Assembly: GCF_000686525.1 (NCBI RefSeq)
Contig: NZ_JMKT01000012.1
Coordinates: forward strand, 62,001 to 126,000
Origin: Desulfonatronovibrio hydrogenovorans DSM 9292
GTDB lineage: Bacteria; Desulfobacterota; Desulfovibrionia; Desulfovibrionales; Desulfonatronovibrionaceae
Direction of reading: 5' to 3'
DNA length: 64,000 nt
Part shown: positions 1 to 64,000 of the stretch, piece by piece
How positions within the stretch are numbered: position 1 is the stretch's first letter
Layout: every line of letters starts with the position of its first letter
Made by a program: the position numbers and the translations under genes
Notes under the pieces: generated by a model
The model's input: the letters and a program-made list of their open reading frames with translations, nothing else
Told to the model about the DNA's origin: nothing
Databases searched by the model: none

Positions 1-647
1 TCAGCCTGGTCAGTGCTTCCAGGAACAAGTTTTTTTACCAGATCTTCAAATGCTTCCAGGGCATTCCCTTCGCCAAGGGTCATCTGAAAATTCTGGGCCT
101 TTACTCCCTCCACTGGCTGGCCGTCTTTAAAGGCTTCAAAATCGATGACCACGGCTTCGCCGTCCTGAGGAGATCTTTCTTCTTCAATAACAACCAGTTC
201 GGCCAGGTTGTTCCGGATACGCTCAATGACCTGCTCTACTTCCTGAGGGTTGACGACCACTTCCTCTTCTTCAATGGTTATTCCGGTGTATTCGGGAAGT
301 TCAAACTCAGGGGCGACTTCAAAACTGATGGAGTACTTGAAGTCTTCACCCCGGACCAGTTCACCGGCGTCCACATCAATGCGGGAGACCGGATTGATTT
401 TGAGTTCGCTTAAGATCTGATTGATATGCAGGTTGATCAGCTCAGTGGTTGCCTCTCCATAAATCTGCTTTTTGAACTTACCCTCAATAACAGAAGAAGG
501 GACCTTGCCCTTGCGGAATCCTTTTATGTCAACATCCCTGCGGTACAGGGCCGTGGTGGCGGCCAGGGCTGCATGAACTTCTTCAGCCGGAACCTCGATC
601 TTGATCTCTTTTTTTACCGGGGAAACATCTTGTACATTATAATCCAT
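1..647 (-). CDS. tig: Trigger factor, 3' end cut by window edge
   Basis: Ribosome-associated chaperone and peptidyl-prolyl isomerase that binds nascent chains at the exit tunnel. Reading the minus strand from the ATG at 647 gives an N-terminal ribosome-binding domain carrying the diagnostic GFRKGKVP signature (residues about 43-50). It is followed by the start of the FKBP-like region (..VVIDFEAFKDGQPVEG..). Only about 215 residues lie in the window; the full protein is usually about 430. A GGGAGGA Shine-Dalgarno just upstream supports this start. A tRNA-Leu gene on the same strand ends about 100 bases upstream and may share its transcript. Confidence 0.95.
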   Translation of the reverse strand, partial: MDYNVQDVSPVKKEIKIEVPAEEVHAALAATTALYRRDVDIKGFRKGKVPSSVIEGKFKKQIYGEATTELINLHINQILSELKINPVSRIDVDAGELVRGEDFKYSISFEVAPEFELPEYTGITIEEEEVVVNPQEVEQVIERIRNNLAELVVIEEERSPQDGEAVVIDFEAFKDGQPVEGVKAQNFQMTLGEGNALEAFEDLVKKLVPGSTDQA

Positions 648-745
648 AAAAATCCATCCTCCCTTGGTGTATTTGAATGCATCCGGTTCTGCCCTGACCG
701 GAACTGCAAGTGAAAGCCCTTTGCCCTGCAGACATGGACCTTCTA

Positions 746-829
746 TGGTGCGAGAGGGGGGAGTTGAACCCCCACGGTAAAACCGCTGGATCCTAAGTCC
801 AGTGCGTCTGCCAATTCCGCCACTCTCGC
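746..829 (-). tRNA. tRNA-Leu (anticodon UAG)
   Basis: On the minus strand a class II tRNA folds cleanly. The acceptor GCGAGAG pairs with CTCTCGC, the discriminator is A, and CCA is encoded. The anticodon stem CTGGA/TCCAG holds the loop CTTAGGA, giving anticodon TAG, which reads CUA. There is a variable arm, and a T arm with GGGGGTTCAACTCCCCC. The gene lies between trigger factor and the lyase-like gene, on the same strand as both. Confidence 0.95.
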
Positions 830-848
830 CAAAAGCTAAATATTAAAA

Positions 849-875
849 ATTATCTTACCCAGAAAGGATAGTCAA
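849..875 (-). promoter_or_regulatory. Candidate sigma-70 promoter for tRNA-Leu(UAG)
   Basis: On the minus strand, TTGACT (875-870) and GATAAT (854-849) are separated by 15 bases. Shifting the -35 by one base to TTTGAC gives 16. The -10 box lies about 20 bases before the tRNA 5' end. The spacing is slightly short, so this is a candidate only. The same transcript could continue into trigger factor. Confidence 0.45.
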
Positions 876-947
876 ATAAAATCAGATCATCTTTCCAGGC
901 TGCATGTGGTTATAATGTCCTGGCTGGCAACAGACCCTGGCTGGAGA

Positions 948-2075
948 TCAAATTGCCTGTTTCAGATCATTAAAACCAAGTTTTAACAGGTGGCTGCCCA
1001 AACCGCCCAGGTCAGAGGGAGTGTATCCCAGGACCTGTTTCCAGACCATGTCCGACTCCATGCAGAAATAAAGCTGCCGGGATATTCCACCCTGCCTGAG
1101 CAGGCCTGTGATGAACCGGAACTGCTCGAGCCTGAGGGGAAGCACAAGCCTTGATTTATTGTCCAGCCCGGTTATGAATTCATTGAAAATATATTTGGAT
1201 TCCGGATGATTGTCCTTGATGATTTTTTTCAGTGCCGGCATGAACCTGAATGATCCCATACTGATATAAGCTATGTCTTTGGGGTTCAGGTAGCTGAAGA
1301 TCATTTCAACGGCCCGGGCATAGCCCTTTTCCCATCCCGGGTAGTGAATGACCGGGTCAAAGTGCAGGCAAGCCCGAAAGCCGGCCTGAGCACATTTGCG
1401 GGCGGCCTGGAGTCGATCTTCCAGACAGGAGGCTCCGTGCTCCTCCCTGGCAATGATTTCCGGACTGTTCACTGACCAGGCCGGCAACACCCTGTCCGGC
1501 CTTTTGACCTGCTTCATCCAGGTCAGGTCAATGATCTTGGATTTTAATTCCAGGCAGACATTGGGGTGATCATTCAGGAATGTCACCAGGTCGGCAGCGT
1601 ATCCAGTCAAGTATTCCAGGGCCAGGGAGTCATTGAATTCTCCGGTTCCCACCCGGAAAAGCCGGCCTCTGTCCCTGCCAAAGGTCTGGTCCAGTTCCTT
1701 CCACAAGTCATTCTGGTTGGCCCAGACCTTGATGACCCTGTCCTGAAAGTAGGCCTGCAGGATACAATAGCTGCAGCCAAGGGGGCAGTTTTCTCCGGTA
1801 TGGATAATCTGGTATGCGCAGCACCTGTAATGTTTAGTGCCTGGACAGGGGCGGAGAAACCTGCCCTTATAATGCTTCAGGTAAATGACCAGAGAATTTC
1901 CAGGCTCTGCACTCTCTTTTTCTGTCTGATCCGGATCAAGTAAGACCACAGGAATGCGGGGCAGCTTTTGGAGTATTTTTCTGGTCAGGGGAGAGTCGTG
2001 GACTTCCCTGTCCACGATGATCTTTTCAAAGGGTGCAAAGCCAAATGGGGTGGCTGGCAAAGAAGAATTATTCAT
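948..2075 (-). CDS. Spore-photoproduct-lyase-like radical SAM protein
   Basis: A 375-residue radical SAM protein of the spore photoproduct lyase (SplB) superfamily. The [4Fe-4S]/SAM motif is CPLGCSYC at residues 97-104 (Cys97, Cys101, Cys104), followed by ILQAYF, which matches the SplB pattern CxxxCxxCxLQ. An extra Cys pair (85-86) precedes it. By my alignment from memory, the SplB hydrogen-donor Cys (Cys141 in Bacillus subtilis) falls in the segment FRVGTGEFND and is not conserved, so classic spore-photoproduct repair is doubtful. No sporulation genes are visible. Its ATG overlaps the end of the ParB-like gene by 8 bases, so the two are probably translated together. It likely acts on a nucleic acid, but the substrate is unknown. 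Confidence 0.85.
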   Translation of the reverse strand: MNNSSLPATPFGFAPFEKIIVDREVHDSPLTRKILQKLPRIPVVLLDPDQTEKESAEPGNSLVIYLKHYKGRFLRPCPGTKHYRCCAYQIIHTGENCPLGCSYCILQAYFQDRVIKVWANQNDLWKELDQTFGRDRGRLFRVGTGEFNDSLALEYLTGYAADLVTFLNDHPNVCLELKSKIIDLTWMKQVKRPDRVLPAWSVNSPEIIAREEHGASCLEDRLQAARKCAQAGFRACLHFDPVIHYPGWEKGYARAVEMIFSYLNPKDIAYISMGSFRFMPALKKIIKDNHPESKYIFNEFITGLDNKSRLVLPLRLEQFRFITGLLRQGGISRQLYFCMESDMVWKQVLGYTPSDLGGLGSHLLKLGFNDLKQAI

Positions 2076-3018
2076 GGATGCTGACCGGCCACTGATCCAG
2101 GATGCTGGAAGAGCTGATTTCCTGAAGCTCCCCCAGAGCCCTGTGCAGGTCCTGCTGGTTTCTGATTCTGGCGGAAAAGATCAAGTCAGTGGATTCAAAG
2201 TCATCCCTGTGCCGAACCTGCCAGAGACTCCGCTGCTCCAGCTGTCTGAGACTTTGCCTGGTCCGGTTTTTCAGGCGGGAAAAGACCGGGTATCTGGCCT
2301 CAAAGACCTTCTTGAGGATCTTTTTGGTCTTGTCAGCCGGAGACTGATTTGACTGGAGGATTTGGTCAAGACTCAGGCGATCAATGGTTGTCCTGAGGCT
2401 TTGGCCATTATTGGATGCCTGTTCAGAGATCCAGGTGATGAAGTTCAGGCTGTTGTTTTTGGACCAGCCCAGGTCCTGGAAAAATGGAAAAAGTGGTTCC
2501 AGATCGTTTTTCTCCTCCAGGGCCAAGAGGAGTTCAGCGCATTCCAGACAGATATTGCCACGGCTCAATGGCTGGTCCCAGGACCTTGGGAGGCTGAGCC
2601 AGGCTGTCCACAATGAGTGGAGTCTGGTGCCTGGATCAATGCCAAGGAGCAGCCAGGATTCAGGTCCTGGTCCGTGATGGTCGGCAAAGAAACGCAGGGC
2701 AGAGATGACCCTGCCGACCGTCAGGTTCCGGGTGAAGTTGGAGCTGAGATATAAAAGCCCCCGGTGCTCAGGCCCTGCTTCAGGGATCTCCAGGGCCAGC
2801 ACGGCCTGGTTCAGGGCTTTCTGGGCCATATATCGCCTGTATCCTGAAATCAGGATCCATCTCTGCCCAGCCGGCATGACAAGGACAGGATTCAACTGGC
2901 CAAGGTCTTTTATGTTCTGGATAAAAATCCGGTCCGGTTCTCTGGCCCAGAAAAGGCAGGGATCTGTTGGATCGATTTCTGCGGGGCTTAAATGAAGTAA
3001 TGAAGGAAGATTATTCAT
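2068..3018 (-). CDS. ParB-like N-terminal domain protein
   Basis: A 316-residue protein. Residues about 28-100 resemble the ParB/sulfiredoxin-like domain: a stretch like GQLNPVLV (about 40-47), followed by ILISGYRRYMAQKAL, where GYRR stands in the place of the ParB GERR box. The middle and C-terminal parts (about 110-316) are helical and I do not recognise them. It differs from chromosomal ParB in its degenerate box and in having no parA beside it. It is the upstream partner of the lyase-like gene (8-base overlap) and may supply DNA or nucleotide binding to it. The ATG at 3018 has no clear Shine-Dalgarno, so the transcript may be leaderless or the true start different. Confidence 0.65.
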   Translation of the reverse strand: MNNLPSLLHLSPAEIDPTDPCLFWAREPDRIFIQNIKDLGQLNPVLVMPAGQRWILISGYRRYMAQKALNQAVLALEIPEAGPEHRGLLYLSSNFTRNLTVGRVISALRFFADHHGPGPESWLLLGIDPGTRLHSLWTAWLSLPRSWDQPLSRGNICLECAELLLALEEKNDLEPLFPFFQDLGWSKNNSLNFITWISEQASNNGQSLRTTIDRLSLDQILQSNQSPADKTKKILKKVFEARYPVFSRLKNRTRQSLRQLEQRSLWQVRHRDDFESTDLIFSARIRNQQDLHRALGELQEISSSSILDQWPVSIHE

Positions 3019-3384
3019 AATATTTTTTATATTTTAATCTCAGCATGTTATGTTGATTATGGGGTCAGGAGCAACTTGACAACTTTTAATTCATCTTTCA
3101 ATAGGACATAATCAAACGGCTTGCAGTGATATGAACAAAACATGCAGTGGGTTTACCTGTAGGCCTTGGCGATGTCCAGAGTTGCTGAACTGGATCGCTG
3201 GTTTTCCTGTTCAGATACCTTGGCGGACTGGATGGGATTCTTTGAAAATCCATGCCTTTCTTTGGGTAGTGTGGGGCATCGGTTCTCCAGGATACTGCGG
3301 TCCCTGGCCGATCAAAAAAGATCAACCCCCAAGGCAAGGCAGGGCTGAACATGCAAATACAAATTATTAAAGGGGGCAAAATCA
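3019..3384. other. Intergenic region between ParB-like gene and EF-G paralogue
   Basis: 366 bases between divergent genes. A consensus TTGACA lies at 3076-3081 on the plus strand, and its complement gives TTGTCA for the minus strand. No convincing -10 stands 16-18 bases away in either direction. An open stretch from 3172 to 3348 could encode a 58-residue peptide but lacks a Shine-Dalgarno and a recognisable motif. I see no RNA gene. Confidence 0.4.
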
Positions 3385-5448
3385 ATGCTGGATAAGTTGG
3401 AAAAGCAGAGGACCTATGCCTTGATCGGACACGGAGGAGCTGGAAAGACCTCTGTGGCTGAGATGATTCTTTATAACAGCAAGGCCATACAGCGACTGGG
3501 CAAGATTGAAGAAGGGACCACTTGCCTTGATTTTGAACCTGAAGAGATAAAGAGAAGAGGCAGTGTCCAGCCCGGGTTTTCAGCCTTCAGCTGGAACAAG
3601 AACCGGCATTATCTCATTGATATCCCCGGAGACAATAATTTTATCGGCGACATCAGCTATCTTTTGCATGGCGTTGACGGGGTGGTGTTTGTGGTTGACG
3701 CCATTGACGGGGCCAAGCCCCTGACCAAGAAGATCTGGTCCGAAGCCAAAAAACAGGGCCTTCCTGCAATCTTTTTTATCAACAAGATGGACAGGGAAAG
3801 GGCTGACTTTGACATGGCCTACCAGAGTCTGGTCAATACCCTGGGTATTAAACCAGTCCCTCTTTACCTGCCCATAGGGGCTGAATCAGATTTCAGAGGG
3901 ATGGTGGATGTCCTTGAGAATAAGGCTTACCTGTTTTCCGGGGACGGGGTCCTGACTCCCGGAGAAGTGCCGGCTGAGATGGCCGACATTGTGGAGGAAG
4001 CCAGGGAGGCGGCCATTGAGAATATCGCTGAAAGTGATGAAGTGCTCATGGAAAAGTATCTGGAAGAAGGAAGCCTTACTCCTGAAGAGATGCAGCAGGG
4101 TCTAAGGGCAGGTGTGCTTTCCGGTGAAATAGTGCCCATCTGCGTTGGCTCTGCCCTTGAAAACAAAGGCGGGGCAAATCTTCTTGATGCGGTCCAGCAG
4201 CTCCTGCCATCTCCCCTTGAACATCCCGCATGGCAGGGCAAAGATGGAGAAGTCAGGGAGGCCAGTCCGGATGAGCATTTTTCGGCCTTTGTCTTTAAGA
4301 CCATTACTGATCCCTTTGCCGGCCATTTAAGTGTCATGAGGGTCATGTCCGGAAAACTGTCCGCTGATATGACTCTTTTCAACCCCTTGAAGGATGAAAA
4401 GGAAAAACTGGGCCAGCTTTTGTATCTGGAAGGCAAAAAACAGACTCCGGCCAAGGAGGAGTTGGGCCCCGGGGCCATTGTTGCCGCGCCCAAGCTCAAG
4501 AAAACCACCACTGGAGACACCTTGTGCGCTGAAGGAAGGCTTTTTGTGCTTCAAGTCGAAGACCTGCCTCCTTGCATCCTGTCCTACGCCCTGGCGGCCG
4601 AAGAAAAGGGTGAAGAAGACAAGGTCTTCTCAGCTGTCCAGAGACTCCTGGATGAGGATATCAATCTCAGGCTGGCCAGAAACGAGGAGACAGGGGATAT
4701 GCTGCTTTCCGGAATGGGCCAGCTGCACATTGAAACTGCAGTGGAAAAGGCCAGAAGAAGGTATAAAGCCAATATCGTCCTCAAGACCCCCAAGATTCCC
4801 TACCGGGAAACCATCAAGGGCCGGGCTGAAGTCCAGGGAAGGTACAAAAAACAGACCGGAGGCAGAGGACAGTTCGGTGACTGCTGGATCAGGCTTGAAC
4901 CAAGGCAGCGGGGAGAAGGCTACGAATTTGAAGATGCTATTGTGGGCGGGGCCATCCCCAGGCAGTATATTCCGGCAGTTGACAAAGGAATTCAGGAAAC
5001 AGCAGCCAAGGGAGTGGTGGCCGGCTATCCGGTGGTAGATTTCAAAGTCACCCTGTATGATGGTTCTTATCACAGCGTGGACTCATCAGAAATGGCCTTC
5101 AAGGTGGCTGGTTCCATGGCCTTTAAAAAGGCCGTGGAACAGTGCAAGCCGATTCTGCTGGAGCCCATAGTCCTGGTCCAGGTCTATGTGCCTGACGAGT
5201 ATATGGGGGACGTCATCGGAGATTTGTCCAGCAAGCGGGGCAAAGTTCTGGGTTCTGATTCAGACAAGGGGATCACTGAAGTCAGAGCTCATGTGCCCAT
5301 GTCTGAAATCCTTCAGTATGCCCAGGATCTGCGTTCCATGACCGGCGGTCAGGGCACCTTTACCATGGAGTTCGATCACTATGAGGAGTGCCCGGCACCT
5401 ATTGCAGAAAAGATAATTGCTGAAAGCAAGGAAGCCAGAGAGGGCTGA
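3385..5448 (+). CDS. EF-G-like translational GTPase (paralogue)
   Basis: A 687-residue protein with the full EF-G domain order: GTPase (about 1-270), domain II, domain III (..MGQLHIETAVEKARRRY..), domain IV and a C-terminal domain V. It departs from housekeeping EF-G in the GTPase motifs. G1 reads GHGGAGKTS (residues 15-23) instead of AHxDAGKTT, switch I reads KRRGSVQ, and G3 reads DIPGD (79-83), so the catalytic His of DTPGH is replaced by Asp83. G4 is NKMD. It is therefore a paralogue, probably with altered hydrolysis or a ribosome-recycling or stress role; I do not assign fusA. No ribosomal protein genes or tuf are nearby. A G-rich AAAGGGGGC precedes the ATG, and a strong terminator follows. 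Confidence 0.85.
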   Translation: MLDKLEKQRTYALIGHGGAGKTSVAEMILYNSKAIQRLGKIEEGTTCLDFEPEEIKRRGSVQPGFSAFSWNKNRHYLIDIPGDNNFIGDISYLLHGVDGVVFVVDAIDGAKPLTKKIWSEAKKQGLPAIFFINKMDRERADFDMAYQSLVNTLGIKPVPLYLPIGAESDFRGMVDVLENKAYLFSGDGVLTPGEVPAEMADIVEEAREAAIENIAESDEVLMEKYLEEGSLTPEEMQQGLRAGVLSGEIVPICVGSALENKGGANLLDAVQQLLPSPLEHPAWQGKDGEVREASPDEHFSAFVFKTITDPFAGHLSVMRVMSGKLSADMTLFNPLKDEKEKLGQLLYLEGKKQTPAKEELGPGAIVAAPKLKKTTTGDTLCAEGRLFVLQVEDLPPCILSYALAAEEKGEEDKVFSAVQRLLDEDINLRLARNEETGDMLLSGMGQLHIETAVEKARRRYKANIVLKTPKIPYRETIKGRAEVQGRYKKQTGGRGQFGDCWIRLEPRQRGEGYEFEDAIVGGAIPRQYIPAVDKGIQETAAKGVVAGYPVVDFKVTLYDGSYHSVDSSEMAFKVAGSMAFKKAVEQCKPILLEPIVLVQVYVPDEYMGDVIGDLSSKRGKVLGSDSDKGITEVRAHVPMSEILQYAQDLRSMTGGQGTFTMEFDHYEECPAPIAEKIIAESKEAREG

Positions 5449-5489
5449 TTCCCGGCATCGGGTAACCCGGACAGTATCCTGAAATATCA

Positions 5490-5540
5490 AAGCCCGGTCC
5501 GCTCAAAAAAACATGAGCGGGCCGGGCTTTCATGTTTTTA
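5490..5540 (+). terminator. Rho-independent terminator after the EF-G paralogue
   Basis: The 14-base arms AGCCCGGTCCGCTC (5491-5504) and GAGCGGGCCGGGCT (5515-5528) pair with a single G-T wobble around an A-rich 10-base loop. TTT and then TTTTT follow. It lies about 40 bases after the stop codon. Confidence 0.85.
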
Positions 5541-5846
5541 TGGCCTTGAGCTGGAACTGACCTTGTTTGAATAAAAACTTGAGGGCCAGGGATGTTTTCC
5601 CTGGATTGTTTGAGTTGTATTTTGCAGGGTTATGAGATAGTTCCCCATTAGGTAACGATGAGTTGACAGACCAGGATGACTGTCGGGCAGGAATGCTCTG
5701 ACCCTGGGCCAAAGGACCATTGATTCAGAATCTAATGGTCCTGGATTGATTGGAGTACATGATCTACCAGCAGGGATAGATCGGGGCGGATATAAGTTTT
5801 TTCATTGCAGGGCAATGCCCTGGCCAAGCTTTTGGGAGTGTCAGTC
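5541..5846 (+). other. Leader region of RNase J
   Basis: About 300 bases without a gene. It holds an inverted repeat at 5714-5741 (GGACCATTGATT, CAG, then AATC-T-AATGGTCC, a 12-pair stem with one bulge) and a smaller hairpin CCAGGG/CCCTGG near 5588-5606. A TTGACA at 5663-5668 has no good -10 partner. The region is probably the 5' untranslated leader and promoter of RNase J. Confidence 0.4.
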
Positions 5847-7505
5847 ATGGATTCAGGTGAAAATTATGTTAAATTGATCCCGTTGGGAGGACTGGGTGAA
5901 ATCGGTCAGAACTGCATGGTCCTGGAGAGCAGGGATTCCATGGTGGTCATTGATTGCGGTCTCATGTTTCCTGAGGACTTTCTTCTGGGGGTGGACGTGG
6001 TCATACCCAGGTTTGACTATGTCATAAAAAACAAGGACAAGCTTAAGGGAATTGTCCTGACCCATGGACATGAAGACCATATCGGGGCCCTGCCCTGGCT
6101 CATGCCTTATGTGGATGTTCCCATTTACGGTTCCAGGTTCACGTTGCAGCTTGTTTCCAACAAGCTTTCTGAATTCAACCTCATGGACTATGTGCAGACC
6201 GAGGTGGTGGATCAGAACAGCGTTCTTGAACTGGGTGATTTCACCTTTAATTTTTTCCGGGTTTGCCATTCCATTATAGAGGGGTTTGGCCTGGGCATTG
6301 AAACTCCCATGGGCAGGATGGTCCATACCGGAGATTTTAAGCTGGACCGTGAACCAATGGGGGGCCACCTGACTGACCTTGATGCCTTCAGGGCCTTTGC
6401 TGAACCAGGGGTGATGCTTCTTCTGTCCGACTCCACCAATGTTGAAAGGGAGGGTTATGCCCTGACTGAAAGGGAGATCATGTCATCTCTCAGGGGGTAT
6501 TTTGCCAAGGCCAAGGGTCGGATACTGGTGACCCTGTTTTCCAGCCATATCCAGCGGATGCAGGAGATATTCGATCTGGCCCGGGAATTTGGACGCAAGG
6601 TAGCCATCAGTGGCCGGAGTCTTGCCAAGAATATTGACATGGCCATGGAAGAGGGCTTTCTGAGGGTGGATCATGATGTTTATTGTCCGCTGGAGGATTT
6701 GCCTGGTTACGATGATTCAGAAATGGTCCTTTTATTGACCGGATCTCAGGGCGAACCTCTCTCCGCCCTGACCAGGCTCGCCCTGGGCGAACACAAGCAG
6801 CTGCAGATCAATAAGGGCGATCTGGTGCTCATGTCTTCCAGGATAATTCCGGGCAATACCAAGGCCATAACCAGGGTCATCAATAACCTTTACCGGCTGG
6901 GTGCGGAAGTGGTTTATGAAAAGGTCCGGGCCATTCACGCCTCAGGCCATGCCCATAGGGAAGAACTGAAGGTGATGCTGGAAACGGTATCCCCCAGGTT
7001 TTTCATTCCGGTCCATGGAGAATACAGGCACCTGTTCAAGCATGTCCAGCTGGCCAAGGAATGCGGGGTTGCTCCGGAAAGAAGCATCGTTCTGGAGGAC
7101 GGGCAGCCTTTGACCTTTACTGCCAAAGGGGTCCGGTTTGAGGAGGAGATTTTTTCCGAATCCATCCTGGTGGACGGAAAGGGTGTAGGAGACGTAGGCC
7201 ATACTGTGCTTAAGGAGAGGCATATCCTGGGCGGAGAAGGACTGGTTATAGCAATAATGGTGGTCAGCCAGGAAACCGGGGAAATGCTCATGGGGCCCAG
7301 AATTTTGTCCAGAGGGTTTATTTTTGAACAGCAGTATGCCCATGTTCTTGAAGATGCCAAATGTCTTGTGCTGGATATATTTGAAGATATTCCGCCCGGT
7401 GCAACAAAAAAACTTGAGGAAAAGACCCGTTCCACCCTGCGCAGATTTTTTCGGAAAATCCTGGAAAGGGATCCTATTGTAATACCCCTGGTAATAAAAG
7501 TGTGA
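5847..7505 (+). CDS. rnj: Ribonuclease J
   Basis: A 552-residue metallo-beta-lactamase/beta-CASP ribonuclease with 5'-exonuclease and endonuclease activity in mRNA decay and rRNA maturation. The zinc motif HGHEDH is at residues 73-78 (His73, His75, Asp77, His78). The N-terminus (VKLIPLGGLGEIGQNC) and later motifs (LLSDSTNVEREG, HASGHAHREELK, PVHGEYRH) are typical of RNase J. I place the start at the ATG at 5847, which follows a GGGAG. An in-frame TTG at 5805 would add 14 uncharacteristic residues. The length matches the family (about 550). It is monocistronic: a perfect hairpin and then a strong terminator follow. Confidence 0.95.
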   Translation: MDSGENYVKLIPLGGLGEIGQNCMVLESRDSMVVIDCGLMFPEDFLLGVDVVIPRFDYVIKNKDKLKGIVLTHGHEDHIGALPWLMPYVDVPIYGSRFTLQLVSNKLSEFNLMDYVQTEVVDQNSVLELGDFTFNFFRVCHSIIEGFGLGIETPMGRMVHTGDFKLDREPMGGHLTDLDAFRAFAEPGVMLLLSDSTNVEREGYALTEREIMSSLRGYFAKAKGRILVTLFSSHIQRMQEIFDLAREFGRKVAISGRSLAKNIDMAMEEGFLRVDHDVYCPLEDLPGYDDSEMVLLLTGSQGEPLSALTRLALGEHKQLQINKGDLVLMSSRIIPGNTKAITRVINNLYRLGAEVVYEKVRAIHASGHAHREELKVMLETVSPRFFIPVHGEYRHLFKHVQLAKECGVAPERSIVLEDGQPLTFTAKGVRFEEEIFSESILVDGKGVGDVGHTVLKERHILGGEGLVIAIMVVSQETGEMLMGPRILSRGFIFEQQYAHVLEDAKCLVLDIFEDIPPGATKKLEEKTRSTLRRFFRKILERDPIVIPLVIKV

Positions 7506-7517
7506 TTAATATTTTTT

Positions 7518-7546
7518 GTCAGGGACAGGGTGGTCCTGTCCCTGAC
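7518..7546 (+). repeat. Perfect 12-bp inverted repeat after RNase J
   Basis: GTCAGGGACAGG (7518-7529), a five-base loop and CCTGTCCCTGAC (7535-7546) pair perfectly just after the RNase J stop codon. A T-run precedes the hairpin and none follows, so it is not a canonical plus-strand terminator. It may shield the transcript 3' end. Confidence 0.6.
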
Positions 7547-7602
7547 CTGCTGACCCGTTCCCAGGGATGAATTGAAAAGACCGGTGTATCTCCTGGTCAG
7601 TA

Positions 7603-7645
7603 ACTAAAAAACCGGCTTGCAGCTTTTGCGAGCCGGTTTTTTAGT
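7603..7645. terminator. Bidirectional intrinsic terminator
   Basis: ACTAAAAAACCGGCT (7603-7617) pairs perfectly with AGCCGGTTTTTTAGT (7631-7645) around TGCAGCTTTTGCG. The T-run inside the 3' arm, and its complement on the other strand, allow termination in both directions. It ends the RNase J transcript and insulates the NAGGN cluster. Confidence 0.85.
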
Positions 7646-7909
7646 TTGTTTGACAATTCAGGACATATTAATTACGGTTTATAATCAGGATAAAGCGTTT
7701 TTTTTGCGTATAAAAGTGATCTGGATATTCAAATAAATATATTTGATTAGTCCAGTACAGGTTTAATCATTGTTGATCCAGGCATGCTGCATTTCTGACT
7801 GTCTGCAATAAAGGATCCAGGGGACAGGCAACCGGTCACGACCCTCTGGTCCTCTTTTTGTACATCCGGCATGCAGCTTTTGCCCGGGTTATGAGCAAGG
7901 GGTATTAGC
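7646..7909 (+). promoter_or_regulatory. Upstream region of the NAGGN osmolyte operon
   Basis: 264 AT-rich bases. A consensus TTGACA (7650-7655) and a consensus TATAAT (7680-7685) are both present but 24 bases apart, too far for one sigma-70 promoter. TTCAGG at 7657-7662 would give TATAAT a 17-base spacing. A TGATTA/TAATCA inverted repeat spans 7744-7769. The operon presumably starts here and is presumably salt-responsive, but neither point is shown by sequence. Confidence 0.4.
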
Positions 7910-9682
7910 ATGTGTGGTATTTGTGGAGAAATCCGGTTTGATAACAAGGAAATTACGCCTGATGCAGTTTACAGGATGTCCAGGGCCATGGTTCCCAGGG
8001 GGCCGGACGGGTCGGGCCTGGTTCAGCTGGGCAGACAGTGCCTGGGTCATCGAAGACTCAAGATTGTGGATCTGAGCGAAAAGTCCAGACAGCCCATGAT
8101 CGATTCTGAGCTGGGGCTGTCATGTGTGTTCAACGGGATGATCTATAATTTCAAGGAGATCCGGGAAGAGCTTGCTGCCCAGGGTTACAGGTTTTTTTCC
8201 GATGGGGATACAGAGGTAGTTATCAAGGCCTACCATCACTGGGGCATGGAGTGCGTGGACCGGTTCATGGGCATGTTTGCCTTTGCAATAGTCGAGCGCG
8301 ATTCAGGCCGGGTTGTTCTTGGCCGGGACCGCCTGGGCATCAAGCCCCTTTATTATGCCGAAAAAAACAGCAGTCTTTTGTTTGCTTCTTCTCTTCCGGC
8401 CATTCTGGCCACTGGAGCGGCAGGTCCGGAAATAGATCCGGTTGCTCTGCATTACTATATGAGCTTTCATGCGGTGGTGCCAGCCCCGCATACCATGCTT
8501 CTGGATGTGCGCAAGCTGGGTCCGGCAACCCTGATGACCATTGAACCGGATGGGGAAAAAAAAGAGACGGTCTATTGGAGGCCGGATTACAGAAGAAGTT
8601 CCCAGGACCAGCAGAGGTCTTTTGAAGAGTGGCAGGATCTGGTTATGGACTCCCTGCGCAAGGCTGTTCAAAGGAGAATGGTGGCTGACGTGCCGGTTGG
8701 AGTTCTTTTGTCCGGCGGGCTGGATTCCAGCCTGGTGGTGGGCCTTCTGGCTGAGGCCGGAGTCAGGGACCTCAAGACATTTTCCATTGGTTTTGAGTCA
8801 GTGGGCGGGGAACAGGGAGACGAGTTCAGGTATTCGGACGTTATAGCCAGACATTTCAGCACTGACCATCATAAGATCAGGGTCAGATCAGGAGAGGCCC
8901 TGGCCAATATCCAGAATTGTGTCCGGGCCATGTCTGAACCCATGGTCAGCCATGACAATATCGGTTTCTATCTCCTTTCTAGAGAGGTCTCCAAAAAGGT
9001 CAAGGTGGTCCAGAGCGGACAGGGGGCAGACGAGATTTTCGGTGGCTATCACTGGTATCCGCCTCTTATGGACAGCCTTGACCCAGTCCAGGACTACTCC
9101 AAGGTGTTCTTTGATCTTGATCATAAAACCTATGCCCAGACAGTTAACCCGGAGCTGGTGCTGGAAGATTTCAGCAGCCGGTTTGTCCGGGACCATTTTG
9201 AAAAGGAGGGGGCGGATCGGACCATAGATATGGCCATGCGGCTGGATTCTCTGATCATGCTGGTGGATGACCCGGTAAAACGGGTGGATAACATGACCAT
9301 GGCCTGGGGCCTGGAGGCCAGGGTACCTTTTCTTGACCACGAGCTGGTGGAGCTGGCAGCCCGGATTCCACCTGAATACAAGGTGGGCCAGGGAGGAAAG
9401 TTTGTCCTTAAGGAGGCCTCCAGAAAAGTGATTCCTGCTGAGGTCATTGACCGGCCCAAGGGATATTTCCCGGTTCCGGCCCTCAAATATCTCAAGGGTG
9501 ATTTTCTGGATTTTGTCCGGGATGTCCTGGCTGATCCCGGAGCCAGAAACAGAAGGATTTTCCAGCAGAAGCATCTGGACAGGCTTTTGGATAATCCCCA
9601 GGAAGAGATAACCCCCCTTGGATCATCCAGGCTCTGGCAGGCTGCACTCCTGGAACTGTGGTTTCAAACCCATGACATCTGA
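7910..9682 (+). CDS. asnO: N-acetylglutaminylglutamine amidotransferase (asparagine-synthetase-like)
   Basis: A 590-residue class II glutamine amidotransferase fused to an asparagine-synthetase-type ATP-pyrophosphatase domain. Cys2 of MCGICGEI is the N-terminal nucleophile. The synthetase domain has the PP-loop SGGLDSS (about residues 268-274). The neighbour is an acetyltransferase/ATP-grasp synthetase, so this is the NAGGN-type enzyme rather than AsnB. In the known pathway (Sinorhizobium, Pseudomonas) it amidates N-acetylglutaminylglutamine to the osmolyte NAGGN. AAGGGG precedes the ATG. It is the first gene of a three-gene unit, 17 bases before the next. A plain asparagine synthetase is the alternative, made unlikely by context. 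Confidence 0.9.
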   Translation: MCGICGEIRFDNKEITPDAVYRMSRAMVPRGPDGSGLVQLGRQCLGHRRLKIVDLSEKSRQPMIDSELGLSCVFNGMIYNFKEIREELAAQGYRFFSDGDTEVVIKAYHHWGMECVDRFMGMFAFAIVERDSGRVVLGRDRLGIKPLYYAEKNSSLLFASSLPAILATGAAGPEIDPVALHYYMSFHAVVPAPHTMLLDVRKLGPATLMTIEPDGEKKETVYWRPDYRRSSQDQQRSFEEWQDLVMDSLRKAVQRRMVADVPVGVLLSGGLDSSLVVGLLAEAGVRDLKTFSIGFESVGGEQGDEFRYSDVIARHFSTDHHKIRVRSGEALANIQNCVRAMSEPMVSHDNIGFYLLSREVSKKVKVVQSGQGADEIFGGYHWYPPLMDSLDPVQDYSKVFFDLDHKTYAQTVNPELVLEDFSSRFVRDHFEKEGADRTIDMAMRLDSLIMLVDDPVKRVDNMTMAWGLEARVPFLDHELVELAARIPPEYKVGQGGKFVLKEASRKVIPAEVIDRPKGYFPVPALKYLKGDFLDFVRDVLADPGARNRRIFQQKHLDRLLDNPQEEITPLGSSRLWQAALLELWFQTHDI

Positions 9683-9699
9683 GGAAAGGAAGGCTGGAC

Positions 9700-11436
9700 A
9701 TGGCGCACAAGTACAAGAAAGACCATCGGTTTGACCGCAGCAATGTTCCTTCCCTGCGCAGCTGGGAAAGCAAAAACCTAGCACCCGGGATCAAGGCCGA
9801 AGATGACGTGGTTTTGGATTGCGGTTGGGGAAGACTGATTTTTGGACACACCTTCAAGGATCAGGAAAAACTGGTGCAGGCTATTCTTAAGGAGACGCCC
9901 GGCAAAAGAGATATCGCCATCTATCTCCGGGATCCCCACGTTGTCCTGTCTCTGGCCCCTCAGGACCTGTTCATGGATCCTTCACACACCTACCGGCTGT
10001 GGCTTGATAATTACCTGCCGGGCAAGGCCCTGCCCAAGCGGTTTGTGATCCGCAGGATAAGTTCCCTGGAGGATTGCCGGGCAGTGAACCGGATCTATTC
10101 CACCTGGGGCATGGTCAATTCCAGTGAAGATTTTATGTGGAAAAACCGCAAATCAAGGAAGATCGTGATTCTTGTAGCTGAAGATGTGGACCGCAGGCAG
10201 ATCATCGGTACTGTGACCGGTGTGGACCACAAGGCCGCCTACAGTGATCCGGAAAATGGTTCAAGTTTGTGGTGTCTGGCTGTGGATGCCCAGGCCCCTC
10301 ACCCTGGGGTTGGAGAGGCAATGGTCCGGCATCTGGCTGAAAACTTCATGGCCAAGGGCCGGTCATATCTTGATCTTTCAGTTATGCACGACAATAAACA
10401 GGCCATTGCCCTGTATGAGAAACTCGGTTTTCAGAGGGTTCCGGTCTTTTGTATAAAGAGAAAAAATCCCATAAACGAGCCCTTGTTCACATCCACCCCT
10501 GAAACCAGTCAACTAAACCCCTACTCCACCATTATCATCAAAGAGGCCAGAAGAAGGGGGATCAGCGTGGAGGTCCTGGACCAGGAGTCGGGTCATTTCG
10601 CCCTGACCCTGGGCGGAAGAACAGTTGTCTGCTGGGAATCCTTAAGTGAGATGACCAGTGCCATTGCCCTGTGCCGGTGCGATGACAAGTCCCTCACCAG
10701 AAGGATTCTGCGCAGGGCCGGACTGAATGTGCCTGAACAGATCAAGGCTGGAAACAGGGAAGAGAATCATGTTTTTCTGCAGAAACATGGTTCCCTGGTT
10801 GTCAAACCGGCCAGGGGGGAGCAGGGTGCGGGCATCAGTGTTGATGTCCGTGGTCCTGATGGTCTGGACAAGGCCTGCAGGGCCGCTTCCAGAGTCTGCT
10901 CTACTGTTTTGCTTGAAAATTATGTTCAGGGGCAGGATCTCCGGATAATTGTCATTGATTTCAAAGTGGTTGCCGGAGCTGTTCGCAAGCCTGCAGAGAT
11001 CGTGGGAACAGGCAGACACACCATCAAAGAGCTTATCCAGAAGCAGAGCAGGCGAAGAAGGGCAGCTACTGGAGGGGAAAGTAAAATACCTCTGGATGGT
11101 GAAACCAAACGTTGTGTGGCCCAGTCCGGATATGACCTGGAGAGTATCCTTCCGGCTGAAGAACGCCTTGAGGTCCGCAAGACAGCCAACCTCCATACCG
11201 GAGGAACCATCCACGATGTTACAGAAAAGCTTCATCCCGAGCTTGTCCGGGCAGCTGAGCATGCGGCCCGGGCCATTAATATACCTGTGGTGGGTCTTGA
11301 TTTCCTGGTCAGTGATGTGACCGGGCCGGAATATGTGATCATTGAAGCCAATGAACGTCCGGGACTGGCCAATCATGAGCCCCAGCCCACGGCCCAGAGA
11401 TATGTGGACTTCCTCTTCCCCCAGACAGTTGTTTAA
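9700..11436 (+). CDS. ngg: N-acetylglutaminylglutamine synthetase (GNAT + ATP-grasp)
   Basis: A 578-residue bifunctional protein. The N-terminal half has a GNAT acetyltransferase fold (about residues 110-250; DNKQAIALYEKLGFQRVPV at the acetyl-CoA end). The C-terminal half is an ATP-grasp ligase similar to RimK/cyanophycin synthetase (LVVKPARGEQGAGI; VVGLDFLVSD; IIEANERPG). This domain pair is diagnostic of the enzyme that acetylates glutamine and joins two glutamines in NAGGN synthesis. GGAAAGGAAGG precedes the ATG. It sits between the amidotransferase and the M42 peptidase, as in other NAGGN clusters. Confidence 0.9.
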   Translation: MAHKYKKDHRFDRSNVPSLRSWESKNLAPGIKAEDDVVLDCGWGRLIFGHTFKDQEKLVQAILKETPGKRDIAIYLRDPHVVLSLAPQDLFMDPSHTYRLWLDNYLPGKALPKRFVIRRISSLEDCRAVNRIYSTWGMVNSSEDFMWKNRKSRKIVILVAEDVDRRQIIGTVTGVDHKAAYSDPENGSSLWCLAVDAQAPHPGVGEAMVRHLAENFMAKGRSYLDLSVMHDNKQAIALYEKLGFQRVPVFCIKRKNPINEPLFTSTPETSQLNPYSTIIIKEARRRGISVEVLDQESGHFALTLGGRTVVCWESLSEMTSAIALCRCDDKSLTRRILRRAGLNVPEQIKAGNREENHVFLQKHGSLVVKPARGEQGAGISVDVRGPDGLDKACRAASRVCSTVLLENYVQGQDLRIIVIDFKVVAGAVRKPAEIVGTGRHTIKELIQKQSRRRRAATGGESKIPLDGETKRCVAQSGYDLESILPAEERLEVRKTANLHTGGTIHDVTEKLHPELVRAAEHAARAINIPVVGLDFLVSDVTGPEYVIIEANERPGLANHEPQPTAQRYVDFLFPQTVV

Positions 11437-11459
11437 CTAAATTTGGCAAAAAAAAGCTT

Positions 11460-12641
11460 ATGGAAAAAAAACTATCCATTGATATGCACTATCTGAAAAG
11501 GATCATGAGTGATCTGCTGAACATTCCCAGTCCCACCGGGTATACCGACAAAGTGGTTCACTTTACCTGTAATGAGCTGGATAAACTGGGCCTGTCCCAT
11601 GAGCTGACCAGGAGGGGGGCCATCAGGGCGGACATCAAGGGGGCCAGATCTTCTCCAGACCGGGCTGTTGTGGCCCACCTGGACACCTTGGGGGCCATGG
11701 TCACCAAGCTAAAGCCCAATGGCAGGCTGAGCCTGACCTCAATAGGGACCTGGTCCAGCCGGTTTGCTGAAGGGGCCAGGGTGAGCATTTTCACTGATTT
11801 TGGAGCCAGAAGGGGTACCATCCTGCCCCTTAAGGCTTCAGGTCATGCCTATGACACGGAAATAGACTCCCAGCCTGTTTCCTGGGATAATGTAGAGGTC
11901 CGGGTGGATGAAGACGCTCTGTGCCGGGAAGATCTGGAAAATTTGGGGATTAATGTGGGTGACTGGGTGGCTGTTGATTCTCCTCTGGAAATAAGTCCAG
12001 GGGGATACGTCAATGCCCGGCACCTGGACAACAAGGCAGGGGTGGCTGTTCTTCTGGCTGCTGCAAAGGCAGTGGTTGAGACCGGAACCAAGCTGCCCAT
12101 TGACTGTCATCTCCTGTTCACCATTTCCGAAGAGGTGGGATCTGGTGCATCAGCTGTGCTGCACGGGGACGTGGCTGAAATGGTCAGTATTGACAACGCT
12201 CCTATCATTGAGGGCCGCAACCGTTTTGAAAAAGGGGTCACCCTTTGCATCAAGGACTCCAGCGGTCCTTTTGATTATCACCTGACCCATCTTTTGATTG
12301 AGCTTTGTCAAAGACATAAGATTCTGCACCAGCGGGATGTGTTCCGGTACTATCGGTGTGATGCCGCTTCAGCCATTGAAGCCGGCAATGACCTCCGTAC
12401 CGCCCTGGCCTGCTTTGGAGTGGATGCCTCCCACGGCCATGAACGGACTCATCTGGGTTCCCTGGAATCCCTGACCCACCTGTTGACCGTTTATATGCAG
12501 AGCCCTCCGGTGACAGAGAGGGATCGCAGATATCTGGGTCCCATTAATGGTTTTACTGAGCAGCCCCTGGCCTCGGCTCAGGAGCCCGAAGCCCAGTCAT
12601 GCAGGATCGGATCCCAGGAAACTCCGGAAGCAGCAGATTGA
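11460..12641 (+). CDS. M42-family metallopeptidase of the NAGGN system
   Basis: A 393-residue dinuclear-zinc aminopeptidase of family M42/M28. Ligand motifs are AHLDTLGAM (His and Asp), HLDNKAGVAVLLAA (bridging Asp), ISEEVGSGAS (catalytic Glu pair) and HERTHLGSLES (C-terminal His). In NAGGN clusters a peptidase of this kind is the regular third gene and is thought to turn over the dipeptide or trim its precursors; this role is inferred. The gene begins 23 bases after the synthetase with a poor Shine-Dalgarno in an A-rich tract. It converges with the hydrolase gene 50 bases downstream. Confidence 0.85.
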   Translation: MEKKLSIDMHYLKRIMSDLLNIPSPTGYTDKVVHFTCNELDKLGLSHELTRRGAIRADIKGARSSPDRAVVAHLDTLGAMVTKLKPNGRLSLTSIGTWSSRFAEGARVSIFTDFGARRGTILPLKASGHAYDTEIDSQPVSWDNVEVRVDEDALCREDLENLGINVGDWVAVDSPLEISPGGYVNARHLDNKAGVAVLLAAAKAVVETGTKLPIDCHLLFTISEEVGSGASAVLHGDVAEMVSIDNAPIIEGRNRFEKGVTLCIKDSSGPFDYHLTHLLIELCQRHKILHQRDVFRYYRCDAASAIEAGNDLRTALACFGVDASHGHERTHLGSLESLTHLLTVYMQSPPVTERDRRYLGPINGFTEQPLASAQEPEAQSCRIGSQETPEAAD

Positions 12642-12691
12642 AGTGCCTGGCTAGCTCCTGGTCCAGACAATCTGCCCTTTTGACAGGGCCT

Positions 12692-13522
12692 TTAAGGCCC
12701 TCCATCTGGTGAGTATCTGGAAAAAAAATCATCAAGGGATTCCAGGTAGCTGACCTCGCTCTCCATAAACCCGGTGTTGTGCCCGCCCCTTATTTCCTGA
12801 AAATGTTTGGGCTCGGTTGCAGATTCGTAGAGGCGCTGCCCGTGGGAGTGGGGAATTATCTCGTCGTCCGGACTGTGAATGATGAGGGTGGGTGCGGATA
12901 TATTTCTCAGTTTATCCAGGGTATTATATTCAAAACGGGACAGAAGCCGCACCGGCAGAAACCTGAACAGCTCCGAGCCAAGGTCAATGACACTGGTGAA
13001 GGTTGATTCCAGAATGACTCCGGCCGGATCGGTCTTTGCGGCAAGGTCGGCAGCCACAGCTCCACCCAGGGATCTGCCGAAGATGAAAATTCTGTCCGGA
13101 TCAATTCTCCTGGTTCCCACCAGATAGTCCCAGGCAGCCCGGGCATCAGCGTAGGTATTAATCTCGCTGGGTTTTCCGGAACTCCGTCCATAACCCTGAT
13201 AATCAAAGATCAGAACAGACACGTCCAGGGAATGCAGGTAGCTGATGGTCTGCAAGCGGTGGGATATGTTGCCGGCATTTCCATGGCAGAACAGGACCAC
13301 TGCCCGTTCCTGGGCTGCAGGGATGAACCAGGCATGAACCCTGTTTCCGTTTCTGGAGTCAATGTATACCTCCTGGAAACCCAGTCCGATCTGGGCCGGA
13401 TCTCCCTGCAGGCTGGAATAGGGCACATAAACCAGACGATGCTGAAAAAAATAGGCATATCCCAGAAAAACCAGGTAAAAAAAGAAAAAAATGCCAGAAA
13501 GGGAAGCAATTACTTTAAACAT
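12692..13522 (-). CDS. Membrane-anchored alpha/beta hydrolase (BEM46/ABHD13-like)
   Basis: A 276-residue serine hydrolase. An N-terminal hydrophobic helix (about residues 4-28) serves as membrane anchor or signal. CHGNAGN forms the oxyanion region and GRSLGG (about residue 150) holds the nucleophilic Ser. An Asp (SPDDEIIP) and a His (GGHNTG) complete the triad. The substrate is unknown. It is the second gene after the M48 protease (24-base gap), suggesting an envelope-associated pair. A small AGGGCC/GGCCCT hairpin spans its stop codon. Confidence 0.8.
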   Translation of the reverse strand: MFKVIASLSGIFFFFYLVFLGYAYFFQHRLVYVPYSSLQGDPAQIGLGFQEVYIDSRNGNRVHAWFIPAAQERAVVLFCHGNAGNISHRLQTISYLHSLDVSVLIFDYQGYGRSSGKPSEINTYADARAAWDYLVGTRRIDPDRIFIFGRSLGGAVAADLAAKTDPAGVILESTFTSVIDLGSELFRFLPVRLLSRFEYNTLDKLRNISAPTLIIHSPDDEIIPHSHGQRLYESATEPKHFQEIRGGHNTGFMESEVSYLESLDDFFSRYSPDGGP

Positions 13523-13546
13523 AATGTTTTCTGCCGGTTGAAAGAC

Positions 13547-14551
13547 TTAAAACCACCTGTTTCGTCCAGGACTCCTCCAAAGTCTTTGTTGATCTGGAAG
13601 CAAATCATCCGGTAGAGCCAGGTATCCATAGCCAGGGTTTCTGGTCTGTTTTTTATTATCTTGGGCCAGACTAATCAACCGTTTAATTCTGTCCTCTGTT
13701 CTGGGATGAGTTCTGAGAATGGATGGCAGGTCGGATTTTCTGCCCGGGAACAGAAAGCCGCTCCACCAGACCGGGACCTTATATTCTAGCCTGGCCAGGG
13801 CCCTGGCCAGCCCCAGTGGATCATTGGTGAGCAGTGCCGCATCCAGGTCCGCATCCCACTCCCTGGTCCTGGACAGGGCCAGCTGCATGATGGCGCTGAC
13901 AGTAGGGGCCAGGATGAGCACTGCTATTGCCCACCAGGAAATCCGGTAACCCTCCATCAGGATCAGGGGAAGGTTGATCAACAAAAGGATCTGGCCACCC
14001 AGAGCCATGAATCCTGTCAGACGGCTGACTGCATCGGCCATGTTCATAATCCGGGTGTCGTTGTTTCTGATGTGGCTGATTTCATGGGCCAGAACTGCCT
14101 GGAGTTCCCTCAAGTCCAGGGCTTCAAGTAAACCGCCGGTCACAGCAATGACAGGCCTTTTTCTGTTGCCCAGGGAAAAGGCGTTTATGGCCGGGCTCGG
14201 CACATAATAGAGATCCGGGGTCCGGATCAGGCCGGCTTTATGACTGATTTTTCCAAGGATTTCATAAAGGGCCGGGATTTGTTCCGGCTTCAGCCGGCCG
14301 GCCTTGTATGCGTGCAGCACCAATGCCGGCCATGGAGAGAACATCCATGAGCCGGCGGACAGAACGCCTCCTGCTGCCAGGGCCCATAAGATCCCAGTCC
14401 TTCCGGCCATGAGCCAGCCCAGGAGAATAAGCAGACCGGCCATAACGGATATGATCAGGACGGAGTGAAACAGGTTCAGCCACTTGTGGCCTGTATAGTT
14501 CTTGCTATTCATAATCACTGCAGCTACATGGCCGTGCCTTGTGCTGTCCAT
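13547..14551 (-). CDS. htpX: HtpX-like M48 zinc metalloprotease
   Basis: An integral membrane zinc endopeptidase of family M48 involved in membrane protein quality control. It is 334 residues long from the 14551 ATG. Two N-terminal transmembrane helices (about 30-75) come first, then the catalytic HEISH motif (about residue 155). Two more hydrophobic segments follow (about 180-235), then the third zinc ligand in SRTREWDAD. An ATG at 14512 (MNSKNYTGHK) is an equally good start and would remove 13 residues; neither has a clear Shine-Dalgarno. The gene is transcribed with the downstream alpha/beta hydrolase. Confidence 0.85.
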   Translation of the reverse strand: MDSTRHGHVAAVIMNSKNYTGHKWLNLFHSVLIISVMAGLLILLGWLMAGRTGILWALAAGGVLSAGSWMFSPWPALVLHAYKAGRLKPEQIPALYEILGKISHKAGLIRTPDLYYVPSPAINAFSLGNRKRPVIAVTGGLLEALDLRELQAVLAHEISHIRNNDTRIMNMADAVSRLTGFMALGGQILLLINLPLILMEGYRISWWAIAVLILAPTVSAIMQLALSRTREWDADLDAALLTNDPLGLARALARLEYKVPVWWSGFLFPGRKSDLPSILRTHPRTEDRIKRLISLAQDNKKQTRNPGYGYLALPDDLLPDQQRLWRSPGRNRWF

Positions 14552-14867
14552 GGTTCAGGGGTATTGTCTTGACTTGGGAACGGGTCGCCACTTAAAAAAT
14601 CAACATTAAGGCCTGGATCACAGCCTGGCTCAAAGGTGATTTTTTCGGAGTAGTTGAATTTCTTTTAGAAGTTACCCTGATTTTTTCCCTGGAATTATCA
14701 GACATTTTTATATAACTAAAACATTCCTGCCAAAAATCAAATCAATCTGTTTTTTTGATTTCAGGTTTTTTTCGAGCACTGTTACGGTAGATGGAATTAA
14801 TAACAGTCATCGGCTGGTCCAGTCTGGATAAGGGACAATCAGCCATAGCCCTTTTAAGAGGATGTAC
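14552..14867. other. Intergenic region between htpX and nrdJ
   Basis: About 315 AT-rich bases between divergent genes. It has several T-runs and a weak AAATCAA/TTGATTT hairpin near 14737-14763. I looked for a cobalamin riboswitch B12 box and for tandem NrdR boxes and found neither convincingly. Promoters for both flanking genes must lie here, but I cannot pick them. Confidence 0.35.
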
Positions 14868-17105
14868 ATGAAACCCAGCAAGATGCCCCAGGATACGGTT
14901 GAACCTGTTATAAGCGACAATGCCAGAACTGTCTTGACCAAACGATATCTGCGGAAAGGAGAGGACGGACAGCCTGTCGAGGATTTCAGGGCCATGTTCT
15001 GGAGAGTTGCTTCCAGCATTGCCAATGAGGAAAAAAAATATAAAAAATCAAGATATAAGGCAGATGAGCTGGCTGGAATTTTTTATACCCTCATGACCGA
15101 GTACCGCTTTCTGCCCAATTCCCCGACCCTGATGAACGCCGGAACAGACCTGGGCCAGCTGGCCGCTTGTTTTGTCCTTCCGGTGGGGGACTCCATGGAG
15201 GAAATTTTCGATGCCATAAAGCATGCAGCCCTTATTCATAAATCTGGAGGCGGGACAGGCTTTTCCTTTTCCAGGCTGCGGCCCAAGGACAGCCGGGTGG
15301 GCTCCACCGGGGGAATTGCCTCAGGTCCCATCTCTTTTTTAAGGATCTTCAACACCGCCACTGAGCAGGTCAAGCAGGGAGGCACCCGTCGCGGAGCCAA
15401 CATGGGAATAATGAGGGTGGATCATCCGGATATCATCGATTTTATCCGGGCCAAGGAAAGGGATGGAGAGCTGAACAACTTCAACCTGTCCATCGCCCTG
15501 ACTGAAGAGTTTATGCAGGCAGTGGAGAATAATGAGGAATATGTACTGATCGCTCCGCATACCAAAAAAGAGAAGGGAAGGCTCAAAGCAGTTGAAGTAT
15601 TTTCTCTGCTGGTCCAGAAGGCCTGGGAGAGCGGTGATCCAGGGATAATATTTCTGGACCGGATCAACCGCGACAATCCCACCCCAGCCCAGGGCGAGAT
15701 TGAAAGCACAAATCCGTGCGGAGAACAGCCCTTGCTGCCTTATGAGGCCTGTAACCTGGGCTCCATCAATCTGGACAGGTTTTACGCCCCTGACTCTGAT
15801 GACGGCATCGACTGGGAAGCACTCAGGGATACGGTACATCTGAGTGTCCGATTCCTGGACAATGTCATTGATGCATCAAGGTATCCCTTGGACAAGATCA
15901 CCCAGATGGTGAACAAGAACCGGAAGATTGGCCTGGGAGTCATGGGCTGGGCTGACCTATTGTTTCAGCTGGAGATACCATACAACAGTCACAAGGCTTT
16001 GAAGCTGGCGGAAAAAGTCATGGGCTTTATCCAGAATGAGTCCAAGTCGGCTTCCAAGCTCCTGGCCGAGGAAAGAGGGCCCTTTCCGGCCTACAACGAG
16101 TCGGTCTATGCCAGGCAGAATCTCGGGCCTTTCCGGAATGCCACCACCACCACTATTGCTCCCACCGGGACCCTGTCCATTATAGCCGGGTGTTCTTCCG
16201 GAGTTGAACCACTCTTTGCCCTGAGCTTTGTTCGCCAGGTCATGGACGGGGAAAGGCTTGCAGAAGTTAATCCCCACCTGGAGGAGGCCCTGAAAAAGAG
16301 CCGGAGTCACAGCCCCAAGCTTATGGAGGAGATCAGTCAGAAAGGCAGCATCAGCAGGATGGACTTTCTGAATGAGAATCTGCGGGAAGTGTATGTTACT
16401 GCCATGGATATTGAGCCGGAATATCACCTTAAAATGCAGGCTGCATTTCAGAGGTACACGGACAACGCTGTATCCAAGACAGTCAATCTGCCCCATGAGG
16501 CAACCAAGGAGGACATCTGGGATATCTACTGGATGGCCTATGAGCTGGGATGCAAGGGAGTAACGGTCTATCGTGACGGGTGCAAAAGCTCCCAGGTCCT
16601 GTGTACCGGCGACGGTGAAAAGGCCAGCCAGGAGAAAAAGGAAGGCCGGCTGAGTGTTCAGGAGCGGCCGGAGGTGGTTTACGGCTTTACCCAGAAGGTC
16701 AGGACTGGTCTTGGAGAGCTTTACCTGACTGTCAACGAGGTTGATGGCAGGCCTTTTGAGGTGTTCGCTACCATAGGCAGGTCAGGCCGATCCATTACTG
16801 CCAAGGCTGAAGCCATTGGCAGGCTGGTCTCCTTGGCCCTCAGGTCGGGCATAGCAGTAGAGGATGTTGTCAAGCAGATCAAGGGAATAGGAGGAGAGCA
16901 TCCGGTCTTCCAGAAAAAAGGACTGCTGCTGTCCATACCCGATGCAGTGGGCTGGGTTTTGGAAAACAGGTATATGCAGGGAACCAAAACCGTCGGCAGC
17001 CATGCAGGGCTGAGCCGTCCTTCCTGCCCTGACTGCGGCAGCGAGCTGGTCTTTCAGGAAGGATGTTTTGTCTGTTCTTCCTGCGGCTACACCAAATGCG
17101 GATAG
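14868..17105 (+). CDS. nrdJ: Adenosylcobalamin-dependent (class II) ribonucleotide reductase
   Basis: Reduces ribonucleotides to deoxyribonucleotides using B12 and works with or without oxygen. It is 745 residues long. Motifs include SPTLMNAG, the substrate-site stretch NPCGEQPLLPYEACNLGSINL (split here), the TTIAPTGTLSII loop, and a C-terminal zinc-ribbon-like CPDCGSEL..CSSCGYTKCG that supplies the reducing cysteines. AAGAGG at 14856-14861 sits six bases before the ATG at 14868, so I prefer it over the ATG at 14862. The histidine kinase gene begins 11 bases after the stop codon. Confidence 0.95.
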   Translation: MKPSKMPQDTVEPVISDNARTVLTKRYLRKGEDGQPVEDFRAMFWRVASSIANEEKKYKKSRYKADELAGIFYTLMTEYRFLPNSPTLMNAGTDLGQLAACFVLPVGDSMEEIFDAIKHAALIHKSGGGTGFSFSRLRPKDSRVGSTGGIASGPISFLRIFNTATEQVKQGGTRRGANMGIMRVDHPDIIDFIRAKERDGELNNFNLSIALTEEFMQAVENNEEYVLIAPHTKKEKGRLKAVEVFSLLVQKAWESGDPGIIFLDRINRDNPTPAQGEIESTNPCGEQPLLPYEACNLGSINLDRFYAPDSDDGIDWEALRDTVHLSVRFLDNVIDASRYPLDKITQMVNKNRKIGLGVMGWADLLFQLEIPYNSHKALKLAEKVMGFIQNESKSASKLLAEERGPFPAYNESVYARQNLGPFRNATTTTIAPTGTLSIIAGCSSGVEPLFALSFVRQVMDGERLAEVNPHLEEALKKSRSHSPKLMEEISQKGSISRMDFLNENLREVYVTAMDIEPEYHLKMQAAFQRYTDNAVSKTVNLPHEATKEDIWDIYWMAYELGCKGVTVYRDGCKSSQVLCTGDGEKASQEKKEGRLSVQERPEVVYGFTQKVRTGLGELYLTVNEVDGRPFEVFATIGRSGRSITAKAEAIGRLVSLALRSGIAVEDVVKQIKGIGGEHPVFQKKGLLLSIPDAVGWVLENRYMQGTKTVGSHAGLSRPSCPDCGSELVFQEGCFVCSSCGYTKCG

Positions 17106-17116
17106 TGCCTGGCAAG

Positions 17117-18433
17117 ATGCGGATGATACACAATAACGATTCTTGGGCATCCCGGGACATGCAGCTGGTGGTCAGGGTTATCAACTTGCTGGCTGACAGG
17201 GGCATGACCTTGCAGCAGAAGCTCGACATGAGCCTCAAGATGATTCTTGAGGGAATCGGGGCTTTGAACGGGTCCATTATGATCATTGACCAGACTGAGG
17301 CCAAGCTGAAGGTCTGGGCTGCCACAAACAAGGACATTATTTGCAAGAAACAGCCGGTCAGCGAGGAGTCCATTTCAGGCTGCGTTTTTTTGAGAAATGA
17401 ACCGATCTTTATTAGAGACATAAACAAACATCCTGACTTTGCTCCCAAAGCAAGGCCCGACAACTACCGGACCAGTTCTCTCATCTGCGTACCCCTTGCA
17501 ACAACAGGTGAAGATAAGCCGTTCGGGGTGATCAATGTTTCAGACCGTAACGACAGTACCTGGTTCAGCAGTCAGGATTTTGCCCTGCTCATGGACTATG
17601 CGGCCTGGATTTCTCCTCTTCTGGAGAATACCTTCCTGGTTGAGGATCTGGCCAGGGAAAAGGAAAGGTACAAACGCCTGAGTTACGAACTGGAAATCAA
17701 ACAGAAGGAACTCATGATCTCCACTTCAGAACGGTCGGAACTCATTCAGATGGTGGTCCATGATTTCAAGAGTCCCTTGTCAGCGGTAATATCCAACCTG
17801 GATCTCCTGTCCTATATGGGGTTAAGCCAGGAACAGCAGCCAGTGGTCAAAACAGCTGTGGACGGCTCTAAAAAACTTCTGGAGATGATCAACGAGTTTC
17901 TTGACGTGGCCAGGCTTGATCACTGGCAGGAAACCGGTGAACTCAAGGATATATCTCTGATGGGAGTGGTCAAGGAAGAGTTGGAAGAAGTCTTTCCAGT
18001 GGCCAGGAAAAAGAAAATTTTTCTGGAGGTGGCTGAAGTTGAAGACGTTGTTGTCCACGCTCATGAAAACCTGTTGCAGCATCTGGTGAAGAATCTTCTG
18101 TCCAATGCTGTCAAGTATACTCCGGACAATGGAGCAGTCCGCATCTACTGGACGGTGAAAAAGGCCAGGAGGTTGACGGACAGGTGCACCAGGCTGGTTA
18201 CCTTGTGTGTAGAAGACAGCGGTCCTGGAGTGCCTGAAGAGATGAAAAAAAGCATATTTGACCGGTTCACCAGGGTGAAAAGGGACCGGCATATTCAGGG
18301 GTCAGGCGTGGGTCTGTTCATCTGCAACCGTATAGCCACCATCATGGGCGGGAAAATATGGGTCGAGGATGTCCTGTCCGGAGGCAGCAGATTTTGTGTG
18401 ACCATGTTTGCACCGGAGGACGGCTGTGCTTAA
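17117..18433 (+). CDS. GAF-domain sensor histidine kinase
   Basis: A soluble 438-residue kinase. A GAF sensor domain (about 25-170) is followed by a charged coiled coil (about 180-212), a HisKA domain with phospho-acceptor His215 in MVVHDFKSPL, and an HATPase_c domain (N box HLVKNLLSNAVKYTP, G1 DSGPGVP, G2 GSGVGLFIC). No membrane helix is seen, so the signal is cytoplasmic. I chose the ATG at 17117; an in-frame earlier start would overlap nrdJ. The GTG of the response regulator lies inside its 3' end, so the two are translationally coupled and probably cognate. Confidence 0.88.
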   Translation: MRMIHNNDSWASRDMQLVVRVINLLADRGMTLQQKLDMSLKMILEGIGALNGSIMIIDQTEAKLKVWAATNKDIICKKQPVSEESISGCVFLRNEPIFIRDINKHPDFAPKARPDNYRTSSLICVPLATTGEDKPFGVINVSDRNDSTWFSSQDFALLMDYAAWISPLLENTFLVEDLAREKERYKRLSYELEIKQKELMISTSERSELIQMVVHDFKSPLSAVISNLDLLSYMGLSQEQQPVVKTAVDGSKKLLEMINEFLDVARLDHWQETGELKDISLMGVVKEELEEVFPVARKKKIFLEVAEVEDVVVHAHENLLQHLVKNLLSNAVKYTPDNGAVRIYWTVKKARRLTDRCTRLVTLCVEDSGPGVPEEMKKSIFDRFTRVKRDRHIQGSGVGLFICNRIATIMGGKIWVEDVLSGGSRFCVTMFAPEDGCA

Positions 18434-19598
18434 TGGTGATCTTCATGTCCTGGTGGTGGACGACATCGGGCCGGCTAGACAGACCGTGGTCAATATCCTC
18501 CGTGTCCTGGGCTGTAAAAATACAGTGGAAGCTGGAAACGGTCATGAGGCTTGGGAAATCCTGAGCCAGAGAAATGATATCGGTCTGGTGATATCGGACT
18601 GGAAAATGCCCAGGATGAACGGGATAGATTTGCTGATCAGAGTGCGGGAGAACCAGCAGACCAAGAATCTTCCCTTTTTCCTGGTAACTTCCAAGAATGA
18701 GTCCGAAGATGTTGCTCTGGCATCGGACTGGGGGGTGAACGGCTACATGGTCAAGCCTTTGAGCCTGGCTGTCCTCAGAGAAAAGCTGGAAAGCCTGGCC
18801 GAAGATACCCCGGGCCGGATTTTGAATCAGGTTTTGAGTCAGTGTCGGGAAAAGTACTATCAGGGACATTTTGACCAGGCAGAAGAGCTTCTGACCGACC
18901 TTCTGAAAAAGCAGCCTGTACTGGAGTCCAGGGTGTTGTATGAGCTGGGCCAGGTTAATGAAATGCAGGGCAAGGACAAAGAAGCTGAAGAATATGCTGA
19001 CAGGGCCATATCCCTTAACCCGGACATGTCCAGGGCCTGGTTCTTAAAGGCCAGAATACTGGGCAGACGCAATAACTGGAAGGAGGCCCTGGGCTGGATT
19101 GAAAAGGCGGTCCGCATCAGTCCTCATAACAACGAATATCTTCTGTTCAGGGGGGAAGCATTTCTCAAGCTCAAGGATTTTGCCAAAGCCAAGGCAAGCT
19201 ATATTACGGCCCTGAACAATGCGCCCAAGGATGATGAACTCAAGCAGACCATCTGGAATACCTATCTGAGTCATGGTTACGTAGATCAGGTCCAGAAGGA
19301 CCTGGGCGCGGTCCTGTATGAATCTCTGACTGCAGATACCCTGAATAACCTGGCCGTGGCTCTAAGAAAGGGGGGGCTGAACAAAGAGGCCATTTTGGTT
19401 TACAAGCAGGCCCTTAGAAAGGAAAAGAACAATCCCAAGATACTTTACAACGCTGCAGTTGCCCAGCTTAAGGCAGGAAGTTCAGATGTTGCTGAAAGAT
19501 ATCTGCAAAAGGCCCTGGAGGTCAGGCCTGACTTTACCGAGGCCAGGGAGTTGATGAGCACGATTAACAGTGAATACGGCGGATCAGAAGGTAAATGA
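18426..19598 (+). CDS. CheY-like response regulator with TPR repeats
   Basis: A 390-residue protein with an N-terminal receiver domain (about 6-125: acidic pair at 12-13, phospho-acceptor Asp58 in SDWKMP, conserved Lys in MVKPLS). It is followed by about six tetratricopeptide repeats (about 140-385). There is no DNA-binding domain, so output is by protein-protein contact. GGAGGA at 18414-18419 fixes the start at the GTG at 18426, inside the kinase gene. Its TGA overlaps the ftsE ATG (ATGA). Kinase, regulator and FtsEX are thus one coupled unit, and the TPR domain could recruit a division or envelope partner. Confidence 0.85.
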   Translation: MLNGDLHVLVVDDIGPARQTVVNILRVLGCKNTVEAGNGHEAWEILSQRNDIGLVISDWKMPRMNGIDLLIRVRENQQTKNLPFFLVTSKNESEDVALASDWGVNGYMVKPLSLAVLREKLESLAEDTPGRILNQVLSQCREKYYQGHFDQAEELLTDLLKKQPVLESRVLYELGQVNEMQGKDKEAEEYADRAISLNPDMSRAWFLKARILGRRNNWKEALGWIEKAVRISPHNNEYLLFRGEAFLKLKDFAKAKASYITALNNAPKDDELKQTIWNTYLSHGYVDQVQKDLGAVLYESLTADTLNNLAVALRKGGLNKEAILVYKQALRKEKNNPKILYNAAVAQLKAGSSDVAERYLQKALEVRPDFTEARELMSTINSEYGGSEGK

Positions 19599-20278
19599 TC
19601 AATATTAAATATCTTTCCCACTCCTTTGGCCGTTACTGGGCCTTGAAAAACATCAGCTTCTCCCTGGACAAGGGGGACTTTCTGTTTCTCACAGGACCGT
19701 CAGGGGCCGGCAAGACTACATTGATGCGGCTTTTGCACGGAAGTCTGCCCCTGCAAAGGGGGATGGTCAGCATTGCAGGCTTTGATCTCAAGTCCATGCC
19801 CTTAAGAAAGCTGCATCTGCTCAGACGGCAGGTGTCCATAGTATTCCAGGATTTTCGGATTCTGCCTGATCGGACGGTCTGGGACAATGTGGCCCTCCCG
19901 CTTCTGGTCAGGGGTATGGTCAAAAGCCAGATACAGAAAAGAGTCAGGGCTGTGCTGAGGAGCCTGCGGCTGGACAAGAAATCATGGTGTCTGTGCCGGG
20001 AAATATCCGGAGGTGAGCAGCAAAGGGTGGCAGTTGCCAGGGCTGTTGTGGTCAATCCAAAAGTACTTCTGGCAGACGAGCCCACCGGCAATCTGGACCG
20101 GAAGCTCGCCCTGCAGCTCCTGGAGGTATTCAGGCAGTTTCACATCCATGGAACTACGATTATTTTTGCAACTCATAACGAGGAACTCATTAAGAGTCAG
20201 CCCCAGGCCAAGATCCTTTGTTTGAAAGACGGGGGAATTGTTGATTCCAACTGGCCCCTGGAGGGAGTTGAGATATGA
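19595..20278 (+). CDS. ftsE: Cell division ATP-binding protein FtsE
   Basis: The 227-residue ATPase of the FtsEX complex, which couples septum formation to peptidoglycan hydrolase activation. It has Walker A GPSGAGKTT (about residues 34-42), a Q-loop (VSIVFQD), the ABC signature SGGEQQRVA and Walker B VLLADEPTGNLD. The length is typical (about 220). ATGA overlaps at both ends, with the TPR regulator upstream and ftsX downstream. Unlike many genomes, no ftsY is adjacent. Confidence 0.93.
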   Translation: MINIKYLSHSFGRYWALKNISFSLDKGDFLFLTGPSGAGKTTLMRLLHGSLPLQRGMVSIAGFDLKSMPLRKLHLLRRQVSIVFQDFRILPDRTVWDNVALPLLVRGMVKSQIQKRVRAVLRSLRLDKKSWCLCREISGGEQQRVAVARAVVVNPKVLLADEPTGNLDRKLALQLLEVFRQFHIHGTTIIFATHNEELIKSQPQAKILCLKDGGIVDSNWPLEGVEI

Positions 20279-21162
20279 GGGTGTTCCGGCAGCTTGCTGT
20301 TGAAGGTCTGCTTAACCTGGGGAGAAATAAGTGGGCCCAGGTATTTACCATGAGTGCCGTGACCTTTGTTTCTTTTCTGGCTGGTCTTTTTCTGCTTATT
20401 CTGTTTAATTTCAACCTGACTGTACAGGCCACTCAGGATTCTCTTCAATACCAGGTTTACTGGAGCAAGGGAACTGATCCAGAGCAGGTCCGGGAGCAGT
20501 GGTCTGAAATCAATTCATGGGATGTTATTTCTGTTAAGACCTTTACCCCGGAGCAGGCCCTGGAGGCCCTGATGGATTCCATGCCAGGAGGTTTTGACCC
20601 AGCTGGCATGGCCGGGGTGAACCCTCTGCCGTTCACGGCCCTGGTTGAGTTCTCTCTGACAGGGGAGCAGGCGGATGACCGGGCCGGCGAAATCCTTAAA
20701 AGGATTGAACAGTTTCCCGGTGTTGAGAGGGTCAGCTACAATCCCATGCAGATGGATCTGGCTAAAACCTGGCTCAGGGTGACCTCGGGAGTTTTCTGGC
20801 CGCTGATAGGTCTTATGCTGCTTATCACTGGACTGGTTGTGGCCAACACCCTCAAACTCAACCAGATCAACCGCAAGGAGGAGATAGAAATTCTTTCCCT
20901 TGTGGGTGCCAGTACAGGCTATATCCAGTTTCCGCTGCTCATCACCGGGGCTTTGCAGGGTCTGGGCGGGGGCACCCTGGCTGTTGTTCTGCTCAAGGCC
21001 ATTCACCTGATGGCCAAGGACCTGCTCTACTTTCCGCCGGTATGGATCAGGATTGAATTCTTTCCCCCGGTTTATGTGATATCCTTTCTGGCTGTATTGA
21101 CTGGAGTGGGGATCATGAGCAGCTTTCTGGCCGGGCAGAATCGAAAAGGTGGCCAAAAATGA
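20275..21162 (+). CDS. ftsX: Cell division membrane protein FtsX
   Basis: A 295-residue permease-like partner of FtsE. One N-terminal transmembrane helix (about 22-45) is followed by a periplasmic domain (about 46-160) and three C-terminal transmembrane helices (about 165-190, 215-245, 262-285), the four-helix FtsX topology. The periplasmic loop usually binds a peptidoglycan hydrolase activator; no such gene is in the window. It overlaps ftsE and the methyltransferase by four bases each. Confidence 0.92.
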   Translation: MRVFRQLAVEGLLNLGRNKWAQVFTMSAVTFVSFLAGLFLLILFNFNLTVQATQDSLQYQVYWSKGTDPEQVREQWSEINSWDVISVKTFTPEQALEALMDSMPGGFDPAGMAGVNPLPFTALVEFSLTGEQADDRAGEILKRIEQFPGVERVSYNPMQMDLAKTWLRVTSGVFWPLIGLMLLITGLVVANTLKLNQINRKEEIEILSLVGASTGYIQFPLLITGALQGLGGGTLAVVLLKAIHLMAKDLLYFPPVWIRIEFFPPVYVISFLAVLTGVGIMSSFLAGQNRKGGQK

Positions 21163-21824
21163 ACAGCCTGTCCGCCGGTCCCCAGAGCTTGGTAATTGAA
21201 GCGGCTGGCGAGAAGTGGCAGATCAAAAGGGCCGGAGATCTTGAAGAGCTTTGGAATGGGATGACCGGAAATAATCCTGATGATGAAGACCACATCCCAT
21301 ATTGGACAGAGGTCTGGCCTGCGTCCATGCTTTTAATGGAGCATATTTCTTCCCAGAAAAAGGCCCTGGCCGGAACCTGGTGTCTTGATGTGGGATGTGG
21401 TCTGGGTTTGACCGCCCTGGTGGGAAAGAGGGCTGGCGCCCGGGTCATGGCCATGGACCTGGAGTACGAGGCTCTGGGTTTTGCCCGGCAGAACGGTCGG
21501 ATTAACGGTGTCCAGGAACTGGATCTGATCCAGGCGGACTGGAGGCAGCCTCCATTCAAAGCCGGTGGATTCGATTATATCTGGGCTGCTGATGTTCTTT
21601 ACGAGTCAAGATTTGCCCAGCCCCTGGTCCGCCTTCTGACCCTTTGTCTGAAAAAAGATGGCAGGATATGGATAGCGGATCCCCAACGAAACATTTCCAA
21701 AGCTGTCTGGTCCATTTTTATTAACAGCGGGTTTAAGCTTAAAGAGATCAGAAAAGACCGGGTCGGCATCGGTCCGCACCGGGCCGAAGTCAGGCTGATG
21801 GAACTTGTCTTTGACCAATTTTGA
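21159..21824 (+). CDS. Class I SAM-dependent methyltransferase (METTL20/PrmA-like)
   Basis: A 221-residue seven-beta-strand methyltransferase. The SAM-binding motif I is LDVGCGLGLTAL (about residues 75-86), with an acidic motif II (MAMDLEYEAL) and a post-II ADVLYE. The N-terminal DEDHIPYWTEVWPAS resembles protein-lysine methyltransferases of the ETF-beta/METTL20 group, so a protein substrate is likely. Its ATG overlaps ftsX, tying it to the division operon. Whether it modifies FtsEX or another protein is unknown. Confidence 0.75.
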   Translation: MNSLSAGPQSLVIEAAGEKWQIKRAGDLEELWNGMTGNNPDDEDHIPYWTEVWPASMLLMEHISSQKKALAGTWCLDVGCGLGLTALVGKRAGARVMAMDLEYEALGFARQNGRINGVQELDLIQADWRQPPFKAGGFDYIWAADVLYESRFAQPLVRLLTLCLKKDGRIWIADPQRNISKAVWSIFINSGFKLKEIRKDRVGIGPHRAEVRLMELVFDQF

Positions 21825-21863
21825 CCAATAACTATTGAAATTATTAAAACCTGGAGGAACGGC

Positions 21864-22283
21864 ATGGGCAAAACAATTCGTTTCGGCGTGTCACTGGATC
21901 TGGATTTATTAACCAAATTCGATGATTTATGCGAGGAAAGAAGCTATCAGACCAGGTCCGAGGCCATCAGGGACCTGATCCGAAACGCTCTGGTCCAGAA
22001 AGAATGGGAAGACGAAGGCCTGGAAACCATCGGGGTCCTGTCTCTGGTTTATGACCACCACCAGAGCGATCTTTCTCAGAAGCTGACCGAGATTCAGCAC
22101 CAGGCCCTGGACGCCATTGTCACCTCAATGCACATCCACCTGGATCACCACAACTGCCTGGAGGTACTCATTCTGCGCGGTCCTGGAAAAGACATCAAAG
22201 ATACTTCCCAGAAACTGACCTCCACCAAGGGGGTCAAGCATGGCAGACTGAGTTTGACCACCACTGGAAAGGAAATCATTTGA
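21864..22283 (+). CDS. nikR: Nickel-responsive regulator NikR
   Basis: A 139-residue ribbon-helix-helix repressor with a C-terminal ACT-like nickel-binding domain. The DNA-binding N-terminus is [18 protein letters not shown]. Nickel ligands match the family: His in VYDHHQSD, then the HIHLDHHNC stretch, which supplies two His and one Cys. The length equals that of other NikR proteins. GGAGG precedes the ATG. The stop codon overlaps the folE2 start by one base (TGATG). No nickel transporter or hydrogenase gene is nearby, so its targets lie elsewhere or include this operon. Confidence 0.93.
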
Positions 22284-23050
22284 TGCAGGATATTCAGAAC
22301 GGTCCGTCCGAAGTGCCCATGCCCATAGACAGGGTCGGGGTGAAAAACCTGAAGATCCCTCTCCTGGTTCAGGACCGTTCCATGGGAAGCCAGCATACAA
22401 CAGCAGCAGTTGACCTTTGCGTTGATCTTCCGGCCAAGTTCAAGGGAACCCATATGAGCCGATTTCTGGAGGCTTTAAGCCATTGGTCCCAGGTCCTTAA
22501 TTATGAGAGTTTCAGGGAGCTGCTGACCAATGTCAGATCAAGGCTCGAAGCTCAAAGGGCAAGGCTCCGTTTTGATTTTCCTTATTTTTACAGACGCAAG
22601 GCACCGGAAAGCGGGCATGAGTTTGTTATGGACTTCAGTTCGTTTTTGAGCGGTGAGCTGGTTGGACAGGAAATAAAAATGACTCTGGGGGTGGAGGTCC
22701 CGGTGATGACGGTCTGCCCCTGTTCTCTGGCCATAAGCGAAAAAGGGGCCCACAGTCAGAGGGCTCTGGTACGGATCAAATGCGGTTTTAAAGGCCTTCT
22801 CTGGCTGGAGGAGCTTATTGACACTGCTTCAGAATCGGGTTCATCCCCTGTTTACCCTCTTTTGAAAAGAGAAGATGAAAAGTTCGTCACTGACCAGGCC
22901 TTTTCCAGACCATCCTTTGTGGAGGACGTGGTGCGCAGGGCAGCCCAGAGTCTGGATCAGCACCGGATGATCAACTGGTACGAGGTGGAGGTGGAGAGTT
23001 TTGAATCCATTCACAACCACAGTGCTTACGCCATTATTTCCAGACACTGA
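22283..23050 (+). CDS. folE2: GTP cyclohydrolase FolE2 (type IB)
   Basis: A 255-residue type IB GTP cyclohydrolase catalysing the first step of tetrahydrofolate (and queuosine-type) biosynthesis from GTP. The family signature [16 protein letters not shown] (about residues 150-165) carries the metal-binding Cys. AAGGAA about eight bases upstream supports the ATG at 22283 over a TTG one codon earlier. It overlaps nikR by one base, suggesting coupled expression of a metal-flexible folate enzyme with a nickel sensor. Confidence 0.92.
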
Positions 23051-23172
23051 GCAGAGTTGGCGGATTTGATTTTCTTTGCCTTTGCAGTTATTCTGTCTGA
23101 CTTTGGATTTTAGAAGTCACGCCTTTTTTTCCAAATCTGATGCCTGCCAAGGCTGAACACGGGAGTATTTTT

Positions 23173-24231
23173 ATGGCCAAGAAAGGTTTGTCCCCGGAGG
23201 AACTTCGAAGAGAAGCCCTGGAAACAGCGATTACCACCATTGAGAGAAAATATGGTCAGGGATCTGTCATGCGTCTGTCTGACGATGCCCACCAGAGCAT
23301 CCCTTTTATCCCCACTGGATCCATTGGGCTGGACCTGGCTCTGGGACTTGGGGGGATACCCAGGGGCAGGGTCACTGAAATTTACGGGCCTGAGTCTTCG
23401 GGCAAAACCACCCTGGCCCTGCATATCATAGCTGAAGCCCAGAAAAAGGGCGGTGTGGCCGCATTTATCGATGCTGAGCACGCTTTGGACGTGACCTATG
23501 CTCGAAGGCTCGGGGTCAACACCGAAGAGCTTTTGATTTCCCAGCCTGATTACGGAGAGCAGGCTCTGGAGATTGCCGATCTCCTGGTCCGTTCAGGCGG
23601 TGTGGACGTAATCGTTGTCGACTCGGTGGCGGCCCTGATCCCCCAGGCTGAGCTGGAAGGAAGCATGGGCGAGACTCAGGTGGGAGGACAGGCCAGGCTC
23701 ATGTCCCACGCCATGCGCAAGCTTACCGGGACCATTCATAAGTCCAAGACTGCCCTGGTTTTTATCAATCAGATCCGGATGAAGATCGGGACCATGGGTT
23801 ACGGTAACCCTGAGACCACTTCCGGTGGCAATGCTCTTAAGTTCTACTCCTCCATCCGCATGGACATCAGAAAGATCCAGTCCCTTAAGGATAAAGAGGA
23901 AATGGTGGGCAACAGGGTCAAGGTCAGGGTCGTCAAGAACAAGGTTGCTCCACCTTTCCGGGAGACTCAGTTCGATATCCTCTACGGTCTGGGCATATCC
24001 AGGATTGGTGAATTGCTGGATCTGGGGGTTGAACACGGTATCCTGGACAAGAGCGGGGCCTGGTATGCTTATGGCTCGGAGAGGCTGGGCCAGGGCAAGG
24101 AAAACGTCAGGGCCTTTCTTCTTGATAATCAGGAATTGGCTAAGACCATTGAAAAAGAACTGCTGGTCCATATGGGAGTCATGGAGCCGGACCAGCCAGC
24201 CAAGTCCGAAAGTGACCAGGGCTCAAAATAA
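23173..24231 (+). CDS. recA: Recombinase A
   Basis: A 352-residue DNA strand-exchange ATPase and LexA coprotease. It has Walker [10 protein letters not shown], the [14 protein letters not shown] loop, [12 protein letters not shown] (Walker B) and the L2 loop [22 protein letters not shown] precedes the ATG at 23173; an upstream in-frame ATG at 23140 would add 11 non-conserved residues. No LexA box was identified in the 122-base upstream gap. alaS follows after 15 bases with no recX between, an arrangement common in delta-proteobacteria. Confidence 0.97.
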
Positions 24232-24246
24232 TTTTAGGAGAATCAG

Positions 24247-26889
24247 GTGTTTACCTCATCCGATATCAGAGACAGATTCTTGAATTTCTTCCAGAACAAC
24301 GGGCATACCCTGGTTTCCAGCTCCTCCCTGGTCCCTGGAAATGATCCCACCCTTTTGTTCACCAATGCTGGCATGGTCCAGTTCAAAAAGGTCTTTCTGG
24401 GCCAGGAAAAAAGAGAATACTCCAGAGCTGTTACTGCCCAGAAGTGTCTCCGGGTTGGGGGCAAGCACAATGATTTGGAGAACGTGGGCAGGACAGCCAG
24501 GCACCATACTTTTTTTGAAATGCTGGGAAATTTCTCTTTTGGAGACTACTTCAAGGATCAGGCCATTGATCTGGCCTGGAAGTTTTTGACCCGGGAGATG
24601 GGCCTGGACCCGGACCGCCTCTATATCACCATTTTCAGGGATGACGATGAGGCCATGGATCTTTGGAAAAAAATAGCCGGGGTAAGTGGGGACAGGATCT
24701 TTCGGCTGGATGAAAAGGACAACTTCTGGTCCATGGGGGATACCGGACCCTGCGGCCCCTGCTCAGAAATCCTTTACGATCAGGGAGAAAAGGTGTCCTG
24801 CGGCCCTGATTGCGGTATAGGGGTATGTGACTGCGACCGCTATCTGGAGATCTGGAACCTGGTATTCATGCAGTATGACCGGGATGAGCAGGGTAATCTG
24901 AATCCTCTGCCCAGGCCCAGCATAGACACTGGCATGGGGCTGGAGAGAATAAGCGCAGTAAGCCAGGGTGTATTTTCCAACTACGATACTGATCTGTTCA
25001 GGCAGCTTATTGATTTCATGGCTAATCTGGCCAAAGTGACCTACGGCAGAAATGAGGAACATGATGTGGCCCTGAGGGTCATTTCTGACCACTCCAGAGC
25101 TGCTGCCTTCATGATTGCTGACGGCATGCTTCCGTCCAACGAAGGAAGGGGCTATATTCTGCGAAGGCTGATCCGAAGGGCCTACCGGTTTGGCCGAAGC
25201 CTGGGCATGGAGGAGCCATTCCTGCACAAGGTTTCTGCCAGGGTTGTCAAGGCCATGGACAAGGCCTACCCTGAGCTTGGCCGGTCTCTGGACTTCATGG
25301 GCCGGGTTATCAGACAGGAAGAGGAAAGATTCGCCGGTACCCTGGAAAAGGGTCTGATTATCCTGGAAGATGAAATCGCAGATCTTGAGGTCAAAGGTCA
25401 GGGCACAATCCCCGGAGAAGTTGCGTTCAAGCTTTACGATACTTACGGGTTTCCCCTGGATATCGTTAATGACATTGCTGAAAAAAAAGGCCTTAAAGTC
25501 GATGAACAGGGATTCAACTCGTACATGGACCAGCAGAAGAGCCGGGCCAAGGCGGCCTGGAAAGGAGCTGAGGGAGGTGAACTCTTTGCTGCTCTGGGCA
25601 GGGAGGCTGGAGATGGATTTGAAGTGGAGTTTGTCGGATACGACCGGCTACGGTCCTTGGGAAGGGTCGCCTTTTTGCTGGACAGCAACGGCGAGCTCAA
25701 GGATGAACTTCCTGAGGGTCTGCAAGGCTGGCTGGTTTCCACCATTACCCCGTTTTATGGGGAGTCCGGAGGACAGGCCGGAGACAGAGGGAGAATTTCC
25801 TCGGGAACCGGCCAGGCCAGGGTGGAGGACGCCAGAAAGCCTTATCCAGGGATAACAGTTCATAAGATCGTGGTTACATCCGGAACCTTGAGCCGGGATC
25901 AGGAAATTGATCTGGTGGTGGATGACGGGCAAAGAATCTCCACGGCCAGGAATCACACTGCCACCCACCTTTTGCATTCTGCCCTGCGCCGGGTCCTGGG
26001 GGATCATGTCAAGCAGGCCGGATCCCTGGTTGAAGATAAAAGGCTCAGGTTTGACTTCACCCATATCAAGGCCCTGGAAAAAGATGAACTGGCCCGGATC
26101 GAGGAGGACGTAAACCGATCCATCCTGGCCGACATCCCGGTGGAGACCGTGGAAATGGAGCATGAACAGGCTGTTGAAAAGGGGGCTCTGGCCCTTTTTG
26201 GTGAAAAATACTCCAGCAGGGTCAGAGTGGTTTCCCTGGGCGACGTGTCCATGGAACTGTGCGGGGGAACTCATCTGAGGTCAACCGCCCAGGCTGGAAG
26301 TTTCTGCATCATCAGCGAGGGAGCGGTTGCGGCCGGGGTGCGCAGGATCGAGGCCATAACCGGCTGGGATGCCCTGAAATACTGGCAGAGCAGGCGGTCC
26401 AGACTGGAGTCGCTTCAGGAACTGCTCAAGGCCGGACCTGACCAGGTGACTGACAAGGTGAGTTCATTGCAGGAACAGTTACGGCAGGTTTCAAAGGAAA
26501 ACAAGGCCTTGAAGGAAAAGCTTTCTTCCGGAGCAAGCAGCGAGCTGGCCTCTTCAGCCAGAGAAGTGGCCGGGATCAGGTTTATTGCCCGGAAAATTGA
26601 AGACACGGACATGAACGGGCTTAGAAAGATCATGGATGACACCCGCTCCAAAATGGAGTCTGGGGTTGTTCTCCTGGGTTCGGTCAATAACAGCAAACCC
26701 AGCCTGCTGCTTTTTGTGAGTAAAGACCTGCATCAGAGATTCACTGCCCCACAACTCATCAAAGAGGTGGCTGCAGAAATCAAGGGCAGTGGTGGAGGCC
26801 GGCCAGACCTGGCTCAGGCCGGAGGGGCCGACCCGGACGGACTGGACAGAGCGCTTGCCAGGCTGGAGGAAGTTCTGCTCAAGGATTAA
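24247..26889 (+). CDS. alaS: Alanyl-tRNA synthetase
   Basis: An 880-residue class II synthetase. An N-terminal catalytic domain (motif 2 region ..ARHHTFFEMLGNFSFGDYF) is followed by a tRNA-recognition domain. The editing domain carries the zinc motif HTATHLLH and CGGTHLRST. After it come a coiled coil (about 720-765) and a C-terminal DHHA1 domain (..GSGGGRPDLAQAGG). It starts at GTG 24247 preceded by TTTTAGGAG. The length is standard. Confidence 0.97.
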   Translation: MFTSSDIRDRFLNFFQNNGHTLVSSSSLVPGNDPTLLFTNAGMVQFKKVFLGQEKREYSRAVTAQKCLRVGGKHNDLENVGRTARHHTFFEMLGNFSFGDYFKDQAIDLAWKFLTREMGLDPDRLYITIFRDDDEAMDLWKKIAGVSGDRIFRLDEKDNFWSMGDTGPCGPCSEILYDQGEKVSCGPDCGIGVCDCDRYLEIWNLVFMQYDRDEQGNLNPLPRPSIDTGMGLERISAVSQGVFSNYDTDLFRQLIDFMANLAKVTYGRNEEHDVALRVISDHSRAAAFMIADGMLPSNEGRGYILRRLIRRAYRFGRSLGMEEPFLHKVSARVVKAMDKAYPELGRSLDFMGRVIRQEEERFAGTLEKGLIILEDEIADLEVKGQGTIPGEVAFKLYDTYGFPLDIVNDIAEKKGLKVDEQGFNSYMDQQKSRAKAAWKGAEGGELFAALGREAGDGFEVEFVGYDRLRSLGRVAFLLDSNGELKDELPEGLQGWLVSTITPFYGESGGQAGDRGRISSGTGQARVEDARKPYPGITVHKIVVTSGTLSRDQEIDLVVDDGQRISTARNHTATHLLHSALRRVLGDHVKQAGSLVEDKRLRFDFTHIKALEKDELARIEEDVNRSILADIPVETVEMEHEQAVEKGALALFGEKYSSRVRVVSLGDVSMELCGGTHLRSTAQAGSFCIISEGAVAAGVRRIEAITGWDALKYWQSRRSRLESLQELLKAGPDQVTDKVSSLQEQLRQVSKENKALKEKLSSGASSELASSAREVAGIRFIARKIEDTDMNGLRKIMDDTRSKMESGVVLLGSVNNSKPSLLLFVSKDLHQRFTAPQLIKEVAAEIKGSGGGRPDLAQAGGADPDGLDRALARLEEVLLKD

Positions 26890-26973
26890 TTTTCGGAAAA
26901 TACGGAAACGGGCAGGGGGATGCCATGGGTTCCCGCCTTTCAGGCTGTCAGTATAATCAGAGGCGGCTGGAGA

Positions 26974-27342
26974 TCAGACAGAAAAGCTGATCATGGGGCT
27001 GGAGTGGGCCAACAGGGCATGAAGCTGTTTCTCGTAGGCCTCTGCAGCCCATCTGGGCAGGGCTGTTCCTGAGGGGGAGTTGGCGGCAACCTCCTGAAAG
27101 GAGGCAACTTCCCTGGCCTGTTGGAGCACCTGGCTGAACTGTCTGGTCAGTTTCGGAGCTGGAGAAACCGTAACGTCCTGAGACTGATATTCTATTTTCA
27201 GGTTTTTCCACTGAAATCCCAGGCTCTTTTGGACGGAACCGGCCTGCTGGACTAAGCTGGTTCTTCGGCCCGAGGTCTTCCGGTCCACCAAGGCGTACTG
27301 TCCAACCGGGTTTTGAGAGGTAGTGCTGGTTATCAGGCTCAT
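26974..27342 (-). CDS. Hypothetical protein, 122 residues
   Basis: I do not recognise this gene. It is a soluble-looking, Gln/Ser-rich 122-residue protein with no membrane segment or cysteine motif. A helical middle (TRQFSQVLQQAREVASFQEV) precedes a stretch (LPRWAAEAYEKQLHALL) that looks like a conserved helix. It is divergent from nfnA and convergent with alaS. The Shine-Dalgarno is weak. Real coding is favoured by composition and by the otherwise empty 560-base gap, but not certain. Confidence 0.5.
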   Translation of the reverse strand: MSLITSTTSQNPVGQYALVDRKTSGRRTSLVQQAGSVQKSLGFQWKNLKIEYQSQDVTVSPAPKLTRQFSQVLQQAREVASFQEVAANSPSGTALPRWAAEAYEKQLHALLAHSSPMISFSV

Positions 27343-27447
27343 AAGCTCAAGGTTATTTTTCTGTGCAATACTTTATTTAACATATAACTCTTTGGCTGCT
27401 TCAGGCAAGTTCTTTTTCCTGGAGCGGACCGGAAATAGCTTGAAACG

Positions 27448-28287
27448 ATGATTAACAAGATACTTAAGAAAAGAATTCTGATTCCGGACCGGGTCAGTGA
27501 ACTGACTATTCATGCCCCGCATATTGCCAGAAATGCCCGGCCGGGTAATTTCGTGGTCCTTCGGCTTACCCCCACTGGTGAGCGTATTCCTCTGACCATA
27601 GCGGACAGAGATCCTGATAACGGGACAATAGTCATTGTTTATCTGGTCCTTGGCAAGTCAACAGCTCTTCTGGACACCTTTCAGGAAGGGGATATCATCC
27701 TGGATCTGTGCGGACCTTTGGGAAGGCCCACCGAGATAAGCAGGCAGGGCCAGGTGGTCTGCGTGGGGGGAGGAACTGGCATAGCAGCCATGCACCATAT
27801 TGCCAAGGGCAATTATGAAGCCGGTAACAGCGTGGTTTCGGTGATAGGGGCCAGAAGCAGGGACTTACTGCTTTTCAAGCCGGAGCTGGAAAAGATTTCA
27901 TCAAAAGTGCTGATTTCAACGGATGACGGCAGCCTTGGACATAAGGGCTTTGTGACCCAGGTCCTGGAGATGTTCCTCAAGGAAAACCCCGGGACTAGGG
28001 AAGTGGTGGCAGTGGGACCGGTGCCCATGATGAAGGCCGTGGCCAAGGTGACCAGTGCCTTTGAGGTCAAAACAGTGGTCAGCCTTAATTCCATCATGGT
28101 GGATGGCGTTGGGATGTGCGGGGCCTGCAGGGTGAGCGTGGCCGGAGAAACCAGGTTTGCATGTGTGGATGGACCGGAGTTTGATGCTTCCCAGGTTGAT
28201 TTCGATGAACTGATGAACCGGCTCAACGCCTTTAGATCTCAGGAAGAGTTGTCCATGAAACTGTTTAAGAAGAGCAACGTCAAATGA
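27448..28287 (+). CDS. nfnA: Ferredoxin:NADP oxidoreductase small subunit (NfnA/SudB-like)
   Basis: A 279-residue flavoprotein subunit related to dihydroorotate dehydrogenase electron transfer proteins. An FAD-binding beta barrel (about 1-100, ERIPLTIAD) is followed by an NAD(P)-binding domain (VVCVGGGTGIAAM). A C-terminal [2Fe-2S] site has Cys in GMCGACRVSV and FACVDGPEF. With the next gene it forms the NfnAB complex, which links NADH and ferredoxin to NADP by electron bifurcation, known from clostridia and sulfate reducers. The ATG overlap (ATGA) with nfnB shows coupling. Confidence 0.9.
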   Translation: MINKILKKRILIPDRVSELTIHAPHIARNARPGNFVVLRLTPTGERIPLTIADRDPDNGTIVIVYLVLGKSTALLDTFQEGDIILDLCGPLGRPTEISRQGQVVCVGGGTGIAAMHHIAKGNYEAGNSVVSVIGARSRDLLLFKPELEKISSKVLISTDDGSLGHKGFVTQVLEMFLKENPGTREVVAVGPVPMMKAVAKVTSAFEVKTVVSLNSIMVDGVGMCGACRVSVAGETRFACVDGPEFDASQVDFDELMNRLNAFRSQEELSMKLFKKSNVK

Positions 28288-29699
28288 CCAAGAAGAAAAA
28301 AGCCAAGATCAGTCCAAGGGTGAAGATGCCGATGCAGGATCCGGCCAAAAGGGGCAGGAATTTCACCGAGGTGGCCCTGGGTTATGAGCGTGAAATGGCT
28401 GTGAACGAGGCCAGAAGGTGCCTGCAGTGTAAAAAGGACACCTGCCGCAACGGCTGTCCGGTGGAGGTTGACTGCAAATCTTTCATCCGCTTGGTGGCTG
28501 AAGAGAATTTTGACCAGGCTTTCAGGGTGATCAAAGACACCAACAGTCTTCCTGCTATCTGCGGCCGGGTTTGTCCCCAGGAAAACCAGTGTGAAGGGAC
28601 CTGCAAGCTGCGACCAACTGGTCATCCTATTGCCATCGGGCGGCTGGAGCGGTTTGTGGCGGATAACTTTTACGCCCGGAATTCATGTGAACAGGAAACA
28701 GGTTTTCTGGAATGCGTCATGCCTGATGACAATCTCAAAGTAGCGGCTTTCGGATCCGGTCCCAGCAGCCTGACCCTGGCCGGTTTTCTGGCGGCCAGGG
28801 GAGTCAAAGTGACCATTTTTGAGGCCCTGCACCAGCCTGGTGGTGTCCTGACCTATGGAATCCCTGAGTTCAGGCTGCCGAAATCAGTGGTCCAGCGGGA
28901 AGTGGAATCCCTGGAGCACCTGGGGGTCGAATTTAAATGCAATTTTGTGGGTGGCATGAGTATAACCATGGAGGAGCTGTTTTCCCAGGGTTGCAAGGCG
29001 GTTTTTATTGGGGTGGGAGCAGGTCTGCCCAGATTTTTGAGCCTGCCCGGAGAAAACCTGGTGGGGGTCTATTCGGCCAATGAGTATCTGACCAGGGTCA
29101 ACCTTATGCACGGGTATAAATTTCCTGAATACGATACTCCAGTTCCCAAGGGCAAGAGGGTCACAGTGTTCGGAGGAGGCAATGTGGCCATGGATGCAGC
29201 CAGGACCGCTTATCGACTAGGAGCTTCCAGTGTAAAGGTGGTTTACCGCCGGACCAAAGGAGAAATGCCGGTCCGCCGGGAAGAGCTGGAGCATGCTCTG
29301 GATGAAGGGATTGAGCTGGAAATCCTGGCTTCACCCCTGTCTTTTCATGGAGATGAAGCGGGCAGCCTGCAAAAAGTTCTCCTTCAGAAGATGGAACTGG
29401 GAGAAGCAGACCAGAGTGGACGCCGACGGCCTGTGCCCTTGAAAGGGCAGGAGTTGGAGCTGGAAACCGATCTGGCGATTATAGCTGTGGGTACCGGGGC
29501 CAACAGGGTTCTGACCCAGACCACTCCAGGTCTGAAGCTTAACAAATGGGGCAACATTGAAGTCAACCCTTCCACAGGCGAAACCAATATGCCCATGGTC
29601 TTTGCCGGGGGGGACATTGTTACTGGAGCGGCCACAGTGGTGGAGGCCATGGGAGCAGGCAGGACTGCAGCCAGGGAAATCCTGAAAAGGCTTAAATAG
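28284..29699 (+). CDS. nfnB: Ferredoxin:NADP oxidoreductase large subunit (NfnB/GltA-type)
   Basis: A 471-residue FAD/NADPH protein of the glutamate-synthase small-subunit family. N-terminal [4Fe-4S] cysteines lie in CLQCKKDTCRNGCPVEVDC and CGRVCPQENQCEGTC. A Rossmann FAD site (AAFGSGPSSLTLAGFLAARG) and an NADPH site (VFGGGNVAMDAARTA) follow, with the C-terminal FAGGDIVTGAATVVEAMGAG. No glutamate synthase large subunit is nearby, and the partner nfnA overlaps by four bases, so NfnB is the better call than GltD. Confidence 0.9.
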   Translation: MTKKKKAKISPRVKMPMQDPAKRGRNFTEVALGYEREMAVNEARRCLQCKKDTCRNGCPVEVDCKSFIRLVAEENFDQAFRVIKDTNSLPAICGRVCPQENQCEGTCKLRPTGHPIAIGRLERFVADNFYARNSCEQETGFLECVMPDDNLKVAAFGSGPSSLTLAGFLAARGVKVTIFEALHQPGGVLTYGIPEFRLPKSVVQREVESLEHLGVEFKCNFVGGMSITMEELFSQGCKAVFIGVGAGLPRFLSLPGENLVGVYSANEYLTRVNLMHGYKFPEYDTPVPKGKRVTVFGGGNVAMDAARTAYRLGASSVKVVYRRTKGEMPVRREELEHALDEGIELEILASPLSFHGDEAGSLQKVLLQKMELGEADQSGRRRPVPLKGQELELETDLAIIAVGTGANRVLTQTTPGLKLNKWGNIEVNPSTGETNMPMVFAGGDIVTGAATVVEAMGAGRTAAREILKRLK

Positions 29700-29884
29700 T
29701 CCTGACGGATAGGCTGTTTCTTGAAAACCAAGTTCTTTTCTGTCTGTTAATTCAACAGGCAGCAAATCAGTGCAGCCAGATTGACTGAAGTCCAGGCAAG
29801 GGGGCTTGGTCAATGCGGGCAAAGAGCTGGACAACTGCTTATCCACTGTTTTTCAACCCTTAAATTCTTGGTATCGACATTTAT

Positions 29885-30712
29885 ATGACACAGGTTATCG
29901 GCGTAAAATTCAGGGATCAGGGTCAGGTATATTATTTTCAGGCCAGTCCCTTTGTTGTGGCCAGGGGTGATTCGGTCATTGTCAAGACCGAAGAGGGACT
30001 GGGTCTGGCTAAAGTGGTGCTGGTCAGGGACACCCTTCCTGAAGGTTTTACACCGGACCAGCTCAAGCCCATCTTCAGGCTGGCCAATGAAGATGATGTC
30101 AAAAGCCAGCAGGACAATCAGAAACTGGCCAGAGAGGCATTCAGCTACTGCAGGGAGTGCATAAGGTCCAGGAAGCTGGATATGAAGCTGGTGGATGTGG
30201 AGGTCTATTTTGACCGGAGCAAGATCCTTTTTTATTTTACTGCCCCTGGCCGGGTGGATTTCAGGGAGTTGGTAAAGGATCTGGTCAGGGTTTACAAGAC
30301 CAGGATCGAACTCCGCCAGATAGGGGTGCGCCATGAAACTCAGATGGTGGGTGGCCTGGGCAATTGCGGTCAGGTATGCTGCTGCCGGAGGTTCATGCGT
30401 CATTTTGAGCCGGTGACCATCAAGATGGCCAAGGATCAGAACCTGTTCCTCAATCCGGCTAAAATCTCCGGGGTCTGCGGGCGCCTTTTGTGCTGCCTGA
30501 ATTTTGAACAGGAAAACTATGCCCGGTTTCAGAAAAAGATTCCCAAACTGGGCAAACGGTACAAAACAGACCAGGGCTATTTAAGGGTAATCCGGGCCAA
30601 TCTTTTCCGAGACTCCCTTACTGTTCTCAATGAAGACGGGGCAGAAAAGGAGATTCCCCTGACCGAGTGGCATGAATTGATCAAGAGACAGCACAGAAAC
30701 AGGGATGACTAG
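29885..30712 (+). CDS. ricT: PSP1-domain protein (RicT/YaaT-like)
   Basis: A 275-residue PSP1 C-terminal domain protein. The cysteine-rich stretches CGQVCCCRRF (about 160-169) and CGRLLCCLNFE (about 198-208) are the hallmark of RicT (YaaT), which in Bacillus carries Fe-S clusters and assists RNase Y-dependent RNA maturation. Its role in an RNase J-bearing Gram-negative is unproven. It is 19 bases upstream of metG, a pairing common in this phylum. Confidence 0.85.
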   Translation: MTQVIGVKFRDQGQVYYFQASPFVVARGDSVIVKTEEGLGLAKVVLVRDTLPEGFTPDQLKPIFRLANEDDVKSQQDNQKLAREAFSYCRECIRSRKLDMKLVDVEVYFDRSKILFYFTAPGRVDFRELVKDLVRVYKTRIELRQIGVRHETQMVGGLGNCGQVCCCRRFMRHFEPVTIKMAKDQNLFLNPAKISGVCGRLLCCLNFEQENYARFQKKIPKLGKRYKTDQGYLRVIRANLFRDSLTVLNEDGAEKEIPLTEWHELIKRQHRNRDD

Positions 30713-30731
30713 AAGCAGGAGGCTTATCTAA

Positions 30732-32645
30732 TTGAATCCGTTTTTTATTTCAACGCCAATTTACTACGTCAATGCCAAGCCTCATCTGGGTCACGCCTAT
30801 ACCACCATTGTGGCTGACAGCGTAAATAGGATCCATAAGCTCCAGAACAAACCGACCTTTTTCCTTACAGGCACAGACGAGCACGGGGATAAGATCGTTG
30901 AGGCTGCAGCCAAGAACAACCAGACTCCAGAAGAATATGTGGACAGGATAAGCGCCCTTTTCAGGGAGACCTGGCCAGGACTTGAAATCCAGCCGGACAG
31001 GTTCATCAGGACCACTGATCCAAAACATAAGAAGTGCGTCCAGGATATTCTGCAGAAGGTCTATGACAATGGAGATATCTACTTTGGTGAATACGGCGGC
31101 CATTACTGCTTTGGATGCGAACGCTTCTACACAGACAAGGAACTCAAGGACGGGCTGTGTCCGGATCACCTGGAAAAACCCAAGTTTATCCAGGAAAAAA
31201 ATTATTTCTTCCGGATGAAAAAGTATCTGGAGCCTTTAAGGGAGCACATCCAGAACAACCCGGACTTTATCCGTCCGGAAAGATATCGCAATGAAGTCCT
31301 GGGCATGCTGGGCGAAGAGCTCAGCGACCTTTGCATATCAAGGCCCAAGACCAGGCTGACTTGGGGCATTGAACTGCCCTTTGATCAGGATTATGTCACC
31401 TATGTCTGGTTTGACGCCTTGATTAACTATGTTTCGGCCCTTGACTGGCCTGACGGTGATGACTTTAAAAATTACTGGAGCGGAGCCCACCATCTGGTGG
31501 CCAAGGATATCTTAAAGCCTCACGCTGTTTTCTGGCCCACCATGCTCATGTCTGCCGGAATTCCTCTGTACAAGAGCCTCAGGGTCCACGGCTACTGGAC
31601 CATCAGAGAGACCAAGATGTCCAAGAGTCTGGGCAATGTTGTGGAACCCATGGCCATGAAGGAGAAATACGGCCTGTCAGCATTCAGGTATTTTCTCCTG
31701 AGGGAGATGCAGTTCGGACTGGATGCCTCATTTTCCGAAGAGGCCCTGGTTGGCAGGCTTAATGCCGACCTGGCCAATGACCTGGGCAATCTGACCAACC
31801 GGGTCCTGGCCATGACCCACAAGTATTTTAAGGGTCAGGTTCCTGAAGCAGTGGAGCCAGACTCCAGGGACCGGGAGACCATGGATCTGGGAGTCGAGTG
31901 CTTTGGTGACTATGTCCGGCTCTTTGAGAACTTTGAGTTTGCCAAGGCCCTGTCCAGGCTGTGGGTCTTTGTGAGTCATCTGAACAAGTACGTGGACCAG
32001 AGTGCTCCCTGGGCTCTGTTCAAAGAAAAGGAAACGGTCCGGTTGCAGACAGTAATGTACGTACTTCTGGAAGGCCTTCGCAAGATAGCATTGCATTTAT
32101 GGCCTGTCATGCCTGGAGCATCAGAGCAAATTATGGAGCAGCTTGGCCAGCCCTTTGATCTGCAGGTTGCCGATCTGGGCGCAGAAACAAGCCATTGGCA
32201 GGGTCTGGTCCCTGGAACCCTGGTGGCCAGGAAATCCAATCTGTTTCCCCGGGTGGACCTGGACCAGGGGGCTGAAAAGGACCTGAAAGATAGCCAGCAA
32301 GGAGAACAGGCCAGAGAGCCGGAAGTAAGTTTTGAAGACTTTCAAAGACTGAAGCTGGTTACCGGCAGGGTTGTCAAGGCTGACAAAGTCAAGGGGGCTG
32401 ACAAGCTTTATCTCCTCCTAGTGGATATCGGGGAGGACAGGCCCAGGCAGATAGTGGCCGGGCTGGCGGATTTTTATTCACCCCAGGATCTGGAAAACAG
32501 ACAGGTGGTTGTCCTGGCCAACCTGGCCCCTAAAAAGATCCGCGGGGTCAAGTCCAGGGGTATGGTCCTGGCTGTGCGGCACGGCCGGGAGATGGCCCTG
32601 CTCAAGGCTGATCCTGAAACTTTGCCTGGAAACAAGGTCAGTTAG
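30732..32645 (+). CDS. metG: Methionyl-tRNA synthetase
   Basis: A 637-residue class I synthetase. HLGHAYTT is the HIGH motif, KMSKSLGN the KMSKS loop, and CFGCERFYTDKELKDGLCPDH a zinc knuckle. An anticodon-binding helical domain and a C-terminal EMAP/Trbp111-type tRNA-binding domain (about 535-637, FQRLKLVTGRVVKADKVKGADKL) follow. It starts at TTG 30732 after AGGAGG (30717-30722); no ATG or GTG fits better because NPFFISTPIYYVNAKPHLGH begins directly. Confidence 0.95.
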   Translation: MNPFFISTPIYYVNAKPHLGHAYTTIVADSVNRIHKLQNKPTFFLTGTDEHGDKIVEAAAKNNQTPEEYVDRISALFRETWPGLEIQPDRFIRTTDPKHKKCVQDILQKVYDNGDIYFGEYGGHYCFGCERFYTDKELKDGLCPDHLEKPKFIQEKNYFFRMKKYLEPLREHIQNNPDFIRPERYRNEVLGMLGEELSDLCISRPKTRLTWGIELPFDQDYVTYVWFDALINYVSALDWPDGDDFKNYWSGAHHLVAKDILKPHAVFWPTMLMSAGIPLYKSLRVHGYWTIRETKMSKSLGNVVEPMAMKEKYGLSAFRYFLLREMQFGLDASFSEEALVGRLNADLANDLGNLTNRVLAMTHKYFKGQVPEAVEPDSRDRETMDLGVECFGDYVRLFENFEFAKALSRLWVFVSHLNKYVDQSAPWALFKEKETVRLQTVMYVLLEGLRKIALHLWPVMPGASEQIMEQLGQPFDLQVADLGAETSHWQGLVPGTLVARKSNLFPRVDLDQGAEKDLKDSQQGEQAREPEVSFEDFQRLKLVTGRVVKADKVKGADKLYLLLVDIGEDRPRQIVAGLADFYSPQDLENRQVVVLANLAPKKIRGVKSRGMVLAVRHGREMALLKADPETLPGNKVS

Positions 32646-32650
32646 ATTCA

Positions 32651-32672
32651 GGCAAACATAGTGATGTTTGCC
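32651..32672 (+). repeat. Perfect 9-bp hairpin between metG and the nitroreductase gene
   Basis: GGCAAACAT, loop AGTG, ATGTTTGCC. It starts five bases after the metG stop and ends nine bases before the AAGGAG of the next gene. No T-run follows, so it is not an intrinsic terminator. It could be a processing or stability element. Confidence 0.5.
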
Positions 32673-32692
32673 CAAAAAGAAAGGAGTTGTGC

Positions 32693-33202
32693 ATGGAAAC
32701 CATTGAAGCCATCCTGACCCGCAGGAGCATCCGCAAATACAAAGACCAGCCGGTTTCTCCCCAGGATGTCCAGGTCCTTCTGGAGGCAGCCATGAGCGCC
32801 CCGTCAGCTGGGAACGCCCAGCCCTGGCAGTTTGTGGTCATCACCAGCCGGGATACCCTGGATGCCATTCCATCCTTTCATCAATACTCACGGATGCTTT
32901 TGCAGGCCCCTTTGGCCATCCTGGTATGCGGAGACCTGGAACGGGAGAAATTCAAGGGCTATTGGGTGCAGGACTGTTCAGCTGCCACTCAGAATATCCT
33001 TCTGGCAGCCCATGATCTGGAACTGGGCGCGGTCTGGCTGGGTATTTATCCGGAAAAGATCAGAATAAACGGAATGCGCCGTCTTCTTAATCTGCCGGAC
33101 ACGATCATGCCTTTATCTCTGGTATCCATTGGCTATCCTGACCAGCCCTGGGGACGGGCTGACCGTTTTGACCCTGCCAGGGTTCATTATGATAAATGGT
33201 GA
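32693..33202 (+). CDS. Nitroreductase-family flavoprotein
   Basis: A 169-residue FMN-dependent NAD(P)H oxidoreductase. The family N-terminus RRSIRKYKDQPV and the FMN contact stretch MSAPSAGNAQPWQFVVI are clear. ELGAVWLGIYPE and LVSIGYPDQPWG mark the C-terminal half. AAGGAG six bases upstream selects the ATG at 32693 over a GTG at 32687. The substrate cannot be told from sequence. It is short compared with NfsA/NfsB (about 215-240) and typical of the anaerobe subgroup. Confidence 0.85.
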   Translation: METIEAILTRRSIRKYKDQPVSPQDVQVLLEAAMSAPSAGNAQPWQFVVITSRDTLDAIPSFHQYSRMLLQAPLAILVCGDLEREKFKGYWVQDCSAATQNILLAAHDLELGAVWLGIYPEKIRINGMRRLLNLPDTIMPLSLVSIGYPDQPWGRADRFDPARVHYDKW

Positions 33203-33240
33203 TTTGTTTTGAAAACCAGACCGCCATGGCTGATTGAAGA

Positions 33241-33978
33241 TCAGTCAAGGCCGATGCCGGATCTGAAGAGCATATCCAGGTAAAGGGGGGCCAGGGCTGC
33301 TGTTTCCCAGCGCAGGACCTTGGGCCCCAGAGTCAGACATGTAAAGCCGGCATCAACCAGGGCTTCCACCTCTGCATTGTCCAGTCCTCCTTCTGGACCG
33401 ACCACTACTATTTTCTCTTCAGGCTTTTGTTCAAGATAGTAATTCATCAGGGATTTTTGTTTTTCTTCTTCCCATAACAGAAGTTTGGACTCTATCTTAC
33501 GGGAATGATTGATCAGTTCGTCAACCCCGTGGTGAAAAAACGTTGTTTCCGGAATCCAGGGGTTCTGACTCTGCTTGGCTGCAGCAATGATTTTTCCTTG
33601 CCAGTTGTCCTGACTCGCCTCTCTGGTCCTGCCCTGGCTGCGTCTGGCCTGCCAGAGGATTATCCTCCACACCCCCAGTTCCACTGCCTTTTCCAGAAGC
33701 CAGGAGCGCCTGAAGCCCTTGTTCCAGGCCAGGGCAAGGTGAATCTTGCTTTGGGGCTCGGCCCAGGTTCTGGTATGTTCCAAATCCAGGAGGACATGGT
33801 TTTTAGCGACTTTCCTGACCCGAAACATCCCTTCCCGTCCCTGGCCATCAATAAGTCTGATTTTCCGGCCGGCCTCGATCCTCAGGACCCTGGACAGGTG
33901 GTGGGCTTCGCCTTGCTCAAGTCTGTATGGCTCCTGCCATTTTTCAGGACCCAGAAAAAAGGTAGGCGGGTTGAACAT
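33241..33978 (-). CDS. rsmE: 16S rRNA m3U1498 methyltransferase RsmE
   Basis: A 245-residue SPOUT-fold methyltransferase that methylates U1498 of 16S rRNA. An N-terminal PUA-like domain (HHLSRVLRIEAGRKI) precedes the SPOUT knot with VVGPEGGLDNAEVEAL and LGPKVLRWETAALAPL. The length is usual. It follows gcvT by three bases on the same strand and ends convergently with the nitroreductase gene. Confidence 0.93.
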   Translation of the reverse strand: MFNPPTFFLGPEKWQEPYRLEQGEAHHLSRVLRIEAGRKIRLIDGQGREGMFRVRKVAKNHVLLDLEHTRTWAEPQSKIHLALAWNKGFRRSWLLEKAVELGVWRIILWQARRSQGRTREASQDNWQGKIIAAAKQSQNPWIPETTFFHHGVDELINHSRKIESKLLLWEEEKQKSLMNYYLEQKPEEKIVVVGPEGGLDNAEVEALVDAGFTCLTLGPKVLRWETAALAPLYLDMLFRSGIGLD

Positions 33979-33981
33979 GGG

Positions 33982-35064
33982 TTACTGGTCCGTCTTTATC
34001 CTGGCTGTACCCTTGTAAAAAGGCAGGGCTGATTTTTCAGCCTCCAGGCAGATCCTGTCCTTTTGGATGAAGAACCTGTCCCTGGAGACATATTCTTTGC
34101 TGATGTAGGCCAGGGCGATGCAGTGGCCAAGGGAAGGGGCAAAAGAGCCGCTGGTGATGATGCCGGCCTGCTGACCGTCCGCCAGAACCAGATCCCCTTT
34201 TCTGGGGGTTCTGCGTCCCTGGATGACCAGCCCGGTCAGTCTTTCCTGGACATGATGAGCCTTTTCCCTGCCCAGATATCTGGACTGGGACTTGAGGACG
34301 GACTCGTATCCGGCTTCAGCAGGGGTGTGCTGCTGGTCCAGATCTTGTCCGTAAAGAGGCAGTCCGGCTTCAAGGCGCAGGGTGTCCCTGGCTCCCAGCC
34401 CGGCTGGCTTGACTGATTCAATTTTTAAAAGCAGATCCCATATCCCGGCAGTGCCCTCCCAGGGTATGTAGAGTTCATATCCCAGCTCTCCGGTATAACC
34501 GGTCCGGCTTACCAGGATTTCCATTCCAGCCATCATGGTCTTTCGAAAGCAAAAGAACCTGAGGTCTTTCCAGTTCTGTCCGGTTGCCTTTTCAAGGACA
34601 TTCAAAGAGGCAGGTCCCTGCAGGTCAAGCTTGCCGGTCTGCATGGTCAGGTCGGTTATTCTGACTGCTGAAGACAAATTGCTTTTGAGGTGGACAAAGT
34701 CGTTCTGTTTGCGGGAGGCATTGACCACCAGCATGAACTTGTCCTGTTCAAGGGGATAGATGATCAGATCGTCCTGGATGGTCCCCTGGCCTGACAAGAT
34801 GAAGCCGTAAACGCATCTTCCAGGAGGAGTGTTTTCCAGGTCATGGGTGACCAGCCTGCCCAGTTCCTCCCTGGCACCCGGGCCGGAGACCATGAATTCG
34901 CCCATGTGGCAGGTGTCGAACAGCCCGGCCAGGGTCCTTGTATGCTGATGTTCAGCAATTATTCCCTGATACTGAATGGGCATTTCCCACCCTGCAAAGG
35001 GGGCGGTTCTGGCGCCAAGCTGCTGATGGATTTCAAAAATAGGAGTGTGGTGGATATGGGCCAT
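33982..35064 (-). CDS. gcvT: Aminomethyltransferase (glycine cleavage T protein)
   Basis: A 360-residue tetrahydrofolate-dependent aminomethyltransferase of the glycine cleavage system. The N-terminus (TPIFEIHQQLGARTAPFAGWEMPIQY) is typical. A folate-binding region, GYTGELGYELYIP and LGARDTLRLEAGLPLYGQDL follow, plus the C-terminal barrel (TSGSFAPSLGHCIALAYI). gcvH and gcvP are not adjacent, so it stands alone here between an unrecognised gene and rsmE. A related folate-dependent enzyme is possible but less likely. Confidence 0.9.
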   Translation of the reverse strand: MAHIHHTPIFEIHQQLGARTAPFAGWEMPIQYQGIIAEHQHTRTLAGLFDTCHMGEFMVSGPGAREELGRLVTHDLENTPPGRCVYGFILSGQGTIQDDLIIYPLEQDKFMLVVNASRKQNDFVHLKSNLSSAVRITDLTMQTGKLDLQGPASLNVLEKATGQNWKDLRFFCFRKTMMAGMEILVSRTGYTGELGYELYIPWEGTAGIWDLLLKIESVKPAGLGARDTLRLEAGLPLYGQDLDQQHTPAEAGYESVLKSQSRYLGREKAHHVQERLTGLVIQGRRTPRKGDLVLADGQQAGIITSGSFAPSLGHCIALAYISKEYVSRDRFFIQKDRICLEAEKSALPFYKGTARIKTDQ

Positions 35065-35113
35065 GAATTTTTCCTTCAGCCGGCTGATTCAAAAATTGGG
35101 TCTTTCAGCCCGC

Positions 35114-36841
35114 TTAACTGGAGAAGTGTCTTTCCAGCTTGACTTTTCTAATTGATTTCAGTTCGTCCAGCAGGGAAACCATCCGTCCGTAATGCTTTCT
35201 TACTTCAAGACCATAGTCAGTCAAGTCTTCTTCCTGTTTTTCCTTAATGTAATTCTTGATCAGGTATCTGTCGTTGGAAATTTTTTCAGCAAGATAGATG
35301 GTCCTGGCAACTATTTCGTCAAAATAGTTGACAAGTTCAAACTTGAGGTCGGTCAGGATTTCATTGGTGTGTTCCAGCATGGAAAGATAGTTGATCTTTT
35401 TCCCGGCATATCTTTTATCCATCAGGTCCTGAAGAATGCGTATTTTCCGGGCCTGTCTGATATAGCTGTATTTATTCCAGACTTCCTGGTAAAGCCTGTA
35501 CAGGTCATTGAAGTGGTCGTAATTATTCGGCTCCAGGAGATAGTTGTCCAGGACCCTGGTCACGCCGGCATAAAATTCGTCGGAATATCCGATGATCCGT
35601 CTCTGGTGCTTTCCCAGCCAGGCAAACAGGAATTTGAGTCTTTTTTCGTGGGTGTCGGTGTTTTCGATGATCTCCCGCTTGTACTTAATTCTCCCGCTGT
35701 ATTCACCCTTGACAATATCGTTGAGTTTCAGGGTCATGTAGGAGGTATCGCTGATAATGTTCAGGGCGGTGCACACCTCACCGGTGAGGGGGTGGATCAC
35801 CTCCTGACGGTGAATGGAAAGGGCTCTTTCCTCCCGGACATTATTGGGATCGTATCTGTGCTGCCGGTACTTGACCCTTAAAATCACGGCCTTTTTTCTC
35901 TCATCCACATAGAAGTTGTTTTCCCTGAGGAATTTTAGGGTATCCTTTTTTTTGGTTTCCACCCTGACCAGCGCCAGCTTTTCCAGAGCAGGATAGAATT
36001 TCTGCTCTCCTGTGGAATAGAGTGTGGTGATGGTTCGATCGGTCTGACCCAGGGCCCGGATGAGGAAATGTTCACCTATCTTGAACAGGCGTCTGGCAAA
36101 GAGGGCGGCTGAAGTCCTTCTTTCAGAGACTACTGGATATCCGTAAAGCTCCATGAGAAACTGGTATACAAAAGTTCTGTTTAATTCATAAGTCAGATTA
36201 TCGTTGGGCTTGAATTTTTTGATCCTCAGGCCGAACCTCTTGAGTTCAGGGTCCAGGTCAGAAGGAAATGAAGCATAGACTCCAGCCAGATAAAAATCGC
36301 TTCTGGCGTTCATCCCCAGAACATGTCCCCGGTCCATGTTCAGGATGTAATCAAGGATCAGGGGATAATTGGTCAGCTCAGAAAGGTCCTTTTGAGAAAA
36401 ATTTTCTTTAAAGTCATCCTGAAGGATTTTGGGAAGCCGGCTCTGAAAGACGGCCAGGTTGTTCTGATGGGTGGCATCAAAAAGAGGGCAGGATTCTCCT
36501 TCGTGCCTGATGATTTCCTCCCAGCAGTTATGGATGATATCAAACTGAAATATTTCGTTGAAATACTCAATTGGCCTGGCAAAGGCCACCAGGCTGAATC
36601 CTGGAAGATTCTCATATTCAAACAGGTCTGACTCAAAGGAGGGCAGAAGCTCCCTGGCTTCCACCAGGGGGTAGTTTTTGGTCTGGAAAAAAGGCCTGAG
36701 CAGACACTGTCTGATGTGGATGGTGTCCAGATATTTTTTTAGTCCGAATATATTGTTGATTTTGAATTTTGGAATAGGTAACCTTTTATCAATCCAGTCG
36801 TAGGATTGGGATTCTGTAAAAAATTCATCCCATTTTTTCAC
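35114..36841 (-). CDS. Unrecognised 575-residue protein
   Basis: I do not recognise this protein. It starts at GTG 36841 ([16 protein letters not shown]). It is soluble, rich in Tyr, Phe, Arg and Lys, without signal peptide, transmembrane helix, Walker motif or cysteine cluster. A central basic segment (about 250-330, [20 protein letters not shown]) precedes a beta-rich part with [12 protein letters not shown] and a long helical C-terminal third (about 430-575). The last third could be coiled coil. Its codon use looks like its neighbours'. It heads a minus-strand unit with gcvT (49-base gap) and rsmE, driven by a good promoter at 36897-36925. Confidence 0.8.
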
Positions 36842-36896
36842 ATTAAATATCCCTTTTAGTCATGTTCAGTTTTTTGTCTCATTTCCAATTATTAAC

Positions 36897-36925
36897 CTTA
36901 TAACACCATTTTATAAAAACATCAA
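36897..36925 (-). promoter_or_regulatory. Sigma-70-type promoter of the 575-residue gene
   Basis: On the minus strand TTGATG (36925-36920), 17 bases, TATAAG (36902-36897). Its -35 lies 13 bases from the -35 of the plus-strand promoter at 36939, so the two are back to back. Start of transcription would be about 50 bases before the GTG. Confidence 0.55.
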
Positions 36926-36938
36926 TAAAAAGGCCCAA

Positions 36939-36967
36939 TTGACACCAGGAAAGTCAATTCCTAAAAT
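36939..36967 (+). promoter_or_regulatory. Sigma-70-type promoter of the DUF6485-GAF-mreB unit
   Basis: TTGACA (36939-36944), exactly 17 bases, TAAAAT (36962-36967). An inverted repeat AATTGAC/GTCAATT (36937-36943 and 36953-36959) covers the -35 and spacer and could be an operator. Confidence 0.65.
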
Positions 36968-37055
36968 AGAGACAATTCTGGACCGGATTAGTGAATCAGG
37001 CCGTAAGTCCTGCTCCAAAGACAATTCCAATCTACCTGAAAAAAGGACTCCTGCC

Positions 37056-37265
37056 ATGCAAAAAATCGACAAATGTCCCAAAGCCAAAATCAACGCCCAG
37101 CACTGTACATGTACTTACTCCTCCTGCCCCAGACACGCCCTGTGCTGTGAATGTCTTCACTACCATCGCCAGCGTGGAGAGATCCCTGCCTGTTATTTTA
37201 CCCCTGATGAAGAAAGGACTTACAACAGATCCATAGAATTTTATTGTCAACGCAGAAACAAGTAG
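37056..37265 (+). CDS. Small Cys-rich protein, DUF6485-like
   Basis: A 69-residue protein with eight cysteines. The core, [21 protein letters not shown], precedes [22 protein letters not shown]; this matches my memory of DUF6485, a family of unknown function in anaerobes. The Cys pattern suggests a zinc or Fe-S site. I chose the ATG at 37056; the frame stays open upstream to 36939, but that part overlaps the promoter. It precedes a double-GAF gene by 68 bases. Confidence 0.7.
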
Positions 37266-37333
37266 GCATAATTTCAAGTTAGCCGGGCTCTGCCAAAATC
37301 ACCTGCCCGGCCTTGGATTGGCCTTGGAAAAAA

Positions 37334-38287
37334 ATGCATGTAACTAACTGGCTGGACAGAATACTTGGCCTTGTCTGCAGCGTGTTTGACGGGTATTCAG
37401 CGGTCCTTTTTCTGAGGGACGGCAGAGAGGAATATCATCTGGCTTCCAGCTTCAGCCTTGGAGACAGCATCGATCCCCATACTCTGATCCGGCCGGGTGC
37501 AGGTCTTGTGGGCTGGATCATCAAAAACAAGAAACCGCTGCTCATCAACAGATTTGACCGCAATGTAGGTTGTCTGGGATACTACCCGGCCGAGGGCGAG
37601 TCCAAGATCAAGGCCTTTATGGGTACTCATCTGCCCGGAGAGGGCGGAGTGTTGTGTATTGACAGCAAAAAGACCTATTCTTTCAGTGACAAAGACCAGA
37701 AGATCCTCTACCAGTTCGCCCAGCTTATCGAAGATGTCCGCTCCGGGCTGTGCCAGGCCGACCAGACTGCCCAGAGCATTGATTACTACCGTTATCTCAC
37801 CGTGGTTCACGGGCTGAGGGTCAAATATCCCAAGTGGCGGATCTTTCTCGAAAAACTGCTGGAAGTCCTGACCGGTTCCACTGGTTTCAGGTATTGTTTC
37901 ATGGCTGCCAGGGATGAGGTGGGTCAGGGATATTTTGTTGAGGGACTGAGCAGAGAACTGGTGTCCGGGGTGGATCTTTCAGTCCATAAGTTCAATATGG
38001 ATGCAGGGCTGCTGGGATGGGTGTTCAAGCACGGAAGCCCGATTTTCTCCGGCCAGGAAGAAGGTCCGGCAGGACTGTCCTTGTTCGGCAAGGAGTTTTC
38101 GTCTCAGAATTTCAGATCAGTTATTTGTCTGCCCTTGGTGGTCCATAAAAAAACCAGGGGGGTCCTTGTTCTGGCTGATCCAGATTCCATATACATAAAC
38201 AGTGAAATGCGGGCATTTGTTCAAATGGTTGGCGACTATCTGGCTCTTTTCCTGGAAAATCTGTACTTGAAAAGTCGGGTCAACTAG
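37334..38287 (+). CDS. Tandem GAF-domain protein
   Basis: A 317-residue soluble protein made of two GAF domains (about 8-135 and 165-312) with no output domain. Both halves keep the GLVGWI/GLLGWVF helix and the terminal FAQLIED/MVGDYLALFLENLYLK helix. A linker (about 140-165) joins them. It presumably senses a small ligand and passes the signal by contact. I prefer the ATG at 37334 (GGAAAAAA before it) over a TTG at 37313. mreB begins 87 bases downstream. Confidence 0.75.
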   Translation: MHVTNWLDRILGLVCSVFDGYSAVLFLRDGREEYHLASSFSLGDSIDPHTLIRPGAGLVGWIIKNKKPLLINRFDRNVGCLGYYPAEGESKIKAFMGTHLPGEGGVLCIDSKKTYSFSDKDQKILYQFAQLIEDVRSGLCQADQTAQSIDYYRYLTVVHGLRVKYPKWRIFLEKLLEVLTGSTGFRYCFMAARDEVGQGYFVEGLSRELVSGVDLSVHKFNMDAGLLGWVFKHGSPIFSGQEEGPAGLSLFGKEFSSQNFRSVICLPLVVHKKTRGVLVLADPDSIYINSEMRAFVQMVGDYLALFLENLYLKSRVN

Positions 38288-38374
38288 ATTCTAATGTTCT
38301 CAATATTCTGATTGCCAACTCTGAACCGCCGCTGGCAGCCAGCCTGCTTTCGGCCTACATCAACGGGGCAAAAC

Positions 38375-39400
38375 ATGTTTTTGAAAAAATTGTTCGGCTT
38401 CATGGGCAAAAGCCTGGCCATGGATCTGGGTACTGCCAATACCCTGCTTTACACCCCAAAAAACGGCATAGTGCTTAACGAGCCATCGGTGGTGGCCCTG
38501 GATTCAAGGGATGGCAAGGTTCTGGCCGTGGGCCGGGAGGCCAAGGAATTTCTGGGCAGGACTCCTCAGAAGATCGTGGCCATCAGGCCCATGAAGGACG
38601 GGGTTATTGCCGATTTCGAGGTCACCAACGCCATGATAACCTTCTTTATTAAAAAGGTCATCAAGGGCATGAGCCTGGTCAAACCAAAAATCGTGATCTG
38701 TGTGCCCACCGGGATCACCCAGGTGGAGAAAAGGGCGGTAATTGAGTCTGGAATCCAGTCTGGAGCCAGGGAGGTCAGGCTGGTGGAGGAGCCCATGAGT
38801 GCGGCCATTGGAGCTGGAATGCCCATTGAAGAACCCATGGGCAACCTGGTGGTTGATATCGGAGGCGGAACCACTGAAGTTGCCGTGATATCTTTGTCTG
38901 CAGTGGCCTATTCAGAATCGGTCCGCATTGCCGGCGATGAGATGAATGAGGCCATCCAGCGCTACATGCAGGACCAGTTTCAGCTTCTGGTTGGCGAGAA
39001 CATGGCTGAGAAGGTCAAGATGGCCATTGGAACGGCCTGCCCCATGACTGAACCCCTGACCTTCAACGTCATGGGTAAAAACATTGTCAACGGCAACCCC
39101 AAGGCTGTCCAGGTCAGTGACGGACAGATCAGGGAAGCGATCCGCGAGCCTGTGGATTCCATAGTCCAGGCTGTCAGGAGGGCGCTGGAAAAAACTCCGC
39201 CTGAGCTGGTGGCGGATATTGCGGACAATGGCCTGCTTTTAGCCGGCGGAGGGGCCTTGCTCAAGGGACTGGACAAGCTCATCAGCAGGGAGGTCCAGGT
39301 GGACGTCCACATCGATGACGACCCTCTGACTACCGTGGTCAGGGGCGCCGGGCTGACCCTGTCCAATGAAAAGAAATACAGCTATGTTTATATAAACTAG
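38375..39400 (+). CDS. mreB: Rod-shape-determining protein MreB
   Basis: A 341-residue bacterial actin that guides lateral wall synthesis. Phosphate 1 AMDLGTANTLLY, connect and phosphate 2 VVDIGGGTTEVAVI, and the adenosine motif LLAGGGALLKGLDKLI are present, and an N-terminal amphipathic helix (MFLKKLFGFMG) supports membrane binding. I chose the ATG at 38375 by comparison with MreB N-termini and the ACGGGGC upstream. mreC and mreD do not follow; a Nudix gene converges instead, so this may be a solitary or second mreB. Confidence 0.95.
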   Translation: MFLKKLFGFMGKSLAMDLGTANTLLYTPKNGIVLNEPSVVALDSRDGKVLAVGREAKEFLGRTPQKIVAIRPMKDGVIADFEVTNAMITFFIKKVIKGMSLVKPKIVICVPTGITQVEKRAVIESGIQSGAREVRLVEEPMSAAIGAGMPIEEPMGNLVVDIGGGTTEVAVISLSAVAYSESVRIAGDEMNEAIQRYMQDQFQLLVGENMAEKVKMAIGTACPMTEPLTFNVMGKNIVNGNPKAVQVSDGQIREAIREPVDSIVQAVRRALEKTPPELVADIADNGLLLAGGGALLKGLDKLISREVQVDVHIDDDPLTTVVRGAGLTLSNEKKYSYVYIN

Positions 39401-39414
39401 CCGTTACAACTGGT

Positions 39415-39954
39415 TCACAGTCTGGGGAAGAGAAGCTGTCTTCTCCAGAAGTAAACCAGGCCGGGCGTAAGAATGTCCGGGAACTCACTGACCAGGGATT
39501 CCATATCATCCCGATCTATAAACATGGTTTCTTCAACCTCTTCCGGATTGGGCGATGGACTGAATTTTACCCTGCCGGCATTGAAGAGATAGATGAACTC
39601 AAAGTTTGTTTCACTGCTGCCGTTGATTATGGTGGCCAGTCTTAGGGCTTTGGGAGCGACCCCCACTTCTTCCCTCAGTTCGCGCATGGCTCCGTCTGTA
39701 GCTGATTCTCCGGCTTTCAGGTGGCCGGTGGCTGACAGGTCCCACCGTCCGGGGTACAGTGATTTGCTCCGGTGTCTCTTCTGAATGAGAAGACGATGAT
39801 CCCGGTCATAGACCAGGACAATGACTGTCCGGTGAAAAAGTCCCTGGCGATGAACTTCGGCCCGGGGCAGGACAGCCAAGGGCCTGTTGCTGGAGTCCAC
39901 AGCTTCAATGTATTCCTGGTGAACCTTGGAGTTTTTTTTGATACTTCCAGCCAT
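39415..39954 (-). CDS. Nudix hydrolase (IPP-isomerase/YfcD-like)
   Basis: A 179-residue Nudix hydrolase. The Nudix box GX5EX7REUXEEXGU is perfect, from GHLKAGES to REEVGV (about 98-120). The N-terminal layout (VDSSNRPLAVLPRAEVHRQGLFHRTVIVLVYD) resembles the isopentenyl-diphosphate-isomerase-like subgroup such as YfcD. The substrate, a nucleoside-diphosphate-linked compound, is unknown. It converges with mreB and is divergent from rimI. Confidence 0.88.
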   Translation of the reverse strand: MAGSIKKNSKVHQEYIEAVDSSNRPLAVLPRAEVHRQGLFHRTVIVLVYDRDHRLLIQKRHRSKSLYPGRWDLSATGHLKAGESATDGAMRELREEVGVAPKALRLATIINGSSETNFEFIYLFNAGRVKFSPSPNPEEVEETMFIDRDDMESLVSEFPDILTPGLVYFWRRQLLFPRL

Positions 39955-40041
39955 GGTTGCAGTGCTTTTTCCTTGCTGCCAGCATCCGGACCGGCCGGAA
40001 TTTCCAGGGCCAGATCCGGTGTTATTGATCCGGGATTAAAT

Positions 40042-40506
40042 ATGAATGATCAGTACAGTCCAGTACTGGATGTAAACAAAACCCACCTTCTGGACCTGCT
40101 CCTTCTGGAGCGTTCATGCTTTGCCCAGCCCTGGACTAGGGAACAATATGAAAAGTTTCTTGATCATCAGGGTTTTAAGGTGCTGGGCATATTCCGTGGA
40201 CAAAACCTCACGGCCTACCTTTCATTGGTCATGGTTGGAGACGAGGCTGAAATCCTCAACCTGGCCGTAAGTCCTCAGTCCAGAAGAAAAGGTCTGGGTA
40301 AAAAGCTTGTTTCCGAGGCCATCCAGGCCTGCAGTCTCCAGGGCATAGGACAGATATTCCTGGAAGTCAGACCCTCCAATGGCCCTGCCCTGGGACTTTA
40401 TACCGGCCTGGGATTCAGGGTGGTGGGCAGGAGGAAAGCCTACTATCCGGACAACCATGAGGATGCCCTGATCCTTGGCCTTGAGATAACCCAGCTGCCT
40501 GGTTAG
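40042..40506 (+). CDS. rimI: Ribosomal-protein-alanine N-acetyltransferase RimI
   Basis: A 154-residue GNAT acetyltransferase, with the RimI-like acetyl-CoA stretch NLAVSPQSRRKGLGKKLV (about 72-89) and the C-terminal NGPALGLYTGLGFRVVGRRKAYYPD. In Escherichia coli RimI acetylates the N-terminus of ribosomal protein S18. I start it at ATG 40042; an open extension to 39772 overlaps the Nudix gene and is not conserved-looking. Its end overlaps the oppositely oriented radical SAM gene by four bases. Confidence 0.85.
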   Translation: MNDQYSPVLDVNKTHLLDLLLLERSCFAQPWTREQYEKFLDHQGFKVLGIFRGQNLTAYLSLVMVGDEAEILNLAVSPQSRRKGLGKKLVSEAIQACSLQGIGQIFLEVRPSNGPALGLYTGLGFRVVGRRKAYYPDNHEDALILGLEITQLPG

Positions 40507-41435
40507 CCCAGAAGCCTGAAAATTCCACCGCCTGGCTGATCCAGGCGTTCAAGGCCGAGATCCCGGGCCTTTTTCCTCAGCTGGGCAATCCTTGATCCCG
40601 GCACTCCGGTCAGGAGCTCGGGATGGCTGGCAGCCCGGCCACAGGGGTGATACTGCCCCATTATGTTTATATAGGTATCTGCGGGCAAATGGTCTGCAAA
40701 GAACTGAAGCCACTGATCACTTCCGGCGATATCCTCCGGCATTACCAGGTGTCTGATCATGAGTCCTTTCCGGGCCACCCCCTCCTCAATAACCAGAGAG
40801 CCCACCTGTCTATTCATCTCCAACAATGCTTTTTTGGCCCGTTCCGGATAATCCGGTGCCTCAGCATATTTCCGGGCAGGCTGGGCCTGGAAAAATTTTG
40901 TGTCAGCCAGGTAGATGTCAACTATCCCGTCCAGCAGTTCCAGGGTCGCCAGCCGGTCATAGGAGCTGGTATTGTAAACCAGTGGGATCCGGAGTCCTTT
41001 ACCTGCTGCATGGTTCAGGCTTTCCAGGATCTGCAGGACAACATGGGATGGAGTAACCAGGTTGATGTTTTCGGCTCCTCCGGCCTGGAGAGACAAGTAT
41101 ACTTCAGCCAGCTCCCGGCTGTTTAACTCCTCATGGTTGGACAGGTTGTCGCTGATGTCGTGGTTTTGGCAGAACACGCAGCCCAGGTTGCAATGGGCAA
41201 AAAAGACCGTACCTGAGCCTCCCCGGCCCACCAGAGGCGCTTCCTCGCCAAAATGCAGGTTCCAGGCAGCCACCTGGGCCTGCCTGCCTGTATTGCAGAA
41301 ACCGGTTTCCTGTCCAAGCCTGTTGACCATGCACTTCCTGGGGCAGAGCAGGCATGGTCCGGCCAGTTTCCGGGCCATGGCTATCCTCTGGCTGAGGACA
41401 TTGTTTTCGTATGCCACAAGATATCCGGGCTTCAT
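40503..41435 (-). CDS. PflA/PflX-like radical SAM protein
   Basis: A 310-residue radical SAM protein. The [4Fe-4S] motif CNLGCVFCQN lies at about residues 82-91, and an N-terminal CLLCPRKC with a later FCNTG forms a probable extra cluster. The rest (YNTSSYDRLATLELLDGIVDIYLADTK) is the pyruvate-formate-lyase-activating-enzyme-like fold. Its glycyl radical or other target is unknown; no glycyl radical enzyme is adjacent. GGAGAG six bases upstream fixes the ATG at 41435; an in-frame GTG at 41471 has no Shine-Dalgarno. Confidence 0.85.
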   Translation of the reverse strand: MKPGYLVAYENNVLSQRIAMARKLAGPCLLCPRKCMVNRLGQETGFCNTGRQAQVAAWNLHFGEEAPLVGRGGSGTVFFAHCNLGCVFCQNHDISDNLSNHEELNSRELAEVYLSLQAGGAENINLVTPSHVVLQILESLNHAAGKGLRIPLVYNTSSYDRLATLELLDGIVDIYLADTKFFQAQPARKYAEAPDYPERAKKALLEMNRQVGSLVIEEGVARKGLMIRHLVMPEDIAGSDQWLQFFADHLPADTYINIMGQYHPCGRAASHPELLTGVPGSRIAQLRKKARDLGLERLDQPGGGIFRLLG

Positions 41436-41738
41436 TAAGCTCTCCAGTGTGGTCAGGTCTGTGACAACCACTATTTCTATATTTTAGACCATATTCTCGG
41501 CGTTTTCAAGAATCCGCCTGCAGGCAACTCTCCTGCTGGCCGGACCATCCTGGATCATACTTTGAGCTTGAGTTCAGGCCTGGTTCAGGGCATGATTCTG
41601 AAAATCAGTTTTTAGTGACACATGAGTTTGCAGGGCATATTGCTCCACTTACCTTCATTATTTGCCGTTAACAGAAGAAACAGTGAGCATGGTAGTTTTT
41701 TTGTTTAATTTTATCAGACTGTTCAGGAGGATAGGAAG

Positions 41739-42395
41739 ATGTTTGTTGGCCTGAAGATGCTCAAGAAGTTTGCCACAATCACCCCGGACACCCTCATGCT
41801 GGAGGCTGACCGGCTCATGAGTGAGAACAACTTGTGGATGCTGATGGTGGTCGATGAAAACAGGTTTGTGGGGGCAGTCCTCAAGGAGGACGTGCGCAGC
41901 ACTCTGCCTTCTCCGGCTACGACCCTCAGCAGACATGAACTCAACTATCTTTTGAACAAGATGACCGTGCAGAAAATCATCAAAAAGGATATCCCGACAG
42001 TTCTGCCGGAAGCCGAAATTGAGGTTGCGGCCAAGATCATGCACGATCACAACCTGGCTGGTCTTCCCGTTCTTGACGCCAGGGACAGGCTGGTGGGTTA
42101 CATCAATCGGAACATCATGCTTGATGTCCTGGTGGAGGAGATGGGCCTTGAACAGGGAGGGGTCCGCATAGCCTTTGAAATCGAAGACAGAAAAGGAGTA
42201 ATTGCTGAAGTGTCCGGACTTATCTTCAATATGGGAATCAGCATCATTTCCACGGCCACCTTTTTTCACAAGCAGAGCCGGATGGTGGTGTTCAGGGTTC
42301 AGACCGATGACCAGGGGCCCATTGTCAAGGAACTGGTCAGCCTGGGCTATAAAGTGGTGGGGCCTGAAGACTTCAGGCTGGAATGGAGTTCGTGA
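41739..42395 (+). CDS. CBS-pair and ACT-domain protein (AcuB-like)
   Basis: A 218-residue soluble regulator. Two CBS motifs (about 10-130, ending AGLPVLDARDRLVGYINRN) precede an ACT domain (about 142-215, FEIEDRKGVIAEVSGLIFNMGISI). Such proteins bind adenine nucleotides and amino acids. AGGAGGATAGGAAG precedes the ATG. It sits just upstream of livG with two bases between stop and start, so it probably senses the substrate or energy state for this importer. Confidence 0.85.
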   Translation: MFVGLKMLKKFATITPDTLMLEADRLMSENNLWMLMVVDENRFVGAVLKEDVRSTLPSPATTLSRHELNYLLNKMTVQKIIKKDIPTVLPEAEIEVAAKIMHDHNLAGLPVLDARDRLVGYINRNIMLDVLVEEMGLEQGGVRIAFEIEDRKGVIAEVSGLIFNMGISIISTATFFHKQSRMVVFRVQTDDQGPIVKELVSLGYKVVGPEDFRLEWSS

Positions 42396-42397
42396 GC

Positions 42398-43180
42398 ATG
42401 CCCCTGCTTGAAGCTAAAGAAGTTACCCTGACTTTCAAGGGCATTGCCGCTCTAATGGATGTAAGCTTTACAGTTGAAAAGGGGCAGATCGTGTCCCTCA
42501 TCGGCCCCAATGGGGCCGGAAAGACCAGTATGCTGAACTGCATCAGCGGGCGCTATCATCCGGACAGCGGAAGTATAGCTATGGACGGCAAGGATATTTT
42601 GGCCAGGCCCGCTCACTCCAGGATGGAGGCCGGCCTGTCCCGGACCTTTCAGAACATAGCTTTGTTCAAGGGAATGAGTGTGCTGGACAATCTGATGGTG
42701 GGCAGGCACAGCCGGATGAATTACGGACTGCTGTCTTCAATCTTTTATTTTGGCCGGGCCAGGAAAGAGGAAGACCGGCACAGGAAAAAGGTGGAAGAGG
42801 TCATTGATTTTCTGGGTCTGTCGTCCCACAGGCACAAAGTGGCGGGAAGCCTGCCTTACGGAGTTCAGAAGAGGGTGGAACTGGGCCGGGCTCTTGCCGC
42901 TGATCCCAGGCTCCTGCTCCTGGATGAACCCATGGCCGGGATGAACCTGGAGGAAACCGAGGAGATGGCCAGGTATATCCTGGATATTAACGAGGAATGG
43001 AAAATAACCGTTCTTCTGGTTGAGCACGACATGGGAGTGGTTATGGACATTTCTGAGAAAGTTGTAGTTCTGGATTTCGGCCAGGTCCTGGCTCAAGGCT
43101 CGCCCCTGGAAGTCCAGTCCAATCCGGACGTAGTGGCAGCCTATCTGGGGGGTGACAACGCCTCCTTTCTGGGACGCTAG
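42398..43180 (+). CDS. livG: Branched-chain amino acid-type ABC transporter ATPase LivG
   Basis: A 260-residue ATPase of the HAAT-type importer. Walker A GPNGAGKTS (about residues 35-43), signature SLPYGVQKRVELGRAL (the family's usual GxQ variant) and Walker B LLLLDEPMAG are present, with the LivG-type C-terminus (VIDFGQVLAQGSPLEVQ-like). The GGAG at 42385 suits the ATG at 42398 better than the ATG at 42383. It comes directly after the CBS-ACT gene. Confidence 0.92.
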   Translation: MPLLEAKEVTLTFKGIAALMDVSFTVEKGQIVSLIGPNGAGKTSMLNCISGRYHPDSGSIAMDGKDILARPAHSRMEAGLSRTFQNIALFKGMSVLDNLMVGRHSRMNYGLLSSIFYFGRARKEEDRHRKKVEEVIDFLGLSSHRHKVAGSLPYGVQKRVELGRALAADPRLLLLDEPMAGMNLEETEEMARYILDINEEWKITVLLVEHDMGVVMDISEKVVVLDFGQVLAQGSPLEVQSNPDVVAAYLGGDNASFLGR

Positions 43181-43263
43181 AATGGGCATGTTTCTGATGT
43201 TCAGCCGGCTGGTTTCTGCAGCCGGATATCCCACCTCACCTTCAACTTTTACCTGTGAGTATT

Positions 43264-45162
43264 ATGACAGATAATAGTACCACCCTGCCCGGCCTGCTGA
43301 TGAATAACGCCCGGAAATTCGGCTCTGCAACTGCTTTGCGGGAAAAAGAATGGGGCATCTGGCAGACCTACTCCTGGCAGGATTATTTAGATGTTACGGC
43401 TGAATTCGCAGCCGGGCTCAGGGAGCTGGGCCTGGGCAGGGGAGATGTTATTGTCCTTATCGGAGACAACCGTCCGGAATGGTTGTGGGCTGAAATAGCC
43501 ATCCAGGCTCTGGGAGGTGTAGCTCTTGGGGTGTATCAGGATGTCCAGGCCAGCGAGATCGAATACATTTTTGAGCTGACCCGGTGCAGACTGGTCATTG
43601 CCGAGGACCAGGAACAGGTGGACAAAATGCTCTCCCTGCGGGACAAGGTTTCCCACCTGGAGTACATTATCTACCACGATTCCAAAGGTCTTTCCCAGTA
43701 TCAGGACCAGGGACTCCTGCACTTTGACCAGGTCAGGGAAAAAGGGACAACTGGAAAGCATCTCTTTGAAAGCTGGGTTCAGGAGCTTTCAGAGGATGAT
43801 ACATGTCTCATAGCCACTACTTCGGGGACCACTGGCAGGCCCAAGCTGGCCATGCTTTCCCACAAGAATCTTCTGTCCATGGCCAGAAATCTGGGCAAGG
43901 TGGATCCCAAAAACCAGTCTGACGAATTTGTATCCTTCCTGCCCCTGGCCTGGGTAGGTGAACAGATGATGGCTGTTGCCTCGGCTCTTTTATACGGCTT
44001 CTGCGTCAATTTTCCTGAGGAGCAGGAGACTGTGCAGTCTGATATCCGGGAAATCGGGCCGCATATCATGTTTTCTCCGCCCAGGGTCTGGGAAAATCTG
44101 GCAGCCAGGATAAGGGTCAGAATTATGGAGACCACCAGGCTCAAACGCTTCATTTACAACAGGTGCATGACCATAGGGATCAGAGTGGCCGACCTCAGGC
44201 TGAATAAAAAGCCGGTGGGAGGAGTGCTCAGGCTGATGTTTTTCCTGTCTCAGTTTTTCCTGTTCAGATCCTTAAGGGACAGGCTCGGCTTTTCCAGGAT
44301 CAGGTCGGCCACTACTGGCGGAGCAGCCTTGGGGCCGGACACCTTTAAATTTTTTCATGCCATGGGAGTCAATCTCAAGCAGATTTACGGTCAAACCGAA
44401 ATAGCCGGTATATCCTGTATCCACAGGGATGGTCAGATTGATTTTGATACCGTGGGTGAGCCCATTCCCGAGACCGAGATCTCCATCTCTCCTGAGGGGG
44501 AGATCCTTTCCAGGTCGGCAGCAGTTTTCAAGGGATATTTCAGGGACGACAAGGCCACCAGGGAAACCCTTACCCAGGATGGCTGGCTGCTTTCCGGGGA
44601 TGCCGGTTATTTCAAGGATAACGGGCAGCTGGTGGTCATTGACCGGCTCAAGGATGTCATGGAACTGGCTGACAAGACCAGGTTTTCTCCCCAGTTCATG
44701 GAAAACAAGCTCAAGTTCTCGCCCTATATCCGGGAGGCCGTTGTTTTGGGCCAGGCCAGGGATCATATTGCGGCCATTGTCTGCATAGACGAGGAGATAG
44801 TGGGCAGGTGGAGTGAAAGCAAACTGCTGACCTACACCACCTACCAGGATCTGGCCTCTAAAAAGGAAGTTTACGATCTGGTGGCAGAAGAAATCCAGAA
44901 GATCAACCAGACCCTGCCCGACGAAACCAGGATCAGGCGTTTTGCCCTGCTGTTCAAGGAATTGGATGCTGACGACGGAGAACTGACCAGGACCAGGAAG
45001 ATCCGGCGCAAGGTGGTCGGGGAGAGATACGAGGCCCTGATCGGTGCCCTTTATTCCCAGGTCCCGGAAGTGGACCTGGTTGCCAGGATCCAGTACCAGG
45101 ACGGAAGCATCCGGGAAATGAAGGGCCGGATCAGGATAATGGACGTATCTGATGAAGTTTGA
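43264..45162 (+). CDS. Long-chain-type acyl-CoA synthetase (AMP-forming)
   Basis: A 632-residue adenylate-forming enzyme that makes acyl-CoA from a carboxylate, ATP and CoA. The P-loop is TTSGTTGRPKLAML (about 183-196). QTEIAG (A5 motif) and DGWLLSGDAGYF (A7) follow, as does the DRLKDVMELA hinge. It resembles FadD15-type long enzymes. It is placed between livG and livH, so the imported substrate may be activated by it. A GTG at 43255 is an alternative start. Confidence 0.88.
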   Translation: MTDNSTTLPGLLMNNARKFGSATALREKEWGIWQTYSWQDYLDVTAEFAAGLRELGLGRGDVIVLIGDNRPEWLWAEIAIQALGGVALGVYQDVQASEIEYIFELTRCRLVIAEDQEQVDKMLSLRDKVSHLEYIIYHDSKGLSQYQDQGLLHFDQVREKGTTGKHLFESWVQELSEDDTCLIATTSGTTGRPKLAMLSHKNLLSMARNLGKVDPKNQSDEFVSFLPLAWVGEQMMAVASALLYGFCVNFPEEQETVQSDIREIGPHIMFSPPRVWENLAARIRVRIMETTRLKRFIYNRCMTIGIRVADLRLNKKPVGGVLRLMFFLSQFFLFRSLRDRLGFSRIRSATTGGAALGPDTFKFFHAMGVNLKQIYGQTEIAGISCIHRDGQIDFDTVGEPIPETEISISPEGEILSRSAAVFKGYFRDDKATRETLTQDGWLLSGDAGYFKDNGQLVVIDRLKDVMELADKTRFSPQFMENKLKFSPYIREAVVLGQARDHIAAIVCIDEEIVGRWSESKLLTYTTYQDLASKKEVYDLVAEEIQKINQTLPDETRIRRFALLFKELDADDGELTRTRKIRRKVVGERYEALIGALYSQVPEVDLVARIQYQDGSIREMKGRIRIMDVSDEV

Positions 45163-45208
45163 TGCTGTTTATCTGAAGACAACCCAAAAGACCCCAAAAG
45201 AGTAACCA

Positions 45209-46096
45209 ATGGAATATTATCTGCACCTGGTCCTGAACGGACTGGTCATCGGCAGCATCTACAGTCTGGTGGCCCTGGGATTCGTTATAATCTACAAAGC
45301 TACCAAGGTGGTGAACTTTGCCCAGGGCGAACTGGTCATGTTCGGAGCCTATGTATGTTTCGCCCTGACGGTTCAGCTTGGGCTTCCCTTTCTGGTCTCA
45401 TTTTTCATGACCCTGATTTTTTCCGTAATCCTGGGCCTGTGTCTGGAAAGGGTAGTGCTTCGGCCCATGATCGGGGAACCGATAATCAGCGTGATCATGG
45501 TCACGGTAGGGCTTTCCACGGTACTCAAGGCTGTGATCCAGCTTTTCTGGGGGACCCAGATCCGGGTCTATCCCCAGGTCCTGCCCACTGAGCCGGTCTG
45601 GATCCTGGGTTTGCCAGTGGCTCCGGTGTACATAGCCGCCTTTGGTCTGTCAGTGATTCTTTTTGTCATTTTTTCCCTGTTTTTCAAATACTCCACCATG
45701 GGCATTGCCATGCGGGCCACTGCTTTTGATCAGCAGGCAGCCCAGTCCATGGGTATCGGGGTCAAGAATATATTTGCCATGTCCTGGTGCATTGCAGCGG
45801 TGGTTTCCAGCATAGGAGGTATCATCCTGGGCAATATCAACGGGATAAACCCCCAGCTGGGACACCTGGGCCTTAAGGTCTTTCCAGCGGTCATCCTGGG
45901 AGGACTGGACAGCCTTTTGGGAGCAGCCATCGGCGGGCTGATCATCGGCATTCTGGAGAATGTATCTGACGGAGTGGCCCAGCAGTTTTTCGGTCTGGCC
46001 GGATTCAGGGAGGTTGCCGCTTATGTCATTCTGGTCATCATCCTCATGATCAGGCCCTATGGTCTTTTCGGAACCCACGAGATAGAGAGAGTATAA
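45209..46096 (+). CDS. livH: Branched-chain amino acid-type ABC permease LivH
   Basis: A 295-residue inner-membrane permease with about eight hydrophobic helices. Typical motifs are NGLVIGSIYSLVALGFVIIYKATKVVNFAQGEL at the N-terminus (split here) and GLDSLLGAAIGGLIIGILE before the last helices. The length is normal. livM starts three bases after its stop codon. Confidence 0.93.
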   Translation: MEYYLHLVLNGLVIGSIYSLVALGFVIIYKATKVVNFAQGELVMFGAYVCFALTVQLGLPFLVSFFMTLIFSVILGLCLERVVLRPMIGEPIISVIMVTVGLSTVLKAVIQLFWGTQIRVYPQVLPTEPVWILGLPVAPVYIAAFGLSVILFVIFSLFFKYSTMGIAMRATAFDQQAAQSMGIGVKNIFAMSWCIAAVVSSIGGIILGNINGINPQLGHLGLKVFPAVILGGLDSLLGAAIGGLIIGILENVSDGVAQQFFGLAGFREVAAYVILVIILMIRPYGLFGTHEIERV

Positions 46097-46099
46097 GCC

Positions 46100-47146
46100 A
46101 TGCAGGGAAAATGCGGTCTTTTTTTCACCACCTATGCCAAGGAAAGTCAGGTTTTTCACACCGGCTTTCAAAAAACCAGCGTGGCCCTTTTTTTCCTGAT
46201 TCTGCTGGTGGTTCCGTTTTTTCTGAATTCTTACCAGGTTTCCCTGCTCAATCTGATCAATATAGCGGTGATCGGAGCGGTCTCCCTGAACCTGCTCACA
46301 GGCTCATGCGGTCAGATCTCCCTGGGACACGGGGCTTTTATCGGCGTTGGAGCATATGCCACAGGGGTATGTACCCTTAATGGGTGGCCATTTCTACCAG
46401 CCCTGCTTTTTGGGGGATCAGTAACAGCCCTGGTGGGCATGATCTTCGGGATTCCTTCCCTGCGGCTCAAAGGGATCTATCTGGCCATAGCCACCCTGGC
46501 GGCCCAGCTCATTCTGGTCTATATCTTTTTGCACTGGTCCAGTGTGACTGGCGGGGCCATCGGGATGGGTCTGGATTCACCTGTGATTTTCGGCTTCAGT
46601 TTTGATACGGATCTGAAGATGTTCTATCTGACCCTGTTCTTTGCAGTTCTGGCGGTGCTTATGGTCAAGAACATCCTGCGGACAAAGTCCGGCCGGGCCT
46701 TTGTGGCTATCAGGGATTTCCATCTTTCTGCTGAATCAGTGGGGATCAATCTGTTCCGATACAAGCTGCAGGCCTTTGGGGTGAGTTCCTTTTTGGCCGG
46801 GATAGCCGGGGGGCTCTGGGCGCACTACACCATGTACATTACTCCGGAGCAGTTTGAGATCGGACTTTCCATCCATTATCTGGCCATGATCATCATTGGA
46901 GGCCTGGGCAGCGTTCTGGGCAGCGTGTTCGGGGCGGTTTTTCTGACCCTGCTTCCTGAGGGGCTGGGAATTGTGGCCGATCACCTGAGCGGATTTTTCC
47001 CTAATATCAGTACATATTTCCTGGCCATGCGCGACGGCATTTTCGGCTTGATCCTGGTTTTATTTCTTATATTCGAGCCTGACGGCCTGGCCCGGCGCTG
47101 GCAACTGGCCAAATCCTATTTCAAACTGCATCCTTTTGCCCATTAA
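46100..47146 (+). CDS. livM: Branched-chain amino acid-type ABC permease LivM
   Basis: A 348-residue partner permease with about nine hydrophobic helices. The motif LTGSCGQISLGHGAFIGVGAYA (split here) is diagnostic of LivM, as is IIGGLGSVLGSVFGAVFLTLLPEGL. It sits three bases after livH. Confidence 0.93.
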   Translation: MQGKCGLFFTTYAKESQVFHTGFQKTSVALFFLILLVVPFFLNSYQVSLLNLINIAVIGAVSLNLLTGSCGQISLGHGAFIGVGAYATGVCTLNGWPFLPALLFGGSVTALVGMIFGIPSLRLKGIYLAIATLAAQLILVYIFLHWSSVTGGAIGMGLDSPVIFGFSFDTDLKMFYLTLFFAVLAVLMVKNILRTKSGRAFVAIRDFHLSAESVGINLFRYKLQAFGVSSFLAGIAGGLWAHYTMYITPEQFEIGLSIHYLAMIIIGGLGSVLGSVFGAVFLTLLPEGLGIVADHLSGFFPNISTYFLAMRDGIFGLILVLFLIFEPDGLARRWQLAKSYFKLHPFAH

Positions 47147-47185
47147 GGGCTTAACAACAGCCTGACACAGGCTTCAGAGGGGGGT

Positions 47186-48355
47186 ATGGACATGAAAAGA
47201 ATACTGCAGGTAACTTTACTGACATTGGTGACTTTGTTCCTGGTCAGTACAGCCCAGGCCCAGATCAGAATCGGACTCATTTCAGACTTGAGCGGGGCAA
47301 CATCTGATGTGGGCAGGCCTTATGCCGAAGGGGTCAAGGACTGCGTCAAGTATATCAATGACCAGGGCGGGGTAAACGGACAAAAAATTGAGCTGCTGCA
47401 GGTAGATTACGCCTACAATGTTCAACAGGCCCTGGCCGCCTATAACAGGTTCAAGAGCCAGGGCATAGTGGCCCTTCAGGGCTGGGGCACGGCTGATACC
47501 GAGGCCCTTGTCCGGCAGGTGGCCAGGGATCGTATTCCAACTTTTTCCGCTTCTTATTCAGCCCACCTGACCGATCCCAACATTGCCCCGTACAATTTTT
47601 TCATTGCAGCGGATTATTCCACCCAGTTCCGGGCAGCCCTGAGCTACCTTTACAACAGCTGGGAAAAAGACAGGGCTCCGAGGCTGGGCCTGGTATATCC
47701 CAACGTGCCTTATGGCCTGGCTCCTGTTCCTGCCGGGAGGGAATATGCCAGGGAGCTGGGCTTTGAAATCGTGGGCGAAGAGAATGTCGGCCTGGGAGAT
47801 ATGGATTCAACCTCCCAGCTTATCCGTCTGAACCGTCAGCAGCCTGATTTTGTCTGGGTCGGGGGAACCATTTCCTCCACAGCCGTTATCCTGAAAGACG
47901 CTCAAAGGCTGAATATGGGCGCCACATTCATCACCAACATCTGGGGAAGTGACGAACAGCTCCTGTCTTTGGCCGGTTCTGCGGTCAACGGCCACCTGGG
48001 CCTCCAGTCCGCCGTGGTTTACGGCGAGGATGTTCCGGGCATGGAAGTGATCAGAGATCTGACCGGCGGAAGGCATCAGATGACCCACTATATCCGGGGA
48101 TTTGCCTCAATGTACGTAATGGCCGAAGCCATCAGGATCGCTTCGGAAAAAGGGGAACTCAATGGTCCAGGGATAAGGGATGCAGCCCGGACCCTGCGCG
48201 ATTTTGATCCCATGGGTCTGACTCCGCCCATAAGCTTTTTCCCGGACGACCACCGGCCCAACATGTCGGTGAACATCTATCGTCTGAGTCAGGATGGCAT
48301 GGAGTTTCTGGCCACTGAGACCCTGGAGAGAAGAATGGACTGGCTTGGCAAGTAA
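47186..48355 (+). CDS. livK: ABC transporter substrate-binding protein (LivK-like)
   Basis: A 389-residue periplasmic binding protein, Peripla_BP_6 type. A signal peptide of about 25 residues ends AQA before QIRIGLISDLSG. The first Rossmann lobe (ALQGWGTADTEALVRQ) and hinge are typical. AGAGGGGGG precedes two usable ATGs (47186 and 47192). The ligand is not deducible, and the coupling to two CoA ligases suggests a carboxylic acid or aromatic acid rather than leucine. Confidence 0.9.
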   Translation: MDMKRILQVTLLTLVTLFLVSTAQAQIRIGLISDLSGATSDVGRPYAEGVKDCVKYINDQGGVNGQKIELLQVDYAYNVQQALAAYNRFKSQGIVALQGWGTADTEALVRQVARDRIPTFSASYSAHLTDPNIAPYNFFIAADYSTQFRAALSYLYNSWEKDRAPRLGLVYPNVPYGLAPVPAGREYARELGFEIVGEENVGLGDMDSTSQLIRLNRQQPDFVWVGGTISSTAVILKDAQRLNMGATFITNIWGSDEQLLSLAGSAVNGHLGLQSAVVYGEDVPGMEVIRDLTGGRHQMTHYIRGFASMYVMAEAIRIASEKGELNGPGIRDAARTLRDFDPMGLTPPISFFPDDHRPNMSVNIYRLSQDGMEFLATETLERRMDWLGK

Positions 48356-48459
48356 GCCGGGAGCCGGCGCATCCGGTTCAGGGGCCTGCCTCCTGAATGA
48401 CTATGAGGATGCGTTTGTGACAGATCTGTTGATGAAACTCACTAACTTGGGAGTAAGGC

Positions 48460-49257
48460 TTGAATATTCTCAGCGTTGAGAACCTCGAAGTGGTCTATAA
48501 TGACGTGGTTTTGGTCCTCAAGGGTCTATCCATCAAGGTGGAGCAGGGCTCCATAACCGCTCTGCTGGGCTCCAACGGAGCTGGCAAGTCCACCACCCTA
48601 AAGTCTATTTCCGGTCTTTTGTCCACTGAGGACGGCGAGGTCACTGAAGGTTCGGTTTTTTTCAATGGCCAGCCCATTCACAGGCTCTGGCCGGAGAAGA
48701 TAGTTCGACTGGGCATTTTCCAGGTCATGGAAGGCAGAAGGATATTCGAGGACCTGAGCGTAGAGGAAAACCTCAAGTGTGGCGGGTTTATCAGGCCCAG
48801 GTCCGAATATATCCCTTCCAGAGAGCTGGTTTATGAATATTTTCCAAGGCTCAGGGAGCGGAGGAAACAGCTGGCCGGTTATCTTTCCGGCGGAGAGCAG
48901 CAGATGCTGGCCATTGGCCGGGCACTTATGGCCAAACCCAAGCTGCTTCTGCTGGATGAGCCTTCTCTGGGTCTGGCTCCTTTGCTGGTGGAAGAGATTT
49001 TTGAAATCATCAAAAGAGTCAACAGGGAAGAAGGAGTGACCATCCTGCTTGTAGAGCAGAACGCCAGGGCAGCCCTGAGCATTTCCAGTCACGGCTATAT
49101 CCTGGAAAACGGCCGTATTGTGCTTGACGGCCGGGCTGAAAGCCTTCTGAATAATCCTGATGTGCAGGAATTTTACCTGGGCATCGGCAAGACCGGGGAA
49201 AAGCGGAGTTACAGGGATGTTAAACACTACCGCAGACGGAAAAGGTGGCTGGGATAA
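48460..49257 (+). CDS. livF: Branched-chain amino acid-type ABC transporter ATPase LivF
   Basis: A 265-residue second ATPase of the HAAT importer. Walker A GSNGAGKST (about 36-44), signature LSGGEQQMLAIGRALM and Walker B LLLLDEPSLGLAP are clear. It starts at TTG 48460 with GGGAG at 48449-48453. The C-terminal tail (about 240-265, rich in Arg/Tyr/Lys) is longer than in Escherichia coli LivF. Confidence 0.92.
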   Translation: MNILSVENLEVVYNDVVLVLKGLSIKVEQGSITALLGSNGAGKSTTLKSISGLLSTEDGEVTEGSVFFNGQPIHRLWPEKIVRLGIFQVMEGRRIFEDLSVEENLKCGGFIRPRSEYIPSRELVYEYFPRLRERRKQLAGYLSGGEQQMLAIGRALMAKPKLLLLDEPSLGLAPLLVEEIFEIIKRVNREEGVTILLVEQNARAALSISSHGYILENGRIVLDGRAESLLNNPDVQEFYLGIGKTGEKRSYRDVKHYRRRKRWLG

Positions 49258-49320
49258 CTGACATCTGGTGGATAGAACCAAGTTTTTTCCAGAATCGATA
49301 ATAGGCTGAAGGGGTTTTTC

Positions 49321-50589
49321 ATGAGTGAGTCAGGAAACAGGAAAAAGGGTTTCTTTCATGAAGTTGAGACCATGGACCCTGATCAGAGGAGGGCCTATCT
49401 GTGGGACAAGGCCAGACACATCCTTAATGTGGCTGGTGATAAGTCCGGGGCCTTCAGGCAGAGGATGGAGAAGGCAGGTCTTGAGCCCGGACAGATAAAG
49501 AGTCTTGATGACTGGCATCTGATTCCGGCCCTGCCCAAGAAGGATCTGGTCCATCTCCAGACTGCCGGTCCTGACCTGGGCGGACTCTTGACCTGCCCCA
49601 CGGGCAGGCTGCGTCATATCTACATGTCTCCAGGGCCCATAGTTGATCCCGAGGCCAGGCAAAGGGACTACTGGGGGTTTGCCGAGGCCTTTTATGCAGC
49701 TGGATTCCGGAAAAGCGATATTGTCCAGATGACCTTCAGTTATCACTTCACTCCGGCCGGATTGATGATGGAGGAGCCCCTGCATGAGATCGGATGTGCA
49801 GTGTTCCCTGCAGGCCCTGGAAATACTGAAGGCCAGATTGAAGCCATGACCAGGCTGGGGGTTACCGGTTACGTGGGCATGGCCAGCTTTTTGAAAATTA
49901 TAGCGGACAGGGCTGAGAAAAAGGGGCTGGATCTCAGGAAGGACTTCAGGCTTGATGTGGCTTTTGTGGCTGCTGAGAGGCTTGCCGAATCGTTAAGGAC
50001 TGAGCTGGAAGACCGCTTTTCAATGCAGATCCGTCAGGGCTATGGAACAGCGGATCTGGGCTGTATTGCCTATGAATGTCCTGAAAAGAAGGGGATGCAT
50101 TTGTCCAGCAGGTGTTATGTGGAGATCTGTGATCCGGAAACCAAGAAGCCTCTTCCTGCAGGACAAACCGGAGAAGTGGTGGTCACGCCTTTTAATCCGG
50201 ATTATCCCCTCATTCGTCTGGCCACTGGTGATTTATCCGCTTTTTCCACCCAGCAATGTCCCTGTGGCCGCACTGCCCCCTTGCTCCAGGGAATCCTGGG
50301 CAGGGTGGACGATATCATCAAGATCAAGGGACAATTTGTATATCCAGCCCAGGTGGCCGAGGCAATGGCCGGTTTCCCCGGAATCAGGGCCTGGAAACTG
50401 GTGGCCACCAATCCTGGGGGTAGGGACCGGTTGAGCCTGAACATTCTGGCCTCCAGGGAAATGGACACCATCCCGGTTTCCAGGGCTTTCCAGGACAAAA
50501 TCAAGCTCCGGGCGGAAATCGTGATATCTGACAACAAAGCTGATTTTTCTGATGCAGGCTCAGGCATCGAGGATCTGAGGACCTGGTGA
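49321..50589 (+). CDS. Phenylacetate-CoA ligase family protein
   Basis: A 422-residue adenylate-forming enzyme of the PaaK family. Motifs include LPALPKKDLVHLQ, RQGYGTADLGCIAYEC (A5), ATGDLSAF and the C-terminal LGRVDDIIKIKGQFVYPAQV hinge. The usual family glycine/serine/threonine loop (SSGTTGKP) is not seen in recognisable form; the corresponding part reads LRHIYMSPGPI, so substrate or chemistry may differ. It closes the importer operon. Confidence 0.85.
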   Translation: MSESGNRKKGFFHEVETMDPDQRRAYLWDKARHILNVAGDKSGAFRQRMEKAGLEPGQIKSLDDWHLIPALPKKDLVHLQTAGPDLGGLLTCPTGRLRHIYMSPGPIVDPEARQRDYWGFAEAFYAAGFRKSDIVQMTFSYHFTPAGLMMEEPLHEIGCAVFPAGPGNTEGQIEAMTRLGVTGYVGMASFLKIIADRAEKKGLDLRKDFRLDVAFVAAERLAESLRTELEDRFSMQIRQGYGTADLGCIAYECPEKKGMHLSSRCYVEICDPETKKPLPAGQTGEVVVTPFNPDYPLIRLATGDLSAFSTQQCPCGRTAPLLQGILGRVDDIIKIKGQFVYPAQVAEAMAGFPGIRAWKLVATNPGGRDRLSLNILASREMDTIPVSRAFQDKIKLRAEIVISDNKADFSDAGSGIEDLRTW

Positions 50590-50842
50590 CTTTTCAGTCA
50601 TGACTTCCAGCCTGTTCAGCCGGAGTTTCTACTCATGGCTTCCTGAAAGCTGGCCTGAACCAGCCCTGATCAGGCCAGCCTGCTGTATCATCCGATAAAA
50701 CATAAACCCCACCAGACTTCTTTTTCTGCAATCCATTGAAATTTCATTTGTATTGATTTAAGAATCGTTGAGCTTGGCATTGAGCCTTGCAAGAATAACA
50801 GGCAAGAGTGCTTTTTTCAAACAATCAGCAAGGAGCTGTTGA
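50590..50842 (+). promoter_or_regulatory. Upstream region of pgk with two alternative hairpins
   Basis: 253 bases. GCTGGCCTG (50649-50657) pairs with CAGGCCAGC (50671-50679), and the palindrome CCTGATCAGG (50665-50674) uses part of the same sequence, so the two are mutually exclusive. No clear promoter boxes were found. Confidence 0.35.
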
Positions 50843-52024
50843 ATGAAGTTTATTGATAGTCAGGATATAACCGGAAAAAGACTGCTTATCAGGGTGGATT
50901 ACAATGTTCCCCTTAAAAACGGAGAGATTCAGGACGATAACAGGATAAAAGCCAGTCTGCCGACCTTGAGGCTGGCCCTGGAAAAAGGAGCCAGCCTGGT
51001 GATTTGCTCCCACCTGGGCAAGCCCAAGGGGCAGATCAAGCCTGAACTTTCTCTTAGGCCAGTGGCAGAAAGGCTTGAACAGCTCCTGGAAACCAGGGTT
51101 GAATTTATTGATGACTGCGTGGGGCAGAAGGCCCTGGAGGCGTCCGGAGCATTGAAGCCCGGTCAGGTTGTCATGCTTGAGAACCTGAGATTTCATAAGG
51201 GAGAAGAAAAGAATGATCCGGCCTTCAGCCGGGAGCTGGCAGCCATGGGTGAAGCCTATGTCAATGATGCCTTTGGAGTGGCCCACAGGGCCCATGCCTC
51301 TGTGGTGGGGGTGACTGAATATTTTGATTTCTGCATGGGTGGCCTGCTCCTGGAAAAGGAGTGGAAATACCTTTCCAGGATTGTTGATCCCCAGCGTCCT
51401 TTTGTGCTCATTTCCGGAGGGGCAAAGGTCTCTTCCAAACTGGGAGTACTCAACAACCTTCTGGACAAGGTGGATGCCATGGTCATCGGAGGAGCCATGG
51501 CCAATACCTTTATCCTGGCCATGGGGCATTCCACGGGCCGTTCCCTGGTGGAAGAAGACCTGGTGGAAGAAGCCAGGGACATCATGCACAAGGCAAGGGA
51601 CAGAAAAGTCGGTTTTTATCTGCCTGTGGATTTTATAGTAGGCCAGGGACCCGACAGCCAGGACGGGGTAGAGGTGGTCCCTTTCCAGGATATTCCTGAT
51701 GACAAGATGGCCCTGGACATCGGCCCGGCCACATGCACCATGTTCGCCGAAGTCCTGCACAAGTCCGGGACCATTGTCTGGAACGGGCCCATGGGTGCTT
51801 TTGAAAATCGGGTTTTTGCCCAGGGTTCATACAATATTGCCGACCTGGTGGGTGGCCTTGAAGCTGAAACCATAGTGGGCGGGGGAGATACCGACGCCCT
51901 TATTCACAAACTGGGCATTCAGGACAAGTTCAGCTTTATATCCACAGGTGGAGGATCGTTCATGGAGTTCCTGGAAGGCAAGGTCCTGCCGGGATTCAAA
52001 GCTCTGGAAAAAAGTGACGGATAA
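50843..52024 (+). CDS. pgk: Phosphoglycerate kinase
   Basis: A 393-residue glycolytic kinase converting 1,3-bisphosphoglycerate and ADP to 3-phosphoglycerate and ATP. The N-terminal RVDYNVPLKNGEIQDDNRI, SHLGKPKG, hinge and nucleotide site WNGPMGAFE and GGGDTDALI are as expected. AAGGAG precedes the ATG. It heads a pgk-tpiA-secG unit. Confidence 0.96.
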   Translation: MKFIDSQDITGKRLLIRVDYNVPLKNGEIQDDNRIKASLPTLRLALEKGASLVICSHLGKPKGQIKPELSLRPVAERLEQLLETRVEFIDDCVGQKALEASGALKPGQVVMLENLRFHKGEEKNDPAFSRELAAMGEAYVNDAFGVAHRAHASVVGVTEYFDFCMGGLLLEKEWKYLSRIVDPQRPFVLISGGAKVSSKLGVLNNLLDKVDAMVIGGAMANTFILAMGHSTGRSLVEEDLVEEARDIMHKARDRKVGFYLPVDFIVGQGPDSQDGVEVVPFQDIPDDKMALDIGPATCTMFAEVLHKSGTIVWNGPMGAFENRVFAQGSYNIADLVGGLEAETIVGGGDTDALIHKLGIQDKFSFISTGGGSFMEFLEGKVLPGFKALEKSDG

Positions 52025-52088
52025 GGACGATGAAATCAAGGGTGCACGCGGGATTTCTGGAAAAGGCATCTATAGCCGGGAGAAGATA

Positions 52089-52844
52089 ATGATCAAGAAA
52101 TTGATGGCTGCCAACTGGAAAATGTTTAAAACTTGGGAAGAAGCCAGACAAACCGCCAGGGAACTGGTGGTGGCTGTAGGGAGCAGTCTGCCCGGGGACA
52201 GGGAGGTGCTGCTCATTCCGCCATTTACTGCTTTGCGGGGCGTGGTTGAGATGCTGGCCGGAGAAGATGGTTATTTTCTGGGAGGGCAGAATTTTTATCC
52301 TGAAGTCCAGGGGGCCTTTACCGGAGAAATCAGCCCGGATCAGCTTTTGGACGCTGGTTGCACCTATGCCCTGGTCGGGCACTCGGAAAGAAGACATGTC
52401 CTGGGCGAAAAGGACGATTTCCTGGCCCGCAAGGTTGTTTTTGGACTGGAAAAGGGACTCAAGATCATCCTGTGCATCGGAGAGAAAATCGAGGAACGCA
52501 AGGAGGGACGGATCCAGGAGGTTCTTACCCGTCAACTTGAAATGGGCCTGGAAAAAACAGATAAAGATGTCCCGGCCATGGATCTGGTTGTTGCTTACGA
52601 ACCGGTCTGGGCCATTGGAACTGGCGAAACCGCAGAGCTGGAGGACATTTCCCATGCCCACGGTTTTATCCGGTCCAGGCTCAAGGAAATGCTCAGTCAG
52701 GGGGATCAGGTCCGAATCCTGTATGGGGGCAGCGTCAAACCGGATAACTGTCAATCCATTATTGGACTTGACAATGTTGACGGGGTGCTGGTAGGTGGAG
52801 CAAGTTTAAAGGCGGATTCTTTTTCTCAGATAGTCCTGGCCTGA
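52089..52844 (+). CDS. tpiA: Triose-phosphate isomerase
   Basis: A 251-residue TIM-barrel enzyme interconverting dihydroxyacetone phosphate and glyceraldehyde 3-phosphate. NWKM (residues 10-13) carries the catalytic Lys, GHSERR the catalytic His, AYEPVWAIGTG the catalytic Glu, and YGGSVKPDN the phosphate loop. GGGAGAAG supports the ATG at 52089; the frame is open earlier but overlaps pgk. Confidence 0.96.
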   Translation: MIKKLMAANWKMFKTWEEARQTARELVVAVGSSLPGDREVLLIPPFTALRGVVEMLAGEDGYFLGGQNFYPEVQGAFTGEISPDQLLDAGCTYALVGHSERRHVLGEKDDFLARKVVFGLEKGLKIILCIGEKIEERKEGRIQEVLTRQLEMGLEKTDKDVPAMDLVVAYEPVWAIGTGETAELEDISHAHGFIRSRLKEMLSQGDQVRILYGGSVKPDNCQSIIGLDNVDGVLVGGASLKADSFSQIVLA

Positions 52845-52868
52845 TAACGTAATTTTGGAGGTAGTCTT

Positions 52869-53213
52869 TTGCAAACCCTGATCGTAACCATCCACATAAT
52901 TTCATGCATTTCCCTGGTGGTCCTGGTCCTGCTTCAGTCCGGCCAGCAGGGCATGGGCGTCATCTTCGGCGGTGGCGGCGGCAGCCTTTTCGGCAGCAGC
53001 GGTGCCGGAGGGATCTTAGCCAAGCTGACTGTGGGTGTGGCTGCAGTTTTTTTCTGCACCTCAATCACTTTTACCTATATGAGCGCCAAAAAGCATTCCA
53101 CTCAGCCCAGTTCCATCATTCTGGATGAGACCAGAAGAGATGATCCTGCGGCTGGCCTGCCCATCCAGGGTCCTAGGCAGGCTGAAGACAATGCCAGGGA
53201 TTCCGCAGAATAA
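52869..53213 (+). CDS. secG: Protein translocase subunit SecG
   Basis: A 114-residue SecYEG subunit. Two hydrophobic helices (about 3-22 and 53-72) flank the conserved QSGQQGMGVIFGGGGGSLFGSSG segment (split here). It starts at TTG with GGAGG at 52857-52861. The 40-residue charged tail has no counterpart I know. A tRNA-Leu gene follows 61 bases later. Confidence 0.92.
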   Translation: MQTLIVTIHIISCISLVVLVLLQSGQQGMGVIFGGGGGSLFGSSGAGGILAKLTVGVAAVFFCTSITFTYMSAKKHSTQPSSIILDETRRDDPAAGLPIQGPRQAEDNARDSAE

Positions 53214-53274
53214 AACTCTGGACAAAAGGACCAATAAAGCATATCAGACTCATTCCTGTTAACGAAGCTGTAAT

Positions 53275-53360
53275 GCCGAAGTGGTGGAACTGGTAGACAC
53301 GCTATCTTGAGGGGGTAGTGGGCCACGCCCGTGGGGGTTCGAGTCCCCCCTTCGGCACCA
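53275..53360 (+). tRNA. tRNA-Leu (anticodon GAG)
   Basis: A class II tRNA. The acceptor GCCGAAG pairs with CTTCGGC, the discriminator is A and CCA is encoded. The anticodon stem CTATC/GGTAG holds the loop TTGAGGG, giving anticodon GAG (reads CUC and CUU). There is a long variable arm and the T arm GGGGGTTCGAGTCCCCC. Confidence 0.95.
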
Positions 53361-53370
53361 CAAAATAATC

Positions 53371-53404
53371 AAAAGCCTGGACCAATCTGGTTCGGGCTTT
53401 TTTT
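53371..53404 (+). terminator. Rho-independent terminator after tRNA-Leu(GAG)
   Basis: AAAAGCC-T-GGACCA pairs with TGGTTC-G-GGCTTTT with one wobble, and seven T residues follow in a row. It ends the pgk-tpiA-secG-tRNA transcript. Confidence 0.8.
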
Positions 53405-53565
53405 ATTTCTTTATGCGGCACCTTTCTGACCGATATTTGTCTTTTTTATTGCAGTAGATAAATCCAGGTGGTAGGTTCTAATCATCATTTTCTTCTATTT
53501 TTGTGGACTGGCTGAGTCAGGGCTTAACGGCATGGATTTAAGGATCAAACAAAGATGGAGAATTA

Positions 53566-56229
53566 ATGTTTTCCGTGTTCCACGCGACCATTCGCAGGAA
53601 GCTGATCCTTCTTGTCTTCATTGCCATACTTCCGGCACTGGGAATAATCGTTTATTCCGGGCTGGAACGGCGCAGCCTCCAGATTGAGCAGGCCGGGCTT
53701 GAGGTCAGAAGGATCGCTGAGAGTGCTGCCGAGATCCAGAATCGAACCGCCCTTTCAGTCAGGCAGCTGTTGATTGCTCTGGCCCACACCCAGGAAGTGC
53801 TGAGCCAGGATCTGGAAGCCTGCTCCCGGCTTTTCCAGGATATGCTCAGCCTGAATCCCAGCATATACAATATTGCCATCACTGATGCCTCTGGAGATGT
53901 TCTGGCGGCAGCCCTGCCCTTTGAGCAGGCTAATCTTTCGGACCGGAAGCATTTTAAAGAGGCTAGGGCTTTCTTTGATTTTGCAGCCGGTGAATTCATT
54001 GAAACCAGGATCGCCCCAATCCCGGCTTTTCCGTATGCCTATCCAGTGCTGGATGAGAATGGCTATTTCAGGGGAGTGCTGACTGCAGTCATCAGCCTGA
54101 GTGGATATCAAGATTTTTTCCAAAGTGTTTCTCTCCCCTCTGGTTCATTTATCGGAATCACTGACCATCAGGGGGTCCGTCTTTTTCGGGAGCCTGCAGA
54201 TGAAGATGTTTTTCCTCTGGGCCAGCCCATCAATTTACAGGTCTGGATGACTCTCTCCGGCCAGATGGTTCAGCAGACTTTTGTTGAACAGATATCTGAC
54301 AGGAGTCTGCAGATCATAGCCTATCAAAATCTTCAACTGCGTCAGGACCTTCCTCCATACATGTACATGGTGGTGGGCATGCCCAGATCCGAGGTGCTGG
54401 CCTTGACCAGTTCCAAGCTGTTCAGGGATTTGACTTTGCTGCTGGGGGCTTCAGTCATGGCTTTTGTCCTGGCCTGGCTGGTGGGGGACCTGACTATAGT
54501 CAAGAAATTCATGCGGCTTCAGGAGGCATCGGATGAGCTGGCCCGGGGAAATCTGGGGGTGAGAACCGGTCTGGCTTACGGAGACGGGGAGATGGGACGG
54601 CTGGCCCGGTCTTTTGATTCCATGGCTGAGCAGCTGACCCGGGACATGGACAAGCGGGAAAAGGCCCAGGCAGAGCTGCGGGTGAGTGAGGAAAACTACA
54701 GAACTCTGGTGAACGGTCTGCCGGACATTATAATGCTTTTTGACCGCCATGGCCGGCATTTGTTTGTTTCGGAAAACATCGGTGCTGTGCTCGATATTGA
54801 GGTAGCCGGACTGCTGGGCAAAAAACACAGTGAACTTGGTTTTTCCGCAGAGGAGATTCATTTCTGGGAGGATTCCATAAGCCAGGTCTTCAATGCCGGC
54901 ACTTCTCTGGAAACGGAGTTTACCTTTGTCAGCAGGCAAGGGCCGTCCATTCACAATTGCCGTTTTCTGCCGGTGCAGGCCCGGCAGGGAAACATTGATT
55001 CAGTGCTTTGCATCTGCCGGGATGTAACTCGACGTAAACACCTGGAGCAGGAGCGGGAAAGGCTGCATGCTCAACTGCTTCAGGCCCAGAAAATGGAGTC
55101 AGTGGGTATCCTGGCAGCAGGGGTAGCCCATGACTTCAACAACCTGCTCCATGCCATGAGTGTCAATGTCGAGCTTTTAATGGGAGGCAAAGATAAAGGG
55201 CATCCAGACCTGGTCAGGCTGAAAGCCGTGGCTGACTCCATGGACAGGGCCTCCATGCTGGTTAAACAGCTCCTGGTCTTTGGACGCAGGGCCGAATCAA
55301 ACAAGACACGGGTAGACCTGAACCTGGAAGTGAAAAAAACCGTCAGAATCCTGGAGCGGACCATCCCCAAGATGGTTTCCATGGAGTTGGACCTGGATCA
55401 AGCTGTTCAGCCCCTGATGGCTGATCCGGTCCAGATGGAGCAGATTCTGCTCAACCTGGTGAGTAATGCAGCTGATGCCATGCCAAACGGTGGCACGGTC
55501 AGGATTGAAACAAAGAACACGGTCCTGGACCAAGGTGTGGCCAGTCTTTATCCTGACGCAGCTTCGGGTCCCTATGTCCTTTTAACAGTATCAGACACCG
55601 GGTCCGGCATGAGCCAGGAGGTTCTTGAACATGTTTTTGATCCCTTTTTCACCACTAAAGAGGTGGGCAAGGGTACCGGCCTGGGATTGGCCTCAGCCTA
55701 CGGCATTGTCCGGAATCACGGCGGGTTTATTCAGATTGACAGCGAGCCGGACAGGGGGACCAGGGTCAAGGTTTACTTGCCTGCTGGCGGACAGCCGGAA
55801 ATTCTGGAAGTGGATCTGCACAAGCAGGATATTGTCCAGGGTGGAAATGAAACAATCCTGATGGTGGATGATGAGCCGGAGATTCTCGAACTGACCGGGG
55901 AAGCTCTAGAATCTTTGGGTTACACTGTGATCAGCGCAGTTAACGGGGAACAGGCCCTGAAAATCTACAGGGAACATGGTCAGGCTATTGACCTGGTTCT
56001 TCTGGATCTGAATATGCCCGGCATGGGCGGGCATAATTGCCTGCTTGAATTGATCAGACATGATCCTGGGGTCAGGGTGGTTATTGCCAGCGGCTATTCA
56101 GCCAGGGGCCATGGAAGCCAGGCTTTGGCCTCCGGGGCCAAGGGCTTCATAGCCAAACCTTACCGGCTCACTGAGCTGGCTGTAATGCTCCGGGATGTTC
56201 TGGACAGCAAAGAACAGCAGACTTTTTGA
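53566..56229 (+). CDS. Membrane hybrid sensor histidine kinase (Cache, HAMP, PAS, HK, REC)
   Basis: An 887-residue kinase. Two transmembrane helices (about 10-30 and 290-312) flank a periplasmic double-Cache-like sensor (about 35-285). HAMP (about 315-365), PAS (about 370-490), HisKA with [16 protein letters not shown], HATPase_c ([30 protein letters not shown]) and a C-terminal receiver ([18 protein letters not shown]) follow. It is an ordinary CtrA/NtrB-like hybrid design; the ligand is unknown and no separate regulator is adjacent. Confidence 0.9.
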
Positions 56230-56352
56230 TTCTGTCCCGGACAAAGGACATCCCGGGCAATACATGGATAATCTGCTTGAATTTCAGGCTGAAAAGGTCA
56301 ATGATGGTGCAATGTTCAGACGCTATTAATGGAACAGAGCAAGGAGTATTGC

Positions 56353-57249
56353 ATGTCAAAAAGCGGTGATAAAAAGTTGTTCCCTTCAGCCCATGAAGAT
56401 GCAGCTGCCTCCAGGAGAATCGTACCCACCAGACAGACTGAGTCCCCGGCCTATCGCCTGGCATTTCTGGATGATGAATTCATTCTTCAGGATGAGCTCC
56501 GTCCGATCAGGCTTCAATTGGAGCTGCTCAAGCCGGAACTGTTGATGCAGGAAAACGCCATAGAGTCCACAGTGGTTATTTTTGGCAGTGCCCGCCTCAA
56601 AGACCGGGAATCAGCTCAGAACGAGCTGAACAGGATCAAAAAACAGGTCAGGGAAGATCCTTCTTCAGCTTTGCAGAAAAGACTGGCAGCAGCAGAGAGG
56701 GCTGTGGTCAACAGTCGGTATTATGAGGAAGCCCGGCAGCTGGCAGCCATTATTTCAGAAAACTGCCAGTGTGAGGGCAGAAATACCCATGTGGTCATCA
56801 CCGGCGGCGGACCCGGAATCATGGAGGCAGCCAACCGGGGAGCCCACGAGGCCGGGGCCAAAAGTATCGGCCTGAACATAGTCCTGCCCCATGAGCAGGC
56901 TCCCAATGAGTATATAACCCCGGAACTCTGCTTTCAGTTCCATTATTTTGCCATCCGCAAGATGCACTTTTTGATCAGGGCCAGGGCTCTGGTGGCCTTT
57001 CCCGGAGGGTTCGGCACCCTGGATGAGCTTTTTGAAGCCCTGACCCTGATCCAGACCATGCGCATCAAGTCCATGCCAGTGCTTCTTTTTGGCCGGGAGT
57101 TCTGGCAGAGAGTGGTTAATTTTGAAAGTCTGGTAGAGGAGGGGACCATCTCTCCTGAGGATCTGGATCTTTTTTCATATGTGGAGACCGCTCAGGAAGC
57201 CTGGACTCATATCGCCGGATTCAACGGCCTGGCCAGAAAGCCTGAATAA
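56353..57249 (+). CDS. LOG/TIGR00730-type Rossmann-fold protein
   Basis: A 298-residue protein of the LOG (cytokinin riboside 5'-monophosphate phosphoribohydrolase-like) family. GGGPGIMEAANRGA and PGGFGTLDELFE are the hallmark motifs; the family removes the base from nucleoside monophosphates. It has an N-terminal extension of roughly 90 residues compared with short LOG proteins. AAGGAG six bases upstream picks the ATG at 56353 over that at 56329. Confidence 0.85.
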   Translation: MSKSGDKKLFPSAHEDAAASRRIVPTRQTESPAYRLAFLDDEFILQDELRPIRLQLELLKPELLMQENAIESTVVIFGSARLKDRESAQNELNRIKKQVREDPSSALQKRLAAAERAVVNSRYYEEARQLAAIISENCQCEGRNTHVVITGGGPGIMEAANRGAHEAGAKSIGLNIVLPHEQAPNEYITPELCFQFHYFAIRKMHFLIRARALVAFPGGFGTLDELFEALTLIQTMRIKSMPVLLFGREFWQRVVNFESLVEEGTISPEDLDLFSYVETAQEAWTHIAGFNGLARKPE

Positions 57250-57300
57250 CAGACATGGTTCATGATTCTGGGGGCTGGACTGTTGCCCATGCACAAACTG

Positions 57301-58767
57301 TCAGCCCTGGACCGGACCAGGCAGGTGATTTGATTTTTTCCGGCTGGAAGTGCCGGTCCGGACCTGTGCATGCCTTCTGGCGATTTCCATGGCCGGGATA
57401 AGGCCGGTGGCCGAGGCTGAAACAATGTTTCCGGCCACACCCGGACCGTCTCCAGCTACAAAAAGTCCTTTGATGGCGGTTTCCAGGACATTGCTGGTTT
57501 CGATCTGGGTGGCGAAGAATTTGATTTCCGGGGCATAGATCAGGGTCTCCTCGTTGGAGACGCCGGGTACAACATTATTCAGCTTTTCAAGGCCTTCAAT
57601 GATATTGCAGACAATGCGGCCCGGCAGGGCCATGGCAACATCTCCGCATGTCACGTTTTTCATGGTGGGCTCCACAAAGCTGTTCCGGATCCGGTTCCAG
57701 GTGGAGCGTCGGCCGCGTTTGAGGTCCCCGAAGCGTTGAAGGATGGGCCTGCCTCCACCAATGATGGTGGCCAGGCGTCCAATGGATTCGCCGTAAGCAT
57801 GGTTGTCGGTGACAGGCTCTTCCAGGACCACTTTGGACAGAAAGGCGAAATTGGTATTTTCTGATTTTCTGTCCATATAGGCATGGCCGTTGACGCAGAC
57901 AAAATTCTGGTAGTTCTCCAAAGCCACGAATCCTCCCTGGTTGGTGCAGAAGGTCCGGGTCTGATCATCGTACTTGTTGGTGCGGATGAAAAAAGTGGGA
58001 TCATATATAACCTGGCACAGGTCGCGCATTATATCGGCATGGACCTCAACCCTGACCCCCACTTCTATTCCCCGCTGGGAGACGTTCAAGCCATGCCGCT
58101 GAGCCAGGGAACCCACCCATTCAGCTCCGACCCGGCCCGGAGCCATGATGACGCAGGGAGCGTGGTAGGTACCCCGGCTGGTGGTCACCCCGGTTACTTC
58201 CCTGTTATCCACGGTGATGTCTTTAACCTCTTCAGAGGTATGAAAGGTCACTCCCTGGTCCTTGACGTATTCGGCCATGGACGCGATATGTCCGGGAAGG
58301 TTGTCACTGCCCAGGTGTTTCTGTTTGATCAAGAGCAGGTCCAGGCCATGCTTGAGGGCGTTTTTGCGGATGTCTCTGGCCTTGGCCATGTCAGTGGGAA
58401 ATACCTTGCCGTCCATGTTGAACCGGTTAAATATCTTTTCAGTCTCCTCAATGAGCTGTTTGGCCTCGGAGAGGGGCATGAACTGGGTCAAGTCGGTTTT
58501 GCCCAGTTTGTGAATGAAGTTCAGCTTGCCATCGGAAAAGAGACCGGCTCCGCCCACGCCGGACAGGATATTGCAGGGCTTGCAGCGGATACACTCCTGG
58601 GTACCGCTGATGGGGCAGGCCCGTTTCCGGGACTGTCTGCCTTTCTCAATAACCAGAACATCAAGGCCGGTGTACTCTCCCAGGTGATAGGCGGCAAAAA
58701 GGCCGGCTGGGCCGCATCCGATGATGATCACGTCAAAATTGATTTTTTCCTTTTTTTTCTGGGGCAT
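57301..58767 (-). CDS. FAD-dependent dehydrogenase with CxxCxxC site
   Basis: A 488-residue flavoprotein. The N-terminal dinucleotide site is DVIIIGCGPAGLFAAY; CIRCKPC (about residues 61-67) precedes GVGGAGLFSDGKLN. The C-terminal FVAGDGPGVAGNIVSASATGL is the second FAD motif. It belongs to a family usually annotated as NAD(P)/FAD-dependent oxidoreductase (uncharacterised). TCCAGGAGAACCC fixes the ATG at 58767; a frame open to 59016 is not conserved. The substrate is unknown. Confidence 0.85.
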   Translation of the reverse strand: MPQKKKEKINFDVIIIGCGPAGLFAAYHLGEYTGLDVLVIEKGRQSRKRACPISGTQECIRCKPCNILSGVGGAGLFSDGKLNFIHKLGKTDLTQFMPLSEAKQLIEETEKIFNRFNMDGKVFPTDMAKARDIRKNALKHGLDLLLIKQKHLGSDNLPGHIASMAEYVKDQGVTFHTSEEVKDITVDNREVTGVTTSRGTYHAPCVIMAPGRVGAEWVGSLAQRHGLNVSQRGIEVGVRVEVHADIMRDLCQVIYDPTFFIRTNKYDDQTRTFCTNQGGFVALENYQNFVCVNGHAYMDRKSENTNFAFLSKVVLEEPVTDNHAYGESIGRLATIIGGGRPILQRFGDLKRGRRSTWNRIRNSFVEPTMKNVTCGDVAMALPGRIVCNIIEGLEKLNNVVPGVSNEETLIYAPEIKFFATQIETSNVLETAIKGLFVAGDGPGVAGNIVSASATGLIPAMEIARRHAQVRTGTSSRKKSNHLPGPVQG

Positions 58768-59099
58768 GGGTTCTCCTGGAAGAGCCTGGGTCAATTGGGT
58801 TTTACGATGCGCAGGGTTTCCATGATTGCAGCTTAGCTCTGTGGACACGGGATGGCAAGAAATTAGCGCCAGGAAAAAACATTTTGAACCTGAACCGGCC
58901 TGTTTTTTGTGTAGCTGTTGGACACTATTTTTGTTGGCAGCCCGGACCTCATCCGGCCAGGATGCATTTGCAGAGCAGTGCCATTTGTCCGGTTCAGCCA
59001 GGTCCAGGCTTGACATTTGGCTGGCAAAGGTGAAGCTTTTGTTCCTTTGAGCAATGAAAAAATGGTTTAAAATTTCCTTAAGTTAAGAGGTGATCCTGC
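58768..59099. other. Divergent intergenic region
   Basis: 332 bases between the FAD enzyme and the dehydrogenase. On the plus strand TTGAGC (59047-59052), 15 bases, TAAAAT (59068-59073) is a weak promoter candidate; TTTGAG one base earlier gives a 16-base spacing. Nothing else was recognised. Confidence 0.35.
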
Positions 59100-60011
59100 A
59101 TGACATTGACCAGGGTTTGTCAGAAGCCTTCTCCGGAGAACACCTGCATCGGCTGGGTCGGCACCGGGGTCATGGGGGTGTCCATGTGCAGCCATCTGCT
59201 GGATGCCGGTTATGATGTCCGGGTGTTCAACCGGACCAGGGAAAAGGCCCGTCCTTTGCTGGACAAGGGGGCTGTATGGGTTGAATCGCCCGGGCAGGCT
59301 GCCCAGGAGGCAGACGTGGTCTTGACCATGGTTGGGTTTCCCAGGGATGTCCGCCAGGTTTATTTTGGGGAAGACGGGCTGCTGGAAGGTATCAGGCCTG
59401 GAGGCATCTGTGTGGACATGACCACCACCAGCCCTGATCTGTCCAGAGAGATAAGTCAGAGGGCGGCGGAGAAAAAGGCCTTTGCTCTGGACGCACCGGT
59501 TTCCGGGGGAGACGTGGGTGCCAGAAATGGCAAATTGTCCATCATGGTGGGGGGAGATTGGCCTGTCTTTGAAGCCATATTTCCCCTGTTCAGACTGATG
59601 GGGGAGAATATCCTGCACCATGGGCCTGCCGGGTCAGGGCAGAACGCCAAGATGTGCAACCAGATCATTATTGCCGGGACCATGATCGGGGTGTGCGAGA
59701 GTCTGGTGTATGCCGCAGCAGCCGGGCTTGATCCGGACAGGGTCCTGGGTTCAGTGAGCAAAGGGGCTGCAGGCTGCTGGACATTGAACAACCTTGCCCC
59801 GCGGATCCTTAAAAGTGACTATGCCCCGGGTTTTATGATCGACCACTTTATCAAGGACATGGGCATCGCCCTGGAGGAATCCAGGCGCCTGGGCATCTGT
59901 CTGCCGGGTCTGAGCCTGGTTGAAGAGCTTTACAAAAAGGCTTCAGCTGCAGGGCACGGGTGCAGCGGGACCCATGCCCTGTACACGGCCCTGCTTGATT
60001 CAGGTAAATAA
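59100..60011 (+). CDS. NAD(P)-dependent beta-hydroxyacid dehydrogenase
   Basis: A 303-residue 3-hydroxyisobutyrate dehydrogenase-like enzyme. The N-terminal Rossmann motif CIGWVGTGVMGVSM (about residues 16-29) is followed by the substrate site DAPVSGGDVGA and the catalytic Lys in GSGQNAKMCNQ. AGAGGTGAT precedes the ATG. The substrate (3-hydroxyisobutyrate, tartronate semialdehyde, succinic semialdehyde) cannot be told. Confidence 0.88.
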   Translation: MTLTRVCQKPSPENTCIGWVGTGVMGVSMCSHLLDAGYDVRVFNRTREKARPLLDKGAVWVESPGQAAQEADVVLTMVGFPRDVRQVYFGEDGLLEGIRPGGICVDMTTTSPDLSREISQRAAEKKAFALDAPVSGGDVGARNGKLSIMVGGDWPVFEAIFPLFRLMGENILHHGPAGSGQNAKMCNQIIIAGTMIGVCESLVYAAAAGLDPDRVLGSVSKGAAGCWTLNNLAPRILKSDYAPGFMIDHFIKDMGIALEESRRLGICLPGLSLVEELYKKASAAGHGCSGTHALYTALLDSGK

Positions 60012-60098
60012 TCCTGAGCAGCTAAGGGCCCTGGAACAGCAGCGTTTTTTACTGGTCCTTTGGTCTAAGGCCCTAGGAAAAGGGAAAAGGTTTTTTGA

Positions 60099-60698
60099 AT
60101 GGGTTTATTTTTCAGTCTCTGGCTCAAGCTCTTTTTTGTGTTCACCCCTTTTTTCGGATTGACCATGTTTCTGACCATGACCGATGGGTTTGAAGAGCCC
60201 CGGCGGAGAAATATTGCCCTGACCACTTCAGTGGCTGTGCTGTTGATCTGTCTGGTGCTCTTTTTTGCAGGAAATCAGATTTTTTCTCTGTTTGGCATTA
60301 CGTTGGACTCCTTTCGCATTGGTGCAGGGGTCCTGCTTTTTCTTTCCGGCATAGCCCTGGTCCAGGGAAATGCCGGAGGTTCAGCATCAGCTGCCAGCGG
60401 AGATGTGAGTGTGGTTCCCCTGGCCATACCCATCATTGTGGGACCGGCCACCATGGGCACCCTCCTGGTCCTTGGGGCTGAGCTGGTTGATCTGGGCTCA
60501 AGGCTTCTGGGCTGTCTGGCCCTGCTTTTTGCTGTGGCATCCATTGCAGGGGTACTGCTCATGGGTTCGGCCATTCAGGAACGACTGGGGACCAGGGGCA
60601 TATCAATCTTGAGCAAACTGACCGGTCTGGTCCTGGCCGCCCTGGCCGCACAGATGATAATGACCGGGATTCAGGGCTTTCTGGGAATTGAGCCTTAA
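60099..60698 (+). CDS. MarC-family integral membrane protein
   Basis: A 199-residue MarC/UPF0056 protein with about six hydrophobic helices. Motifs are LTMFLTMTDG, FFAGNQIFSLFGITLDSFRI and VPLAIPIIVGPATMG. The function is unsettled in the literature; once proposed as multiple antibiotic resistance. AAAAGG precedes the ATG. A holin-like membrane protein follows on the same strand. Confidence 0.85.
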   Translation: MGLFFSLWLKLFFVFTPFFGLTMFLTMTDGFEEPRRRNIALTTSVAVLLICLVLFFAGNQIFSLFGITLDSFRIGAGVLLFLSGIALVQGNAGGSASAASGDVSVVPLAIPIIVGPATMGTLLVLGAELVDLGSRLLGCLALLFAVASIAGVLLMGSAIQERLGTRGISILSKLTGLVLAALAAQMIMTGIQGFLGIEP

Positions 60699-60801
60699 CC
60701 TGGAAAAAATAGGACCGGGAGGTTTTGGCCCTGAGAAAATCAGCCAGTGGCATAACCCGGGCCGGACATCCAGGAAACATAATATGTAAGAGAGGTGCAA
60801 C

Positions 60802-61194
60802 ATGCATGGACTGTTGATTCGCTGGCTGATCCTGACCGCGGCCATCCTTATCTGTGCCTATGTCATCGACGGGATCCATGTCAGCGGCTTTTTTTCAGCC
60901 TTTGTGGCGGCAGCCTTTCTGGGCATCCTGAATGCGCTTCTACGCCCGGTCCTCATCCTTTTGACCCTGCCCATCAATATCCTGACCCTGGGTCTTTTCA
61001 CCTTTGTCATCAATGCAGTTCTGCTGCTCATGGTGTCCGGGGTGGTTACCGGCCTGGAGATCCGGGGATTCTGGTCAGCCCTGGGCGGAGCCCTGATCAT
61101 CGGCCTGATAAGCTGGCTTACCCTGGCCTTTATCAGCGACCGGGGGCGGATCGAGTACATTGAACTGAAAAAACGCCGGGATCGCTGGGAATAA
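60802..61194 (+). CDS. Four-helix membrane protein (phage-holin-family/YvlD-like)
   Basis: A 130-residue protein with four predicted transmembrane helices (about 5-24, 30-48, 52-82, 90-112), the Hol44/YvlD family. Conserved features include NALLRPVLILLTLPINILTLGLFTFVINA (split here). No phage gene is nearby, so this is a housekeeping envelope member. AGAGAGGTG precedes the ATG. The glycosyltransferase starts two bases after the stop. Confidence 0.82.
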   Translation: MHGLLIRWLILTAAILICAYVIDGIHVSGFFSAFVAAAFLGILNALLRPVLILLTLPINILTLGLFTFVINAVLLLMVSGVVTGLEIRGFWSALGGALIIGLISWLTLAFISDRGRIEYIELKKRRDRWE

Positions 61195-61196
61195 CC

Positions 61197-62228
61197 TTGT
61201 CGGTCATATCCAGCAGGCCTGCGGTTTCTGTGCTTATGCCGGTTCGAAATGCCGGCTCCACGGTCAGCCGGGCTGTGCAGAGCATCCTTGACCAGACCCT
61301 GGCCGATTTTGAACTGGTTGTTGTGGATGACGGATCAACCGATGACACTCCTGCCATTCTGGCCAGGGCTGCCGGACTTGACCCCAGGATCAGACTGATC
61401 ACCACTTTGGACAGGGGACTGGTAAAAGCCCTGAACACTGGTCTCAGGCTCTGCCGGGCCCCTTTTGTGGCCAGGATGGATGGGGATGACCTGTCCAGGC
61501 CGGACCGGCTGGAAAAACAGTTCTCCTTTCTCCGGGATAATCCTGAATACGGCCTGGTTTCAGGACAGGTGGGTTTTCTGGGGGATAAAAAAAAGAGCTA
61601 CGGCTACTATCTTTATGTCCGGTGGCTCAACACTCTAAGCACCCATCAGGACATCAGCCTGAACCGTTTTGTAGAATCCCCCCTGGCTCACCCTTCAGTT
61701 ATGTTCAGAACATCCCTGGCCACAGACCTGGGCGGGTATGCTGACGGCCCCTTTCCTGAAGACTATGAACTCTGGCTCAGATGGCTGGATCAGGGAGTTA
61801 AAATGGCCAAGATACCCTGCCGGGTCCTTGACTGGCAGGATCACGAGACCCGGCTTTCCAGGACCCATCCGAATTACTCCATTGAGGCATTTTTCCGGCT
61901 CAAGGCCGGATATCTGGCCAGATGGCTGGCCAAGTACAACCCGTTTCATCCCCGGATCTGGATCTGGGGCGCAGGCCGGCAGGCCAGACAGCGGGCTGAG
62001 CATTTGAGCGGGCACGGCTGCTGCATTGCCGGGTACATAGATATCAGGGAGAGTCTGGCTGGAAATTTCATCCAAGGCCGGCCCATCAGGCACTACCTGG
62101 ATCTGCCTGCAAAGGGTGAGTGCTTTATGCTGGCCTATGTGCGCAAGAGAAATGCCAGGCAGGAGATCAGGGCCTTTTTACAAGCCAGGGGATATGTTGA
62201 AGGGATTGATTTTCTCCTGGCAGCCTGA
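61197..62228 (+). CDS. Family 2 glycosyltransferase with C-terminal Rossmann-like domain
   Basis: A 343-residue GT2 enzyme. The GT-A fold has SVLMPVRNAG, VVVDDGSTDDTP (first Asp motif), MDGDDLSRPDRLEKQ (second, metal site) and the acceptor region FPEDYELWLRW. The C-terminal 90 residues (about 255-343) carry WIWGAGRQARQRAE and GYIDIRES, a nucleotide-binding-like PglD-type domain. It begins at TTG 61197 with weak GGGA; a start near 61236 is an alternative. Sugar and acceptor are unknown. Confidence 0.85.
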   Translation: MSVISSRPAVSVLMPVRNAGSTVSRAVQSILDQTLADFELVVVDDGSTDDTPAILARAAGLDPRIRLITTLDRGLVKALNTGLRLCRAPFVARMDGDDLSRPDRLEKQFSFLRDNPEYGLVSGQVGFLGDKKKSYGYYLYVRWLNTLSTHQDISLNRFVESPLAHPSVMFRTSLATDLGGYADGPFPEDYELWLRWLDQGVKMAKIPCRVLDWQDHETRLSRTHPNYSIEAFFRLKAGYLARWLAKYNPFHPRIWIWGAGRQARQRAEHLSGHGCCIAGYIDIRESLAGNFIQGRPIRHYLDLPAKGECFMLAYVRKRNARQEIRAFLQARGYVEGIDFLLAA

Positions 62229-62381
62229 TTTAATGATTAAGTTATAGTTACTATTTAATTTTTTAAAATTTATTGCCAAAATTCTGGAAAGATACTATGG
62301 ACTGCAGAATTTTGTGTGATATTAAAATATGCAGTTCATCTGGGCTGAAATTATTGGATTTCTAATTATTCAGGAGGCGGC

Positions 62382-63623
62382 ATGAATTTCAAGACCTTAG
62401 CGCTGGCATTGGTACTGGTTGTCTTTGTTCAGGTGGAGAGTGTAAATGCAGCAGGCTTTGCCCTTTATGAATGGGGGGCCAGGGGCACGGCCATGGGCGG
62501 AACCATGATCGGCCGGGCTGACGATCCCTCGGCTGTGGCTTATAACCCAGCCGGCATAACTCAGCTGGAAGGGACCCAGACCATGGTCGGGTTTTCAGTG
62601 GTGGCACCCCAGGGCAAGATTGATACTCCTGGTGAGACAACCAAAATCAAAAGTAACTACTGGATTCCGCCCCACGCCTTTCTGACCCACCAGCTGACAG
62701 ATCAGGCCTGGCTGGGCCTGGGTCTGTACACCCGGTTCGGCCTGGGAACTGAGTTTCCAGATGACTGGGAAGGCCGGTACAACAATATATTCACCCGGGT
62801 CAGGTCCTTTTCCTTTAATCCCAATATTGCCTATAAAGTGACTGATACCCTGTCCATTGCATTGGGCGCTGAGGTGATGTGGTTTGATTTTTATCAGAAA
62901 AAAGATGTGCCTTTTATTGATGGAGATATAAGGGCAAGGTTGGATGGAGACAGTTACGGGGTTGGCGGAAACATTGCAATTCATTATAAACCCAATGATA
63001 TGTGGGCCTTTGGTTTGACTTACAAAAGCAGGGTCAAGCAGACAATTAAGGGAGATGCAAAGTTTAATCAGACTCCTTTTGCCAATATGCTTGGCCAGTT
63101 CGAAAACACATCCGCCAAAGGAGATATTACGTTACCTGATTCATTTGGACTTGGCATATTGTTCAGGCCTCATGAAAGATTGAGTCTGGAAGGGAATGCC
63201 ATTTATACTCTCTGGAGCACATACGATAAATTGAAAATTGATTATGGAAAGCCCTTGACCCCTGGACAGTCGAATGAAAGAAAAACAGTATCAACAGACA
63301 AGAAGTGGAAGGATGTGTGGCGGTTTCAGCTGGGTGCTGAGTACAACCTGAACGAGCTGATAGATCTTCGGCTGGGTTATGTTTACGACCAGATCCCGGA
63401 CCGGGACAAGTATGCTGATTACATGACTCCAACCAATGACCGGCATATCATCACCACTGGTGTTGGATTCAATTGGGACAAGGCCAGCCTGGATCTTTCA
63501 TATTCATACCTGTGGTTTGCAAACAGAAAGATAGATGGCAGGGCTGATGATGATGTCCTGGACAGTAAATTCAAAGACGGTCGGACCCATCTCATGGGTA
63601 TTAGCTTCAGTTACAGGTTCTAG
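62382..63623 (+). CDS. fadL: FadL/OmpP1/TodX-type outer-membrane porin
   Basis: A 413-residue outer-membrane long-chain fatty acid or hydrocarbon porin. The signal peptide (about 24 residues) ends VNA before AGFALYEWGARG. VAYNPAGITQLEGTQ marks the hatch, and the remainder alternates as a beta barrel ending in the aromatic Phe (GISFSYRF). AGGAGG precedes the ATG. A preceding 153-base AT-rich gap holds its promoter. A strong terminator follows. Confidence 0.88.
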   Translation: MNFKTLALALVLVVFVQVESVNAAGFALYEWGARGTAMGGTMIGRADDPSAVAYNPAGITQLEGTQTMVGFSVVAPQGKIDTPGETTKIKSNYWIPPHAFLTHQLTDQAWLGLGLYTRFGLGTEFPDDWEGRYNNIFTRVRSFSFNPNIAYKVTDTLSIALGAEVMWFDFYQKKDVPFIDGDIRARLDGDSYGVGGNIAIHYKPNDMWAFGLTYKSRVKQTIKGDAKFNQTPFANMLGQFENTSAKGDITLPDSFGLGILFRPHERLSLEGNAIYTLWSTYDKLKIDYGKPLTPGQSNERKTVSTDKKWKDVWRFQLGAEYNLNELIDLRLGYVYDQIPDRDKYADYMTPTNDRHIITTGVGFNWDKASLDLSYSYLWFANRKIDGRADDDVLDSKFKDGRTHLMGISFSYRF

Positions 63624-63646
63624 TCTTTTCCGGCATATTTGCCTAT

Positions 63647-63690
63647 ATAAAAAGGGAACAGGCCCAGGGGGCTGTTCCCTTTTTATTTTG
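63647..63690. terminator. Strong intrinsic terminator after the FadL gene
   Basis: A perfect 15-bp stem, ATAAAAAGGGAACAG (63647-63661) with CTGTTCCCTTTTTAT (63672-63686), a ten-base G-rich loop and a T-run inside the 3' arm. The A-run on the 5' side lets it work in both directions. Confidence 0.88.
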
Positions 63691-63712
63691 CAAAACCTTT
63701 TAAGGAGCCGGT

Positions 63713-64000
63713 ATGAGCAAGGTGTATTTCTGGAATCTGAGGGCGTCACGCAAAATGCCCTATGATCTGCGGCTGAAAAAGCTTCTTAAAAAGCTGGAAC
63801 TGGGAGCCATGCTTGAACCGGGCATGCTCACAGCCATCAAGGTCCACTTTGGCGAGGGAGGGACCACAGGCTTTGTTTCCCCCTTGTGGATCAAGCCGGT
63901 GGTTGAATTCATCAAAAAGGCAGGGGCCAGGCCCTTTCTGACCGATACCAATACCCTGTATATCGGCAACCGGGGAGAGGCCGTATCCCACCACATGCAG
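63713..64000 (+). CDS. DUF362 domain protein, 3' end cut by window edge
   Basis: The first 96 residues (MSKVYFWNLRASRKM..) include the conserved AIKVHFGEGGTTGFVSP and PFLTDTNTLYIGNR of DUF362 proteins. Complete members have a C-terminal ferredoxin-type 4Fe-4S domain, but that part is outside the window. AAGGAG precedes the ATG at 63713. The function is unknown. Confidence 0.85.
   Translation, partial: MSKVYFWNLRASRKMPYDLRLKKLLKKLELGAMLEPGMLTAIKVHFGEGGTTGFVSPLWIKPVVEFIKKAGARPFLTDTNTLYIGNRGEAVSHHMQ

Follow-up and report, generated by a model that had tools for sequence, protein, structure and literature searches.

A kinase and receiver-TPR gene pair in the ftsEX operon of Desulfonatronovibrio hydrogenovorans: a possible, dispensable modulator of FtsEX

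Why would a histidine kinase and a response regulator with a TPR output be encoded in overlap with FtsEX? Gram-negative bacteria have an FtsEX-EnvC-amidase pathway, and to our knowledge the cytoplasmic timing of FtsEX activity is an open question. The locus lies in a stretch of 64,000 nucleotides of Desulfonatronovibrio hydrogenovorans DSM 9292 (the window), from a host genome of 2.94 Mb with a single ftsX match. An original prediction, made from the letters of the window, was that phosphorylation of the receiver-TPR protein controls septal wall hydrolysis. The reading preferred here is of an optional two-component cassette in an nrdJ-ftsEX operon, the phosphorylated receiver of which may modulate FtsEX through its TPR part. 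This is held tentatively, at slightly less than even strength.

The five genes at 17117-21824 lie on one strand (+), in the head-to-tail order GAF histidine kinase, receiver-TPR regulator, ftsE, ftsX and methyltransferase, with successive overlaps of 8, 4, 4 and 4 nt (Table 1). Starts, stops and overlaps are all as originally predicted. From the overlaps we infer translational coupling from the kinase gene through to the methyltransferase gene. The operon is probably longer than these five genes, because nrdJ ends 11 nt upstream of the kinase start; nrdJ, the kinase and regulator genes, ftsE and ftsX would then be co-transcribed. A search of the operon for riboswitches and other RNA elements gave no Rfam match at gathering scores (the window gives two tRNAs, elsewhere), and scans for promoters (6 vs a shuffle mean of 4.8) and terminators (9 vs a mean of 8.2) both gave counts near those of shuffles.

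Table 1. Coordinates of the genes and smaller features of the locus, counted from the first letter of the window
Feature	Position	Strand	Basis and remarks
nrdJ, B12-dependent ribonucleotide reductase	14862..17105	+	NCBIfam PRK08665, 1207.6 bits, above cut-off; probable operon gene 1
Histidine kinase, cytoplasmic; GAF, HisKA, HATPase_c; His215	17117..18433	+	Pfam; ATG 17117, TAA 18433
Shine-Dalgarno-like GGAGG within kinase gene, ahead of GTG 18426	18416..18420	+	Sequence
Receiver-TPR response regulator, 390 aa, Asp58	18426..19598	+	Pfam; GTG 18426, TGA 19598
TPR-part residues 263-310, 19 columns conserved in the clade of the order	19212..19355	+	Alignment
ftsE, FtsEX ATPase	19595..20278	+	TIGR02673 and motifs; ATG 19595
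ftsX, 4 hydrophobic segments and extracellular domain	20275..21162	+	Pfam, hydropathy; ATG 20275
Class I SAM methyltransferase	21159..21824	+	Pfam Methyltransf_11/16; ATG 21159

The first step is whether the pair could work as a two-component system. The kinase (438 aa) consists of GAF, HisKA and HATPase_c domains by Pfam, and no 19-residue stretch in it rises above the hydropathy threshold used for membrane segments. In the regulator, Response_reg spans residues 14-127 and is followed by TPRs (Pfam, numbered from TTG 18408, 6 residues ahead of GTG 18426). The pair has the residues by which two-component partners are recognized: a phosphoacceptor His in the kinase and an acidic pocket, Asp, Thr/Ser and Lys in the receiver. 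The numbering given earlier for His215 and Asp58 proved correct on re-reading the sequence. His215 is kept in all 20 aligned kinase orthologues, and D13, D58, T88 and K110 are invariant in the 19 aligned regulators, so the phosphotransfer residues are intact as had been supposed. Together these residues make phosphotransfer from kinase to receiver very probable.

The Pfam matches of the regulator at E <= 0.001 are to the receiver and to TPR-like repeat families only, which agrees with the earlier claim that it has no DNA-binding domain. It lacks the DNA-binding output that marks transcriptional response regulators of the OmpR, NarL and NtrC types. WalR of Bacillus subtilis is a DNA-binding regulator acting on transcription, whereas the output here is a TPR array. 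A structure model built from 4 sequences (mean pLDDT 82.8 and pTM 0.67, with pLDDT 52-76 across most of the receiver) consists of the receiver and 15 helices of a repeat array; its 263-310 region has a short helix at 286-293 and a loop ahead of 303.

The FtsEX to which the pair is joined looks ordinary. FtsE exceeds the cut-off of the TIGR02673 equivalog (268.6 vs 264.85 bits) and has intact Walker A (GPSGAGKTT), signature (SGGEQQR) and Walker B (LLADEPT) motifs. FtsX has the expected make-up of permease, four membrane segments by hydropathy and FtsX_ECD; the permease and FtsX_ECD matches are above the Pfam cut-offs, but the NCBIfam FtsX_Gneg equivalog is missed (143.4 vs 255 bits). The rest of an EnvC-amidase pathway appears to be encoded at other loci, by genes for an EnvC-like protein whose M23 metal motifs are missing and for an Amidase_3 enzyme. 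Of the seven M23 stretches in the genome, the EnvC-like one has neither H...D nor H.H, as expected of an EnvC-type activator, and the other six (6/6) have both, read on their own strand. The EnvC-like M23 protein is 386 aa long, and its gene is followed by those for an S41 peptidase and a divergent polysaccharide deacetylase. There is one Amidase_3 gene. The locus therefore shares with the Gram-negative FtsEX-EnvC-amidase systems the FtsE motifs, the FtsX extracellular domain, a degenerate EnvC-like M23 protein and a single Amidase_3, but differs in that its ftsEX operon adds the kinase and receiver-TPR genes. Since the EnvC-like partner and the amidase are encoded elsewhere, the kinase-regulator pair would be an added input.

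How might such an input work? The soluble GAF kinase would sense a cytoplasmic signal, autophosphorylate at His215 and phosphorylate the receiver at Asp58, upon which the TPR tail would bind or release a protein partner. The leading candidate is the cytosolic side of FtsEX, in FtsE or in the tails of FtsX. Depending on its state, the regulator would make FtsEX activate the EnvC-like protein and the amidase, which are encoded elsewhere, more or less strongly. In this scheme the TPR-FtsEX contact and the direction of its effect are both presumed.

One line of evidence in favor of such a role is that the arrangement recurs. In a first sample of 61 genomes, ftsX was found in 53, including the window genome, and the loci of the other 52 were fetched. 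Whether the pair is there or not, 34 of these loci have nrdJ upstream of ftsE; 14, plus the window, have the kinase-regulator pair upstream of ftsE. In an order-wide sample of 297 genomes a regulator orthologue (E <= 1e-50) is present in 26, counting one split over two contigs (G004), one with many stops (G057) and one cut by a contig end (G076). In 20 of the 26, ftsE directly follows the regulator: G000, G003, G007, G008, G010, G013, G019, G028, G032, G036, G040, G044, G052, G055 and G060 of the first sample, and further G062, G064, G066, G076 and G080, where the G076 contig ends inside the regulator and the kinase is out of view. The expectation that the order would be conserved in related genomes, instead of unique to this one, is thus borne out.

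The same order and strand occur in 19 further genomes from two families, and the regulators of family f3 are 37-41% identical to that of the window. Spacing is tight. Kinase and regulator genes are -11 to +1 nt apart in 14/14 measured loci (with starts chosen by a script), and regulator and ftsE are -8 to +24 nt apart in 12 of the 14, the other two being at 77 and 207 nt. Therefore, the arrangement is more than chance. A class-wide sample gave matches in 22 of 297 genomes, every one in the order of the window. Among at least 80 loci listed by a scan of contigs, L134-L136 match over nearly the whole length and plain CheY swamps the rest; L136 is a Desulfomicrobium match with the linked order. 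The gene orders show a genetic link between the pair and ftsEX. The strongest argument they give for FtsEX control is that the place beside ftsEX recurs, even in two genomes (G019 and G013) where the roughly 1.5-1.9 kb of sequence retrieved ahead of the kinase shows no nrdJ.

The methyltransferase does not share in this link. The methyltransferase METHYLTRANSFERASE comes after ftsX in 6/6 genomes of g1 and in the 5 genomes of g2 with contigs long enough (those of G015 and G016 end inside ftsX). In g1 and g2 it is beside ftsX whether the pair is linked, elsewhere or undetected, and it was not found beside ftsX in the pair-bearing loci of g3, g4 and f3. It seems set apart from the signaling unit because it stays with ftsX without the pair and is missing beside ftsX in other pair-bearing genera. 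Membership of the methyltransferase in the kinase-regulator unit was considered and rejected, as it goes with ftsX in g1 and g2 and not with the pair. Nothing supports a tie between this extra enzyme and the signaling pair, given that it accompanies ftsX in relatives that lack the pair.

Another line of evidence points the other way. A dedicated FtsEX regulator would always be found beside ftsEX, and this one is away from it in 6 of the 26 genomes (G004, G006, G009, G023, G031 and G057). All six have a kinase match just upstream of the regulator, that of G031 being cut by a contig end and that of G057 broken by stops. In G004 and G009 a different contig carries nrdJ next to ftsE without an intervening pair, which shows that the pair is truly away. 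The pair can also be missing. Within the family of the window (f1), ftsX is present in 17 genomes, and the pair is linked in 6 and elsewhere in 3, with no orthologue detected in 8 (G001, G002, G005, G012 and G014-G017, from assemblies 66-97% complete whose receiver candidates were partly scored). Absence here means not detected, because only part of the receiver candidates of each genome was scored (up to 31 in the f1 absence search, 6 in the order-wide sample and 4 in the phylum sample). FtsEX is kept in relatives without a detected cassette, and the cassette would therefore modulate FtsEX without being essential to it.

Perhaps the unlinked pairs say something about descent. A kinase-regulator tree and an FtsE-FtsX tree, both made by one quick method with G057 left out and G013 absent from the latter, partly agree: f2 g10 stands beside f1 g3 in both, and G004 falls within its genus. 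They conflict on g2, whose FtsEX groups with g1 but whose unlinked pair joins G019 of f3 on a long branch with support 0.87; transfer is therefore possible for the g2 pair. We infer that descent from a linked ancestor was mostly vertical, that three lineages (G004; g2; g10) probably became unlinked by movement or transfer, and that several losses occurred. The arrangement, old but dispensable, hints at a signal that feeds into cell separation.

What if the partner of the pair is not FtsEX at all? The pair could be a general-purpose two-component module that acts on some other protein, for example one of c-di-GMP signaling, motility or polarity, and that sits in the operon only for co-expression with growth and division genes. 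The unlinked copies retain kinase and regulator without ftsEX, and their neighbors fit. In G006 and G009 the next 3' gene encodes an EAL-HDOD protein; in G004, over its two contigs, an HDOD frame whose EAL match is partial and below cut-off immediately precedes the pair, and an HDOD gene immediately follows it.

Homologues outside the order bear on the same point. In a phylum sample, 147 of 395 genomes gave matches that cleared the threshold, and most of these were to plain receiver domains. Beyond the genome of the window 36 matches cover at least 280 model positions at E <= 1e-47, and 20 of these 36, not strictly the best 20, were fetched. These full-length receiver-TPR homologues are weaker matches, and tblastn located the regulator in 20/20 of the fetched loci. 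They share the domain order of the window regulator and are often kinase-paired, a kinase match (E <= 1e-20) adjoining the regulator in 9/20, where two (L268 and L269) start almost at a contig end with upstream neighbors out of view. Unlike the window regulator, none of the 20 is beside ftsEX: the fetched stretches hold no FtsX match, and the FtsE-like matches in them are weak, general ABC ones of 28-31% identity. Contexts vary, one homologue (L260) being beside genes that by eye are like flhF, flhG and fliA. The kinase/receiver-TPR pair is thus of a known and general kind, with an address beside ftsEX seen in this order only. A general-purpose module does not readily explain why the same place is occupied in 20/26 genomes, with near-overlap in most measured loci and in two genomes without nrdJ found upstream. 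It is a real possibility, somewhat below an even chance and nearly as likely as the preferred reading.

Another feature of the regulators is the TPR stretch at residues 263-310. Of 15 linked regulators, 14 match its 19 columns at 0.84-1.00 and one, G019, at 0.53, but these columns were picked for conservation in the ftsEX-linked set, so a high linked match is built in. Unlinked copies reach 0.58 in g2 (G006 and G009) and 0.84 and 0.79 in g10 (G023 and G031). In 18 aligned homologues outside the order (L266 and L267 were left out of the alignment, as was G004 from within the order) the match is 0.05-0.37, and 35 columns picked likewise from the other TPR part reach 0.54-0.80 in the same 18. The stretch was considered as a marker of FtsEX binding and dropped. 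It follows clade and not linkage, which speaks against the preferred reading, and the choice of columns depended on the linked set; for both reasons it is not used as evidence of FtsEX binding, and it is best seen as a clade mark and candidate binding surface.

Another thought is that the main role of the receiver-TPR protein is feedback: it would serve as a phosphate sink for, or an inhibitor of, its own kinase or a different two-component system. This would follow VieB of Vibrio cholerae, a receiver with TPR-like output that is a phosphate sink/inhibitor and, in a difference from the present regulator, is not known to be linked to ftsEX. The likeness in layout speaks for the idea, but the five-gene cluster has no second response regulator and the recurring place beside ftsEX is left unaccounted for, which makes it very improbable. 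About as improbable is the idea that the pair tunes nucleotide supply with its upstream neighbor NrdJ as target: nrdJ does precede the pair in 13 of the 15 linked loci from the first sample, but this reading is lowered by the two genomes where the pair is beside ftsEX with no nrdJ found upstream, nrdJ is in none of the 7 fetched loci with an unlinked pair (6 genomes), and nrdJ and ftsE adjoin without an intervening pair in 21 of the 34 nrdJ-bearing fetched loci.

Where does this leave modulation of FtsEX by the pair? The strongest points against it are that some lineages have the pair unlinked, that no pair was detected in some genomes, and that homologues outside the order are not linked to ftsEX either. 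The claim of phosphorylation-dependent control of septal hydrolysis stands in part. The recurring order, the phosphosites and the lack of a DNA-binding output favor it, whereas dedicated control is weakened by three results (6/26 away from ftsEX, 8/17 undetected in f1, 0/20 beside ftsEX outside the order). FtsEX control is plausible rather than established. That the pair is a phosphorylation-controlled, non-transcriptional switch, gating septal wall hydrolysis by direct TPR-FtsEX contact, long present in one order of sulfate reducers and lost or moved there more than once, is rather unlikely.

In the material open to a literature search with most subscription journals outside its scope, no link of a receiver-TPR protein with FtsEX was found. 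The available portion of PMC3333781 has TPR twice, in figure legends, and FtsE and FtsX are absent from it. A likeness lies in the B. subtilis WalRK and FtsEX-CwlO system, which, going by the accessible parts of its descriptions, shares with the present locus a two-component system that is or may be tied to wall hydrolysis, in its case in a species where FtsEX drives a hydrolase (PMC7299342, PMC6705773). If the pair turns out to be unconnected with FtsEX, it would be a caution against inferring function from operon overlap alone. If the preferred reading of an optional FtsEX modulator is true, a phosphorelay working by protein contact and long kept in the FtsEX operon would be a testable cytoplasmic input to FtsEX.

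The divergence of FtsX from that of the window is considerable in two genera. Identity is only 22-27%, which is very divergent, at loci L049, L050 and L080 of genus g3 and at L047 and L048 of genus g10. In contrast, the g3 FtsE is still 63-64% identical.

In two genera the methyltransferase gene (21159-21824 in the window) lies next to ftsX, and its presence there does not depend on that of the kinase-regulator pair. Where the pair lies away from ftsEX, genes encoding EAL-HDOD or HDOD proteins adjoin it at loci L120, L121, L124 and L125. These neighbors are found in two genera, and the side of the pair that they occupy differs.

tRNA genes in the window
Feature	Position	Strand
tRNA gene	749-829	-
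tRNA gene	53275-53357	+

Seven genomes of genus g12 (family f5) were sampled, each listed as 100% complete (G026, G030, G034, G038, G042, G050, and G053). FtsX searches gave no match at E <= 1e-3 in any of the seven. Nor does any contain an FtsE above the cut-off of the TIGR02673 equivalog profile (top score 201.8 bits), a cut-off that the window's own FtsE clears by a narrow margin only. FtsEX seems to have been lost from genus g12, or else to have become very divergent.
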